Source: Candidatus Methanoperedens nitratireducens (GTDB lineage Archaea > Halobacteriota > Methanosarcinia > Methanosarcinales > Methanoperedenaceae). Taken from it: a stretch of DNA of 47,202 nucleotides. Positions 1 through 47,202 of this stretch are shown in pieces; the first letter of the stretch is position 1, and the number at the start of each line of letters is the position of its first letter. The stretch is taken from the NCBI RefSeq assembly GCF_000685155.1, contig NZ_JMIY01000001.1:39749-86950 (forward strand). Reading direction: 5' to 3'. The position numbers and the translations under genes are program-made. The notes below the pieces were generated by a model. It was not told where the DNA came from. It did not search any database and saw only the letters and a program-made list of their open reading frames with translations.

Positions 1-85
1 AAAGTATTTTAATAGATTTTCACCGTAATATTTATGACTACCAAAAGTGCTAAACTATAGTAATATCAAAAAAGGTAATTATTAA

Positions 86-589
86 ATGATGAGAGATGCC
101 GATAAAACTTGTCAAGAGACTGAAGATATAATTGTTTTAGATGCGGATGCATCCATGAGACTTTTAATCAGTTTATTGTTCACTTTTTTCGCGTTTGGAT
201 TACTTATTTTCCTTAGTTCTCCTAATTCTATTGTTGTATTTCTATTGATTTTGTATGTGGCATTTTTAAATTTGTTGAGTGCTTTTACTAAAAAATTGAT
301 AATTTTAGATAAAAAATTACAAATAATATCTGTTAGAAAGTATTTTATCAATTTCATCTACTCTCTTAAAGAAATACCTTCTTCACATGTAAAAGATATC
401 AGAGTAATCAAAACCCACCTCCCAGCAACAGAAAATTTTGACGAAGGCGAATCATGGAGTACAGAAATAGTTACATATTCTGGAGAATCCATCTCAATAC
501 ATTGTCCTTCTGGCCAATCAGATGCAGATAGGATAGCAGTAAAGATTCGTAATATGACCAACGCAGGAATATCTTATATAAACTCCTAA
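86..589 (+). CDS. Small two-helix membrane protein of unknown function
   Basis: This 167-residue protein is not one I recognise. Two adjacent hydrophobic segments at about residues 25-70 suggest a membrane hairpin near the N-terminus. They are followed by a soluble region of about 95 residues rich in beta-prone stretches (LIILDKKLQIISVRKYF), which vaguely recalls bacterial PH-like membrane-associated domains; that resemblance is inference only. The start is a tandem ATG ATG preceded by AAAGGT, a plausible ribosome binding site. The surrounding DNA is visibly more AT-rich than the housekeeping genes downstream, so it may be an accessory gene. It stands alone, convergent with the beta-propeller gene. 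Confidence 0.6.
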   Translation: MMRDADKTCQETEDIIVLDADASMRLLISLLFTFFAFGLLIFLSSPNSIVVFLLILYVAFLNLLSAFTKKLIILDKKLQIISVRKYFINFIYSLKEIPSSHVKDIRVIKTHLPATENFDEGESWSTEIVTYSGESISIHCPSGQSDADRIAVKIRNMTNAGISYINS

Positions 590-652
590 GTATAGATATT
601 ATATGGTGGCTACCGTTTCATGGGCTTGTGCACAATATAAATATATCATAAT

Positions 653-1912
653 TTAAACTCGGATCTTGAAGAAATAGACTTTATCAGACTTCCATGCTGC
701 TATATGTAAGCCATCTGAGGAAACAGAAACGCCTCTTAGACGGTCGATCTTGTAACTCCAAAGCAGGTATCCCTCTCGATTAAAGAAATAAATCATATCT
801 AAAGAATCTACTGCTATATACAAGCCATCTGAGGAGACAAATACGCATCTAATAGGGCTGTCGATAGTGTGATTCCAGAGCTGGATTCCCTCTCGGTTAA
901 AGAAATAGACTGTATCTTTATCCTTTATTGCTATGTATGAGCAATCGGAAGAAAACGATACTCCATGAAACGGGTCATCAATCTTATGACTCCAGAGCTG
1001 TTTTCCTTCTCGATTAAAGAAACAAATCTTATCGTGTCCCTTTACTGTAACGAATGATCCATCTGTAGATACCATGACATTATAAATCTTGTAGTCTATC
1101 TTATGACTCCAAAGCAGTATTCCCTCTTGATTAAAAAAATAAACTTCATTATATTCAGGCTTATCTTCATCCGATGTTTTTTTCATTAATAACCGCGATA
1201 ACTTCTGCAAAGGATTGACTGAGAACTCAAAAATACCCTTAGACCCTACTGCAATTGCTATATATGAGCCATCGGAAGAAACTGAAATAGTTTGTATTCG
1301 ATAAGTAAAATTATAATGCCATAACAGAGTTCCATCTTTGTTAAAGAAATAGACCTTACCGTTTTTAGTCTTTCTATCGTAACTTCCTGCTGCTATGCAT
1401 GAACCATCGGAGGATATCGAAATTGAATGAGCCCACCCAATCATCTTGTAACTCCAAAGCAATTCTCCATCTCTATTGAAGAAATAAACAGTATCATGTC
1501 CTTCTACTACGATATACAGGCTATTTGAAGAAATCGAAATGCTGCTAATGTATTTTAACTTATAGCTCCAGAGGATACTTCCCACCCGGTTGAAGCAAAC
1601 GACCTTAAAAGACAACGAAAAAAATTCATAACCCTCTGATACAATGTATGAGCCATCAGAAGATATTGAAAATCTACTATCGTTGGATTTAAAGAGCCGT
1701 TTTCCTTGCCGATTGAAAAAATAAACCTTATTTCCACCTTCAGCTACAGACATGACTGCTGCTATAATAGAGTCAGGCGACAAGGAAATCGAAACATAAT
1801 TAAAACTACATTCGCATAAAATGGTATTGATGTCGTATCTCCATAGCAAAGTTACATAGTTATCAATTTTTTCATTTAATGCCACAGCTTTATCTTTTTC
1901 AAATAATTCCAT
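653..1912 (-). CDS. Beta-propeller protein with nine PQQ/WD40-like repeats
   Basis: The 419-residue protein consists almost wholly of repeats of about 40 residues. Each has the pattern [KTE]VYFFNREG-x-LLWSYKID followed by an SVSSDGSYIA strand. I count nine VYFFN-type strands and nine LLW-type strands. The first LLW strand is at the extreme N-terminus and the last VYFF strand at the extreme C-terminus, as expected for a propeller closed by pairing of its two ends. No signal peptide is visible, so it is probably cytoplasmic and a protein-binding scaffold. One unit carries an insertion of about 25 residues (near LSRLLMKKTSDEDKPEY). The coding DNA is AT-rich and internally repetitive. A TATA-like ATATATA lies about 35 bases upstream. 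Partner and function are unknown. Confidence 0.75.
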   Translation of the reverse strand: MELFEKDKAVALNEKIDNYVTLLWRYDINTILCECSFNYVSISLSPDSIIAAVMSVAEGGNKVYFFNRQGKRLFKSNDSRFSISSDGSYIVSEGYEFFSLSFKVVCFNRVGSILWSYKLKYISSISISSNSLYIVVEGHDTVYFFNRDGELLWSYKMIGWAHSISISSDGSCIAAGSYDRKTKNGKVYFFNKDGTLLWHYNFTYRIQTISVSSDGSYIAIAVGSKGIFEFSVNPLQKLSRLLMKKTSDEDKPEYNEVYFFNQEGILLWSHKIDYKIYNVMVSTDGSFVTVKGHDKICFFNREGKQLWSHKIDDPFHGVSFSSDCSYIAIKDKDTVYFFNREGIQLWNHTIDSPIRCVFVSSDGLYIAVDSLDMIYFFNREGYLLWSYKIDRLRGVSVSSDGLHIAAWKSDKVYFFKIRV

Positions 1913-1988
1913 TTGATGCCACTAAAGATAAAAGGAGTATTAAAGTATATATATTTTCATAATTTAACGCGACCATAAACTACTTATG

Positions 1989-2005
1989 TTTACATTGTAT
2001 GTAAA
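1989..2005. promoter_or_regulatory. Palindromic operator before the Lrp-TRASH gene
   Basis: TTTACAT-TGT-ATGTAAA is a perfect inverted repeat with 7-base arms and a 3-base centre, ending 9 bases before the regulator's ATG at 2015. Its position over or just past the expected transcription start suits autorepression by the regulator, which is inference from Lrp/AsnC biology. Confidence 0.55.
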
Positions 2006-2014
2006 GCCCTATAA

Positions 2015-2617
2015 ATGGTAGAACTGGATAATCTCGATGTCAAGATACTGACCCATCTGAAGGATAACAGCAGGAAATCGTTCCAGGAGATAGCAAAGCA
2101 CTGCCTGACAAGCGTGCCCACGGTCAAGAGCCGCGTGGACAGGTTGCTTGAGCTTGGCGTCATCAGTAAATTCACTATAGATATCGATAACAGCAAGTTA
2201 GGCATATCAGAGGTAATACTGCTTGTAAACGCCAAGCCCGGTGCAGTTAAGAGGATAGCAGAAGAACTCCTCAAGCTTGAAGAGATAAAGGAGCTGTATG
2301 TAACATCTGATTCTGACACAGCCATAGTATCAAGGATAGCAGGGGATATGCAGCGCATCCTGGCAATACAGGACAGGATAGATCTCACAGATGTGAACAA
2401 CATCCGCATCATATACATAAAAAATACATTTAGAAAAGATACTACCATACCGCTTGCATCCTCAAGCATAACCCTGACCTGTGCTTATTGCAGCAAAAAA
2501 GTGACAGATAGTGCGGTCAGAAAGAGATTTGATGATAAAGACTATTTCTTTTGCTGCAACACATGCCTGGATGAGTTTGAAAAAAAATATATAAAATTGC
2601 TTGCTAACACTCGATAG
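2015..2617 (+). CDS. Lrp/AsnC-family regulator with C-terminal TRASH metal-binding domain
   Basis: Residues 1-55 form an AsnC-type winged helix (VELDNLDVKILTHLKDNSR, then a recognition helix near SVPTVKSRVDRL). Residues 60-140 resemble the Lrp effector/oligomerisation domain. The C-terminus carries Cys156-x2-Cys159 and Cys180-Cys181-x2-Cys184, the TRASH pattern known from archaeal Lrp-type metal sensors. The likely role is metal-responsive transcriptional control, with copper or another soft metal as plausible ligand. The target is unknown because no copper pump lies next to it. The ATG at 2015 follows a 17-bp palindrome that is a candidate autoregulatory site. The gene is divergent from the beta-propeller gene and convergent with the marker 8 gene. 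Confidence 0.85.
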   Translation: MVELDNLDVKILTHLKDNSRKSFQEIAKHCLTSVPTVKSRVDRLLELGVISKFTIDIDNSKLGISEVILLVNAKPGAVKRIAEELLKLEEIKELYVTSDSDTAIVSRIAGDMQRILAIQDRIDLTDVNNIRIIYIKNTFRKDTTIPLASSSITLTCAYCSKKVTDSAVRKRFDDKDYFFCCNTCLDEFEKKYIKLLANTR

Positions 2618-2657
2618 GCAATATTAACCGCAGATTAACGCTAATAATACTGATTAA

Positions 2658-3527
2658 CTAAAGCATGGGCTCTGGCTGTATCTCAGGCGGTAGAACCGGA
2701 AGGTCAGACCTGGCAACCAGGATGGGGTCCTGATAGTTAGCTATACGGGCCAATGCGCACCTCTTTCCGCGCTCTGTGAGAGCAAACATGGGCACAGGTC
2801 CCTGCATCTGGAGTACGGCTTTCGGTCCTATGATTGCTCTGACAACCTCAGAGGCACATCCCCACACGATATCAGCGTTCTCATTAAGAAGGGTACGGGC
2901 ATCTTCTTCGGTCATCTCTGAGTTATGAACAACAAGAGCGGTCAACTGCAACCCTTTATCCTTCTCTACCCTGCGCAGTTCCCTCAGTATACTGGATTTG
3001 ATCCCCACCATAGTAACACCGATTCTTTTATACCCATGCATGGCAGCCAGTTCAACTCCTCTCACCTGGTCAATTGTTGCTTTATCATCAATAAGGTAAG
3101 AACCGTGTTGTTTAAGTTCGCTCTGGGTTTCAGGAATAGGTGTTGTTTCACTCAGCCATGGAATAACCGCACCGATAGCCTGAACTATACCTGGCTTTGA
3201 TGAAACTACAGTTCCTGCACCATCACAGACAGTAACCGCACAGTCCAGCATACCCTCCCTGATGGAATCTGCAAGGGTCTCAGATGCTCCGGCAGCAATG
3301 GTTCTTTCTGAGAGCTCAAGAACTCTCGCATCACTGAAAAGTCCAAGCTTCTCCATATGCTTTGATAGGACATTCCTGATCGTTTCCTTTGTTTCTCTGT
3401 CGTGACCAAAGCCTTTACTCCTCATGTGACATTTTTCAAGCCTTGGATCGGTCAGGACACTGATACTCCCATTATCCACCACTACATCTGCCTTTACCAT
3501 CTGCAATTTATGCTTGCCAATATACAT
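2658..3527 (-). CDS. Probable methanogenesis marker protein 8 (DUF2099)
   Basis: I recognise this 289-residue protein as most like methanogenesis marker protein 8. Supporting features are the conserved central stretch CAVTVCDGAGTVV followed by KPGIVQAIGAVIPWLSE, and the C-terminal region with GCASEVVRAIIGPKAVLQMQ and PMFALTERGKR. The family occurs in methanogens and anaerobic methanotrophs and its biochemical role is not established; a link to methyl-coenzyme M reductase biology is inferred from phylogenetic distribution. The start is ATG with AAAGGAGAGA 6 bases upstream, and a TATA-like element lies near 3550-3575 on the reverse strand. The gene is monocistronic here. The family assignment rests on memory and needs a profile search. 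Confidence 0.7.
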   Translation of the reverse strand: MYIGKHKLQMVKADVVVDNGSISVLTDPRLEKCHMRSKGFGHDRETKETIRNVLSKHMEKLGLFSDARVLELSERTIAAGASETLADSIREGMLDCAVTVCDGAGTVVSSKPGIVQAIGAVIPWLSETTPIPETQSELKQHGSYLIDDKATIDQVRGVELAAMHGYKRIGVTMVGIKSSILRELRRVEKDKGLQLTALVVHNSEMTEEDARTLLNENADIVWGCASEVVRAIIGPKAVLQMQGPVPMFALTERGKRCALARIANYQDPILVARSDLPVLPPEIQPEPML

Positions 3528-3719
3528 ATTCTATCTCTCCTTTCTCCCGCTTTAGTACTATGTATAGATAATACATTTTTTCCTGTTTGATATGGTTTTT
3601 GCTTTAAATTTTAAAAAACGTATTTACTCAGGTTTTTTTACGTTCCTTTGAAAGTCAAGCAAAAAAAAGTTTTTAAGTCTCATTAAATTAGGTGGATAGA
3701 ATGACCGAAAGAGATAATC

Positions 3720-4043
3720 TCATGCCTGTGCTGATGCTAACCTTTTCTCAATATCTGCAATCTTAAGCTCCAGGGCGGTTATCTTTTCGATCACAGGGAT
3801 ACGCTTCTCAAGAGAATCGAACTTTACGGTTATTTCAGTTCTGAGGCTGTCTATCCTTTCATCTACTTTTTCAAACCTGTAATTCATGCCTTCAAATTTA
3901 GAGTTCATTTCATTTCTCAGGCTACCTATCTGGACTTCAACTGAGTCTATCCGTGTATGGATAGCCTTGAGTTCACCTTTCATTTCATTGAGCTCAGGCA
4001 TCAATACTTGTTTTATCCATCCAGGTACTTTTTCTGTGGTCAT
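3720..4043 (-). CDS. Small coiled-coil protein
   Basis: The 107-residue protein has a short N-terminal segment (TTEKVPGWIKQVLMPELNEM) followed by continuous heptad-type helix from about residue 25 to the end, with repeats such as VEVQIGSLRNEMNSKF, FEKVDERIDSLRTEITVKF and LEKRIPVIEKI. This resembles many small archaeal coiled-coil proteins, which have no defined function. The start is ATG without a strong ribosome binding site. No membrane segment or cysteine is present. It is flanked by non-coding DNA on both sides and is probably transcribed alone. Confidence 0.6.
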   Translation of the reverse strand: MTTEKVPGWIKQVLMPELNEMKGELKAIHTRIDSVEVQIGSLRNEMNSKFEGMNYRFEKVDERIDSLRTEITVKFDSLEKRIPVIEKITALELKIADIEKRLASAQA

Positions 4044-4206
4044 GATATCAATCTCTCTGTCTCAGGACGGCTTAATCTTATCCTCATTGAAACCGTAAGA
4101 TTTAGTAATGATACCAAACATATTATCCCTTAATAGTATTGGGAAGTCTTAGATAGTTATCAGCATCATTGTTTTTAGCAGGAAAAACAGGAAGCAAAAG
4201 GGGGAA

Positions 4207-5130
4207 TTGCCTGTGGAAAGAGACATTAGATCAGAAGTGTATGTAATAAAAACCACTGATAGGAGAAGGGGAGTAGAGGAGCTATTGAAATATTTCGAAC
4301 CCGGGAATTTATCTGGCAAGAATATTGCACTCAAGGCCAACTACAATAGCGCAGATCCCTTTCCCGCTTCTACCCATATAGATACCCTATCAGCCATAGT
4401 TGATGCGCTCAAAGGGAGAGGATGCAGCGTGGTTATGGCAGAGAGGAGCGGAATGGGCGTAACAGGTGAAGTTCTTGAGGATATGGGAGTCATTGAACTT
4501 GCAAAAAGAGTGGGATTTGATGTAGTGGTACTTGATGATGTTGGGAGCAGCGGATGGGTCCACCAGGCCCCCGGAGGAAGCCACTGGAAGAGGGGTTTTC
4601 TGTTTCCAAAGATCTTCAGTGAGGCAGATGCGATCATACAGACCTGCTGCCTCAAGACCCACAGGTTCGGCGGGCATATTACCATGTCCCTCAAGAACAG
4701 TGTCGGCATGGTGGCAGCGCACGATCCTGAGGATGGTTATAACTATATGGCAGAGCTTCACGTCTCTCCTTATCAAAGACAGATGATAGCTGAGATCAAT
4801 ACAGCCTACAGGCCGGGGCTCGTAATTATGGATGGGATACAGGGTTTCTCAAAAGGTGGTCCTGAGAGAGGAACACTGATAGAGCCGCATATTATGGTAG
4901 CAGGCAGGGATAGGGTGGCAGTAGATGCTGCTGGAGTGGCGGTTCTGCGTATCTACGACACCACAGGTGAGGTTTTAAGAGGTAGAGTGTTTGAGCAGGA
5001 CCAGATTGCCAGGGCAGCAGAACTGGGTCTTGGTGCGTCAGGCCCTGATGAGATAGAGATAATTCCGATTAATAATGAGGCGCAGGGCATCTGTTCCAAA
5101 ATAGAAGAGAAAATCAAGGAGAAGTCTTAA
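4207..5130 (+). CDS. DUF362 family protein
   Basis: The 307-residue protein matches the DUF362 family. Characteristic blocks are KNIALKANYNSADPFPAST, the CCLKTHRFGGHITMSLKN block near residues 150-165, VGMVAAHDPEDG, and MDGIQGFSKGGPERGT with GRDRVAVDAAGVAVLR towards the C-terminus. Some DUF362 proteins are fused to ferredoxin domains; this one is not, although a Cys-Cys pair sits in the conserved block. Function is unknown. The start is uncertain: TTG at 4207 lies very close to the GGGGGA ribosome binding site, while the in-frame GTG at 4213 has better spacing. A DUF116 gene follows after 70 bases on the same strand, suggesting a two-gene unit. Confidence 0.8.
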   Translation: MPVERDIRSEVYVIKTTDRRRGVEELLKYFEPGNLSGKNIALKANYNSADPFPASTHIDTLSAIVDALKGRGCSVVMAERSGMGVTGEVLEDMGVIELAKRVGFDVVVLDDVGSSGWVHQAPGGSHWKRGFLFPKIFSEADAIIQTCCLKTHRFGGHITMSLKNSVGMVAAHDPEDGYNYMAELHVSPYQRQMIAEINTAYRPGLVIMDGIQGFSKGGPERGTLIEPHIMVAGRDRVAVDAAGVAVLRIYDTTGEVLRGRVFEQDQIARAAELGLGASGPDEIEIIPINNEAQGICSKIEEKIKEKS

Positions 5131-5200
5131 TAGGATTCATAGTCATGATAGGACTCATCCAGGGTGAATTATATCTCATCTGCAGATAGTTATAATTATA

Positions 5201-5851
5201 ATGCCATTTGAGATCAATTCATTATTCACAGTAATCGGTCAGGCAGCAGTATATTTTGTGATATTCCTGCTCATAGCCGCAGTACTTGGTTCGTTATTGG
5301 TTGCCTATTCCTTCAAAACAGAGAGATTCATATTCCCGAATTTTATGCTCTTTTCGATTACAGTCCTTGAGAATCTGGTTAAAGCATTATTCAGGCTTGT
5401 CAGGATGGATGATTCCATTGTTGATAAGGTAGGTATTGAGGTACGGAACAAGGTATCCATTAAAAAATTCAAAGATACGCCTAAAAATAAGCGGATAATC
5501 TTCCTGCCACAGTGCCTGAGAGCTGTTGACTGCTCATCCAGGCTTGGCCCAGAGGGCATGCAGTGTACCAACTGCGGGAAATGTGAGATCGGCCAGGCAA
5601 AGAAAGATGCAGAGGGTCTGGGTTATAAGGTGTTTATCGTTCCGGGCTCAAGTTTCGTGGTTCGGCTTGTGCGAAAACATAAGCCAGTCGCAATCCTCGG
5701 TGTTGGTTGCATTACAGAGGTAGTATCAGGCCTTGAGATGTGCGAAAAACTAAACCTGTATGGGGTAGGTCTTACACTGGACAGAGCCGGCTGCGTCTCC
5801 ACAGTCCTTGACTGGGATGAGTTCTATGAATTCATCAGGATGACTGATTAA
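5201..5851 (+). CDS. DUF116 family membrane-associated cysteine-rich protein
   Basis: The 216-residue protein begins with a strong hydrophobic segment at about residues 10-35, with a weaker one around 43-63. The soluble C-terminal half is cysteine-rich: PQCLRAVDCSSR, then CTNCGKCEIGQ, then GVGCITEV, MCEKLNL and RAGCVSTVLDWDEFYEF. This is the DUF116 layout. The cysteines could hold a metal or iron-sulfur cluster at the membrane surface, which is inference. DUF116 and DUF362 genes are adjacent here and transcribed together. The gene converges with serA, ending 3 bases from its stop. The start is ATG at 5201 without an obvious strong ribosome binding site. Confidence 0.8.
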   Translation: MPFEINSLFTVIGQAAVYFVIFLLIAAVLGSLLVAYSFKTERFIFPNFMLFSITVLENLVKALFRLVRMDDSIVDKVGIEVRNKVSIKKFKDTPKNKRIIFLPQCLRAVDCSSRLGPEGMQCTNCGKCEIGQAKKDAEGLGYKVFIVPGSSFVVRLVRKHKPVAILGVGCITEVVSGLEMCEKLNLYGVGLTLDRAGCVSTVLDWDEFYEFIRMTD

Positions 5852-5854
5852 AAA

Positions 5855-7426
5855 TCACAATACCACTCGTTTCGCATCGATGATCCCATTGATCGACCTG
5901 ATCTCATCGAGTATTCCATCACTTACATCGCAATCTATATTAAGCACCATAATCGCTTCACCGCCTATTGCAATCCTGCCGACCTGCATTCCGGCTATAT
6001 TGATATTATTTCTTCCCAGGATCATGCAGCACGGGCCAATGATATTGGGACGGTCCTCATGTTTTGCCACGATCATATAGCCCGTGGGGACGACATCTAT
6101 GCGGTAGGTATCTATCTTGATAATACGCGGTTCCTTACCCAATATAGTACCGTTTACTAATTTTTCGTCACCCTTCTTGCTTAACCTTACAGAGATCTGG
6201 CTTGGATAACCATCAACTGTCTCTGATTTGCTCTCGATTACCTTTATCTTGCGCTCTTTTGCTATACCGGGCGCGTTTACATAGTTCACCCCCGGACCAA
6301 GTACAGGTTCAAGCAGGCCTTTCAATACTGCAAGGGTCAATGGCGCCACGTTCTGATCCGCTATCTCACCGCAGTATGATACCTCGATCTTCTCATAATT
6401 GCTGCCCATAAGCTGCGTGCACAGTTTCCCCAGTTTTTCGGCAAGAGGAAGATATGGCTCAAGGATCTGCATGACATCAGGCTTGACATACGGCATGTTG
6501 ATGGCATTCTTCACAGGCAGGCCTTTTAAGGCATTGATAACCTGCTCAGCCACTGTAACAGCCACATTAATCTGGGCCTCTTCAGTCGATGCTCCCAGAT
6601 GCGGGGTTACAATAACACTGTCAAGCTCAAGAAGCGGATTATCAAATGGCGGCTCTTTGGTAAAAACATCGATGGCTGCGCCGCTGACGATGCCGTCTCT
6701 AACTGCCTTTGCAAGAGCTTCTTCGTTGATAATGCCCCCTCTTGCACAGTTGACCAATCGGGCACCTTTTTTCATTATAGCAAATTCCCTGTCGCTGATA
6801 AGGTTTTTTGTCTCTTTTGTGAGAGGTGTATGTACCGTAATATAATCTGCACGTTTAACTATGCCCTCAACGGTTGTTAATTCCACACCCAGCTCTTCTG
6901 CCCTCTCTGGTGATATGAAAGGATCGTAGGCAAGGATTTTCATTTCCATACCTGCAGCACGCCTGGCAACCTCTGTCCCTATTCTCCCAAGTCCGATAAC
7001 GCCCAGTATCTTATCCCTTACCTCAACCCCCATGAACCTCTTTCTATCCCATTTTTTGCCCTTAAGTGAGGCATTGGCCTGGGGGATGTTCCTTGATAAC
7101 GCCATCATCATGGCTATTGTATGTTCAGCAGCCGAGATAGTGTTGCCTTCAGGTGCGTTTACCACAATAATTCCCCGTTCAGTAGCAGCGTTCACATCTA
7201 TGTTATCCACACCTACTCCGGCTCGTCCTATGATCTTCAGTTTCTTCCCTGTATTGATGACATCTTTTGTTACCTGGGTCTCACTGCGGACAATGAGTGC
7301 TTCATAATCCCCTATCCGTTTTATCAATTCTGAAGGCTCAAGACCCGTAGCTATATCAACATCAACTTCTTTACTTAATATCTCAATACCTTGCTCAGAT
7401 ATCGGGTCGCTTACAAGTACTTTCAC
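5855..7426 (-). CDS. serA: D-3-phosphoglycerate dehydrogenase
   Basis: The 523-residue enzyme oxidises 3-phosphoglycerate to 3-phosphohydroxypyruvate, the first step of serine synthesis. The N-terminal substrate domain is followed by an NAD-binding Rossmann domain with GLGRIG at residues 145-150, VNCARGG containing the substrate-binding Arg, and VIVTPHLGAST containing the catalytic His. The length matches long-form SerA with an intervening ASB domain (about 320-440). A C-terminal ACT domain (about 450-523, RPNIIGPCCMILGRNNINIAGMQ, split here by residue class) probably mediates serine feedback. It is divergent from lysC with a 111-base shared promoter region. Confidence 0.95.
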   Translation of the reverse strand: MKVLVSDPISEQGIEILSKEVDVDIATGLEPSELIKRIGDYEALIVRSETQVTKDVINTGKKLKIIGRAGVGVDNIDVNAATERGIIVVNAPEGNTISAAEHTIAMMMALSRNIPQANASLKGKKWDRKRFMGVEVRDKILGVIGLGRIGTEVARRAAGMEMKILAYDPFISPERAEELGVELTTVEGIVKRADYITVHTPLTKETKNLISDREFAIMKKGARLVNCARGGIINEEALAKAVRDGIVSGAAIDVFTKEPPFDNPLLELDSVIVTPHLGASTEEAQINVAVTVAEQVINALKGLPVKNAINMPYVKPDVMQILEPYLPLAEKLGKLCTQLMGSNYEKIEVSYCGEIADQNVAPLTLAVLKGLLEPVLGPGVNYVNAPGIAKERKIKVIESKSETVDGYPSQISVRLSKKGDEKLVNGTILGKEPRIIKIDTYRIDVVPTGYMIVAKHEDRPNIIGPCCMILGRNNINIAGMQVGRIAIGGEAIMVLNIDCDVSDGILDEIRSINGIIDAKRVVL

Positions 7427-7537
7427 AGATTATCACCAGATAAGTCGGTTTAATTGGATTACTAGCATTTCAGCTTTTCGTTTACCTGCCTTAAAATCAT
7501 AATCTTTAATAGAACATCTAACGATTGGAAAGCAAGT

Positions 7538-8947
7538 ATGAGATTAGTGATGAAATTCGGCGGCACTTCAGTTGGCGACGGCAGCCGCATGAGACATGTC
7601 GCAGAGCTCGCAAAAAGATATTATGATGAAAGGAATGAGGTTATTGTTGTTACATCTGCCCTGAGCGGCGTTACCGATGCATTGCTGAGAGTTGCTAAAG
7701 AGGCCTCAGAGACAGGAAGAACAACAGCCGTAAAGGAATTCATCGCTGATCTGACAAAGCAGCATCATCAGGCTGCACATGATGCCATAGATATGAGCAA
7801 TACGAGCGATATCGTAGAGAATGCAACAAAAGAGATCGATATGCGCATCGAAGAACTTGAGAAGGCGCTCATCGGTATATGTTACCTGGGTGAACTGACC
7901 GTCAGGTCGATAGACTATATCTCATCATACGGAGAACGGCTTGCTGTACCTGTCCTGTGCGGTTCTATTAAATCCCTTGGAGTAAGATCCTGCTCGTTCA
8001 CAGGCGGCGAAGCCGGGATTATAACTAACGATGATTACTGCAATGCCAAGCCTCTTGAAAAAACGTATTCATTAGTAAAGGAGCGGATAGGGCCACTGCT
8101 TAATAATAGCATCCCGGTGGTAACGGGTTTCATTGCAGAGAGCGAGTCCGGGATAATCACGACACTGGGGCGCGGCGGTTCTGATTTCTCAGCATCTATA
8201 CTCGGGGCTTCGCTGGGAGCAGATGAGATATGGCTGTGGAAAGAAGTAGATGGGATCATGACGACCGATCCGCATATTGTCCCCGAGGCGCGGACTATAC
8301 CCGTTATTTCATATATAGAGGCTATGGAACTCTCGTATTTTGGTGCCAAGGTGCTGCACCCCAGGGCAATAGAACCTGCGATAAAGCACGGGATACCTGT
8401 GCGTGTCAAGAATACGTTCCATCCTGAACTCCCTGGAACCATTGTAGTAAAAGACCAGAAACAGATCAAGGATATTGTAAAAGCTGTAACAGTTATCAAA
8501 AATGTTGCGCTCATAAATATCTCAGGCGCAGGGATGGTAGGGACGATAGGCGTGGCTGCGCGTGTATTTTCTACCCTTGCAAATGCAGGGGTGAATATAA
8601 TAATGATAAGCCAGGGCTCATCTGAGGCAAATATTTCCATAGTGGTCGATGCAAATCATCTTGATGCGGCTGTAAGGGCGCTAAAGGACGAATTCAATAA
8701 CGGTATCGTTAAAGAGGTGACCCGTGACAGGAATATCTCGGTGGTGGCGGTCGTAGGCGCAGGCATGGCAAACACACCCGGGGTCGCAGGCAGGGTCTTT
8801 GGGGCGCTTGGAAGAGCAGGGGCAAATGTGATCATGATAAGCCAGGGCTCATCCCAGCATAATATCTCATTTGCTGTAAGCTCAGATGATGCTAAGGAGG
8901 CTGTCTGTGCCCTGCACAGGGAGTTCGGTCTGGAGTGCGAGAAGTAG
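7538..8947 (+). CDS. lysC: Aspartate kinase with two ACT domains
   Basis: The 469-residue protein is aspartokinase, which phosphorylates L-aspartate at the entry to lysine, threonine and methionine synthesis. It begins with the kinase signature KFGGTSVGDG (residues 6-15), contains the GFIAES...TTLGRGGSDFSA nucleotide-binding region, and has the substrate-side block WKEVDGIMTTDP. Two ACT domains follow near 320-380 and 395-465. They are clearly internal duplicates, each carrying IMISQGSS, and are the expected site of feedback by end-product amino acids. The ATG start lies 40 bases after a TTTAATA TATA-like element. No other threonine or lysine pathway genes are adjacent. Confidence 0.95.
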   Translation: MRLVMKFGGTSVGDGSRMRHVAELAKRYYDERNEVIVVTSALSGVTDALLRVAKEASETGRTTAVKEFIADLTKQHHQAAHDAIDMSNTSDIVENATKEIDMRIEELEKALIGICYLGELTVRSIDYISSYGERLAVPVLCGSIKSLGVRSCSFTGGEAGIITNDDYCNAKPLEKTYSLVKERIGPLLNNSIPVVTGFIAESESGIITTLGRGGSDFSASILGASLGADEIWLWKEVDGIMTTDPHIVPEARTIPVISYIEAMELSYFGAKVLHPRAIEPAIKHGIPVRVKNTFHPELPGTIVVKDQKQIKDIVKAVTVIKNVALINISGAGMVGTIGVAARVFSTLANAGVNIIMISQGSSEANISIVVDANHLDAAVRALKDEFNNGIVKEVTRDRNISVVAVVGAGMANTPGVAGRVFGALGRAGANVIMISQGSSQHNISFAVSSDDAKEAVCALHREFGLECEK

Positions 8948-8962
8948 TACTGGTTTTATCTC

Positions 8963-10390
8963 TTATATTGAATTGAGCCATTGTACGGGATAGATACCTT
9001 TTCTATGCTTCAGAAAATCCTCAACCTGGCTAAGTGTCAATGGTTCCGGTATCGGGTATCTTGCAGTTATCTTTTTTTTCAGGTCTGTATAATATTTAAT
9101 AAATACTCCGAAGTCCATTGGGAATTCATCGGGATCAACACCTATAAAATCACCCCTCTTTTTTGCCCCTGCAAGTATTGATCGCCACCGCTCTATTGGA
9201 GCAAGATCAACAGAATCCACGCCATTTGAAAAAAGTGTTAGAAAAATCTCATCGTAAAGTTCGGTGTTCTGCAGATACTCCTCCAGCCAATCGGCTGATG
9301 CCTCCATATTAAAGCTCATCCAGAAAGGTACGGATCCGGTACGAAGTGCCCAGAATGGTTCATGGACTATAAAACACTCTGCAAATAACCTGTTCGCTGG
9401 AATCCCTCTACTTCTGTACCACCACCTGTATAGATCCGCAACAGGAGGACTGAGGTGTTCCGGATCTTTAAAAACAATCCGCTTAATTTTAAAACCTCCT
9501 TCTTTTGCAACCCGTTCTATATCTCCCATTATAGCTTGATCAAATCCCCATTCTGATTCTGGTCTATACCCATCAGGCTCCGGGGCATCCCACCTTCTTA
9601 AACGCGGGTTATATCGTTTAAGAAATTCCTCAACTCTCCTGGTGCCAGCCAGATAGTCCTCCTCTGTTGCACCGCCCATCCCGCCGAATTGAAATATATG
9701 TCTATCATCAACTTTAGTAGTCGGCCAGGTTGACTGGCACTCAACTGTTATAATTGCTCCACCCTCTTCAAGTGATTCTCTTAGAAATCGCTCATATCTG
9801 ATACCAAGGCACAGTCTTTTAATGCGAAAATATGCCATACGCTTAAGCGTTAACCTGTCATGGTTGGGATCGAACATCTGGTACAGTTGCAACTCAGGAT
9901 TATTATCAAGAAGAAGCCTGGCCGGTTCTTTTGACCATTCAATAGTTCTTTTGGGCTCATCAATATGCAATTCTGGCGGCCGCCTCACAGGTATAAGAAA
10001 TGTTTGCGGCAGCCACGGGATACACAGTGCCGCAGCAAGGTGCACCATAGCCCCGCTCGGCGAACCTACCATTATCGCAGGATACTTTCTCTTCTTCGGG
10101 TAATGATTGATGACCCATTTTGATATCTCTTCGGCGCGAACCTTCCAGAGGCTATCAGGAGGGACAGCCTCATTAAATGCACCCCATGTAGCAATGGTCT
10201 CTCGTATTCTCCCGGGAAGCCTGTTTACTCCTGGAGCTATCGGACCAAGCGTCGGAAAAATACCCACTCCGGGAAAATCTTTTCCGCTGAGAAAATTACC
10301 AAGAGACTTTAGCATTGCTGTTGTGGAATCAAAATCCGCAACAAATCTCGGCGCCATTTTTCCTTTTGCTCTAAAGGTGGGTGTCTTCAT
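8963..10390 (-). CDS. Uncharacterised 475-residue protein
   Basis: I do not recognise this family with confidence. The protein is soluble, without a signal peptide. Near residues 105-130, YPAIMVGSPSGAMVHLAAAL contains a G-x-S-x-G element in a strand-turn-helix context, reminiscent of an alpha/beta-hydrolase nucleophile elbow. Later parts contain tryptophan- and aspartate-rich blocks (FQFGGMGGATEEDYLAG, WYRSRGIPANRLFAECF, PFWALRTGSVPFWMSFNME). No ATP- or metal-binding signature is obvious. The start is ATG with AGTAGTT-type sequence upstream and no strong ribosome binding site. The gene is divergent from the cupredoxin-like gene across an AT-rich region. Base composition resembles its neighbours. 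Confidence 0.7.
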   Translation of the reverse strand: MKTPTFRAKGKMAPRFVADFDSTTAMLKSLGNFLSGKDFPGVGIFPTLGPIAPGVNRLPGRIRETIATWGAFNEAVPPDSLWKVRAEEISKWVINHYPKKRKYPAIMVGSPSGAMVHLAAALCIPWLPQTFLIPVRRPPELHIDEPKRTIEWSKEPARLLLDNNPELQLYQMFDPNHDRLTLKRMAYFRIKRLCLGIRYERFLRESLEEGGAIITVECQSTWPTTKVDDRHIFQFGGMGGATEEDYLAGTRRVEEFLKRYNPRLRRWDAPEPDGYRPESEWGFDQAIMGDIERVAKEGGFKIKRIVFKDPEHLSPPVADLYRWWYRSRGIPANRLFAECFIVHEPFWALRTGSVPFWMSFNMEASADWLEEYLQNTELYDEIFLTLFSNGVDSVDLAPIERWRSILAGAKKRGDFIGVDPDEFPMDFGVFIKYYTDLKKKITARYPIPEPLTLSQVEDFLKHRKGIYPVQWLNSI

Positions 10391-10443
10391 CGTTTAACTA
10401 CTTTCTTATACGCCGTTTATGTGTATATATCGATTTCAATAAC

Positions 10444-10461
10444 TTTAATTTTAAAATTAAA
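10444..10461. repeat. 18-bp perfect AT-only palindrome in a divergent intergenic region
   Basis: TTTAATTTTAAAATTAAA reads identically on both strands and sits between the divergent genes starting at 10390 and 10534. It could be a regulator site or simply AT-rich promoter DNA. A separate TATA-like CTAAATATATAGG near 10496 is the likely promoter of the + strand gene. Confidence 0.45.
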
Positions 10462-10533
10462 ATATAATGGATCAATCGACATATTCATATAGGTCTAAAT
10501 ATATAGGTATAATGAAGTTTTGAAGGTGTCGAA

Positions 10534-11220
10534 ATGGAAGACAGATGTCCAAAATGCAACGGGTCTTTAATAACCAAAACTATTAAAAAAGAATTAGGTC
10601 TTGACAGTATTGATTACCCTGTTATCCAGGTATGTCCTAAATGCAACTGGACAAGGGATTTGACCGGGGCAGGTGATATAGGGTCGACTACAGTAGGTTT
10701 TGATGATGAGATCTCTCATATTGCTGATTCACTCCCCAGAGCACAGCAAAAGCCCTACAGCCCAGGTAAGCTCCTGGTTTTAGCTCTGGCAATACTTGTT
10801 CTTGGGGGTATTGTCTGGGCAGGATATTACTATTACTCAGTTACGTCAGAGCATCCAGCATCAACCCCTGCACCAGCTCCGGTACCAGATATTACTGGAA
10901 TTCCACAGGCTTCTGTTATTACAGATATGCCTGTTCCTGAAGCCACACCAACAGGCGAGAAGGTGCCGGTAAAACTTGACCGCAAAAGGGGTTTCTTCAG
11001 TCTCCCCCAGGGCATATACAAGATCAAACCTGGTGATGAGGTTGTCTGGACTAATGAAGGGATAGATCCGCTCACTCTTGTCAGCTCTGATGGTCTCTTT
11101 GAGGCCAGGCTTCTGGATAATGATAAACGCACAAATTATACGTTCAAAAAACCCGGAACATATAATTTCTACCTTAAAGAAAATGAAAGCCTGACTGGGA
11201 CTATTATTGTAGAGACTTAA
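10534..11220 (+). CDS. Membrane-anchored zinc-ribbon / degenerate cupredoxin-like protein
   Basis: The 228-residue protein has a cytoplasmic zinc ribbon (Cys5-x2-Cys8 and Cys34-x2-Cys37), one transmembrane helix at about 78-101, a Pro/Thr/Ala-rich linker (about 108-145) and a C-terminal cupredoxin fold domain (about 150-228). The last is recognised from KPGDEVVWTNEGIDPLTLVS, GLFEARLLD and YTFKKPGTYNFYLKE...TGTIIVE. The usual copper ligands are all replaced: His becomes Leu180, and the Cys-His-Met set becomes Leu214, Asn217 and Leu220. It should therefore not bind type-1 copper and may be a structural or binding domain outside the membrane. AAGGTG 5-10 bases before ATG supports the start. A 30-bp repeat overlaps its stop codon. 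Confidence 0.8.
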   Translation: MEDRCPKCNGSLITKTIKKELGLDSIDYPVIQVCPKCNWTRDLTGAGDIGSTTVGFDDEISHIADSLPRAQQKPYSPGKLLVLALAILVLGGIVWAGYYYYSVTSEHPASTPAPAPVPDITGIPQASVITDMPVPEATPTGEKVPVKLDRKRGFFSLPQGIYKIKPGDEVVWTNEGIDPLTLVSSDGLFEARLLDNDKRTNYTFKKPGTYNFYLKENESLTGTIIVET

Positions 11221-11310
11221 ACCATAGTCCAGTCGAGCTGGAAGCGCGGGTACGATAGTTTGAACAGGAGCAGGAGCAGGCTTAAACCATAGTCCAGTCG
11301 AGCTGGAAGC
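11216..11310. repeat. 30-bp exact direct repeat (copies 11216-11245 and 11281-11310)
   Basis: The two copies are identical, beginning CTTAAACCATAGTCCAG and ending GAGCTGGAAGC, offset by 65 bases. The first spans the stop of the cupredoxin-like gene. The second encodes the last residues (FQLDWTMV) of the convergent gene ending at 11282. The 35-base spacer contains GGAGCAGGAGCAGG. The arrangement suggests a local duplication of the neighbour's 3' end. Confidence 0.9.
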
Positions 11311-11602
11311 CATCAAGTGTCATGAGGATTATCTTCTGCTTTATACCCGGAAGCTCATAAGGCAGATCCTCATATCCTATATACAGTTCATCGCCAAGAT
11401 TAATCTCAGGCGGTGGATTGATAACCTTACCAAAGAAATATTTCCTTTTTGTTTTTTCATCCAGAACCACAACATTTCTCCAGCCTTTAGCCTGTGCGAT
11501 ACGTACGACGGTGCATTTCCTTTTTACTTTCCTTAATTTTTTCTTAATTCCGTCGATCTCAGTTTCAGTTGTCTGGATAACATCAGTATCTATATCGTTC
11601 AT
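11282..11602 (-). CDS. Small conserved-looking basic protein of unknown function
   Basis: This is a 106-residue protein I do not recognise. The N-terminal 40 residues are charged (EIDGIKKKLRKVKRKC). The rest looks like a compact beta-barrel-type domain (TVVRIAQAKGWRNVVVLDEK, then KYFFGKVINPPPEINLGDELYIGYEDLPYEL, in two stretches). That could suit an OB-like nucleic-acid- or ligand-binding fold, but this is speculation. The start is ATG with AGGTGA 8 bases upstream. The very end of the gene is duplicated in the 30-bp repeat downstream. It is divergent from the next small gene. Confidence 0.6.
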   Translation of the reverse strand: MNDIDTDVIQTTETEIDGIKKKLRKVKRKCTVVRIAQAKGWRNVVVLDEKTKRKYFFGKVINPPPEINLGDELYIGYEDLPYELPGIKQKIILMTLDGFQLDWTMV

Positions 11603-11673
11603 TTCTATATCACCTAAAGATACCTTGATATACCTGTCCTTATGTATTAAAGCATACTATTCAGGTGACTATT

Positions 11674-11892
11674 ATGGGACTTCCTGCAACGAAACGCTAT
11701 TTGATTGAATTACTTCATAAACATAAACTTACATATGAACAGGTCAGCGAATATTCAGGCGTAGGTTCTGAAAGAATCAAAGCCATTAAAAAAGGCGAAG
11801 AACCAACAGATGAGGAGAGGCTACGAATAAGAAATGTAGCATATTCTCTTTCCCAGCTTCGCCAGAAAGATACAGGCGAAACAATGGACTAA
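11674..11892 (+). CDS. Small helix-turn-helix-like protein
   Basis: From ATG at 11674 the protein has 72 residues. Two helices around YLIELLHKHKLTYEQVSEYSGVGSERIKAIKKGEE look like an Xre-type helix-turn-helix (helix, turn at SGVGSE, recognition helix). A polar helical tail follows. The upstream in-frame GTG at 11665 is less likely to be the start because it lies within CAGGTGA, which serves well as the ribosome binding site for the ATG. It may be a small transcriptional regulator. The target is unknown; the divergent neighbour starting at 11602 is a candidate. Confidence 0.6.
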   Translation: MGLPATKRYLIELLHKHKLTYEQVSEYSGVGSERIKAIKKGEEPTDEERLRIRNVAYSLSQLRQKDTGETMD

Positions 11893-11961
11893 CTTCTATA
11901 GCATTGGGATCAAGGGGTAGAGAAAACCCGCTTGCTTGATTGGATTAAACACCGCAGAGAG

Positions 11962-12008
11962 CGCAAAGGGCGCAAAGCGTAGCAGCAAATTCCTTTGCGA
12001 ACTTTGCG
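11962..12008. repeat. Imperfect hairpin built from CGCAAAG units
   Basis: CGCAAAG-GG-CGCAAAG at 11962-11977 faces CTTTGCG-AA-CTTTGCG at 11993-12008, leaving a 15-base loop. The upstream ACCGCAGAGAGCG fits a short interspersed repeat type that I recall being scattered in other prokaryotic genomes. It lies within the 323-base gene-free stretch 11893-12215, where no convincing coding region was seen. Confidence 0.65.
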
Positions 12009-12074
12009 TCCTGGTATGAAAAAGTTCAATATATATCGCATCTTAGACTCGGATGTGGTTGAGCTAATATAAAC

Positions 12075-12140
12075 AACGAACTGGTACGAACTCGATACGA
12101 ACTCGGGCTGGAGTTCGTTTAAGTTCGTTTTGAGTTCGTT
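12075..12140. repeat. Triplicated inverted repeat of CGAACT units
   Basis: The left arm has three ACGAACT units (AACGAACT, ACGAACTC, ACGAACTC). The right arm has three complementary units (GAGTTCGT, AGTTCGTT, AGTTCGTT), around a 6-base centre GGGCTG. It would fold into a long, nearly continuous stem. It lies between the small helix-turn-helix gene and the 3' end of pan, and could end transcription or be a dead mobile repeat. Confidence 0.7.
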
Positions 12141-12215
12141 GATTGAAGCCTGCAAGAGTGGTCTAAGTAGGGATATGATGAAGCAGGAAGACTCACAGCA
12201 CAAGCGTGGGGTGGT

Positions 12216-13427
12216 TCACACGAACATTCCCGCGACTTCTTCTTTCTTTTCCTTGATGATCATCTTATCATAGGCTTTCTTAAAATCTTCCATGGTTACG
12301 GCCTTGCCTTTTCGCCTGATCACAAACATACCTGCCTCAGTAACAATAGCTTTTAGATCAGCGCCGCTTAATCCTTCAGTCATTTCCGCAAGTTCTTCAA
12401 AATCTACATTGTCCAGTTTCATATTCCGTGAATGTATCTTAAAGATCTCCCAGCGCCCTTTAGCATCTGGCCGTGGTACTTCGATTATCCTGTCAAATCT
12501 GCCCGGTCGTAGTAGTGCGGGATCAAGAAGGTCTATACGGTTCGTGGCCGCAACTATTTTCACATGTCCCCGCTTATCAAAGCCATCAAGCTCTGAAAGC
12601 AGTTGTACCATTGTTCTATTAACTTCGGATGAACCTGTCGTGCCTTCATAGGTTCTGCGGCTTCCCACAGCATCTATCTCGTCTATAAAAACGATGCTTG
12701 GGGCTTTTTCCCTTGCTATATTGAATACATCCCTCACCAGCCGTGCACCTTCTCCGATGTATTTCTGCACAAGCTCGGTCCCGCTCATCCTGATAAATGT
12801 CGCCTTGGCTCTGTGGGCTACTGCTTTAGCTATGAGTGTTTTCCCTGTCCCGGGCGGGCCATAGAGCAGGATGCCGTTAGGAGGTTCGATACCTACTTCT
12901 GTAAATAATTCAGGGCTTGTGAGCGGAAGTTCAAGTACCTCAATAACTTCTTCTATCTGCCTGTGCAAGCCGCCTATCATATCATAATCGATGTCAGGGG
13001 CTTCTATCAGTTCCATTACCCGTGCCCGTACATCCACTGATCTTGATAATACTTTGACAATTGCAAGGTTATTTGTAACAGCGACACGCGCACCTGCTTC
13101 TATCTCAGGAATTATTTCGTCCGGTATCCGTGTTATGTTTTCCTGATTGCTGCCGTGCTGCCTCAGGAGTGCCATATTATCAAAAAGTTCTACGACACTG
13201 CAGATGAACAGAGGTGGTTTTTTCAACTGCTCAATCTGTTTCTGATGATCCTGGATTGTCTGGACGTACTTATTATTCAGTATTGCTGCCTCAAGAAGCC
13301 TTGAGTGCATCTCCTTTACCTGGTTTTTAAGCGAATCTATGGTCTCTTGTAATTCTTTTACTTCAGTCTCGCTCTCTTTTTTTATTGTACTCTCAGTAGT
13401 AGATGTTTTCGCTATAGCATCTTCCAT
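12216..13427 (-). CDS. pan: Proteasome-activating nucleotidase (PAN), AAA+ unfoldase
   Basis: The 403-residue protein forms the ATPase ring that unfolds substrates and feeds them into the archaeal 20S proteasome. It has an N-terminal coiled coil (about 15-70), an OB-type domain (about 72-140) and an AAA+ module with Walker A GPPGTGKT (190-197), Walker B IVFIDE (245-250), arginine-finger region LLRPGRFDR (306-313) and pore-loop region FIRMSGTELVQKYIG. The C-terminus ends Met-Phe-Val, which fits the hydrophobic-aromatic-X (HbYX) docking motif with Phe in place of Tyr. An 8-bp inverted repeat flanks the TATA box upstream. No proteasome subunit gene is nearby. The gene is monocistronic. Confidence 0.93.
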   Translation of the reverse strand: MEDAIAKTSTTESTIKKESETEVKELQETIDSLKNQVKEMHSRLLEAAILNNKYVQTIQDHQKQIEQLKKPPLFICSVVELFDNMALLRQHGSNQENITRIPDEIIPEIEAGARVAVTNNLAIVKVLSRSVDVRARVMELIEAPDIDYDMIGGLHRQIEEVIEVLELPLTSPELFTEVGIEPPNGILLYGPPGTGKTLIAKAVAHRAKATFIRMSGTELVQKYIGEGARLVRDVFNIAREKAPSIVFIDEIDAVGSRRTYEGTTGSSEVNRTMVQLLSELDGFDKRGHVKIVAATNRIDLLDPALLRPGRFDRIIEVPRPDAKGRWEIFKIHSRNMKLDNVDFEELAEMTEGLSGADLKAIVTEAGMFVIRRKGKAVTMEDFKKAYDKMIIKEKKEEVAGMFV

Positions 13428-13433
13428 AAGAGA

Positions 13434-13475
13434 GATAGCATGGATTTATAGTATATAAATTTATAGCATGCTATC
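13434..13475 (-). promoter_or_regulatory. pan promoter with TATA box inside an inverted repeat
   Basis: GATAGCAT (13434-13441) and ATGCTATC (13468-13475) are perfect inverted 8-mers. They flank 26 AT-rich bases containing the TATA-like TTTATATACTATAAAT on the reverse strand, just upstream of the pan start at 13427. The layout suggests control by a dimeric repressor or activator. Confidence 0.5.
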
Positions 13476-13502
13476 CAGAGCCAGGACAGAGATGCCGACC
13501 CT

Positions 13503-14153
13503 TCATGGTACCATTTTTCCATCTTTAAGCCTTACAATCCTATCTGCTCTCTCACCCAGCTCTGGCTCATGTGTCACCATGATTATAGTCTGTCCCCGGT
13601 TATTTAAGTGCCGAAACAGCTCCACGATCTGGTTAGATGATTCTGTATCCAGGTTAGCCGTTGGTTCATCAGCTAAGAGTATAGCAGGCTCATTAGCTAA
13701 AGCCCTGGCAATGGCTACCCTCTGCTGCTGCCCGCCTGAGAGCTCACTCGGCATATGCATCGCCCTGTCGCCTATACCCACAAGTTCAAGAAGAGAAGCG
13801 GCGCGATCATATCTACGTTCATCCATTAGCATAGGAAGGATAACATTCTCAATTGAGCTTAATTCCATAAGCAGGCTGAAGAACTGGAATATAAACCCGA
13901 TTTTTCTTAACCTGAAATCAGCCCTCTGGTTCTCATTTAGTGAGGATACATCAATGCCATCGATAGCAATTTTGCCTGATGTTGGGGAATCCAGTAATCC
14001 GATCATATTCATCAGAGTAGATTTCCCGCTCCCGGATGAGCCCATAAGCGCCACGAACTCACCACGGTTAATAGTTAGATCCACCCCGCGAAGGGCAGGT
14101 ACCTCAACCTTACCCATATAATATATCTTTTTAATGTTTTCGAGTTTGATCAA
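13503..14153 (-). CDS. ABC transporter ATPase, MacB/LolD type
   Basis: The 216-residue ATPase has Walker A GSSGSGKST (about 37-45), Q-loop in FIFQFFSLLMELS, signature LSGGQQQRVAIARAL, Walker B AILLADEPTANLD and switch His in VTHEPELG. Sequence and length match the ATPases that pair with FtsX/MacB-type permeases and drive mechanotransmission rather than simple import. The start is TTG one base after the permease stop, with GGATAGG as ribosome binding site. It is the last gene of the three-gene operon with the permease and a secreted CARDB-like protein. Confidence 0.92.
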   Translation of the reverse strand: MIKLENIKKIYYMGKVEVPALRGVDLTINRGEFVALMGSSGSGKSTLMNMIGLLDSPTSGKIAIDGIDVSSLNENQRADFRLRKIGFIFQFFSLLMELSSIENVILPMLMDERRYDRAASLLELVGIGDRAMHMPSELSGGQQQRVAIARALANEPAILLADEPTANLDTESSNQIVELFRHLNNRGQTIIMVTHEPELGERADRIVRLKDGKMVP

Positions 14154-14154
14154 C

Positions 14155-15324
14155 CTATCCGCTCCATATGGCTTTTATGATATTTGTCTTTGCAGCCATG
14201 AATGCAGGGTAGATACCACCTAAAATGCATGTCAGAAGTATGGCTAAATCTGCTGCTATTATCGATCTTATTGAGATCCATGGGGTAATAACAAGTTTCA
14301 TACCATACTCTGGCTCCATAATGAGAGGATTCTGCTGCATACCGCTTATAAGAAACATGCCGATTATGGTACCAAGAACTGTCCCGATTACGCCGATAAA
14401 TAGTGCCTCTACAAGATAGATCTTGAGGATCATAGATCCTCTTGCACCTATTGCCTTGAGCACGCCTATCTGCCGGATCTTATTCTTCACTGTTGTGTAT
14501 ATTATCAGGCTGATAGCAATAGCTGCAACCAGTACAGAGATTGCTGAAGTGAGCAGTGATATAGCGCCAAAGGTCTCAATCATACCTGCCATCCCGGCAG
14601 AAAGCTCCTGCCATGTCTTTACATTGGGATGTGCGGTCTCTTTCTGGATGATAGTCCTGTACATTATTGAATCATCCGGTCTCTCAAGTCTAACCAGGAT
14701 ACTGGTGGCATCGTCTTTTTCTATAAGTTGTTTGACAGTATTATAGGTGGATATTATTCCGTATCTATCAAGTTCCCATGTACCTGTACTGATGATACCT
14801 TTGATCCTGAACCGTACTGGCTGCCTGTCCATGTACTGGATAAGTACTGTATCACCCACATCAACTTTCAACATCTCCGAAAGTGATGTTCCTATCAGCA
14901 GTTCATATTTATCTTTATCATCAAGGAACTCTCCTCTCTCCACGGTCTTGGACAGTGTGGAAGCTTTTTCTTCAAGCGACGGCCTGATACCATACATTGC
15001 AATCCCGATACGTTCTGTATTAGACTCTATCGCCACACCTCCGATTATTCTTGGCGCTACCCCCTGGATGCCTTTTATACCAGTAACTTTTGATACCACA
15101 CTTTCAGATCTTGGAATAAAATCTTCGCCTGTATCTGGCTGTATTTGCAGATGCCCTATATATACATCAACTGTATTCCCTACAAATGCGTTCTGCATTC
15201 CATTATTCAGTGCTGTCGTAAAAAGTGGACCTACCACACCTATGGTTATGGCAAGGATGACCATTAAGGTCTCGCGCCTTCTTTTTGATAGATCCTTGAT
15301 AGCAAGAAAGATCCATGCCTTCAT
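14155..15324 (-). CDS. ABC transporter permease, MacB/FtsX family
   Basis: The 389-residue permease has one N-terminal transmembrane helix (about 18-38, TLMVILAITIGVVGPLFT), a long extracytoplasmic MacB-periplasmic-core-like domain (about 45-250) and three C-terminal helices (about 260-285, 305-330 and 350-375). This is the FtsX/MacB topology. TTVKNKIRQIGVLKAIGARGSMI is the typical coupling segment after the second helix. It overlaps the upstream secreted protein gene by 4 bp and the ATPase follows after one base, so translation is probably coupled. The substrate is unknown; export or modification of a lipid or cell-surface component is likely. Confidence 0.9.
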   Translation of the reverse strand: MKAWIFLAIKDLSKRRRETLMVILAITIGVVGPLFTTALNNGMQNAFVGNTVDVYIGHLQIQPDTGEDFIPRSESVVSKVTGIKGIQGVAPRIIGGVAIESNTERIGIAMYGIRPSLEEKASTLSKTVERGEFLDDKDKYELLIGTSLSEMLKVDVGDTVLIQYMDRQPVRFRIKGIISTGTWELDRYGIISTYNTVKQLIEKDDATSILVRLERPDDSIMYRTIIQKETAHPNVKTWQELSAGMAGMIETFGAISLLTSAISVLVAAIAISLIIYTTVKNKIRQIGVLKAIGARGSMILKIYLVEALFIGVIGTVLGTIIGMFLISGMQQNPLIMEPEYGMKLVITPWISIRSIIAADLAILLTCILGGIYPAFMAAKTNIIKAIWSG

Positions 15325-16550
15325 AAGGTCCTGGATTTCCTCCGCCTCCAGAGAAGTATCCCTATCAGTACTGCAATTATACTGAACACAGCAGGAAGCG
15401 GGCTCTGGGTATCAGCAGGGTTGATTATCAGGTCTATATCCTTCTGGATCTCATGCCTGCCGAAATCGTCCTCATAGCTTATTAGCAGGATACCTGTCTT
15501 TTTCCCGCTCTTTGCTGCATCCAGTGTAAAGATAGCATTGGAATAATCATCCTTTTTGATCTCACCAAGGTACGCAAGCGTATCCCCTTCCATCTCTGAT
15601 TCAAGGCGTGCTGATACGCCCTTGGCATCCCCTGTGCCAGTGTTCTCAATCTTCACTGTGAGTGTAAGCGGTTGATCCTGTTTTACTCTTGCTGGTTCTG
15701 TTATCTTTTTTGCGATATCAAGCTGTGCTCTTCCAGCAGAGACTATACCCACAAGCTTCGTCTCATTGTACTCAATTCCCCTCTCATCAATGTAGCTGAG
15801 TACGAGATCGATCGGGTAGTTCTTGATAGCAGCACTTCTCTCTATAGAGAACCAGAACTCAGAATCTTTTTTTGATCCCCGGGTTATATCTTTAAAAACA
15901 CGTTCAGAGGCTGAAGATAGAGGCACAAGCTCTCTATCCCTCGGGTTTAGTGAGAGCCGAAGCCACTTGATATCATTATCACCGATGTTTTCAAAAGATA
16001 CGCCGATTTTGAATATCTTTCCCGGCTCGACAAGCGAATTATTCGAGGCTACAGATACATCAGTGATCTCTACGAGTGTGTCGCCCATGACGGCAACCGT
16101 AATCTTGCCGTTGTATTCATTATTCTGATTGTAATAGATCGTATAAGGTATGTCATAGGTTCCGTATTTTGCACCTCTATCGACATCGATCTTGAAAAAA
16201 GTTCTGCGAGCCATACCGGAGCCAAGATCAAAGTATGGGGTATATTCATCACCAGAACCGCCTGCGCCAATGAGGTATCCCGGGTAGCTGAGTTCCCCAA
16301 GTTTATTATTGGGAGGTATTGAGGCTGAGAATGGGAATCTTAAGAAGAGGTATATTTTAATATTGTTAATAGATACGTCTTTATTATTCTGTATAGTGAA
16401 TTCTAACCCTGTGTTACTGTCCCCTGGTGAAAGGTGAGGGACTGAGATCACATGCGTGATATTGAAAGGAGGCTGATCCTGCGCCTGTGCATTTACCGGG
16501 CTTAATAAGAATAAGAATAAGAACAGGATAGGTACGTATATTTTTCTCAT
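15321..16550 (-). CDS. Secreted CARDB/S-layer-like membrane-anchored protein (COG1361 type)
   Basis: The 409-residue protein has a signal peptide (residues 1-22, YVPILFLFLFLLSPVNA), several beta-sandwich repeats resembling CARDB/NEW1 domains (FTIQNNKDVSINNIKIYL; VSFENIGDNDIKWLRLSL; TVKIENTGTGDAKGVSARL) and a C-terminal transmembrane helix followed by RRRKSR. This matches the COG1361-type 'S-layer domain' proteins that accompany archaeal MacB-like transporters. It is probably anchored by its C-terminal helix, with the domains outside the cell. It is the first gene of the ABC operon and overlaps the permease by 4 bp, so it likely supplies the extracellular partner. Confidence 0.85.
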   Translation of the reverse strand: MRKIYVPILFLFLFLLSPVNAQAQDQPPFNITHVISVPHLSPGDSNTGLEFTIQNNKDVSINNIKIYLFLRFPFSASIPPNNKLGELSYPGYLIGAGGSGDEYTPYFDLGSGMARRTFFKIDVDRGAKYGTYDIPYTIYYNQNNEYNGKITVAVMGDTLVEITDVSVASNNSLVEPGKIFKIGVSFENIGDNDIKWLRLSLNPRDRELVPLSSASERVFKDITRGSKKDSEFWFSIERSAAIKNYPIDLVLSYIDERGIEYNETKLVGIVSAGRAQLDIAKKITEPARVKQDQPLTLTVKIENTGTGDAKGVSARLESEMEGDTLAYLGEIKKDDYSNAIFTLDAAKSGKKTGILLISYEDDFGRHEIQKDIDLIINPADTQSPLPAVFSIIAVLIGILLWRRRKSRTL

Positions 16551-16701
16551 GTGCTAAATACTTAAATTCCCCTAAATAAAGATTTTCCAAATAAACCCAG
16601 GCTATCCTTAAGAAGCGAGGAAAACATGAAGCTAGCGGTACCTTAGAGATAGTAAAGATTATTAAACCTCAGTACAATGTATCTTATAGGGAGGTTAGAA
16701 A

Positions 16702-16854
16702 ATGGATATACTATGGACTATAGTCGTGATTCTCCTGATCCTCTGGCTATTGGGAATAGTCGGCGCGGTCGGGGGCAGTTTAATCCATATACTGCTGGTC
16801 CTGGCTATTATTGTCATATTGGTCAGACTCATCCAGGGACGAGCTCCAGCATAA
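16702..16854 (+). CDS. lmo0937-family two-helix membrane mini-protein
   Basis: A 50-residue protein starts at ATG 16702 with GGGAGG 7 bases upstream. It consists of two hydrophobic helices, ILWTIVVILLILWLLGIVG and IHILLVLAIIVILVRLIQG, joined by a Gly-rich turn. That pattern matches the short 'lmo0937 family membrane protein' group, which is common in bacteria and often stress-linked. A longer out-of-frame reading of the same DNA is not coding-like. A strong hairpin terminator follows. Function is unknown. Confidence 0.75.
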   Translation: MDILWTIVVILLILWLLGIVGAVGGSLIHILLVLAIIVILVRLIQGRAPA

Positions 16855-16866
16855 TCCGTATAGGTT

Positions 16867-16906
16867 TGAGAGGGATTTTATTTCCCTCTCACCTCAATGT
16901 TTTTTT
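16867..16906 (+). terminator. Hairpin terminator after the mini membrane protein
   Basis: TGAGAGGG (16867-16874) pairs with CCCTCTCA (16884-16891), and a run of seven T residues follows at 16900-16906. It lies 12 bases past the stop codon of the 50-residue gene. Confidence 0.65.
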
Positions 16907-17077
16907 GAATCGCTGTTAGTATCTTGATTTATCCTTTTCTGGAATAAGAATAGAAAAGTTATATCTTTTTGCCCAACTAACCTGTATATGGGAATTAATT
17001 TATATGTTCTTTAAGTTTTCAAGATAGAACGTGGGTCACAAATAATAAGGCTTGTAATATAATATGGGGGTAGTGGT

Positions 17078-18004
17078 ATGGGTAATCCATTCGTAAGTGT
17101 CTTATTGGCTACATACAACAGGAAAGAATGGCTTAGAGAATGTCTTGAGTCTATATATAACCAGAGTTATCCAAAAGAGAGGTATGAGATAATAGTGGTC
17201 AATGATGGCTCAACTGATGGCACAGAAGAGGTTCTGAGAGAATATGAGAAAAAAGCACAGTATATGTTTAGATGGTACACTCAGATGAACAGGGGTAAAG
17301 CAGCAGCAATGAACCTGGGGATCAAAAATACCAGAGGAGAGATCATCTGCTTTACAGATGATGATTGCATAGCAGATAAGAACTGGATTAAAAACTTATT
17401 AAAAGAATTCGATGATGAAAAAGTTGGCGGTGTTGGTGGGCGAATTCTTGCCTATATGCCCAAAAAACTCGTGGAGAGGTATGGAGTATCTTTTGACCAG
17501 GAGGGAAGTGTCTCTTTAGCGACAGGAAACGCAGCGTATAGAGCGCATATTGTTAGAGCTGTCGATGGGTTCGATACGCGATTGATCGGGCTTGAGGATA
17601 TAGATTTCGGGGTAAGAGTAAGAGGCAGAGGCTATAAGCTAAAATACGCCCCGGAAGCTGTGATATATCACAGAAATTATGACTCACTGGATAAACTGAT
17701 CAGGAGAAAGTATTTAGAGGGAAAACAACTCTATAATTTGAGTACAAAATACGTACATTACTTTAATGTTAAAAAAATAATACTGAAACTCTCGCTCGGC
17801 GCAATAAAAAGAATGGTACTTTTTGCCAATTCATCAATTATTATAAAGAATAAAAATAAAGAAGGGTATTTTTTGATAGAGATCTTTGAAGCTATTGTCT
17901 GTGTATCTGTAGTACTGGGTCTAATAGGAGGGATAATCCGCAGGAATACTTACGGTTACAGGGGAGATAGAATTTATGACAGGTTCGATTTTGAATTCGA
18001 TTAG
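17078..18004 (+). CDS. Family 2 glycosyltransferase
   Basis: The 308-residue enzyme has the GT-A fold. VSVLLATYNRKEWLRECLESI is at the N-terminus (split here at about residue 20), followed by IVVNDGSTDGT (nucleotide binding), the DxD-type FTDDDCIADKNW and GVGGRI. GLEDIDFGVRVRGRGY is the acceptor-side ED motif. A hydrophobic segment at about 265-285 may tether it to the membrane. It probably adds sugars to surface polysaccharide or glycoprotein precursors. The start is ATG at 17078 after a G-rich stretch. It stands alone, and its stop codon overlaps the convergent archaemetzincin stop by 4 bases (TTAG). Confidence 0.88.
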   Translation: MGNPFVSVLLATYNRKEWLRECLESIYNQSYPKERYEIIVVNDGSTDGTEEVLREYEKKAQYMFRWYTQMNRGKAAAMNLGIKNTRGEIICFTDDDCIADKNWIKNLLKEFDDEKVGGVGGRILAYMPKKLVERYGVSFDQEGSVSLATGNAAYRAHIVRAVDGFDTRLIGLEDIDFGVRVRGRGYKLKYAPEAVIYHRNYDSLDKLIRRKYLEGKQLYNLSTKYVHYFNVKKIILKLSLGAIKRMVLFANSSIIIKNKNKEGYFLIEIFEAIVCVSVVLGLIGGIIRRNTYGYRGDRIYDRFDFEFD

Positions 18005-18522
18005 TTTTTTCCAATTTTTACTGAGCAATTCCTGCACAGATCGATACCTTTTATATCAGTATCCTCGATATTGTTGGAGAAATGCATAACACACGTTATC
18101 TCAGGGCAGTGACCCAGGCCAAAAGTGTGGCCAAGCTCATGAACCGCCTCCTTTAATGTGCGTTCCCTGAATAAGGATTTATTTCTGTTTCTCCCATAAT
18201 ACTCAGGCCGCAGGCGAGTGAGGGATATAATCGCAGCATTGCCAATAGCAACTCCAAAAACAAAATTCACACCATGTACATATAAATCAACATCAGCCAC
18301 TCCAAGGAGTTTTTCTGCATCAAGCGGCATTCTCACGGCTATCTCTTCAACAATGCCTGCTGCATAGTACTGTTCTCGATTCGCATTATACTGACCCTCA
18401 GGGACCCCGATAGACAGGGCAGTTCTGCATGGATGACCATAGATCCCTTCTAATCTGGTGCAGATATAATGTAACAGTTCTTCCCCGACTTCGCCTATCG
18501 GCTGTAAATAGATATACCCCAT
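18001..18522 (-). CDS. amzA: Archaemetzincin, putative zinc metalloprotease
   Basis: The 173-residue protein carries the metzincin-type active site HELGHTFGLGHC at residues 128-139 (three zinc-binding His and the catalytic Glu). It also has the archaemetzincin-specific second zinc site Cys139, Cys144, Cys163 and Cys166, and the Met-turn CVMHF. This is diagnostic for the archaemetzincin family, a compact protease whose physiological substrate is unknown. No signal peptide is seen, so it is probably intracellular. The start is ATG at 18522. The gene converges on the upstream glycosyltransferase with a 4-base overlap of stop codons. Confidence 0.93.
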   Translation of the reverse strand: MGYIYLQPIGEVGEELLHYICTRLEGIYGHPCRTALSIGVPEGQYNANREQYYAAGIVEEIAVRMPLDAEKLLGVADVDLYVHGVNFVFGVAIGNAAIISLTRLRPEYYGRNRNKSLFRERTLKEAVHELGHTFGLGHCPEITCVMHFSNNIEDTDIKGIDLCRNCSVKIGKN

Positions 18523-18615
18523 CTCTTATCATCTAAATTATTGTCTTAGAAAAGCTTAAACAATACGGGTCTTTATCGATAGTTTCTTTTAATCCAAGCA
18601 CTAATAGATACCCTC

Positions 18616-19953
18616 ATGGCAGTCCACCCAATTGAGTACCGCTATGGTCATAAGGAGATGAAGGACGTATGGAGTGAGAAAAGACGTCTTCAAAAACTCC
18701 TGTCTGTTGAGGTTGCTCTGGCAAAAGCTCTGGCTCTTGCAGGTTATATCCCGGAAGGAATGGATGAGAGAATAGCCCCTGGTGCCGATAAAGTAACACT
18801 TGACAGGGTCAAAGAGATAGAGGACGAGATCCACCATGATGTAATGGCTGTGGTTCTTGCGCTTGCTGAGCAATCAGGAGACGCTGGTAAATGGGTTCAT
18901 TTCGGCGCTACTTCCAATGATATTCTGGATACTGCCACTGCTCTCCAGATAAAAGACGCGATTTTGATCTTAAGAAAAGATGTAGTTGAATTACGTTCAG
19001 TTCTTCTGGATATGGCCTTATCCCATAAAAATACCGTATGCGCAGGCAGAACTCACGGCCAGATCGGTATCCCGACCACTTACGGTTTGCGCTTTGCAAT
19101 ATGGGCATCAGAGGTCGACAGGCATATCGAAAGGCTTGATCAGTTGATGCCGCGTGCGACTGTCGGTAAAATGAGCGGGGCAGTAGGTACACAGGCAGCT
19201 TTCGGGAAAAAAGGCATTGAGATACAGAAAAGAACAATGGAGATCCTCGGAATAGAATCGGCAGATGTTTCTAACCAGATAATCCAGAGGGACAGGCATG
19301 CTGAGTTCGTGATGTGGATGGCGAATACGGTCACCACACTTGATAAAATATGTATTGAGATCCGAACTCTTGCAAGAAGTGAAATTGCAGAAGTTGAGGA
19401 GAGTTTTGGAAAAAAACAGGTAGGCTCGTCCACAATGCCGCATAAGCGCAACCCTATAAAATCAGAGCAGGTATGCGGACTTGCCAGGATCATAAGGGCA
19501 ATGCTGGAGCCTGCGCTTTTGAATAATACACTCTGGGATGAGCGCGACCTGACAAATTCATCCTGCGAGCGTGTGGTGTTTCCTGAATCCTGCGTACTTA
19601 CGGATCATGTGATACGCCTTACAACAGGGATTATCCGCAACCTGCGCCTCTACCCTGATAATATCAGGAAGAACCTGAACATGCTCAATGGCATGAACAT
19701 GGGTGAGGCTATAATGATAGAGCTCAGTAAAAAAGGCGTGGGAAGGCAGGAAGCCCATGAAATTGTAAGACAATGTGCCATGTCGGCGCGGGAGAGCAGG
19801 GGCCATATGAAGGATGCCCTGCTCATGAACAGGACAGTTTCGGAATACATGAGTGAAAGTGAGATCATAAATCTGATGAACCCGGATAATTATATAGGCA
19901 CAGCAGTAGAACAGGTTGAATCTCTTGTAACTAAACTAAAAAACAAGAATTAA
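18616..19953 (+). CDS. purB: Adenylosuccinate lyase
   Basis: The 445-residue enzyme catalyses two steps of purine synthesis: cleavage of SAICAR, and of adenylosuccinate to AMP, each releasing fumarate. Landmarks are IHHDVMAVVLALAEQ, HFGATSNDILDTATALQ, the GRTHGQIGIPTTYGLR block with the catalytic-region His, and the flexible loop signature GSSTMPHKRNPIKSEQ. Length is typical. The start is ATG at 18616. A GNAT acetyltransferase follows after 15 bases on the same strand and is probably cotranscribed. No other purine genes are nearby. Confidence 0.95.
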   Translation: MAVHPIEYRYGHKEMKDVWSEKRRLQKLLSVEVALAKALALAGYIPEGMDERIAPGADKVTLDRVKEIEDEIHHDVMAVVLALAEQSGDAGKWVHFGATSNDILDTATALQIKDAILILRKDVVELRSVLLDMALSHKNTVCAGRTHGQIGIPTTYGLRFAIWASEVDRHIERLDQLMPRATVGKMSGAVGTQAAFGKKGIEIQKRTMEILGIESADVSNQIIQRDRHAEFVMWMANTVTTLDKICIEIRTLARSEIAEVEESFGKKQVGSSTMPHKRNPIKSEQVCGLARIIRAMLEPALLNNTLWDERDLTNSSCERVVFPESCVLTDHVIRLTTGIIRNLRLYPDNIRKNLNMLNGMNMGEAIMIELSKKGVGRQEAHEIVRQCAMSARESRGHMKDALLMNRTVSEYMSESEIINLMNPDNYIGTAVEQVESLVTKLKNKN

Positions 19954-19968
19954 AAAGAGGATAGATAT

Positions 19969-20421
19969 TTGTTAAAAAAAGCTACCATTAAAGACGTAGA
20001 GAAGATATGGAAACTTGTTAATAGTTATGCTGATAAACGCCTGATGCTTCCCAGATCTTTGAGTGAATTATATGAGAACCTGCGGGATTTTTATGTGATC
20101 ATAGAGGATGACAGGATGCTGGGCTGCGGAGCGCTCCATATCACATGGGAAGATTACGGTGAGGTCCTGTCCTTAGCTGTCGAACCTTCAAGGGTAAGGC
20201 AGGGGATAGGTTCAAAAATACTAAAGGCATGCGAGAAAGAGGCCAGGGCTCTTGGACTGAGCAGGCTTATCACGCTCACATACGTGCCTGAATTCTTTGA
20301 AAAGCATGGTTTTGTCAGGGTAGAGAACACTACCCTGCCCCATAAGATATGGAGTATGTGTATTAAATGCCCCAAGTTCCCGAACTGCGATGAGATCCCG
20401 CTTATGAAGAAAATTGACTGA
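19969..20421 (+). CDS. GNAT acetyltransferase, short ArgA-like N-acetylglutamate synthase
   Basis: The 150-residue protein starts at TTG 19969 with AGAGG 8 bases upstream. It has the GNAT acetyl-CoA loop VEPSRVRQGIGSKIL. The surrounding blocks LVNSYADKRLMLPRSLSELYENLRDF (split at MLPRS), GCGALHITWEDYGEVLSL, LTYVPEFFEKHGFV, LPHKIWSMC and KCPKFPNCDEIPL closely match the short stand-alone N-acetylglutamate synthases that start arginine synthesis in some bacteria and archaea. Function is inferred from that match. It follows purB in the same transcript. Cysteines near the C-terminus (IKCPKFPNCDE) are conserved in the group. Confidence 0.82.
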   Translation: MLKKATIKDVEKIWKLVNSYADKRLMLPRSLSELYENLRDFYVIIEDDRMLGCGALHITWEDYGEVLSLAVEPSRVRQGIGSKILKACEKEARALGLSRLITLTYVPEFFEKHGFVRVENTTLPHKIWSMCIKCPKFPNCDEIPLMKKID

Positions 20422-20442
20422 AGTATGCTAAAGGATATGTGG

Positions 20443-21570
20443 TTATAGCTCCTTATACACCCCTGTTAACTGGTTAACCATGTTATTCCAGTCATACCTC
20501 TGTGCAGCATATATCGCAGATATGGACATCTTTTTGCGGAGTACATCATCCATGATCAGTGTGTAGATCGCGCCGCATAACTCTCTGGCATCAGGGTTAA
20601 CTATAAAACCAGTATCCCTGCTGATAAGTAAAGATGCGGCATTTTTCTGGCTTTTGACAGTAACCACAGGCACCCCGCATGCAAACGCTTCGATCACCAC
20701 CATTCCGAACCCTTCGCGGCTGGATGGAAGCACAAATACTTTTGATGACTTTATGTGCGCAATTACTTCGTCATAATCCATAAACCCGGAGAACCTGATA
20801 TTATCCAGCAGTCCGCGTTCGCCTGCAAATCCGGTAAGCCTCTCTCTCTCAGGCCCATCGCCTATGATATGGCATTTTATATCGGGAAGCTTATCTCTTA
20901 GATAATCAACAGCTTCAATCAGTATATCTACATTCTTCTCCCTGATAAGCCTCCCGACAAAGAGTATATCGCACTCATCAGCAGATGGAGTAATACTGGC
21001 TATCCTTCCAGGATCAATACCATTAGATATAATATAGATGTTCTTACCCCTCACCCCGAGCGGTCCCAGATCCTCTCTGGTCATAACCGATACTGCGATA
21101 GAACTGGATGTCAACTTTGAGACCAGATGTTCAACAAGCTTACCAAAAAAGCCGCGCCATCCCATGTATTCATACCAGTAGTTGCCCCATACCTCATGCC
21201 AGGTGATCACCATCGGGGTTCTCATAAGAATTGATGCAAGTTTAGCACTGAAGCATGAAAAATACGGGAACGCGCTGACATCTATCACATTAAATCGCTC
21301 ACTGAGTAGATGCGGAAGCAGTTTTACTGAGAAGATCACTGCCTCAGAGGTTGATCTCCTGCCATTCACATATAATTCCATAGGCCTGCATACGCCGTGT
21401 AGAACCATGCCCTCACTCACAACAATATCAGCGCCGTCCCACCATTTTATTCCAAAGATATGTACCTCGTTCCCCTGCCCTGCCAGTCTTTTACCAAGCT
21501 CGTATATTCGCTTCTCTGCCCCTCCCTTTACCCATGGGTAAACAGCATCATATACAAAAGCGATCTTCAT
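20443..21570 (-). CDS. Family 4 glycosyltransferase
   Basis: The 375-residue enzyme has the GT-B fold. The N-terminal domain contains FVYDAVYPWVKGGAEKRIYE (acceptor side). The C-terminal domain has ILFVGRLIREKNVDILIEAV and the nucleotide-sugar motif SSREGFGMVVIEAFACGVPVV, written here in part, with the E-x7-E pattern of GT4 retaining enzymes. It likely builds cell-surface glycans or glycolipids. It is third in an operon with a polyprenol-phosphate glycosyltransferase (4-bp overlap) and aspA. The start is ATG at 21570. Confidence 0.9.
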   Translation of the reverse strand: MKIAFVYDAVYPWVKGGAEKRIYELGKRLAGQGNEVHIFGIKWWDGADIVVSEGMVLHGVCRPMELYVNGRRSTSEAVIFSVKLLPHLLSERFNVIDVSAFPYFSCFSAKLASILMRTPMVITWHEVWGNYWYEYMGWRGFFGKLVEHLVSKLTSSSIAVSVMTREDLGPLGVRGKNIYIISNGIDPGRIASITPSADECDILFVGRLIREKNVDILIEAVDYLRDKLPDIKCHIIGDGPERERLTGFAGERGLLDNIRFSGFMDYDEVIAHIKSSKVFVLPSSREGFGMVVIEAFACGVPVVTVKSQKNAASLLISRDTGFIVNPDARELCGAIYTLIMDDVLRKKMSISAIYAAQRYDWNNMVNQLTGVYKEL

Positions 21571-22754
21571 TTATTATCCTTTTTATCTAATATAAATATG
21601 CTAATTATAAGTGCAAACAGGATGATCTGGATGCCCACTGCCACAAGCACCATGGATATCACCGCATTCCCTAGCTCGGAGAGAGAGCCGTATCCTGAAG
21701 ATATCCATTTGAAAATAACGCCTGAACCCCAGACCATGCCCATTACGAATAATAAGATTCCAGCTATCAGCCAGGCCTCAAGAGAGTGGTAATCCAGCAA
21801 TCTTGCGGTCGTCCCTGTTCTCTCTATTTTGTTATGCAGTATCCCGTATATCTTCATGTAGCTGCCTGTGGTGATCATCTGTGTTCCTATTATAGCCATC
21901 ATGCTGCCCAGGATGAATGAGTGGAACCTGGTTGTTTCCAAATTACCCCGCATTGCCAGGCTGAATGTCATGAAAGCACCAAGCAGGAATAATAAAAAAC
22001 CCGGAATATAGAAAAAAGGCGTTGGGTTGTATAGCATCATGAACCGCAGATGCCGCCATCCATCTCCCCATGAATGAAGCTTTGAGGGCGTCTGTCTAGG
22101 GTAGTAGTTGATCGGTACTTCTGCAATTCTGAGCTTTTTCCTTGCTGCTTCTATTATCATCTCACTTGCAAATTCCATACCCTCGCTCTTAAGATCAAGC
22201 TTATCATAAGCTTCCCTTGTGATCGCCCTCATGCCACAGTGGGCATCGCTTATATCGGTCTTAAAAAGCAGGTTAAGTGTTCCCGTTAATATGGGATTTC
22301 CAATGTATCTGTGAAGCCATGGCATTGAATTTTTCTCAATATTTCCTCTCATCCTGCTCCCGATTACAAAATCCGCATCCCCGGCAAGCAGTGGTTTTAA
22401 GAACTTTTGCATTTCATTGAGATCATAGGTATCATCGGCATCTGCTAATAGAAAATATTTACCTCTGGCACACTGAAGGCCCTCTAAATAGGCATTCCCA
22501 TATCCTTTTTTTTGCGGGATTATTACCCTTGCACCCATATTTTTAGCGATCTCTCTTGAGTTGTCATCGGAATTGTCTGCTACTATTATCTCCCCATCCA
22601 GACCTTCCTGTTCTAAGGCTGACCAGGCTTTACTGATACAGCTCCCAATTGTTTTTTCCTCGTTCATACAGGGAATTATAACAGATACAAGAGGCGAGCT
22701 CATGGTATCTAACATACCCTGAGATCTAAAAACTTTTTCTGCTGAGTAGTTCAC
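21567..22754 (-). CDS. Membrane-bound family 2 glycosyltransferase, polyprenyl-phosphate type
   Basis: The 395-residue protein has a GT-A domain in its first 240 residues, with VIIPCMNEEKTIGSCI, IIVADNSDDNSREIA, LADADDTYD and GSRMRGN. This resembles dolichyl-phosphate mannosyl- or glucosyltransferases. Four transmembrane helices follow (about 245-395). It probably transfers a sugar to a polyprenyl phosphate on the cytoplasmic face. The annotated start is GTG at 22754, overlapping the aspA stop as GTGA; internal ATG codons at 22715 or 22703 would remove a poorly conserved 13-17 residue leader and are possible. It overlaps the GT4 gene by 4 bp. Confidence 0.87.
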   Translation of the reverse strand: MNYSAEKVFRSQGMLDTMSSPLVSVIIPCMNEEKTIGSCISKAWSALEQEGLDGEIIVADNSDDNSREIAKNMGARVIIPQKKGYGNAYLEGLQCARGKYFLLADADDTYDLNEMQKFLKPLLAGDADFVIGSRMRGNIEKNSMPWLHRYIGNPILTGTLNLLFKTDISDAHCGMRAITREAYDKLDLKSEGMEFASEMIIEAARKKLRIAEVPINYYPRQTPSKLHSWGDGWRHLRFMMLYNPTPFFYIPGFLLFLLGAFMTFSLAMRGNLETTRFHSFILGSMMAIIGTQMITTGSYMKIYGILHNKIERTGTTARLLDYHSLEAWLIAGILLFVMGMVWGSGVIFKWISSGYGSLSELGNAVISMVLVAVGIQIILFALIISIFILDKKDNK

Positions 22755-24184
22755 ACAGCCCTTTTCCTGTACTCCCTGATCTCATCAATTATTTTCTTAT
22801 CAATAACTGCCGGTTCTGTCATTCTTAGAGTATCGAGTATCTGGTCTAGATAACTCTCAGGGATAATGTCCCTCTCAAGTATTACCTGTCTTATGGGTTT
22901 ATTCTCCAGAAGCGCAATTTTAACAAGCTCAGCCACATTCTCATAACCTATGTATGGATTGAGCACTGTTGCAAGGCTCTGGCTGTTCTCAAGAAGCTCA
23001 GCGCATCTTTCCACATCAACTATTATACCTGTCACACATCTCTCACGCAGCATCCTGACAGCGCTCGTTAGAAGCTCAATGCTCCACAATAGATCAAAAG
23101 CGATGAGCGGAGTCATTACATTAAGCTCAAGCTGTCCTGCCTCTGCTGCAAGAGCTACTGCATGATCGTTGCCTATAACCTGGAAGCAGACCATGTTTAC
23201 AGCTTCAGGAATAGAAGGGTTGATCTTACCCGGCATTATGGAAGAACCTGGCTCTACCTCAGGCAGGATTATCTCAGCGATCCCGGCCTTCGGTCCTGAA
23301 TTTAGAAGGCGCAGGTCGTTTGAGATCTTATTAAGTTCAATAGCCAGTATTCTGAGGGAATTAGACATCTCCACAAACCCGGCCATACTCCATGAGAGCA
23401 TTATGCTGTCGCCAGGACTGAATTCAAAGCCGGTGAGTCTCTTCAATTCTGAGATTACCGTCTTTTTGTAATCAGGATGTGTATTAATACCTGTTCCAAT
23501 GGCCGTTCCTCCAATGCCAAGTTCAAGCATACTTTTTTCTGCATCCCTCAATCTAATGATGCATTTAAGCATGGAGGATGAATATCCACCAAACACCTGA
23601 TCGTATCGTATCGGTACTGCATCTTCAAGATGCGTTCTCCCCACCTTGATTATACCATAGTATTCATCTGCTTTTGCCTGAAAAGCAAGTACCATTTCAT
23701 CAAGTTCATTAATAAGACCCGGAAGGGTCAAAAGCACGCTCAATCTTGTTGCAGATGGAATGACATCATTGGAGGATTGCGCCATATTAACGTGGTTATT
23801 GGGGTGTACGATATGGTAATCCCCCGGCTTTCCTCCCAATTTTTTAATTGCGATATTTGCAATGACCTCGTTCGTGTTCATATTAAAAGGCGTGCCTGCG
23901 CCTGCCTGGAACACATCGAGTATGAACTGGTCTCTATATCTACCCTTGATAACTTCATCAGCAGCCTGTACTATTGCATTTCCTGTCCTCTCATCAAGCA
24001 TACCGAGTTTCATATTAGCCAGAGCTGCTGCCTTTTTGATGATCGCTATTGATGTTATGAACTCAGGCTTTGCCCCGAGCCCGCTTATCTGGAAATTATT
24101 AAAAGCGCGTGTTGTGAACGCACCATAGAGTACGTCATCAGGGACTTCTATTTCACCAAGACTGTCTTTTTCAATTCTGCTCAT
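22751..24184 (-). CDS. aspA: Aspartate ammonia-lyase
   Basis: The 477-residue enzyme of the class II fumarase/aspartase superfamily probably deaminates aspartate to fumarate. It has the GSSIMPGKINPSIPEAVNMV signature; PEAVNMVCFQVIGND is aspartase-like rather than fumarase-like. Other landmarks are VHPNNHVNMAQSSNDVIPSA, VGRTHLEDAVPI and TAIGTGIN. A fumarase activity cannot be wholly excluded from sequence alone. It is the first gene of an operon with two glycosyltransferases, each joined by 4-bp overlaps, which is an unusual grouping. The start is ATG at 24184. Confidence 0.88.
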   Translation of the reverse strand: MSRIEKDSLGEIEVPDDVLYGAFTTRAFNNFQISGLGAKPEFITSIAIIKKAAALANMKLGMLDERTGNAIVQAADEVIKGRYRDQFILDVFQAGAGTPFNMNTNEVIANIAIKKLGGKPGDYHIVHPNNHVNMAQSSNDVIPSATRLSVLLTLPGLINELDEMVLAFQAKADEYYGIIKVGRTHLEDAVPIRYDQVFGGYSSSMLKCIIRLRDAEKSMLELGIGGTAIGTGINTHPDYKKTVISELKRLTGFEFSPGDSIMLSWSMAGFVEMSNSLRILAIELNKISNDLRLLNSGPKAGIAEIILPEVEPGSSIMPGKINPSIPEAVNMVCFQVIGNDHAVALAAEAGQLELNVMTPLIAFDLLWSIELLTSAVRMLRERCVTGIIVDVERCAELLENSQSLATVLNPYIGYENVAELVKIALLENKPIRQVILERDIIPESYLDQILDTLRMTEPAVIDKKIIDEIREYRKRAV

Positions 24185-24270
24185 CTGTATACCACTTATT
24201 GTCTATGTATTAATTGAGTAGTATATTAAGATTTATCGTGTTTACTCAGGTTTTTTAGTTTTCAAGTAGA

Positions 24271-24312
24271 ACCGACATAACTATTTATGTATTCAATTAC
24301 TATCTTTTGAAT
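24271..24312 (+). promoter_or_regulatory. Promoter module, copy 1 of a 42-bp duplicated element
   Basis: This element matches 25389-25430 at 40 of 42 positions. It contains the inverted repeat ACATAA-CTAT-TTATGT (24275-24290), which doubles as a TATA-like region. It ends 10 bases before the ATG of the 59-residue gene at 24323. The shared element suggests common regulation with the PP2C gene. Confidence 0.65.
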
Positions 24313-24322
24313 ACAGATCCTT

Positions 24323-24502
24323 ATGGGAACTACAATTACCACCCGCGTACCAAAAGAAATTGCAGCGCTTCGAAAAGAGCTTCTCACCTGTGAGGAATAC
24401 CAGGATTCGCTGGAAGAGCTTGTAAAGGCAGGCTTCAGGATGAGCGATGAAGTATATCTGGCTGCGGTGAGGATGGGGCGAAGAAGAGATTGGGGCTGGT
24501 AA
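24323..24502 (+). CDS. Orphan small VapB-like (ribbon-helix-helix?) protein
   Basis: A 59-residue protein begins MGTTITTRVPKEIAAL, which looks like the N-terminal strand of a ribbon-helix-helix or VapB-type antitoxin. Two predicted helices follow (LLTCEEYQDSLEELVKAG and SDEVYLAAVRMG), then a basic tail RRRDWGW. No VapC toxin gene is next to it; the convergent neighbour is a MazF toxin with its own antitoxin. It sits 10 bases behind a duplicated promoter element. It may be a solitary regulator or antitoxin remnant. Confidence 0.6.
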   Translation: MGTTITTRVPKEIAALRKELLTCEEYQDSLEELVKAGFRMSDEVYLAAVRMGRRRDWGW

Positions 24503-24508
24503 AAAATC

Positions 24509-24859
24509 TTATCTAATAATCCCCAATTGAAAACACAAAGCATCGATTATTTTTTCTTGTAAATCCAAATCTTCGATTTTGCCAACATCTCTAATCATAC
24601 GCCTTTTATCAAGGGTTCTTATTTGATAGCAGAGCACAATAGATTCCTGTTCAAGTCCTCCAGTATTAGCAGGTACTAAAACCTCATTGGGATAAATTCT
24701 TCTTTCTGGTTTTCTTGAGGTTACAGGAAGAATATTCACTACCGGTAAAATCTGATTTATTTCTTCCTCACTTATTACTAGAACAGGTCGAGTCTTTCCC
24801 TGCTCAGAACCCACTACAGGATCGAGATTGGCTAGAAATATATGCCATTTATACTGCAT
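24509..24859 (-). CDS. MazF/PemK-family toxin, predicted endoribonuclease
   Basis: The 116-residue protein matches MazF: KWHIFLANLDPVVGSEQGKTRPVLVIS at the N-terminus (longer than shown by one motif), ILPVTSRKP, VLVPANTGGLEQESIVLCYQIRTLDKRRM. The family cleaves RNA and inhibits growth until neutralised by its antitoxin. It overlaps the preceding gene by 11 bp (antitoxin stop read inside ATGCAGTATAA), typical for a coupled toxin-antitoxin pair. The start is ATG at 24859. Archaeal MazF pairs are often accessory, and its position beside a flavoprotein remnant fits an acquired segment. Confidence 0.88.
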   Translation of the reverse strand: MQYKWHIFLANLDPVVGSEQGKTRPVLVISEEEINQILPVVNILPVTSRKPERRIYPNEVLVPANTGGLEQESIVLCYQIRTLDKRRMIRDVGKIEDLDLQEKIIDALCFQLGIIR

Positions 24860-25100
24860 CTTTTTCTAACCCTTCTAAATCAACTGATCTGAAATCTTCA
24901 GATAGTTCTTTCAGATCTTTAAGGAACAGATCATCCTTTGCAGCTTTTTTTAGTTCTCGGATCTTCTCTTTGAAATCATCCTGCCTTTTTTTAATAATTA
25001 AAATCACCTCAATTGTTTCATTCTCAGGAACTTCAGGAGGAACTTTTATTTTTATCTCATGGTCTTTGGGTATTCTAACAACTTGTTTGATTGCTTCCAA
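24849..25100 (-). CDS. Putative antitoxin partner of MazF
   Basis: An 83-residue protein with a beta-type N-terminus (VVRIPKDHEIKIKVPPEV, VILIIKKR) that could be a MazE/AbrB-like or ribbon DNA-binding region. A charged helical C-terminus (FKEKIRELKKAAKDDLFLKDL) suits toxin binding. The start is TTG at 25100 with GGAGGAA 8 bases upstream. Identity as an antitoxin rests mainly on its 11-bp overlap with mazF; sequence similarity to any specific antitoxin family is weak by eye. Confidence 0.7.
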   Translation of the reverse strand: MEAIKQVVRIPKDHEIKIKVPPEVPENETIEVILIIKKRQDDFKEKIRELKKAAKDDLFLKDLKELSEDFRSVDLEGLEKDAV

Positions 25101-25184
25101 AAAATTATTCCTCCGCTAATTTGCTTTTGCATAACTTCGGTATATGATATCGTTTTCTTAAATATTGGTACACACTCCATATAC

Positions 25185-25352
25185 TTAATTCTTTGTGGAC
25201 TTTAAACAACCATAACATGGCTTAATTTTTAAATCGTAAACATCAAACCATTCAATAGTATGGTCAGATGAAATGTTATCGCAAATTGCAGATAGAATTG
25301 TTGCAGTTACACCACTTTTACGTGGGCTTCCATTGATAAATAGAACTTTCAC
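25185..25352 (-). pseudogene. Remnant of an iron-sulfur flavoprotein / NADPH-dependent FMN reductase
   Basis: From GTG at 25352 the reading frame gives VKVLFINGSPRKSGVTATIL, the flavodoxin-like FMN phosphate-binding start of this family. It ends shortly after IKPCYGCLKS, which in intact iron-sulfur flavoproteins is the beginning of the cluster-binding Cys motif. The stop follows 4 residues later and only about 56 of the expected roughly 190 residues remain. No continuation was found in the bases beyond. The frame runs back into the 42-bp promoter copy, so the ancestral upstream context has also been lost. It is a decayed 5' fragment. Confidence 0.7.
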
Positions 25353-25388
25353 TGTAATCCTTCCATGTAAATGGGACTTGATTTTAGG

Positions 25389-25430
25389 ACTGACATAACT
25401 ATTTATGTATTCAATTACTACCTTTTGAAT
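25389..25430 (+). promoter_or_regulatory. Promoter module, copy 2 of a 42-bp duplicated element
   Basis: This copy differs from 24271-24312 at two positions and keeps the ACATAA-CTAT-TTATGT inverted repeat (25393-25408). It ends 13 bases before the ATG of the PP2C phosphatase gene at 25444, nearly the same spacing as copy 1. Confidence 0.65.
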
Positions 25431-25443
25431 CAAGAGAATAATT

Positions 25444-26184
25444 ATGTTAGCCTACTGCGGTGTAACTGATACAGGGGGAAGGGAGAACAATGAGGATGCC
25501 TATATTACCCTGGCTCTGGAGCACAGGCACCTTTATCTCTTAGCTGTTGCAGATGGATTGGGAGGGCATGCAGCCGGGGAGGTTGCGAGCATGCTTGCAG
25601 TAACAGAACTGGCTGAGACTGTAAAGAAAGATCATGATTCTCAAAAGGCTGAGTCTTTAGAATCCATGAAAGAACTGCTGGCAGCGGGATTCAAAAGGGC
25701 TAATGAGAAGATCTGCTATGAAGCGAAAAACGTGCCTGGTAGATATGGCATGGGAACAACACTGGTGGCAGCGCTGCTAGACGATGAGGGCAGGGGCGTT
25801 GTGGCTAATGTGGGCGACAGCAGGGCTTACAGGATAGGAGAGACAATCAAAAGGATAACTAAAGACCACTCATATGTTCAGGAGCTTGTGGATAGAGGGC
25901 TGATAAGTGAGGAACAGGCATTCAGGCATCCTGCAAAGAACATAGTGACAAGAGTAATGGGCATAGAAAACGCGAACCCGGATTTTTATGAGATAAAGCT
26001 GGGCAGGGATACGCTGCTTCTGTGCTCAGATGGTCTAACCGATGCCATGAGGGATGAGGAGATAAGAGAAGTAGTTTCAGGGACTGTAAGTCTGGAGAAT
26101 AAATGTAAAAATCTGGTTAGCGCTGCTTTGAGCAGGGGTGCGAGGGACAATGTAACCGTTGTTCTGGCATCCAGCATGCAATAA
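25444..26184 (+). CDS. PP2C-family serine/threonine protein phosphatase
   Basis: The 246-residue enzyme has the PPM/PP2C motif series: DTGGRENNEDAY (metal-binding Asp), VADGLGGHAAGEVAS, GTTLVAALL, NVGDSRAYRIG, CSDGLTDAM and RDNVTVVLA. It is a stand-alone bacterial-type PP2C, like the Stp phosphatases that reverse Hanks-type kinase phosphorylation using manganese or magnesium. No kinase gene lies in the window. It is cytoplasmic, without membrane segments. The gene uses the second copy of a duplicated promoter and converges with the SDR gene. Confidence 0.92.
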   Translation: MLAYCGVTDTGGRENNEDAYITLALEHRHLYLLAVADGLGGHAAGEVASMLAVTELAETVKKDHDSQKAESLESMKELLAAGFKRANEKICYEAKNVPGRYGMGTTLVAALLDDEGRGVVANVGDSRAYRIGETIKRITKDHSYVQELVDRGLISEEQAFRHPAKNIVTRVMGIENANPDFYEIKLGRDTLLLCSDGLTDAMRDEEIREVVSGTVSLENKCKNLVSAALSRGARDNVTVVLASSMQ

Positions 26185-26206
26185 GACCAGGAAGCTAACG
26201 CACCCT

Positions 26207-26896
26207 TCAATAAAGCTCTATAGACTGACCGGGGTAATACTTCTCCGGATGGGTGCAGATATCGGCAACTCTCTCAACAATTTCTTCCGGCTTGTGATAT
26301 GCTCTCTCTCCTGGAAACATTCTATTAAACATTCCTATATCAATACTTCCAGGACATAGAGCAATTATTTTAATCTTCTTGCTAACCTCCCTTGAGGCAG
26401 CCTCAGTAAGACCGATAACCGCAAATTTTGATGCACTGTATGCACTTAACACAGGGATGCCAGTTTTCCCTGCACCTGAGGAAATATTGACCACCAGACC
26501 ACCATGTTTTTCCATTTCAGGAATGACATGCTTCATATAAAGAAAAACACCTTTTACATTCACATCCATTACTTCCTCAAATTCTTCCACCCTTGTTTCC
26601 CGTAGATATTTCCTTAACCCGATTCCTGCGTTATTGATCAGCACATCGACCCTCCCTAATTCATTAATGGTATTATTGATGACCTTTCTCACATCATCTT
26701 CTCTGGTAACATCCCCGCTGATAAAAATCGCCCTCCCACCTTCATCGTTTATCTCTTTAGAGACCTTTTCAATATCTTCCTCAGTCCTTGCGGTTACAAC
26801 GATATTTGCTCCTTCTCTGCCCAGCCTTTTAGCAATATATCTTCCCAATCCTCTTCCGCTTCCGGTAACGATTATAGTCTTGTTTTCAAGTCTCAT
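26207..26896 (-). CDS. Short-chain dehydrogenase/reductase
   Basis: The 229-residue protein is a classical SDR: TGSGRGLGRYIAK for NAD(P) binding near residue 11, NNAGIG around 90, catalytic Ser in VNISSGAG and YSASKFA with the Tyr-x3-Lys pair near 150. Substrate cannot be predicted. An ARTEED stretch after the second strand suggests NADPH preference. The start is ATG with AGGGGAG upstream. It is divergent from the threonine-dehydrogenase-like gene and may share regulation through the TATA-containing gap near 26940. Confidence 0.88.
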   Translation of the reverse strand: MRLENKTIIVTGSGRGLGRYIAKRLGREGANIVVTARTEEDIEKVSKEINDEGGRAIFISGDVTREDDVRKVINNTINELGRVDVLINNAGIGLRKYLRETRVEEFEEVMDVNVKGVFLYMKHVIPEMEKHGGLVVNISSGAGKTGIPVLSAYSASKFAVIGLTEAASREVSKKIKIIALCPGSIDIGMFNRMFPGERAYHKPEEIVERVADICTHPEKYYPGQSIELY

Positions 26897-26988
26897 TATA
26901 TATCTCCCCTTGATTACTCTTTTTAAAGATAGAGGAATACTATATATCGTACAAGCACAACCTAATTATAGTTTTTCAACAGGTATTT

Positions 26989-28029
26989 ATGGATGCAATG
27001 AAGGCTGTAAGAAAGATGAAGGAAGGACCCGGACTGGATATTGCAATGACCGGAATTCCAGTGCCTGGAGAACATGAGGTACTGGTGAAGATCAGGGCCT
27101 GCTCACTATGCGGAACTGATGTACATATATACAATTGGGATCATCCCTGGTCTGAAGGCAGGATTGTGCCCCCCAGAACTATCGGTCATGAGGTATGCGG
27201 CGAGGTTGTAGAAGTGGGAAGCGGTGTTACCCTTGTCCAGGAAGGCGATATGGTATCTGCTGAATCTCACATATTTGACGGAATATGCATGCAGTGCAGG
27301 ATGGGTAATATGCATATCTGTTCAAACCTCAGGTTCTTCGGTGTGGATGTTGATGGTTTCTTTGCCGAATATGCCGTCATGCCTGAGGCAAATACCTGGA
27401 AGAACCCGCCTGATATGCCTGTGGAGATAGCTACCCTGCAGGAATCCATTGGCAACAGCGTGTACACCGTATTCAGCCATGATGTCACTGCAAAAACAGT
27501 CGCAGTGTTCGGGGGCGGTCCGACAGCTCTATTCGCTATAGGCATTCTGCGGGCTGCGGGTGCTGCCAGTATTATCAACGTAACAGGTTCACAGTTACAT
27601 CTTGACCTTTCCAGGAAGATGGGTGCGGACTCTGTCATAAACAGACATGAATCAGACCCTGTGCATGAGATACTGGAGATAACGGGTGGGCAGGGTGTGG
27701 ACGTGTTCCTTGAGATGTCAGGAAGCGGTAATGCCATCAAACAAGGGCTGAAAGCATTGCGGCCAGGAGGCAGGGCCTCTATACTTGGATTGCCCACAAA
27801 GGATGTATGTATCGATATATCAAGGGACCTGGTTATGAAGGATATCACGGTCAGGGGCATATACGGCAGGAGGATATGGGACACATGGCTCACCACGTCA
27901 AGACTGCTCTCCACAGGTAAGTTCGATCCCACCCCGGTGATCACACACAGGATTAAGCTTGATGATTTTGAGAAGGGTTTCGAAGCTATGAGATCAGGCG
28001 AGGCAGGAAAAGTAGTAATGTTCCCATGA
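26989..28029 (+). CDS. Zinc-dependent dehydrogenase, L-threonine 3-dehydrogenase-like
   Basis: The 346-residue medium-chain dehydrogenase closely resembles L-threonine 3-dehydrogenase: CGTDVHIYNWD (catalytic-zinc Cys41), GHEVCGEVV (His67-Glu68), the Rossmann segment VAVFGGGPTALFAIGI, GIYGRRIWDTW and ITHRIKLDDFEKGFEAMRSG. One structural-zinc ligand is altered: the expected first Cys is Asp97, followed by Cys100, Cys103 and Cys111. The nucleotide loop has FGGGPTALF rather than a GxGPxG consensus. Oxidation of threonine or a related polyol is probable but unproven. ATG at 26998 (MKAVRK) is an alternative start matching family N-termini better. Confidence 0.82.
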   Translation: MDAMKAVRKMKEGPGLDIAMTGIPVPGEHEVLVKIRACSLCGTDVHIYNWDHPWSEGRIVPPRTIGHEVCGEVVEVGSGVTLVQEGDMVSAESHIFDGICMQCRMGNMHICSNLRFFGVDVDGFFAEYAVMPEANTWKNPPDMPVEIATLQESIGNSVYTVFSHDVTAKTVAVFGGGPTALFAIGILRAAGAASIINVTGSQLHLDLSRKMGADSVINRHESDPVHEILEITGGQGVDVFLEMSGSGNAIKQGLKALRPGGRASILGLPTKDVCIDISRDLVMKDITVRGIYGRRIWDTWLTTSRLLSTGKFDPTPVITHRIKLDDFEKGFEAMRSGEAGKVVMFP

Positions 28030-28203
28030 GTATTATGCCAGTTTTATTCCCAAATAGAGAAAATAATATAGTGAGCAGGCGAGGGATAGGATTAGGTGGT
28101 GGAAATGGTTAAAAAAGTATTTTCCTGCCCACTATTAATTCGTATATACACGAACAAAGTATTTAAAACTGACTGATGCATAACTTAGAACTGCTCATTA
28201 TAA

Positions 28204-28241
28204 TCCGATGTTTAGAAGCCTTTAAATACATATACATCGGA
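28204..28241 (+). promoter_or_regulatory. kaiB promoter with TATA box inside an inverted repeat
   Basis: TCCGATGT (28204-28211) and ACATCGGA (28234-28241) are perfect inverted 8-mers around a 22-base core containing the TATA-like TTTAAATA (28221-28228). The kaiB ATG is at 28314 with an AGGAGGGGGG ribosome binding site. An additional palindrome TTCGT-ATATAC-ACGAA lies at 28139-28154. Otherwise 28030-28203 shows nothing coding. Confidence 0.5.
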
Positions 28242-28313
28242 ATGCTACAGGCATTACGACTTAAGCATTACTCCAAAAATCTTTAGATGCAACTAAGGAG
28301 GGGGGGATCTTAA

Positions 28314-28637
28314 ATGAAAAACGTATCAGAGGAACCAGGACAAGAATCTACAGAAACGGAAGTATGGGAACTGAGATTATATGTTTCAGGGCAGACACCG
28401 AGAGCACTTACAGCCTTTGCCAATCTCAAGGAGATATGTGAAGAGCACCTTGCTGGCAGATATCGAATAGAAGTGATCGATCTTAGCAAAAATCCACAAC
28501 TGACAAAAGAGGATCAGATCCTGGCCATACCGACAGTGATAAAAAGACTTCCACTGCCTATAAGAAAAGTAATAGGGGATCTCTCAAGCACTGAGCGCGT
28601 TCTTGTGGGACTGGGTCTGCGCCCGCTCAAGAGATAA
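28314..28637 (+). CDS. kaiB: KaiB family thioredoxin-fold protein
   Basis: The 107-residue protein aligns by eye along almost its full length with cyanobacterial KaiB: LRLYVSGQTPRALTAFANLK, IEVIDLSKNPQLTKEDQILA, IPTVIKRLPLPIRKVIGDLS and ERVLVGLGL. In cyanobacteria KaiB switches fold to bind KaiC and relay clock output to histidine kinases. KaiB-like proteins outside cyanobacteria are linked to KaiC-type ATPases or stress and two-component signalling. No kaiC or kaiA is in the window. The nearest neighbours are two receiver-domain proteins. A very strong ribosome binding site and a palindrome-flanked TATA box suggest efficient, regulated expression. Confidence 0.92.
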   Translation: MKNVSEEPGQESTETEVWELRLYVSGQTPRALTAFANLKEICEEHLAGRYRIEVIDLSKNPQLTKEDQILAIPTVIKRLPLPIRKVIGDLSSTERVLVGLGLRPLKR

Positions 28638-28699
28638 TAGCGCTGGGTCAAGCCCGGATCACGGGAGGCACTGCCCCCGGCAGGCATCGAAGTTTTGAA

Positions 28700-29038
28700 T
28701 TATCCTATTTGCTTCTCAGCAAGATCGCCAGCTATCGGCAGTTTATACCTCTCACCTGTATATGCTTTATACATCAACAGCAGCCAGAGAATTAATGTCA
28801 ATAATCCTATGAGGGGCGACAGCACCCAACCGATAAACGGGATAACTCCAATGACCACCGAGATCACGAACAGTGATACGAATGTAATCACTGACTGCAT
28901 TGCATGGAACCTGACGAATCTATTTTCTTTTTCCAGCAACAGAAACACGATTCCAGTTATAAAGCCCAGAACATAGCATAGAACTGCTTCTATATTCTCA
29001 TTTATGCCCAGAACTGTAGACGTTTTTTTTTCTTCCAT
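28700..29038 (-). CDS. DUF4870/Tic20-like small membrane protein
   Basis: The 112-residue protein has three hydrophobic helices (about 15-35, 45-70 and 70-92). The hallmarks NIEAVLCYVLGFITGIVFLL, ENRFVRFHAMQSVITF and IPFIGWVLSPLIGLLTLIL fit the DUF4870 family of small integral membrane proteins of unknown function. The start is ATG preceded by AAAAAAGGAGGA, a strong ribosome binding site. It lies downstream of the receiver-cytochrome b5 gene on the same strand, 142 bases away, but the gap contains stem-loop sequence, so cotranscription is uncertain. It converges with kaiB. Confidence 0.8.
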   Translation of the reverse strand: MEEKKTSTVLGINENIEAVLCYVLGFITGIVFLLLEKENRFVRFHAMQSVITFVSLFVISVVIGVIPFIGWVLSPLIGLLTLILWLLLMYKAYTGERYKLPIAGDLAEKQIG

Positions 29039-29180
29039 AATTTTTTATCCTCCTTTTTTTAATTATGTCGCGTTTATTGTTTAAAAAATTTACTGAGATA
29101 GACTATCAAAGGCTCTCCACAGGCAGAGCAGATCCTGTGATAATCTTTGTACTACATACCAGCCCTGATCGGCTGGAATC

Positions 29181-30254
29181 CTATGAATACACTATTTTCC
29201 CTCCATCATAACCGAGAACAGTGACTATCGGCGCAAGGCTCACTAATAACGCTAAATAAGTGTAATAATTCAAGTCTACCTCTGTGAGTATATCCGTATA
29301 CAGGGTTCGCAACATGAAAGATACAGTGGTAACGACGATCAGTGCGATAGCAAATATTATTTTCCGGGCAAAGACTTTAGTCATTTTCTCTGCATAAGTG
29401 ACTTTCCAGCTAAAAAGACCTGAAAGTGTGGCCAGAGGAGCAGTTAACAATCCAAGTACAAGTATGTAGTATGATGCTATTTCAAAAGTGATTTCTTCCG
29501 TAAAAATATACAGGAATGCTAACAGGGGAATAGCAACTGAGTACGCTATGGAAAAATGAACAAGTATCGGATGGAGGTGCAGGCCCTCTATTCTCTGCAC
29601 AAGTCTTTGTCTGAACGTCTTCTCCGGGCTCAACTCCCCGACGATATGGAACTTTACCAGTACCTCTTCACCATGCGTCGCTCTTAGCATGTTCTCTGTC
29701 AGGTCAGTTCCTGCAAAGTGACTGCCTGCATGAATCCCATCTCTCCAGAGGCTGCTGTTTGAAACATCGTACACTTTTCCTTTAAATGCTGCGTATGCAG
29801 GCCTTCCTTCCTTTCCGTCAAACTCTCTTAATTCCATGGCTGTGAAATGCCTCTCCTCCCCGAGCTTGCGCGCTATGGAATAGCGAATGGTACGCGTGAG
29901 CAGGTTGCTATCCACCTTTCCTTTGATAAGATAATCCTGTGCGCCCCTGCGTACTGCATTGATTGCAAATGTCTCATCATCAAGGCCTGTCAGTACCACA
30001 ATAGGCACTTCTGGTGCCTGGGCTTGCGTCCTGGTAAAAGTATCAAAACCACGGGGGCTATCCGGGAGGATGAGATCCAGCAGGACAACATCAACCCCTC
30101 CCATGGTAATGCGCTCAAGTCCGCTTGAGAGCCTGTCTTTCCATTCAATATCGAACGAGATATTCTTTGCTTCGATCAGCATTTCCTTTATCAGTCTGGC
30201 ATCGCCCGGGTTATCTTCGATCAGGAGTACATTAACGTGCTCCATTTCATTCAC
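29181..30254 (-). CDS. Receiver domain fused to cytochrome b5-like and membrane (DUF2231-like) domains
   Basis: The 357-residue protein has three parts. Residues 6-130 are a response-regulator receiver with acidic pair Glu13-Asp14, phospho-acceptor Asp60 ([11 protein letters not shown]), Thr89 and Lys111. Residues 136-207 match the prokaryotic cytochrome b5-like domain ([36 protein letters not shown]), with His175, His179 and His194 as candidate haem ligands. Residues 213-355 hold about four transmembrane helices resembling DUF2231 ([20 protein letters not shown]). The b5-DUF2231 combination is known; the N-terminal receiver is unusual. It overlaps the upstream receiver gene by 8 bp and probably acts as a phosphorylation- or redox-controlled membrane output. 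Confidence 0.85.
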
Positions 30255-30702
30255 CGGGCGGAAGGTTCACAACAGTGAACCAGAAATTCACGATAGACTT
30301 AACTACCGCTATGAACTGATCAAGATCAATCGGCTTAACGATATAGCAGTTGGCATGGAGGTTGTAGCTTCTGATGATATCCTCTTCTGTACTTGAAATC
30401 GTCAGGATCGCTGTCGGGATACGCTTCAGATTTGGGTCATTCTTAATCTCTGCCAGTACCTCGTGGCCATCTTTCTTGGGCAGTTTCAGGTCAAGCAGTA
30501 TAAGATCAGGCCGGGGTGCACGGGCATACCTGCCTTCTCTGTGCAAGAAGGACAGTGCCTCCACACCATCCATGACCACAGAGAGATTATTAGGCACCTT
30601 AATCTCCTTCAGGGCTTCTTCAGCCAGACGTATATCACCCTGGTTGTCTTCAACCAGTAAAATCTGGAACAATTTATATTTATTATCCATATATATGATC
30701 AT
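30247..30702 (-). CDS. Stand-alone response regulator receiver, Rcp1-like
   Basis: The 151-residue single-domain receiver has [18 protein letters not shown], phospho-acceptor Asp71 in [24 protein letters not shown] and the Lys in IVKPID. This is the Rcp1-like subgroup, which usually pairs with phytochrome-type or hybrid histidine kinases. There is no output domain, so it may act as a phosphate shuttle. It is the first gene of the pair with the receiver-cytochrome b5 fusion, overlapping by 8 bp. The start is uncertain: ATG at 30702 directly abuts the GGAGGTGA ribosome binding site, and ATG at 30690 (MDNKYK) is the alternative. No cognate kinase lies in the window. Confidence 0.9.
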
Positions 30703-30876
30703 TCACCTCCTGCTGGTATTATAGATATCTCCTGAATTCATATTCGTATTATTCTCCCGGTCATATGCTGCATGATCAGGAGCTGCTTTTGAATAATAAC
30801 CTTAACTTTTCCACAATAATAGAATGAATTGTGTAGACTAAAATCTTTATGGTCATCCTGGAGTATATCAGCACAA

Positions 30877-32403
30877 ATGATTAAAAAAAGACCTCTTCTT
30901 TTAATGATCCTTGACGGCTTTGGTATTAGTAAAAACAGAAAAGGTAATGCCATAGCTGCAGCAAGGACACCCAATCTGGACAGACTCTTCTCGGACTACC
31001 CTCACTCTGAGCTTGATGCATCAGGCGAATCCGTGGGACTGCCGGAGGGCCAGATGGGGAACTCCGAGGTTGGACACCTTAATATCGGCTCAGGGAGGAT
31101 CGTCTACCAGGACCTGACGCGGATAACAAAATCAATCAAAGATGGGGATTTCTTCAGGAACAGAGGGCTTCTTGAAGCGATCGGGAACGTCAAAAGCCAT
31201 AACTCATCGCTGCATCTCCCTGGATTGCTCTCAGACGGCGGGGTGCACAGCCATATAAGCCATCTCTATGCGCTTCTCAGGCTGGCAAAAGAGCATGGGA
31301 TAGAAAGAGTCTATGTTCATGCATTCCTCGACGGCAGGGATGTACCCCCAAAAAGTGCACTTGATTATATCGAAGAGGCAGAGAACATGATGAAAGAGCT
31401 GGGCGGGGAATTCGCGACCATCTCTGGAAGATACTATGCCATGGACCGTGATAAAAGATGGGACCGGGTAGAGAAAGCCTATAGTGCCATGACCGAAAAT
31501 ACGGGTATTACTGCCAGGAGCGCATCTCTTGCTGTGAAGAGTGCATACGAACGGGGCGAGACAGATGAATTTGTCACCCCGACTATCATTTTAAAAAATA
31601 AAGAACCCGTATCTATGATATCGGATAATGACTCAGTCATTTTCTTTAATTTCCGCTCTGACCGTGCCCGCGAGATAACCCGGGCCTTTATAGATGATAA
31701 TTTCAGGGAGTTCAGGCGAGACCATTATCCACATACGTATTTCCTGTGCCTGACTCAGTACGATGAGACTTTTAGTGTACCCGTTGCCTTCCCTCCTGAA
31801 TCGCTGAATAATATTCTTGCGGAGGTTCTATCCAGGCACAATTTAAGACAGCTTCGGATAGCAGAAACAGAGAAATATGCCCATGTCACGTTTTTTTTCA
31901 ACGGCGGCGTGGAGGCGCCTGTTCAGGGCGAGAACAGGATACTGATACCCTCTCCAAAAGTAGCCACATATGATCTGCAACCCGAGATGAGCGCATTCCT
32001 GGTGACAGATGAAGTGGTGAGCGCGTTATTATCAGGAACGTATGATATTATTATCCTGAATTATGCCAATCTTGACATGGTGGGGCACACAGGTGTTTTC
32101 GATGCAGCAGTGAGGGCTGCAGAAGCAATCGATCAGTGTACAGGCAGGGTGTACGATGCTATAGGAGCATCGGGTGGACTGCTGATTATTACTGCTGACC
32201 ACGGCAATGCCGAGAAGATGATAGATGAGGCAGGAGGAATCCATACAGCGCATACCTCTAATCCTGTGCCTTTCCTTTTCTGTGAGAGGGGCATTGTGCT
32301 CAGGAATGGCATACTGGCAGATATAGCCCCGACGCTTCTTGACGCTCTGGGAATGGAGAAACCAGCGGAGATGACAGGGATATCTTTAATATTGCCATCC
32401 TAA
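30877..32403 (+). CDS. gpmI: 2,3-bisphosphoglycerate-independent phosphoglycerate mutase
   Basis: From ATG at 30877 the enzyme has 508 residues, the usual length of the long iPGM type. It interconverts 3- and 2-phosphoglycerate in glycolysis and gluconeogenesis. It carries LLMILDGFG with the metal-binding Asp, [16 protein letters not shown] with the catalytic Ser, [30 protein letters not shown] and the C-terminal [11 protein letters not shown] and [11 protein letters not shown] metal ligands. An upstream TTG at 30829 would add 16 non-conserved residues and is less likely. It is divergent from the receiver pair with about 175 bases between. Confidence 0.94.
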
Positions 32404-32433
32404 TTCATATACTTTTTAAACATATCTTATCAC

Positions 32434-33549
32434 ATGAACGCAACTGGCGATTTAACTATTCTTAATGGCAGACTCACAATACTTGTGGCTTTCGGCCATG
32501 GTGTAGAAGTGGAAAAAAGCCAGTTAACAAAACTCATAGGCTCAGATGTGATCACAGAACGATGGAATAAACCCATAGAAGTGGAGCGATTAGAGGGTGT
32601 AGCCGTAATCGCTGCAGGTAATGAGAAAATAACATGCAGTGCTAATATATTTACCGATATTTTTACCGCGGGCGTATCGCTCCTGCGAGTCGAGATAGAG
32701 ATCAGGGACAGGATATTATTCAATGATATCCTGGTAGCACTTAACTCTAATACAATTATTGTGGAGGGACTTGATCTCCAGGCATTTACGAACAAGATGA
32801 TCAACGAGATCCGTGAAAAACTCAATCCTGGAAAGAAAGCCCCATATTATCCGATCATTAAAAAATATACACTATTAAAACTAAATGATTTTACTCCTGA
32901 GCTTGACCAGAAAAGCCTGAAAGAGCAGTACGGCGAGGTCATCACGCGTTTTCTATCTGCTGAGACCTCGATCCGTCCGCTGCACAGCAGGGAGATCACG
33001 GAGAAGCTTGCCAATGATCTCTCCTATTATGATGAGGATCTGTTTCTTGCCTCACCCGAAGGTGCGTTTATTCTTGGCTGCGAGGATTACCTCAAGGATC
33101 TGCGCGAGTTGCTTGAGCTGTCAATATCGCTTTTTGTTCTATTCCAGATATATGATCAGAAGATAGATTCTGAGATCACAAATGCCTTTGATGCGATAAA
33201 AAAACTGCGCAGCTCAAGGTTTTACTTCCTCACCCAGGCGCCAAGAAGGCTTGAGAAATCCCTGCTTAAGGTAAGTGAGATCGGGCTTATCATCCTCGAT
33301 GATATTGAGGACCTGATGAATCCCCATAAGATAACCCCGGACTGGTATTACCAATCTGCCTATCTCAAGATGCTGGACACCCTGAAAGTATGGGACTTTG
33401 AGAAGGTGGTGCAGCATAAGATTGATGCCCTGCAGGAACTCTACTCCACAGCAAGAGAGTTCTTTACAGAGCAATTAACGATAATCCTTGAAGCTGCTAT
33501 CGTTGTATTGATATTCTGGGAAGTGATCAAACCTCTTTTAAATCTTTGA
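32434..33549 (+). CDS. DUF155/RMD1-like protein with C-terminal membrane helix
   Basis: The 371-residue protein is not firmly recognised. Its C-terminal layout resembles RMD1/DUF155 proteins: PDWYYQSAYLKMLDTLKVWD, a helix with KIDALQELYSTAREF and a final hydrophobic anchor IILEAAIVVLIFWEVI. The N-terminal half is alpha/beta (GRLTILVAFGHGVEVEKSQL) and carries EIEIRDRILFNDILVALN. The middle has LFLASPEGAFILGCEDYLKDL. It is probably held at the membrane by its tail. The start is ATG at 32434, 31 bases after gpmI. Its last 42 coding bases are imperfectly duplicated just beyond the stop codon. Confidence 0.6.
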   Translation: MNATGDLTILNGRLTILVAFGHGVEVEKSQLTKLIGSDVITERWNKPIEVERLEGVAVIAAGNEKITCSANIFTDIFTAGVSLLRVEIEIRDRILFNDILVALNSNTIIVEGLDLQAFTNKMINEIREKLNPGKKAPYYPIIKKYTLLKLNDFTPELDQKSLKEQYGEVITRFLSAETSIRPLHSREITEKLANDLSYYDEDLFLASPEGAFILGCEDYLKDLRELLELSISLFVLFQIYDQKIDSEITNAFDAIKKLRSSRFYFLTQAPRRLEKSLLKVSEIGLIILDDIEDLMNPHKITPDWYYQSAYLKMLDTLKVWDFEKVVQHKIDALQELYSTAREFFTEQLTIILEAAIVVLIFWEVIKPLLNL

Positions 33550-33588
33550 GGCTGCTATCGTTGTGCTGATATTTCGGGAAGTAATTGA
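33487..33588. repeat. Imperfect tandem duplication of the 3' end of the DUF155-like gene
   Basis: The segment starting TTGAAGCTGCTATCGTTGTA (near 33488) recurs as TTGAGGCTGCTATCGTTGTG (near 33546), offset by 58 bases, with several scattered mismatches over about 42 bases. The first copy codes for the C-terminal anchor. The second begins inside the stop codon and runs to the convergent FKBP gene. Confidence 0.8.
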
Positions 33589-34269
33589 TCATTCGCTGGT
33601 TTTTGGTGCCAGTACTTCACTGTTGTATTTCTCAACATAGAGCACTTCTTTAATATCTGTGTTATTAATGATCTCATTTGCAATGAGCCTTTTAGACATG
33701 AGCCATCTCTGGTTAAAGGTCAGTTCAGGCTCGATCTCAACTGTTAAAGTCTCACCATCTATCTGGATTGTGAAGTCTTTCCCGATATACAGACCTAAGA
33801 GGCCGTGTACTTTACCCTCTGTATCCTCTATCTTTTCTTTTATCTCATACTCGTAGGTAACTGTCTGTCCTGCCAGGAACCTGTTAAAGTCCACCTGTGC
33901 CATCCTGCCGATGACTCTTGTTACCATCCCCGTACGGCCATCTATCTGCACATACATTCCGACCTGTGGCCTTTGATCGAACTTTGTGATCGGTATGGTC
34001 TCGATCAGTTCAGGATTCCTCTGGCCAAAGGCTTTCTCAGGCGGGATTGTAATACTGCCTCTGTATCCGACTTCCTTATCTATGAAATCCTCATCCAGTC
34101 CTTCAACCACATGTCCTGAACCTACAATGATGACATCGCCTCCGTATTTTCCTTTCTCATTGAAGATGTCGTTGGCTTTTGCAACCTCTTCATCGGTTGT
34201 ATCAAAGACACGATCATCATTTCTTCCTGTATATGAAACTTTAATAAAATCTCCTTTCTGAATACTCAT
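33589..34269 (-). CDS. FKBP-type peptidyl-prolyl isomerase, archaeal long form
   Basis: The 226-residue protein contains an FKBP fold interrupted by an insert-in-flap domain, as in SlyD and archaeal long FKBPs. Signs are [61 protein letters not shown] and, in the insert, [21 protein letters not shown] followed by [17 protein letters not shown]. About 75 extra C-terminal residues form an alpha/beta domain typical of the archaeal type. It catalyses prolyl isomerisation and acts as a chaperone in the cytoplasm. The start is ATG with AAAGGAG upstream. It is divergent from aspS. Confidence 0.9.
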
Positions 34270-34383
34270 TATAATTCCAGTCCTTTTTCCCGTTACTCAT
34301 GTGGCGATGGTATAAAATACTTACCTAAAGTTAATCATCGAAAGTATAATAATATAATTACTCATTACAGAACCAGGATACTC

Positions 34384-35682
34384 ATGATAAGAACTCATTA
34401 TTCAACACAGATAACACCCGAAATGGACGGGAGCAGTGTCACAATCTGCGGCTGGGCGCACGAGATACGCGACCTTGGAGGCATTACGTTTCTCATAGTA
34501 AGGGACAGGGAAGGGCTGGCTCAGGTGACGCTTTTCAAGAAGACGATAGATAAGAATGTGCTTGATATAGTCAGGGGTCTCTCACGCGAATCGGTCGTTG
34601 CGGTTACAGGGCAGGTAAAGAAAGAGGCAAAGGCGCCAAACGGCTATGAGCTTGTCCCCATGTCCGTGACGGTGCTTGGTAAAGCAGAATCACCTCTTCC
34701 TATGGACACGACGGGTAAAGTGGATGCAGACCTTGATACAAGGCTCGATGTGAGGTTCATGGACATGAGGCGCCCGGGCACAAAGGCTATTTTCAGGATA
34801 AGACACCTTGTTCTGAAGAGCGTGCGGGAATTCCTTGACAGGGAAGGCTTTATTGAGATCATAACACCAAAGATAGTAGCTACTGCCACTGAGGGAGGAA
34901 CTGCCCTTTTCCCCATGACCTATTTTGAACGTGAGGCTTTTCTCAACCAGAGCCCGCAGCTATTCAAGCAACTGATGATGTCGGGAGGATTTGACCGCGT
35001 CTTTGAGATCGGCCCGATCTTCAGGGCAGAAGAACATGATACACGCAAACACCTCAACGAGGCAATATCCATTGATACAGAGGCAAGCTTCCTTGATCAT
35101 GAGGATGTGATGGTCATACTTGAGAATCTCATCGTGTATGTCTATTCAAATGTTGCAGAGAGAGGTACAGAATACCTGAAGACCCTGGGGATGGAACTTA
35201 AAATTCCTGATTTACCATTCAAGCGCATTACCTATGATGAAGCGGTCGATATCGTACGTGATAGCGGGGAGCAGATAGAGTGGGGCGATGACCTGACTAC
35301 AGAATCTGAGCACACAATCGGAAAAACGATAGGTGAGCACTATTTCATCGTTGACTGGCCTACAAAGATAAAGCCGTTCTATGCATTGCCTTATGAGAAC
35401 AAACCCGAGATCTGCCGGGCTTTTGACCTGATGCATCCGCGCATGGAGCTGTCCTCAGGGGCGCAGCGTGTCCATTCGTATGAACTGCTGCGCAGCAGGA
35501 TCGAGGAGCAGGGGCTGTATGCCGATGGCTTTGATTTCTATCTCAAGGCGTTTCGGTACGGCATGCCGCCACACTCAGGCTGGGGTCTTGGGCTTGAGAG
35601 GCTGATTATGACAATGCTGGGTATTGAGAACATACGCGAGGTCGTACTGTTCCCCAGGGATAGAAGACGGCTTTCCCCATAA
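34384..35682 (+). CDS. aspS: Aspartyl-tRNA synthetase, archaeal type
   Basis: The 432-residue class IIb synthetase charges tRNA-Asp. Its length and lack of a bacterial insertion domain fit the archaeal/eukaryotic type, which can be non-discriminating and also charge tRNA-Asn. The N-terminal OB-fold ([21 protein letters not shown]) precedes the catalytic core with motif 2 [21 protein letters not shown] (in part) and motif 3 [21 protein letters not shown] (in part). The ending [15 protein letters not shown] is characteristic. The ATG at 34384 sits in an AT-rich context and may be leaderless. Whether Asn-tRNA is made indirectly cannot be decided from this window. Confidence 0.96.
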
Positions 35683-35745
35683 TTATTTAACTTAATAAGA
35701 TATGTCTATTGTTCAAAAAGTCATGAATGAGTAAGAGGGATACAT

Positions 35746-36396
35746 ATGAGTACTGAAAGGGATATTATTATTGAGAGACTTGAGCAAAAGCTGGCTGCAC
35801 GGGATAAGGAGATTGAGAAGATGCAGGAGTCGCTGAAGGAATCCATTCTCATTGAAATGGAGAAACGATTCGCAGATAAGATCAAGCTTAGAGAATCTAC
35901 TCTTGATGAAATAAGGGTAAAATTCGGTGAAAAGATCAATGAGATAATAGAGATGAACAAATCCCTGAGGAACTCCATACTGGAGCAGAAAAAGCCAGAG
36001 ACCGATGCGTTTGCAGAAGCTGAAAAACGCATGGACAGGATTGAGAGGCGGCTTGTAGAACTTAACAGCGCCTATGACGGCGTCATGAAGGAACTCCTTG
36101 ATCAGAAATCAATAATCCAGGAATTTACGGTAAAAAAGAAAGGAAAAGAAGAAACAAAGATCCCGATAAAGGAGGGGGCAAAGTCGCCCGATACACCAAA
36201 ATCAAAAGGCGAATATATTGTTGCCAGCAACTATACGCCTCAGGATAAGAGAAAAGAACAGAAGATCATAGAAGCTGAAGAAAGGACGATCATATCAGAC
36301 AGCGAGGAAGAGGTACAATTAAAGAGACCACAGGTCAGGAGGAGTGAGCGAGTGAAGGAAGGGGTGGAGATATTTGAAACCCCGAGAAAGAGATAG
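35746..36396 (+). CDS. Coiled-coil protein preceding SMC
   Basis: The 216-residue protein is almost entirely charged helix from residue 1 to about 135 (IIIERLEQKLAARDKEIEKM, MDRIERRLVELNSAYDGVMKE). A low-complexity Lys/Glu/Pro-rich tail follows. No catalytic motif or membrane segment is visible. The start is ATG with AAGAGGG upstream. It ends 18 bases before the SMC start, and a short direct repeat AGATAGTGCA occurs in the junction, so the two genes are very likely cotranscribed. An SMC-associated function is inferred only from position. Confidence 0.7.
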   Translation: MSTERDIIIERLEQKLAARDKEIEKMQESLKESILIEMEKRFADKIKLRESTLDEIRVKFGEKINEIIEMNKSLRNSILEQKKPETDAFAEAEKRMDRIERRLVELNSAYDGVMKELLDQKSIIQEFTVKKKGKEETKIPIKEGAKSPDTPKSKGEYIVASNYTPQDKRKEQKIIEAEERTIISDSEEEVQLKRPQVRRSERVKEGVEIFETPRKR

Positions 36397-36414
36397 ATAG
36401 TGCAGAGGTAGATA

Positions 36415-39400
36415 GTGCATATCAAAGAGATAGAACTTCAGAATTTCAAATCGTTCGGTAAAAAAGTAAGAATCCCTTTCTTTGATGATTTCACGACTAT
36501 TTCAGGTCCTAACGGAAGCGGAAAATCCAATATAATAGACGGTATCCTGTTCGCGCTCGGTCTCTCAAATTCAAGGATTATGAGGGCCGAGAAACTCACT
36601 GACCTCATATTCAATGCCGATAGCGGGAGAAAGAACTTTGCCCAGGTGACCATACACTTTGATAATAGGGATAGAGAGATGCCTGTAGACGTTGATGAGG
36701 TCACGATCACAAGAAAGGTAAGACAGACCGAATCAGGGTATTACAGCTATTATTATTTTAATGATACGCCTGTGAGCTTAACAGATGTCCATGACTATCT
36801 ATCCCGCGCAAAGATAACACCTGAGGGATATAACGTGGTCATGCAGGGGGATGTTACCCGCATCATTGAGATGACGCCTACCGAGAGACGGAAGATAATC
36901 GATGAGATCGCAGGGGTGGCTGAATTCGATGAGAAAAAAGAACAGGCTATCTCCGAGCTTGATGTTGTCCGTGACAGGATAGAGAGAGTTGATATTATCC
37001 TGGCAGAGGTGGATGAGCAGCTTACTAAACTTAAGCAAGAGCGAGACCAGGCTTTGAAATACCAGTCACTGCGGGATGAGAGGAGAAAATATGAAGGGTA
37101 TATCCTGCTTGCAAGGCTAAAAGATGCAAAGAACGAACTGGATAAAATTACACATGAAATTAAGGATAGAGAGACCAGAAAGGAAGAACTTATAAAACAG
37201 GCTGATGAGCGCCAGCAGGAACTAAAGAGAGTCGAAGATAAACTCTCGGATCTGAATTCATTGATCATCCAGAAAGGCGAAGGTGAGCAGATAGCCATAA
37301 AAAAAGAGATCGAGGCAATCAAAGGCGAGATCTCCCGCTGTAACAGTACCATCGAGCTTGCAGAGAATGAGATTAATGATATCGAATCACAGAGAAGAAA
37401 AGCCTTCCTTGATATTGATAGTACTCAGGCAAAAGTAGCACAGCTCAGTGATAAGCTGGGTGAAGAGAACCTGAGGAAAGATACTATCTCAAGTGAGCTT
37501 GATGACAGAAAAACACAGCTTCTTATGGTAAGGAGCAAGATCGCAGAAATAGATGCAGAATTTGCAGGAACGCGGGATAAACTTGCAGAATCCAAGCAGA
37601 GACTTGAGACCCTGAAGAATGAAAAGAACGAGCTCATGCGTGAAGGGGACCGTTTGCTTGATGCAATAAGGCGAAAGTCCTCAGAGGCGCGGGATATTGA
37701 GCTTGAGATCAAGGACTCGATATCAAAGATAGAGTCGGCAGATCTTGATGCCAGCAATGCCAGAGCGCAGATAGAAGAGATTGCGGTAAAGAAGCAGGAG
37801 CTTGTTGGGGATACCGTAGATATTGAGAAAAACAGGGCTCAGATGAAAAGCGTGATAGCTGACCTTGAGAGCTCCCTTCGGGTATTCCAGCAGGAGTACG
37901 CAAGATCGGAGGCTCTTATCAAAGCTGCGGCTGAGATTAGCTACAGCCAGCCTGTTGAATCCATCCTTCGCGCAAAAAAGAACAGGGAACTGCCAGGTAT
38001 ATACGGGACGATAGCAGAGCTTGGAAAAGTAGATAAAAAATACTCTGTTGCCCTTGAGATAGCGGCAGGGGCACGGATGCAGTCTGTCGTGGTGGATAAT
38101 GACGAGGATGCTGCAAGGGCGATCAATTACCTGAAGGAGCGGCGCCTTGGCAGAGTGACTTTTTTACCTCTTAACAAAATGGAGTCAATGCCTTCACTTT
38201 CGAAGATGGATAGAGAAGGTATAATCAATTATGCGATCAATCTGGTTGATTATGACAAAAAGTTCAGCACAGCGTTCTGGTATATTTTCAGGGATACCCT
38301 TGTGCTGGATAACCTGAATACAGCAAGGCGGCTTATGGGCAGCAAGAGGCTTGTAACGCTGGAGGGTGAACTCATCGAGAAAGCAGGCGCAATGACCGGT
38401 GGTTCGATAAGATCGAAGCTCTCATTTGCAAGCGGAGAAGAGGATAATCTTAAAAAAATCGCAGAGAAGATAGCAGAATACGAGGGCAGGCGCAGATCTG
38501 CTGTGAATAAACTTGAGAAGCTGGAAGATCACCTGGCGCAGATCAAATCTGAGTCTGCAGGTTTTGATAACGAGATCACCAGACTGCAGATGCAGATGGC
38601 TGAGATCAAGAGCCGCGGCACGCGGTTAACCGAATTAATAGAAACAAGAAAAACACAGATCACGGAAATAGAAGATGCCAGTATCGAGATAAAGAAGAGG
38701 ATGGATGGCATAGAAGAGGATAAACGGGCAAAGGATGAAGAGATTAGCACGCTTCTGGAGGACATAGAAAAGATCGAAGAGCTTTTGAGTGGCTCAGAGG
38801 TTCCTCTTCTTGGCAAAAAAGCCTCAAAGATAGAGGAGGAGATCGACCGGCTGGAAGGGAGACTGCGGGATATAGAGGCCGGGATCAATGCCATAGTGCT
38901 TGATCGGAAATATGCCCAGGCGAGAATAGATGATACAAAAGAGCGGCTGTCTGAATTTGATAAAAAGAAAGAGGGGCACCGTGAAAAGATAAATGCATTG
39001 CGTGAGCAGATCAAGACGCTTGAAGCAGACCTGAAGGTTAAGAACATGAGAGAAAAAGAGCTTGGCGGAGAGTTACTTGAGCTTCAGAATAAACGGGCGC
39101 AGGTCCAAAAAGATCACGGTATTATCAAAGAGGGGCTTGAAGAGATTCAAAGGCTGGTTGGCGATATGGAGAGAAGCCTGCTCGCCCTTTATTCCACAAA
39201 GGATGCACTGACAGAGCAGATGATCGCCCTGGATAATGAGATAGCGGATCGCGGCCTTAACCGAGATGAGGAGGTGCCATCTTCTGAATCCATAGCTTCA
39301 CGGATCTCAGCCCTTGCGCGGGCTATGGATAAGCTTGAGCCGGTTAACATGAGGGCGATTGACGAATACAGTGAGGTTGAGAAAAGGCAAAAAGATCTAA

Positions 39401-39924
39401 AATCACGGCGCGATATTCTGTTTCACGAAAGAGAAGAACTAATGGTTCGAATCAATAAATGCGAGGAGATGAAGAAAGATACGTTTATGAGCGCCTTTAA
39501 CGGGGTGAATGAGCATTTTAAACAGATCTTCGCTGAGCTATCAGACGGAAGCGGCGAACTTTTCCTTGAGAGCCCTTCTGACCCTTTCTCAGGCGGGATG
39601 ACCATAAAGGCACAGCCATCTGAGAAGACCCTGCAGCGGCTTGAGGCCATGTCAGGCGGAGAGAAAAGCCTGACAGCACTATCACTCCTTTTCGCTATCC
39701 AGCAGCACAGGCCAGCCCCTTTTTATGCTTTTGATGAGATCGATATGTTCCTTGATGGCGTGAATGCAGAGAGGGTAGCAAAGCGCATACAGAAATCCGC
39801 TGGCAGAGCCCAGTTCATTGTAGTTTCACTGCGAAAGCCCATGATTGAGGCTGCTAAAAGAACGATAGGCGTTGCCATGCAGGAGAATAATATATCGAGC
39901 ATAACAGGGATACAGTTGAACTGA
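36415..39924 (+). CDS. smc: Chromosome segregation ATPase SMC
   Basis: The 1169-residue protein is a full-length SMC: N-terminal Walker A GPNGSGKSNIID (about 33-44), two long coiled coils (about 165-500 and 665-1000), a central hinge (about 515-650, IYGTIAELGKVDKKYSVALE with GRVTFLPL) and a C-terminal head with signature MSGGEKSLTALSLLFAI and Walker B FYAFDEIDMFLDGVN. It forms a homodimeric ring that organises and segregates chromosomes, normally with ScpA and ScpB. No ScpA/ScpB genes follow; thiI does. The start is GTG at 36415. The upstream partner is a small coiled-coil gene. Confidence 0.96.
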   Translation: MHIKEIELQNFKSFGKKVRIPFFDDFTTISGPNGSGKSNIIDGILFALGLSNSRIMRAEKLTDLIFNADSGRKNFAQVTIHFDNRDREMPVDVDEVTITRKVRQTESGYYSYYYFNDTPVSLTDVHDYLSRAKITPEGYNVVMQGDVTRIIEMTPTERRKIIDEIAGVAEFDEKKEQAISELDVVRDRIERVDIILAEVDEQLTKLKQERDQALKYQSLRDERRKYEGYILLARLKDAKNELDKITHEIKDRETRKEELIKQADERQQELKRVEDKLSDLNSLIIQKGEGEQIAIKKEIEAIKGEISRCNSTIELAENEINDIESQRRKAFLDIDSTQAKVAQLSDKLGEENLRKDTISSELDDRKTQLLMVRSKIAEIDAEFAGTRDKLAESKQRLETLKNEKNELMREGDRLLDAIRRKSSEARDIELEIKDSISKIESADLDASNARAQIEEIAVKKQELVGDTVDIEKNRAQMKSVIADLESSLRVFQQEYARSEALIKAAAEISYSQPVESILRAKKNRELPGIYGTIAELGKVDKKYSVALEIAAGARMQSVVVDNDEDAARAINYLKERRLGRVTFLPLNKMESMPSLSKMDREGIINYAINLVDYDKKFSTAFWYIFRDTLVLDNLNTARRLMGSKRLVTLEGELIEKAGAMTGGSIRSKLSFASGEEDNLKKIAEKIAEYEGRRRSAVNKLEKLEDHLAQIKSESAGFDNEITRLQMQMAEIKSRGTRLTELIETRKTQITEIEDASIEIKKRMDGIEEDKRAKDEEISTLLEDIEKIEELLSGSEVPLLGKKASKIEEEIDRLEGRLRDIEAGINAIVLDRKYAQARIDDTKERLSEFDKKKEGHREKINALREQIKTLEADLKVKNMREKELGGELLELQNKRAQVQKDHGIIKEGLEEIQRLVGDMERSLLALYSTKDALTEQMIALDNEIADRGLNRDEEVPSSESIASRISALARAMDKLEPVNMRAIDEYSEVEKRQKDLKSRRDILFHEREELMVRINKCEEMKKDTFMSAFNGVNEHFKQIFAELSDGSGELFLESPSDPFSGGMTIKAQPSEKTLQRLEAMSGGEKSLTALSLLFAIQQHRPAPFYAFDEIDMFLDGVNAERVAKRIQKSAGRAQFIVVSLRKPMIEAAKRTIGVAMQENNISSITGIQLN

Positions 39925-39969
39925 GGGCTATTCTGCAATTCAAAATTAATAAAAAAAGGTGAAGAAATA

Positions 39970-41133
39970 TTGAAAAACCCTAACGTAATTTTAGTCAGAT
40001 ACGACGAACTCGCCCTGAAGAGCAAGAGGGTCAGGGCAAGGTACGAGCAAATACTGATAAAGAACATTAAGGCAATGCTCAATGCTGATGGCAGCTCATA
40101 TTCTGACATAAGCCGGGAGATGGGAAGGATCTTCATCCATTCTGATGACCCTGATGCCCTGAAGAGCGCATCAAAGGTCTTTGGCGTTGTTTCAGCAAGC
40201 CCTGCATATACCTGCGACCCAACACTTGAAGCTGCGGCAGAACTCAGTGCAGAAGTGGCAGATACCATCAGGGAAGATCAATCCTTTGCAATAAGGGCGC
40301 GCAGGGCCGGGAACCACGAGTTTACATCGCGTGATATAGCCATCGCCTGCGGAGATGCTGTATTTGAGAAGGTTAATAAGAATATCAGGGTAGACCTCGA
40401 CAACCCTGATCTTGAGATCTTTGTAGAGCTGAGGCAGGATAAGGCATATGTTTTCACAGGATCGATAAAGGGTGTGGGCGGGCTGCCGATGGGAACACAG
40501 GGCAGGATGATAGCGCTTATATCAGGCGGTATAGATTCCCCTGTGGCTGCCTGGCTGATGATGAAGCGGGGCTGCGAGATAATACCACTGTATCTTAATA
40601 ACTCTCCCTTTTCAGATGATACCACGCGTGAGAGGGCGATGCAGTGCATTGATGTGCTCCAGAGGTGGGCGCCGCAGAAAAAATTCACCATATATGAGGC
40701 GCCACATGGCGACAACCTCCTGGCTTTCCTGAGCAACTGCGATAACAGGCTTAACTGCATATTATGCAGGCGGATGATGTACAGGATCGCGGGAGAGGTA
40801 TTAAAGCTTGAGGGGGCGCACGGCATAATCACAGGTTCCTCACTTGGACAGGTCGCATCCCAGACCTCGCAGAACATGCTTGCATCAATGCACGGCATGG
40901 AACATCCGATCTATCATCCTCTCATCGGGCTTGATAAACTTGAGATCACTGATATTGCAAGAAAGATAGGCACGTTTGAGCCCTCAACAAGACCTGCGAC
41001 CTGCTGCATGGCAGTACCGGAATACCCTTCTACTGCAGCAAAACCGCAGGAAGTGATCGATGCTGAGAAGCAGATAGATGTCCCTTCACTTGTGGATTCG
41101 ATGATTAGGAATATTAAGAGATTCACCCCGTGA
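39970..41133 (+). CDS. thiI: tRNA 4-thiouridine synthase ThiI
   Basis: The 387-residue protein has an N-terminal ferredoxin-like/THUMP region (to about 165, with RARRAGNHEFTSRDIAIACG) and a PP-loop domain with ALISGGIDSPVAAWLM that adenylates uridine 8 of tRNA before sulfur transfer. CILCRRMMYRIA and GIITGSSLGQVASQTSQNM are typical. It lacks the C-terminal rhodanese domain of E. coli ThiI, as is usual in archaea. The start is TTG at 39970 with GGTGAAG upstream. It lies 45 bases after smc on the same strand and is probably in the same transcript. Confidence 0.93.
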   Translation: MKNPNVILVRYDELALKSKRVRARYEQILIKNIKAMLNADGSSYSDISREMGRIFIHSDDPDALKSASKVFGVVSASPAYTCDPTLEAAAELSAEVADTIREDQSFAIRARRAGNHEFTSRDIAIACGDAVFEKVNKNIRVDLDNPDLEIFVELRQDKAYVFTGSIKGVGGLPMGTQGRMIALISGGIDSPVAAWLMMKRGCEIIPLYLNNSPFSDDTTRERAMQCIDVLQRWAPQKKFTIYEAPHGDNLLAFLSNCDNRLNCILCRRMMYRIAGEVLKLEGAHGIITGSSLGQVASQTSQNMLASMHGMEHPIYHPLIGLDKLEITDIARKIGTFEPSTRPATCCMAVPEYPSTAAKPQEVIDAEKQIDVPSLVDSMIRNIKRFTP

Positions 41134-41175
41134 ATCTAGAGACAAACCTTATGGCTAAAGAGAGCATCACGATTA

Positions 41176-42501
41176 GTGATATCTATGGATATTTTCGAAC
41201 TTGCATACAGGGCTCTTGATCTTACAGAACAGACAGGTGCAGATGAAGCAGAGATTTTCTGCGTCAGTGGCAGATCTATAATCGTTGATATCCATCGGGA
41301 TACTATTGATATGGCAAAAGAGAGCCTGGTCTCCGGTATTGGAATCAGGGCAATTGTTAACGGTGCTGTGGGTTTCGCAAGCACCAATAATCCATTACGT
41401 GTGGAGGAGGCATCTATTCTTGCTGTAAAATCAGCAAGAATTAGAAGCGGTGACCCGGAGTGGTCCGGGCTTCCAAAAAAAGATAAACCTGCGGTTGTTA
41501 GAGATATCTTTGATAAGAGGATCGCAGACATTGAGATCGAGTCATGTATTGATTATACTGCCCGTATGATTAAAGGGGCAATGGCAATACCCTCTGTTGT
41601 GCCGACATCAGGGCACTTCTTATGCTCAAGCTCAACTTCACTTATCCTTAACTCGCATGGCGTGGAGATAAAAGACCAGGATACTGCTATCAGTGCTTCT
41701 ATCGATACAATCACAAAGGATTCTGATCTATCGACTGCCTCAGAGTTTGATCTATCAAGGAAACTGGATATTGATTTCTATAAGATAGGAGAGAAGGCAG
41801 CACTTCTTGCTTCAAGATCCAGAGATGGTGTACGTGCACAGACACAGGATACAGCCGTACTTCTTGAGCCTATGGCTTTTGCCGATATCCTTGAAAATAC
41901 ACTGCTGGCATCGCTAAACTCTGATAATGTACAGAAAGGGCGCTCATCCCTTATTGGAAAAATGGGTAAGAAGATCGCTGCAGATGATCTATCCTTAATT
42001 GATGACGGTACGCTTCCAGCAGGTATAGGGACAGCATCATCTGATGATGAAGGAACGCCATCAAAAAGAGTTGAGGTAGTGAAGAATGGTATGCTTCAGT
42101 CCTTCCTTTACGATTGCTATACAGCAGGAAAGGAGAAAAGAGAAAGCACAGGTAATGCGATGAGGGCATCTTTTACCTCCACACCCTCAATAAGCATTCG
42201 AAATCTGGTAGTACAACACCCATCATCCGATATTGTTGCAGAGACCGGAGATGGCGTGATTGTCAATACGATTATAGGAGCACACACTGCAAACCCTATC
42301 TCAGGCGACTTCTCAGTTGAAGCACGGAACTCATTTTTAATTAAGAACGGAGAGATTGCCTCGCCTGTAAAATCGATGATGATATCAGGTAATATCTTTG
42401 ATATACTTCGGGGTATAGATGGTGCAGGCAAGGATGTAAGGAGAATCGGGAATGTGATTACCCCGACGATCAGGGTATCGAAAATGAGGGTTGTAGGTTG
42501 A
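41176..42501 (+). CDS. PmbA/TldE-type subunit of the TldD/TldE metalloprotease family
   Basis: The 441-residue protein has the PmbA/TldE hallmarks: GTASSDDEGTPSKRVEVVKNG, MLQSFLYDCYTAGKEKREST and, near the C-terminus, GAHTANPISGDFSVEARNSF with MMISGNIFDIL. In TldD/TldE pairs the TldD subunit carries the zinc site and this subunit forms the rest of the catalytic chamber. They degrade or mature small peptides. No tldD is in the window. The start may be GTG 41176 or, more likely, ATG 41185 (MDIFELAYRAL). It follows thiI after 42 bases. Confidence 0.88.
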   Translation: MISMDIFELAYRALDLTEQTGADEAEIFCVSGRSIIVDIHRDTIDMAKESLVSGIGIRAIVNGAVGFASTNNPLRVEEASILAVKSARIRSGDPEWSGLPKKDKPAVVRDIFDKRIADIEIESCIDYTARMIKGAMAIPSVVPTSGHFLCSSSTSLILNSHGVEIKDQDTAISASIDTITKDSDLSTASEFDLSRKLDIDFYKIGEKAALLASRSRDGVRAQTQDTAVLLEPMAFADILENTLLASLNSDNVQKGRSSLIGKMGKKIAADDLSLIDDGTLPAGIGTASSDDEGTPSKRVEVVKNGMLQSFLYDCYTAGKEKRESTGNAMRASFTSTPSISIRNLVVQHPSSDIVAETGDGVIVNTIIGAHTANPISGDFSVEARNSFLIKNGEIASPVKSMMISGNIFDILRGIDGAGKDVRRIGNVITPTIRVSKMRVVG

Positions 42502-42525
42502 ACCTCTCCACGCCTGAAAAAGCCG

Positions 42526-43590
42526 CTAATCTCTTATAAACTCCTCAAGCTGCGCTCTCGCATCCGATTCACGCATCTGTTCAGGCGGATGCTTCATGAA
42601 ATATGCTGATGCATGTGGTATGGGTCCGCCTATGCCTCTATCCAGTGCTATCTTTGCGATACGGACAGCGTCAACAACAACGCCTGCACTGTTTGGACTG
42701 TCCTCTACCGAGAGTTTCAGGTCTATACAGGCAGGGACATTGCCAAAGAGCTTAAAATCGATCTTGAGATAGCATACCTTGTTATCGCTTAAGCAATCAA
42801 TGCACCCATTTGGACCTGCATAGACATATGTCTCGTAAGGTATCTGCGATGCAACTGATTCGGTTTTAGAGATTTTTTTGGATGACAGCCTCGATAGGTC
42901 TGTCATATTTCTAAAATCGGTATTGCCGCCTATGTTTAATTGATATGTGCTATCTATTTTAGCACCCCGATCGACGATCATCTGGGTTAAAGTGCGGTGA
43001 ACGATAGTTGCTCCAACAAGACTTTTTATATCATCTCCGATCACAGGCAGTCCTGCATTCCTGAATCTCTCTGCCCACTGGCTGTCAGATGCAATAAAGA
43101 CCGGGATGCAGTTTATAAATGCACATCCCGCCTCAAGGGCCTGCTCTGCATACCATCTCACCGCCTTCTCAGAGCCCACAGGCAGGTAGTTTATTAATAC
43201 GTCTGCTTTTGATTCTTTTAAGACAGCGGCCACATCTACTGATTTTTGCCTATCATCGACCTGGAAATTATCCTGCATATGGGGAGCCACACCATCAATA
43301 ACCTGTCCTTTTATTACTTCAACTCCCATCTCGGGAACTTCCGAGAACTTCTTTGTACAATTCGGCTCTGAAAAAATAGCTCTGGATAGATCAGTTCCCA
43401 CCTTTCTCCTGTCGATATCAAATGCGGCCACGGGTTCTATATCCGAGACCAGATAGCCGCCTACGGAGTTATGCATTAATCCCGGGACAAGGTCATCAGA
43501 TTTTTTAATTCCTTTATAGTATTCAAGCCCCTGAACCAGTGATGAGGCACAATTACCAACACCTGCAATCGCAATACGAATTTTAGCCAT
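42526..43590 (-). CDS. ino1: L-myo-inositol-1-phosphate synthase
   Basis: The 354-residue enzyme converts glucose 6-phosphate to L-myo-inositol 1-phosphate using NAD. The start IRIAIAGVGNCASSLVQGLE with the glycine-rich nucleotide loop, the block INYLPVGSEKAVRWYAEQAL, FINCIPVFIASDSQWAERF, PVIGDDIKSLVGATIVHRTL and TYQLNIGGNTDFRNM are characteristic of the archaeal/actinobacterial type. It lies just upstream, 55 bases away on the same strand, of a gene for a CDP-alcohol phosphotransferase. Together they can make archaetidylinositol phosphate for membrane lipids. The start is ATG at 43590 with AGAAGGAAAAA upstream. Confidence 0.93.
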   Translation of the reverse strand: MAKIRIAIAGVGNCASSLVQGLEYYKGIKKSDDLVPGLMHNSVGGYLVSDIEPVAAFDIDRRKVGTDLSRAIFSEPNCTKKFSEVPEMGVEVIKGQVIDGVAPHMQDNFQVDDRQKSVDVAAVLKESKADVLINYLPVGSEKAVRWYAEQALEAGCAFINCIPVFIASDSQWAERFRNAGLPVIGDDIKSLVGATIVHRTLTQMIVDRGAKIDSTYQLNIGGNTDFRNMTDLSRLSSKKISKTESVASQIPYETYVYAGPNGCIDCLSDNKVCYLKIDFKLFGNVPACIDLKLSVEDSPNSAGVVVDAVRIAKIALDRGIGGPIPHASAYFMKHPPEQMRESDARAQLEEFIRD

Positions 43591-43645
43591 TAATTTTTCC
43601 TTCTAATACCCCTTTATTATTAATCTTTATGTAATTTAAGATTTG

Positions 43646-44215
43646 TTATTTAAGAACCTTTCTGACAAATGCAATCCTCTGGAAAACAGTAATAAAGGAT
43701 ATAACAGCTACCAGCAGAATAGCCCAGTTAACCATATTCAGAAAAGCACCAATTATGATTATCGCCATTCTTACTGCCCTCTCACCAATACCTACTGCCG
43801 CACTCGCGCCTGCAGCCTCAGCGCGTGCCCTTGTGTAGCTGACCATTAATGACCCGACTATCGCCATAGCACCAACAGACCATCCTGGAAAAGGAGAAAT
43901 AGTTGTCAGACCGCCGTACATTGCTCCCAGTATAACCGCAGTATCAGCAAACCTGTCACAAACAGAATCCAGGAAACCCCCAAAGCGTGTTATCCTGTTG
44001 TTCTCCCGTGCTACAGCCCCATCAAGGATATCAAAAAACCCACTTAAGAGAAGAAGGATCCCGGCTATAAAAACCTCCCTCCTCGCAAAGAAGACAGCGG
44101 ATATAAGACTTATTAATAGGCCGAAGATCGTTAAAGTGTTCGGGTTTACAGCAATAAACATTTTTGCCAGGGGTCTTAATGCGTCCCTGATAAACTGTCT
44201 TTTCCGCTCAAGCAT
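43646..44215 (-). CDS. CDP-alcohol phosphatidyltransferase, probable archaetidylinositol-phosphate synthase
   Basis: The 189-residue membrane enzyme has the family motif D-x2-DG-x2-AR-x8-G-x3-D-x3-D, seen as DILDGAVAREN followed by FGGFLDSVCDRFAD at about residues 63-88, with about five transmembrane helices. It would join CDP-archaeol and a polar head group. Because the neighbouring downstream gene makes inositol 1-phosphate, the head group is most likely inositol phosphate, giving archaetidylinositol phosphate. That specificity comes from context rather than from a residue I can point to. The start is ATG at 44215. It is the first gene of the two-gene unit. Confidence 0.88.
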   Translation of the reverse strand: MLERKRQFIRDALRPLAKMFIAVNPNTLTIFGLLISLISAVFFARREVFIAGILLLLSGFFDILDGAVARENNRITRFGGFLDSVCDRFADTAVILGAMYGGLTTISPFPGWSVGAMAIVGSLMVSYTRARAEAAGASAAVGIGERAVRMAIIIIGAFLNMVNWAILLVAVISFITVFQRIAFVRKVLK

Positions 44216-44281
44216 TGTTTTTTTAATTGCCCTGATAGATAATTAATATTGCTTATAACAATTTTATAAACAAAGCGTTAT

Positions 44282-44374
44282 ATGAAGATAACTGACGTTC
44301 ACACAATTCCAGATTTACTGAGAGAATTCGAGTTCAATCTCATTCTTCATCTAAGAAGAAACTTCACAGAATAA
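44282..44374 (+). CDS. Possible 30-residue small protein
   Basis: A short frame reads MKITDVHTIPDLLREFEFNL and then ILHLRRNFTE before a stop. It looks amphipathic and protein-like, and follows TATA-like sequence (TTATAACAATTTTATAAAC). There is no convincing ribosome binding site, so it might be leaderless or chance. The rest of the gap 44216-44492 holds only the mini-frame at 44448 and promoter-like DNA. Confidence 0.25.
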   Translation: MKITDVHTIPDLLREFEFNLILHLRRNFTE

Positions 44375-44447
44375 AGAATGATTGATATACCTATCTTTTT
44401 ATAGAAAAACATCATCATTGTTATGGAGGTAAACTATACAATTCGGA

Positions 44448-44486
44448 ATGATGGACGGTTATGGTATGGGCTATGGACGGAGGTAA
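44448..44486 (+). CDS. Possible 12-residue Gly/Met/Tyr-rich mini-peptide
   Basis: The frame reads MMDGYGMGYGRR and stops 6 bases before the DUF302 ATG, with GGAGGT 18 bases upstream. Its last codons contain CGGAGG, which also serves as the ribosome binding site of the DUF302 gene. It could be a translated leader, a metal-binding peptide or the tail of a lost Met/Gly-rich gene. Confidence 0.3.
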   Translation: MMDGYGMGYGRR

Positions 44487-44492
44487 TTTAAA

Positions 44493-44879
44493 ATGTACAA
44501 CTACAAAAAACCAGTTACTTTGAGTTATGCAGATGCAGTTACAAAAGTAAAGGATGAGCTGAAAAAAGAAGGTTTCGGGGTTCTCACAGAAATAGATGTC
44601 AGGCAAACTCTTAAGACAAAATTGGATGTCGATTTCGATGATTATATAATCCTTGGAGCATGCAATCCTCCATTGGCGTATCAGGCTCTAACTGCTGAGC
44701 GCGATATCGGGGTTTTGCTTCCTTGCAATGTAGTCGTTTATGTTCAAGGTGGTAAAACATTCATCAGTGCAGTCTTACCTACTGTGCAGCTTGGAAAAGT
44801 TGGCAATCCAAAGCTTTTACCGATCGCAGAGCAGGTTGAGAGCAAACTTAAAAAAGTGGTTGATGCTGCAGCAAGGTAA
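44493..44879 (+). CDS. DUF302 family protein
   Basis: The 128-residue protein matches DUF302. SYADAVTKVKDELKKEGFGV is followed by EIDVRQTLKTKLDVDFDDYI, ILGACNPPLAYQALTAERDI and GVLLPCNVVVY. The fold is a small alpha/beta sandwich. Its function is unknown, although genes of this family often accompany metal, sulfur or redox stress genes. Cysteines in GACNPP and LPCNVV are typical. The start is ATG with CGGAGG 9 bases upstream. It is first in a two-gene unit with the Met/Gly-rich gene 27 bases downstream. Confidence 0.9.
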   Translation: MYNYKKPVTLSYADAVTKVKDELKKEGFGVLTEIDVRQTLKTKLDVDFDDYIILGACNPPLAYQALTAERDIGVLLPCNVVVYVQGGKTFISAVLPTVQLGKVGNPKLLPIAEQVESKLKKVVDAAAR

Positions 44880-44906
44880 TGACCGAATTAAACCGGGAGG
44901 TAAGTT

Positions 44907-45617
44907 ATGGAAAAGAGAACGCTTGCTACTTTAGCTGTTGTACTGATTATTGTAGGCGTCACTGGATTAGTCCTTAGTTCCGGTTACCTTCGTTATCCAC
45001 CTGGATATTCGCCCCGGAATATGATGGGCGGAGATGGCTTTTGGTCTGGCATGATGGGCGGCGGAATGATGGGTGGTATGATGGGCGGCATGATGCAGAT
45101 GATGGGCGGGAACATGCTCATAAGCGGCGGCGTCCCATATAATCCCGATGGAAGCTTAATCACTCTGGAGCAGGCTGAGGATATTGCAAATAGGTATCTG
45201 GCTTCCCAGAATAATCCTGATCTTGAGCTCGCTGATCTGGAAGAATGGGAATTCAACTTCTATGTTGAGTACAAGGAGAAAAGCACAGGAGTAAAGGCAT
45301 TTCAAATGCTCATAGATAAGTATACTGGTAATATGTTTCCAGAAATGGGTCCTAATATGATGTGGAACACAAAATATATGATGGGGCTTCAGGCAGGCGC
45401 TATGCCCATAACAGAGGAGCAGGCGAGAGTATATGCCCAGCAGTTTCTGGATTCACGGCTTCCGGGCACGAAAACAGAAGATGGTGGAGTATTCTATGGC
45501 TACTATCATTTTGATGTTAAAAAGGACGATAAAATGTATGGTATGCTGGATGTAAATGGGTACTCAGGGCAGGTATGGTATCATACATGGCATGGGAATT
45601 TTATTCGAGAAGATTGA
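44907..45617 (+). CDS. Membrane-anchored Met/Gly-rich protein with two PepSY-like repeats
   Basis: The 236-residue protein has an N-terminal signal/anchor helix (about 6-27). A low-complexity stretch follows at about 40-72, composed of repeated GMMGG units and very rich in methionine. Two PepSY-like repeats come next: ITLEQAEDIANRYLAS...FQMLIDKYTGNMFPE and ITEEQARVYAQQFLDS...GMLDVNGYSGQVWYH. Methionine-rich clusters bind Cu(I) or Ag(I) in other proteins, so extracytoplasmic metal binding is a reasonable inference. The start is ATG with GGGAGGT 6 bases upstream. It is coupled to DUF302 and converges on the thioredoxin-YHS-CcdA unit. Confidence 0.8.
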   Translation: MEKRTLATLAVVLIIVGVTGLVLSSGYLRYPPGYSPRNMMGGDGFWSGMMGGGMMGGMMGGMMQMMGGNMLISGGVPYNPDGSLITLEQAEDIANRYLASQNNPDLELADLEEWEFNFYVEYKEKSTGVKAFQMLIDKYTGNMFPEMGPNMMWNTKYMMGLQAGAMPITEEQARVYAQQFLDSRLPGTKTEDGGVFYGYYHFDVKKDDKMYGMLDVNGYSGQVWYHTWHGNFIRED

Positions 45618-45628
45618 AGGCTCTGTAA

Positions 45629-45680
45629 CTAGAAAAAGGCAAGAACATGCGGTTTTTCTTCATGTTCTTACCTTTTTAGC
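45629..45680. terminator. Bidirectional hairpin terminator
   Basis: CTAGAAAAAGGCAAGAACATG on the left pairs nearly perfectly with CATGTTCTTACCTTTTTAGC on the right, around an 11-base T-rich loop. It lies between convergent operons and includes the stop codon of the thioredoxin-like gene (45660) in its right arm, so it can end transcription from both sides. Confidence 0.6.
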
Positions 45681-45887
45681 TAATTCCTGTTCCTTTGGCA
45701 CTCCTACGAATTCAAGCTTGCCATTTATGACAACACCCGGGGCAGCCATTATCGGGTATTTCTGTAATACCTCAGGGTTTTTCGTGATATCTATCAATTC
45801 ATATTTAATACCCATTTTATCAAGCATACGCTCAACGATAGCACAACTGGTGCATGATGGAGTAGTAAGTATCTGAACAGTAACCAT
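45660..45887 (-). CDS. Small thioredoxin-like protein with CTSC active site
   Basis: A 75-residue protein has a thioredoxin/glutaredoxin fold: VQILTTPSCTSCAIVERML with Cys12-Thr-Ser-Cys15 as redox centre, YELIDITKNPEVLQKY, then the cis-Pro loop MAAPGVVING and KLEFVGVP. Size and order match the short archaeal thioredoxins such as those of methanogens. It is probably the cytosolic electron donor or partner for CcdA, encoded two genes upstream. The start is ATG at 45887, 4 bases after the YHS gene stop with AAGGAG overlapping that stop. Confidence 0.9.
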   Translation of the reverse strand: MVTVQILTTPSCTSCAIVERMLDKMGIKYELIDITKNPEVLQKYPIMAAPGVVINGKLEFVGVPKEQELAKKVRT

Positions 45888-45891
45888 CCTC

Positions 45892-46035
45892 TTACTCCTT
45901 AACGAACTGCTGTGGATTCATCTCAAATGCCCACTGGCATGTGGGAGAGCAGAAATAATATTTCTTACCCTTATACTCCTTTGATGCTGCCTTCTTTTCA
46001 TCCACTTCCATCCCGCATACAGGGTCAGTTGCCAT
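45892..46035 (-). CDS. YHS-domain mini-protein
   Basis: This 47-residue protein is nearly all YHS domain: DPVCGMEVDEKKAASKEYKG then KYYFCSPTCQWAFEMNPQ, with Cys7, Cys29 and Cys33. YHS domains bind metal and occur in copper pumps and metal-delivery proteins. Its ATG shares one base with the ccdA stop codon (ATGTAATGG), so translation is probably coupled. Because it is so short it is easily missed by gene finders. It links the CcdA-thioredoxin unit to metal handling. Confidence 0.88.
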   Translation of the reverse strand: MATDPVCGMEVDEKKAASKEYKGKKYYFCSPTCQWAFEMNPQQFVKE

Positions 46036-47048
46036 TACATCACCTCTTTCTCTGTATCTTCTTTCTCTGTGCCTTTTTTCTGTTTTTTATAGAAATACCA
46101 TATTACTGGTATAGCTAGTAAAAGAATGAGAACATAAGGACCGAGCCACTGAGGGACTGCCTCAAGGATTATGCTTTTTTCCATGCTTAATTCTTCGGCT
46201 TCGCCTATCCTGCCGCCGGATAATGTTATGAGTACATGATTCCATGCCTCATGCAGCGCGCTCTCTTCATACCAGTCCCTGAACAGCCCGGTAATCGTGA
46301 ACAGAATCGCACCCACAAATATCAGCCCCCACCCTGTTACTTTTCTTACTGAACCGATTCTTTTAGTAATACTCTGTGTTGCATTGATTCCAAGAATTCC
46401 CAGTATTACCAGAAATATGAGCGGTGTAGCCCTGCCTATACCGTGAACTGCCATAATAGACCAGCCTGTAGAAATATCCGCAGTGCCTATGATATATGCC
46501 AGGAGAACATAAAAAGCTGGATTTGGACAGCCTACACCAACATTAGCAAGCAAAAGCCCGAGAAGGAACACTTTAAGATAATCACCCTGCCTTTGAATAA
46601 AAGCAGGTAGAGCAGTCTCTATACCAGGGATTTTCATCTTTATCAGACCCACTTCAGAGAGACCGAAAATATACGCCATTCCTCCGCCCAGGATGCCAGC
46701 AATCACGTTTGCCGTTAACAAGCCTGTTATCTCGCCTATAGAGGCAAAGGCAACCCCGTATATACTGAAAGTAATCATCATGCCTGCACCAAATAACAGC
46801 GCCATTACCATGCCTTTCTTCGGGCTCTCGTTCATGGCAATAGGCACTATGATAAAAGCCAAAGGCAGGGTGCAGGGCAGGAATATCATCGATAAGCCTG
46901 CAATATAAGAGAGTGTAAATCCAGCAGCTTGAGCAGGATTTGTCAGAAAAATAAAAAGACCGATAACAATTATGGAGAATAGAAGGAGGGCAAACCCTAC
47001 AAGATAAATCCTGAGTTTCTTATCAAATGAGCCTCGGTTACTGACCAT
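46035..47048 (-). CDS. CcdA/DsbD-type membrane thiol-disulfide transporter
   Basis: The 337-residue membrane protein has about eight hydrophobic segments. Two conserved single-cysteine motifs, FLPCTLPLAF and VGCPNPAFY, are in the positions of the CcdA/DsbD electron-carrying cysteine pair. It carries reducing power from cytoplasmic thioredoxin across the membrane, for example for cytochrome c maturation or metal reduction. An extra extracytoplasmic loop of about 60 residues (WYEESALHEAWNHVLITLSG onward) precedes a final helix and a Lys/Glu-rich tail, longer than minimal CcdA. It is first in an operon with the YHS and thioredoxin genes. The start is ATG at 47048. Confidence 0.88.
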   Translation of the reverse strand: MVSNRGSFDKKLRIYLVGFALLLFSIIVIGLFIFLTNPAQAAGFTLSYIAGLSMIFLPCTLPLAFIIVPIAMNESPKKGMVMALLFGAGMMITFSIYGVAFASIGEITGLLTANVIAGILGGGMAYIFGLSEVGLIKMKIPGIETALPAFIQRQGDYLKVFLLGLLLANVGVGCPNPAFYVLLAYIIGTADISTGWSIMAVHGIGRATPLIFLVILGILGINATQSITKRIGSVRKVTGWGLIFVGAILFTITGLFRDWYEESALHEAWNHVLITLSGGRIGEAEELSMEKSIILEAVPQWLGPYVLILLLAIPVIWYFYKKQKKGTEKEDTEKEVM

Positions 47049-47067
47049 ATTTTCACTCGGCCGAATC

Positions 47068-47082
47068 TCTATAATATATAGA
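47068..47082. promoter_or_regulatory. Inverted repeat upstream of the CcdA gene
   Basis: TCTATA-ATA-TATAGA is a perfect inverted repeat with 6-base arms lying 20 bases before the ccdA start, where a TATA box or operator would be expected. A second TATA-like TTTTATACATTG lies further upstream at about 47090-47102. Confidence 0.4.
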
Positions 47083-47202
47083 TGAGACCAATGTATAAAA
47101 ATTATTGCTCATACATAAGGCACGGTATTATTGCAATTGAATCCTGACTTTGACAGTTAAATAATAGTATTGTCCTCAGCATGTTTGTTATTTATGACGT
47201 AT

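Follow-up and report, generated by a model that had tools for sequence, protein, structure and literature searches.

Two nearly identical boxes in the genome of Candidatus Methanoperedens nitratireducens precede non-homologous genes, raising the question of what the box is and how a phosphatase gene came to lie behind it. The window, the whole stretch of DNA analysed, spans 47,202 nt (positions 39,749 to 86,950 of contig NZ_JMIY01000001.1). G000 denotes the source genome (3.2 Mb), and other G numbers denote comparison genomes.

A 51-bp repeat precedes a small ORF and a phosphatase gene

The segment between the boxes and its immediate neighbours comprise the following features:

24267..24317, +: 51-bp repeat copy 1, preceding the vapB::vapC remnant
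24323..24502, +: 59-aa ORF, read as what an internal deletion left of vapBC: VapB residues 1-13 joined in frame to VapC residues 122-163
24509..24859, −: MazF/PemK-type toxin gene (Pfam E 7.4e-27)
24849..25100, −: mazE-like antitoxin partner gene, named by position, with fragments in G040 and G015
25185..25361, −: NADPH-dependent FMN reductase, N-terminal fragment (profile positions 1-50 of 152)
25385..25435, +: 51-bp repeat copy 2, preceding PP2C; homology to the G040 PP2C locus also starts at 25385
25444..26184, +: PP2C-type protein phosphatase, 246 aa, with an intact frame and a single match in the genome
26207..26896, −: SDR gene, convergent with PP2C in this genome; in G007 and G015 the SDR gene is convergent with vapB remnants

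An earlier note on this DNA, made from the letters alone, had described a 42-bp box occurring twice about 1.1 kb apart with two differences, each copy 10-13 bases before a start codon. Comparison of the cores (24271-24312 and 25389-25430) bears this out, with 2 differences, a spacing of 1,118 bp and ATG codons at 24323 and 25444, 10 and 13 nt past the box ends. The repeat itself is longer, extending over 51 bp with 46/51 positions identical; outside it, agreement drops to 6/30 positions on the left and 5/30 on the right. The palindrome ACATAA-CTAT-TTATGT, also correctly reported as kept, is perfect in both copies. Allowing ≤2 mismatches, a shuffled window is expected to hold this 16-mer 0.06 times; the real one has four matches, corresponding to the two sites read on both strands.

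The genome search proposed in that note returned two copies in G000, both gene-linked, and no third copy in the 3.2-Mb genome with a 21-mer (≤3 mismatches), a 36-mer or a 38-mer. A sigma-70 scan gave 4 sites against 5.3 expected, under a bacterial-type model that is not meaningful in an archaeon. The mazEF pair and flavoprotein fragment said to lie between the copies are present as a MazF/PemK toxin gene, its partner and a fragment covering the initial third of an FMN reductase. Elsewhere in the window, at 29181-30254 (−), one protein combines a response-regulator receiver domain, a cytochrome b5-like domain and a DUF2231 membrane domain, which we take to be an unusual combination.

The element recurs at one family of toxin-antitoxin loci

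Scanning 31 genomes of the genus with a 36-mer revealed 8 places in 7 genomes, and scanning 185 genomes of the order with a 38-mer revealed 9 places in 8 genomes, with 0 matches for the reversed control in each case. Pooling both scans (G017 from the 36-mer alone, G003 and G036 from the 38-mer alone) yields ten complete copies. Eight are located at vapBC genes or their remnants (G003, G011, G012, G016, G017, G021, G036 and copy 1 of G000) and two at PP2C (copy 2 of G000, and G040). G023 provides a ninth toxin-antitoxin (TA) place, where a partial element precedes a vapC tail; its full 38-bp score of 22 is at shuffle level, and it was met at a stringency where controls also match and counted because it abuts the vapC tail.

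Matching a 21-mer with 3 mismatches across 40 genomes, G000 included, gave 5 places outside G000 against 6 for the reversed control, which is noise. Three of these matches (G024, G017:C73 and G004:C10) were dropped, as the rest of the element is absent; the remaining two are G021 (complete) and G023 (partial). An exact-match contig scan hit twice, once in the G040 contig and once, over 21 bp, in a Candidatus Saelkia contig; the latter hit was rejected, with neither the rest of the element nor vapBC beside it.

Approached from the genes, the 38-bp element precedes all six close full-length vapB genes found (at least 73% mutual identity; G003, G011, G012, G016, G021 and G036), in a search covering the 31 genus genomes, with G036, from another family, met through its vapC tail. 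Five scored loci of distant vapB homologues (L041-L044, L047) reach 21-24/38, compared with 20-25 in their own shuffles. Five close vapB copies that are truncated at the N-terminus (G005, G007, G009, G015 and G043; 20-24/38) lack the element, and a sixth truncated copy (G006) is cut off by a contig end. Another vapB subfamily (L047 and L050, in G004 and G022) shares its own pre-start motif, GTATACGTTATAATAAA, and each subfamily may thus carry its own promoter.

The family is composed of a UPF0175 antitoxin gene (Pfam E 3e-14) followed by an overlapping DUF3368/PIN-like gene, whose DUF3368 matches (E 1.6e-5 to ~2e-5) fall just short of the Pfam cut-off and whose PIN matches are weak (E ~2e-4 to 4e-4). 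The pair was assigned by Pfam in G012 and G016 and by alignment to these in G003 and G036. The ribbon-helix-helix start of VapB is matched weakly, by RHH_1 in 3/5 members (best E 0.031) and by RelB_DinJ (E 0.029), and DUF6290 gives weak matches in all five (best E 0.0086). No solved structure is similar by sequence to VapB (best E 0.42) or to VapC (to E 0.1).

The conserved element has the form of a core promoter

Within and around the repeat, the following sequence features were delineated:

24278..24315, +: 38-bp core element (putative COG2886-PIN operon promoter), copy 1
25396..25433, +: 38-bp core element, copy 2; TA consensus kept to 25430 with one change
24282..24289, +: TATA-box-like TATTTATG, copy 1, read from sequence
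25400..25407, +: TATA-box-like TATTTATG, copy 2, read from sequence
24275..24290, no strand: ACATAA-CTAT-TTATGT palindrome, copy 1, unconserved in TA promoters
25393..25408, no strand: ACATAA-CTAT-TTATGT palindrome, copy 2
24289..24314, no strand: GTATTCAA-N10-TTGAATAC inverted repeat, copy 1, candidate operator, perfect
25407..25432, no strand: GTATTCAA-N10-TTGAATAC inverted repeat, copy 2, with 2/8 mismatched

Pairwise identity of the element among six vapB loci (15 pairs) is 0.79-1.00, compared with 0.42-0.84 at third codon positions, which fall below the element in 15/15 pairs and are ≤0.51 in 11; the 40 bp upstream range from 0.20 to 0.80. The element extends from the TATA-like box to the start expected from typical archaeal spacing, presumably at ~24311-24313 and ~25429-25431. 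Its distance to the start codon is variable, differing among G003, G036 and G012, and the conserved part is therefore not a ribosome-binding site. The repeat is very probably the core promoter of a COG2886(UPF0175)-PIN(DUF3368) VapBC-type operon, as judged from its position and constraint.

ACATAA-CTAT-TTATGT, the palindrome named in the earlier note, is not conserved in the family: its arms show 0 mismatches only in both G000 copies and G040, hence in 3/10 complete copies, and 1-4 of 6 mismatches in the other seven. Among shuffled versions of the 42-mer, 19% contain 6-bp arms. The GTATTCAA-N10-TTGAATAC inverted repeat is more widely conserved, with 0-2 of 8 positions mismatched in 10/10 complete copies, and 8-bp arms arise in 1.5% of shuffles. 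This candidate operator probably serves for autorepression. Of the two copies, copy 2 has diverged further, with an identity to TA promoters of 0.76-0.87 compared with 0.84-0.95 for copy 1.

Copy 1 heads a deleted vapBC operon, one of several broken loci

The 59-aa ORF behind copy 1 aligns in two parts: residues 1-13 match VapB residues 1-13 of G003 at 10/13 positions, and residues 13-54 match VapC residues 122-163 at 36/42. Pfam returns no UPF0175 match for the ORF, in which VapB residues 1-13 alone remain, and a DUF3368 match (E 0.016) short of the cut-off, with most of the PIN toxin gone. The 24.3-kb locus does carry the 38-bp element typical of close vapB family members. Judged by these alignments, the ORF is the remnant of an internally deleted vapBC operon, and the orphan antitoxin-like gene of the earlier note is instead 13 VapB codons fused to the end of VapC. 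The annotation is corrected accordingly, from a small 'antitoxin' to a two-gene deletion remnant.

Both genes are full length at four of the nine element-bearing TA loci (G003, G012, G016 and G036), and the other five are broken (G000 copy 1, G011, G017, G021 and, counted here, G023). The element is joined to VapB residue 36 in G017, where the start of VapC alone is kept; a truncated element is joined to VapC near residue 101 in G023; VapC is lost past residue 111-112 in G011; and in G021 (L025, G021:C41:4577) the vapB start reads ATT where G003 has ATG, with no vapC found near it. The G017 deletion (L024, G017:C43:58675) creates a new in-frame ATG, yielding an antitoxin that would lack the N-terminal, possibly DNA-binding, part. 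In G007, G015 and G023 (L103, L104 and L074), the vapB or vapC remnant is immediately preceded by the frames of a second PIN-like TA pair, named by eye and from weak matches, an arrangement that resembles a stack of decaying TA modules. It is conceivable, though rather unlikely, that deletions of toxin and antitoxin that spare the promoter are recurrent, that the unrepressed promoters left in this way are taken by host genes such as PP2C, and that TA turnover is a steady source of new regulation in these archaea.

The element and the PP2C gene meet within a few bases

PP2C is present in 4 of the 31 genus genomes, with the element in G000 and G040 and without it in G010 and G013, whose PP2C loci score 22 and 23 of 38, at shuffle level; a second G013 PP2C (33% identical) was left aside. 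In G010 the gene starts 3 nt past cysS and is followed by a Ser/Thr kinase gene, and in G013 a Ser/Thr kinase gene follows PP2C. No kinase gene lies beside PP2C in G000 or G040; elsewhere in these genomes, one kinase scores above the Pfam cut-off in G000 and none in G040.

The PP2C proteins of G000 and G040, the latter a Ca. Methanoperedens MAG, are 93% identical, and the genes differ at 37/723 nt, comprising 17 synonymous and 16 non-synonymous codons, so that the phosphatase is not under strong constraint. Between the left edge of the repeat and the PP2C start, 2 of 59 bp differ. Homology between G000 and G040 starts at 25385, the left edge of the repeat, while alignment to the G013 PP2C starts at 25434, right past the element, and to the G010 PP2C at 25441; the element and PP2C pieces thus meet within a few bases. 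The PP2C leaders of G000 and G013 match weakly (8/13).

The G040 locus has undergone changes of its own. Near the PP2C end (L106, G040:C39, 4667-4762; window 26156-26805), ~650 bp are lost and the PP2C end is replaced, and of the SDR gene only the first 32 codons remain. A 75-aa ORF lying upstream of PP2C in G040 (L031, 3596-3823, −) gives a weak GmtY recombinase match (E 0.0035), far from the cut-off.

The order in G015 is a mazE-like remnant, a second TA pair, a vapB remnant and SDR, in the same orientation as mazE, element-PP2C and SDR in G000, and in G007 a vapB remnant and SDR lie tail to tail. No SDR neighbour occurs in the stretches examined at the other 12 of 14 vapBC-family loci; G009 has distant SDR homologues only, >2 kb away. 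A mazE-like gene lies ~1.9 kb from vapB in G017. Taken together, these arrangements give moderate support to the view that PP2C occupies a place once held by vapBC genes. Few genomes lie behind this shared slot, since SDR adjoins vapB in 2/14 loci and the G015 slot also holds a second TA pair.

Probable promoter capture by PP2C and its alternatives

We consider it probable that PP2C captured its promoter from a decaying TA module. At the level of sequence, a homologous and constrained element precedes non-homologous genes, vapB and PP2C, with copy 1 heading a deleted vapBC and copy 2 standing before PP2C; promoter activity, repression and the order of events are inferred. Against this reading stand its restriction to a single event in 2 genomes and the divergence of copy 2, which carries 2/8 operator mismatches and departs from the TA consensus past 25430. 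Many assemblies among the relatives are fragmented, and misassembly could underlie single junctions.

Rather unlikely, by our estimate, is that copy 2 arose as a local duplication of copy 1 into an existing PP2C promoter region, with no vapBC deletion there. The two copies do have ~12 bp of left flank in common (10/12), absent from other TA promoters, but vapB remnants occupy the PP2C position in G015 and G007, and the duplication must predate the G000-G040 split, yet G040 yielded copy 2 only. The earlier note had also considered that DNA was inserted. Insertion of the 24.3-25.4 kb segment with target duplication, or its transposition as a unit between direct repeats, would account for the repeats flanking a TA pair and a gene fragment, and G040 has merely an 88-bp piece of the segment beside its element. 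However, a mazE piece lies on the same side in G040 without copy 1; the repeat copies differ at 5/51 positions; and copy 1, like the element in other genomes, leads in native register into a vapB start, so that it is not an insertion scar. We regard this scenario as very improbable. The repeat is AT-rich and palindromic, with arms of a length common in shuffles, as a simple repeat, MITE or palindromic spacer free of any gene link would be; yet all ten complete copies lie at TA genes, TA remnants or PP2C, IMG/VR viral contigs contain no exact match to a 27-base pattern, and G000 has two copies rather than the many gene-free ones of a dispersed repeat, leaving next to no likelihood for such an origin.

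The small regulon proposed in the earlier note would have a VapB-type repressor bind both sites and couple the phosphatase to the TA state. In its favour, an inverted repeat is kept downstream of the TATA box and ahead of the expected start, and antitoxins such as MqsA can control other genes (PMC4803016). Against it, VapB homologues reach at most 40% identity in G000 (3 matches) and 38% in G040, and the locus of the nearest G000 homologue scores 24/38 for the element compared with 21-23 in five shuffles. The best near-full-length VapC match in G000 by score is 34% identical, others being 38% and 40%. A working regulon is improbable, given that only two sites were found in G000, that the operator of copy 2 is the more degraded and that no close repressor was found. 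Of the earlier proposal, then, the promoter stands as very probable, with one copy acquired by PP2C, and the shared regulon goes unsupported.

Under promoter capture, the vapBC operon would have lost its coding part in the common ancestor of G000 and G040, and PP2C, leaving its kinase partner, would have landed directly behind the orphaned promoter. PP2C would now be transcribed from the captured promoter and, with the cognate VapB gone, that promoter would probably be unrepressed. The parts are ordinary and their combination is uncommon: a TA core promoter of a known kind, left by decay, now upstream of a phosphatase gene. If the reading is true, it identifies for an archaeon where a captured promoter came from, which gene took it over and where the two were joined, and a decaying TA module can leave behind its control region and not a protein. 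The 38-bp element would also serve as a marker for following TA decay and promoter reuse across the genus. Literature searches on toxin-antitoxin exaptation or remnants returned nothing on promoter takeover, judged by title and the start of the abstract, and those on promoter capture with toxin-antitoxin returned Drosophila only.

Comparison with known systems

Mobile promoters and promoter reuse in prokaryotes have reportedly been described by Nijveen in 2012 and van Passel in 2014. As in those systems, a homologous promoter here precedes unrelated genes; unlike them, the donor can be named, a decaying TA operon, and one capture only is seen.

Makarova et al. 2009 (PMC2701414) list the pairing of COG2886 with PIN, which is also given for Geobacillus (PMC6929052) as COG2886 (UPF0175)-PIN. 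The relatives of the remnant share this architecture, with UPF0175 first, a PIN/DUF3368-type gene second and the genes overlapping, whereas the window locus is mostly deleted, the promoter and the 59-aa fusion surviving. The antitoxin MqsA resembles the present case in that a TA-type candidate operator stands before a non-TA gene, and differs in that the G000 search gave no close cognate antitoxin. Solo TA genes can be exapted, as stated in a reviewer reply within PMC2701414; here, too, a product of TA decay would be reused, but it is the control region, and not the protein.

Follow-up and report, generated by a model that had tools for sequence, protein, structure and literature searches.

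Five genes for a DUF302 protein, a PepSY protein, a thioredoxin, a YHS mini-protein and a CcdA-type electron carrier meet in two facing operons near the end of a 47,202-nucleotide stretch (the window) from Candidatus Methanoperedens nitratireducens, and the question that they raise is whether they belong together as one soft-metal and thiol system, as a preliminary description had proposed. The genes are genuine and their families are as originally named, each of the five domain matches exceeding its curated Pfam cut-off. On the plus strand, the gene for a DUF302 protein of 128 amino acids with cysteines in the motifs GACNP and LLPCN (44493..44879; PF03625, E 2.5e-24) is followed after 27 bp by the gene for a methionine-rich tandem-PepSY protein (44907..45617; PF03413, E 2.4e-5). 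The minus strand carries the genes for a CcdA/DsbD_TM-type membrane electron carrier of 337 amino acids (46035..47048; PF02683, E 5.9e-12), a YHS/TRASH mini-protein of 47 codons with three cysteines (45895..46035, translated; PF04945, E 1.3e-17) and a thioredoxin/glutaredoxin-like protein of 75 amino acids with the active site CTSC (45660..45887; Thioredoxin_3, PF13192, E 1.8e-15). As the first two overlap in TAATG and a mere 7 nt separate YHS from the thioredoxin gene, these three genes form one operon. Both operons converge on a single hairpin with T-runs on both strands (45633..45678; RNA fold −20.6 kcal/mol, z −3.7) that overlaps the 3′ end of the thioredoxin gene and is probably a shared bidirectional terminator. 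Two features were absent from the preliminary description, a decayed SHOCT gene and an operon for a multicopper oxidase (MCO), a CcmF-type protein and multiheme cytochromes past the window end.

The five genes are two modules and not one conserved unit. CcdA orthologs are present in three of the genomes searched and have DUF302 and PepSY genes as neighbours in the window genome only; synteny revealed joint occurrence of the two operons in no other genome, which is the first of the outcomes that the preliminary description had itself named as contradicting its proposal. We reject a five-gene unit on this basis.

The DUF302 and PepSY genes in the window are the remainder of a SHOCT-DUF302-PepSY operon that is widespread in Methanoperedens. 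Ten further genomes of the genus encode orthologs of the DUF302 protein (80-91% identity), and in all ten an intact SHOCT gene, encoding a protein of 78 amino acids with a GMM-rich N-terminus, lies 3-30 bp 5′ of DUF302; a Met-rich PepSY gene or fragment follows within about 130 bp in five of them, and DUF302-PepSY adjacency was counted in six genomes. Directly before DUF302 in the window, the first 17 codons of SHOCT persist (44436..44486, plus strand) and the rest is deleted. Frame translation and alignment to intact genes of the genus, which start MQFGMMDGYG..., show ATA in place of the start ATG, and the remnant reads IQFGMMDGYGMGYGRR*. An alignment of ten upstream regions placed the TATA box of the operon at 44395..44404 (plus strand) and revealed TTTTTATAG and a GGAGGT ribosome binding site as conserved elements; a palindrome was not found in these ten regions. 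SHOCT-PepSY arrangements that lack DUF302 or retain a stub of it were seen in six genomes (G003, G024, G006, G008, G009 and G013). The stubs measure 25-31 amino acids in G003 (C46) and G024 (C35), and PepSY fragments occur in G022 (C34), G023 (C214) and G006 (C121). Since the operon has decayed in several species including that of the window, it may be dispensable. Beyond the genus, SHOCT and PepSY are paired in another archaeal family (f10) and in a genome from a different family of the same order, and on a Rhodococcus plasmid PepSY is preceded by a SHOCT-like gene that scores below the Pfam cut-off.

The PepSY protein has an N-terminal membrane anchor and contains 24 methionines, 12 of them within residues 40-75, and its motifs GPxMMWN and HxWHG are conserved; in alignment, GPxMMWN-like and HxWHG motifs recur from archaea to actinobacteria. 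A single-sequence structure model of low confidence (pLDDT 56) suggests two H-E-E-E repeats. Relatives of DUF302 in the PDB (1J3M, 1Q9U) are uncharacterised, and PDB searches with DUF302, PepSY and YHS yielded no functional hint; nor did we find PepSY relatives in viral contigs or literature joining SHOCT with DUF302. A paralogous Met-rich PepSY locus exists genus-wide in the fixed order PepSY2, winged-helix, small membrane protein and double-thioredoxin (PDO), the last three genes adjoining in all ten loci with enough flank (e.g., L089:8308-10347, L081:5980-7983 and L065-L074).

The second module, the CcdA-YHS-thioredoxin cassette, was present in the window genome, a Methanoperedens sp., and in 2 of 60 relatives (each species represented by a single genome, in many cases a draft). 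These are Candidatus Methanoperedens sp. nzgw24 (G006), of the same genus, with 83% identity in CcdA, and Candidatus Methanoperedenaceae archaeon Kmv03 (G031), of the same family and another genus, with 94-95%; in each, YHS and thioredoxin genes then follow. A search at E 1e-20 across 393 genomes sampled from the phylum detected no further CcdA ortholog, and no CcdA relatives were found in plasmids or viral contigs. A peptide-pattern search of GTDB contigs returned the two known loci and no others; its patterns were poorly chosen, and bacterial relatives of this CcdA may therefore exist. The copy from the other genus is the closer one: the cassette is 90% identical in DNA to that of Kmv03, the similarity ends at the cassette edges and the flanks are unrelated. 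For this reason, the simplest reading is that the cassette was probably acquired by transfer.

The DsbD_TM domain of the window CcdA scores 45.8 bits against a curated cut-off of 27.1. Hydropathy indicates about eight hydrophobic segments, and the protein has only two cysteines, C59 and C174, one per half; when it is aligned with the ordinary CcdA of the genus (23% overall identity), both match cysteines there, those in PCC and IPC. The window CcdA is predicted to move thiol electrons across the membrane. A PDB search with a CcdA profile gave no functional hint. The thioredoxin has neither signal peptide nor membrane segment, and its nearest solved relatives, 1FO5 and 1NHO, were deposited as thioredoxins. 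Upstream of CcdA, the palindrome TCTATA-ATA-TATAGA (47068..47082, minus strand) had been suggested as a shared operator. We compared the sequence with the upstream regions of the orthologs and with chance counts: the exact motif occurs once, at 47068, matches with up to two mismatches are close to chance (six versus 3.9 expected), and it is conserved neither upstream of the two CcdA orthologs nor at the other operon. Its position 20-35 nt upstream of the CcdA start is that expected of an archaeal TATA box, and we reject it as an operator and consider it an unconserved, TATA-box-like element.

Just outside the window, 3.0 kb from the PepSY gene and convergent with it, lies the gene for the multicopper oxidase. 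It belongs to an operon (L002:6320-14981 in the same genome) that also encodes a CcmF-type protein and a pair of multiheme cytochromes; these have 16 and 12 CXXCH motifs, and one of them carries an S-layer domain. The oxidase is of the three-domain type, and its copper motifs (HxH, HxH, HxxHxH and HCHxxxHxxxxM) are complete. Viewed as a SHOCT-DUF302-PepSY(-MCO) cluster, the locus has DUF302 and PepSY side by side and the oxidase nearby, with an intact SHOCT gene missing. The oxidase gene is present in only 5 of 31 Methanoperedens genomes and is therefore no obligate partner of the SHOCT-DUF302-PepSY module; in four of these five, its distance to DUF302 or PepSY is 0.2-3 kb and its orientation convergent. 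The five include both Methanoperedens genomes that carry the CcdA cassette (chance about 0.02, calculated post hoc), and both cassette copies are at most 19 kb from the oxidase gene. In G003, G017 and both G021 copies, the oxidase gene is followed by one for a Met-rich protein of about 400 amino acids, probably secreted and without Pfam match (L075:6685-7917, L082:7609-8808), which faces SHOCT-DUF302 in some genomes and is absent at the locus of the window genome.

Predicted soft-metal and thiol-redox functions are a recurring neighbourhood in the genus, though without the five-gene set. YHS genes lie within 5 kb of SHOCT in 6 of 43 cases (0.5 expected), within 5 kb of MCO genes in 3 of 6 (0.1 expected) and within 2 kb of CcdA in 6 of 29 (0.1 expected), with the expectations assuming uniform placement, the related genomes being non-independent and the window itself counting among the cases. 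It is on account of this genus-wide enrichment that the soft-metal theme holds. Several single loci may be mentioned here. The ordinary CcdA adjoins a TRASH-bearing Lrp-type regulator in G019, and in G004 it has a metal P-type ATPase on one side and an Lrp-type regulator on the other. An Lrp/AsnC-type regulator with a C-terminal TRASH-like cysteine domain next to the ordinary CcdA (L011:805-1404) resembles archaeal copper-sensing regulators. ClpP-like SDH-type serine proteases are encoded near YHS/CcdA or a copper-type ATPase (L034:9451-10335, L117:9941-10801 and L002:17414-18001), and the first two have an N-terminal TRASH-like metal domain.

Which metal is involved? A parallel comes from plasmid pMtWR-220 of Meiothermus taiwanensis, where homologues of MCO, DUF302, SHOCT and the Met-rich PepSY protein (31%, 44%, 52% and 38% identity) are encoded by consecutive genes that adjoin those for a copper P-type ATPase, a four-helix copper-binding protein and a metal-sensitive regulator. 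Because all four share this copper cluster, copper is the best-supported candidate substrate. The plasmid cluster differs from our locus in having neither CcdA-YHS-thioredoxin nor multiheme cytochromes; in the window genome, for its part, only a remnant of SHOCT is left, and the oxidase gene is convergent at 3 kb in a cytochrome operon. Moreover, a metal P-type ATPase adjoins SHOCT in G006 and G012, and a copper-type ATPase is located about 4 kb from SHOCT-PepSY in G146; among the SHOCT-adjacent ATPases, typed by eye from motifs, is a Zn/Cd-like type that is accompanied by a NikR-like regulator. Taken from neighbours and motifs, namely the oxidase, the Meiothermus cluster, the P-type ATPases near SHOCT and the conserved PepSY motifs, copper is our best guess, with silver inseparable from it and zinc or nickel possible. 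Neither a copper ATPase nor a copper regulator was seen in L002 or in the last 6 kb of the window; the closest Cu-type ATPase to be found lies on the same contig at C1:113172, about 26 kb past the cassette. PepSY relatives elsewhere occur without MCO or obvious copper genes, and on some plasmids DUF302 relatives adjoin sulfur-metabolism genes. Of the metals named in the preliminary description, copper is thus favoured by the oxidase, the Meiothermus cluster and the YHS enrichment, and the soft-metal/thiol theme stands, while mercury gained no specific support. Campylobacter without DsbD is extremely sensitive to copper (PMC7089426), and the multicopper oxidase CutO of Rhodobacter confers copper resistance even without O2 (PMC8456105). 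CutFOG/CueO-type resistance resembles our locus in having an oxidase that bears a Met-rich segment, together with small partners that bind copper (PMC8456105), but the oxidase of the window genome sits in a CcmF/multiheme cytochrome operon, its partners would be PepSY, SHOCT and DUF302, and the archaeon is taken as anaerobic. In the papers searched, we found no description of copper handling in methane-oxidising archaea, nor any that links copper resistance and the biogenesis of cytochrome c to Methanoperedens.

The reading that we favour, by a little more than even chances, is that two copper-handling modules adjoin each other, one buffering Cu(I) and feeding the oxidase and the other protecting thiols. 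It builds on gene content, operon structure, conservation, patchy distribution and neighbours as observed; from these we infer which metal is handled, which way the electrons flow and all of the biochemistry. The membrane-anchored extracytoplasmic PepSY protein would bind Cu(I) through its methionine cluster and conserved Met/His motifs and either buffer it or pass it to the neighbouring oxidase, which it may feed or protect, and the DUF302 protein with its two cysteines would be an accessory thiol/metal protein. The cytoplasmic CxxC thioredoxin would reduce CcdA in the membrane, and CcdA would send reducing equivalents outward to extracytoplasmic thiols exposed to copper, among them the cysteines in the CXXCH motifs of the multiheme cytochromes encoded nearby. 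In the cytoplasm, the YHS mini-protein would bind or carry copper or a different soft metal. The cassette shares with known DsbD/CcdA-thioredoxin relays the DsbD_TM domain, two rightly placed redox cysteines and a cytoplasmic CxxC thioredoxin in the operon; it differs in the length of CcdA (337 amino acids, with extra N- and C-terminal hydrophobic segments), in the coupling to a YHS gene and in that the operon encodes no extracytoplasmic acceptor. A DsbD-type membrane carrier is also tied to copper tolerance in the Scs (suppressor of copper sensitivity) system of enterobacteria. Compared with Scs, the window operon has a different gene order and a YHS protein in place of an ScsC-like extracytoplasmic thioredoxin.

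The cassette of Kmv03, where no match to the oxidase was found, counts against this reading and also against the view that CcdA-YHS-thioredoxin is an auxiliary electron supply for the maturation of c-type cytochromes, with copper being incidental. That view draws on the CcmF-type protein and the multiheme cytochromes, with 28 CXXCH motifs, that are encoded 3-10 kb away in the window genome, on the nzgw24 cassette, which shares a contig with the same MCO/CcmF/cytochrome operon at about 11 kb from its first gene, and on the electron supply from DsbD to CcmG, which is established for bacterial cytochrome c maturation (PMC8782879). We nevertheless consider it unlikely: a separate, ordinary CcdA is encoded in nearly every genome of the genus, this one included, and the metal-binding YHS mini-protein would be left without explanation.

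We grant the same low likelihood to a mere rearrangement that joined two unrelated small operons lacking a shared role, the cassette serving, for example, a MacB-type ABC transporter and a TRASH-SDH protease. Genes for precisely these two flank the cassette in nzgw24, in Kmv03 it follows an ABC ATPase gene and precedes a short TRASH remnant, and the restriction of DNA similarity to the cassette would fit as well; the proximity of the oxidase to both Methanoperedens copies and the enrichment of YHS genes near SHOCT and MCO argue against it. Resistance to mercury or organomercurials, with the YHS/TRASH mini-protein as mercury carrier, appears very improbable. The chemistry would be compatible, and the mer operons of Sulfolobus contain stand-alone TRASH proteins that likewise consist of the metal-binding domain alone (PMC3466566). 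The partners of the window protein are CcdA and thioredoxin, however, with no merA or arsR seen; inspection of the open reading frames of the stretch, done without a profile, revealed no MerA-like flavoprotein or other mercury-specific gene, and the neighbouring genes point to copper.

Returning to the two copper-handling modules, their significance would lie in connecting DUF302, SHOCT and Met-rich PepSY, small families that are poorly understood, with copper and with multicopper oxidases, in an archaeon as well as in a bacterium, and in placing a rare redox cassette beside a copper-type locus in methane-oxidising archaea. Possibly the most interesting feature of the locus is the operon for the oxidase, CcmF and the multiheme cytochromes, which raises the question of which electron acceptor serves a multicopper oxidase in an archaeon taken as anaerobic. 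One conceivable, if improbable, answer is that the oxidase oxidises Cu(I) held by PepSY and delivers the electrons to the 16- and 12-haem cytochromes, while CcdA, thioredoxin and YHS keep the thiols of haem and copper sites reduced. If true, such an O2-independent chain for detoxifying copper would connect resistance to metals with extracellular electron transfer.
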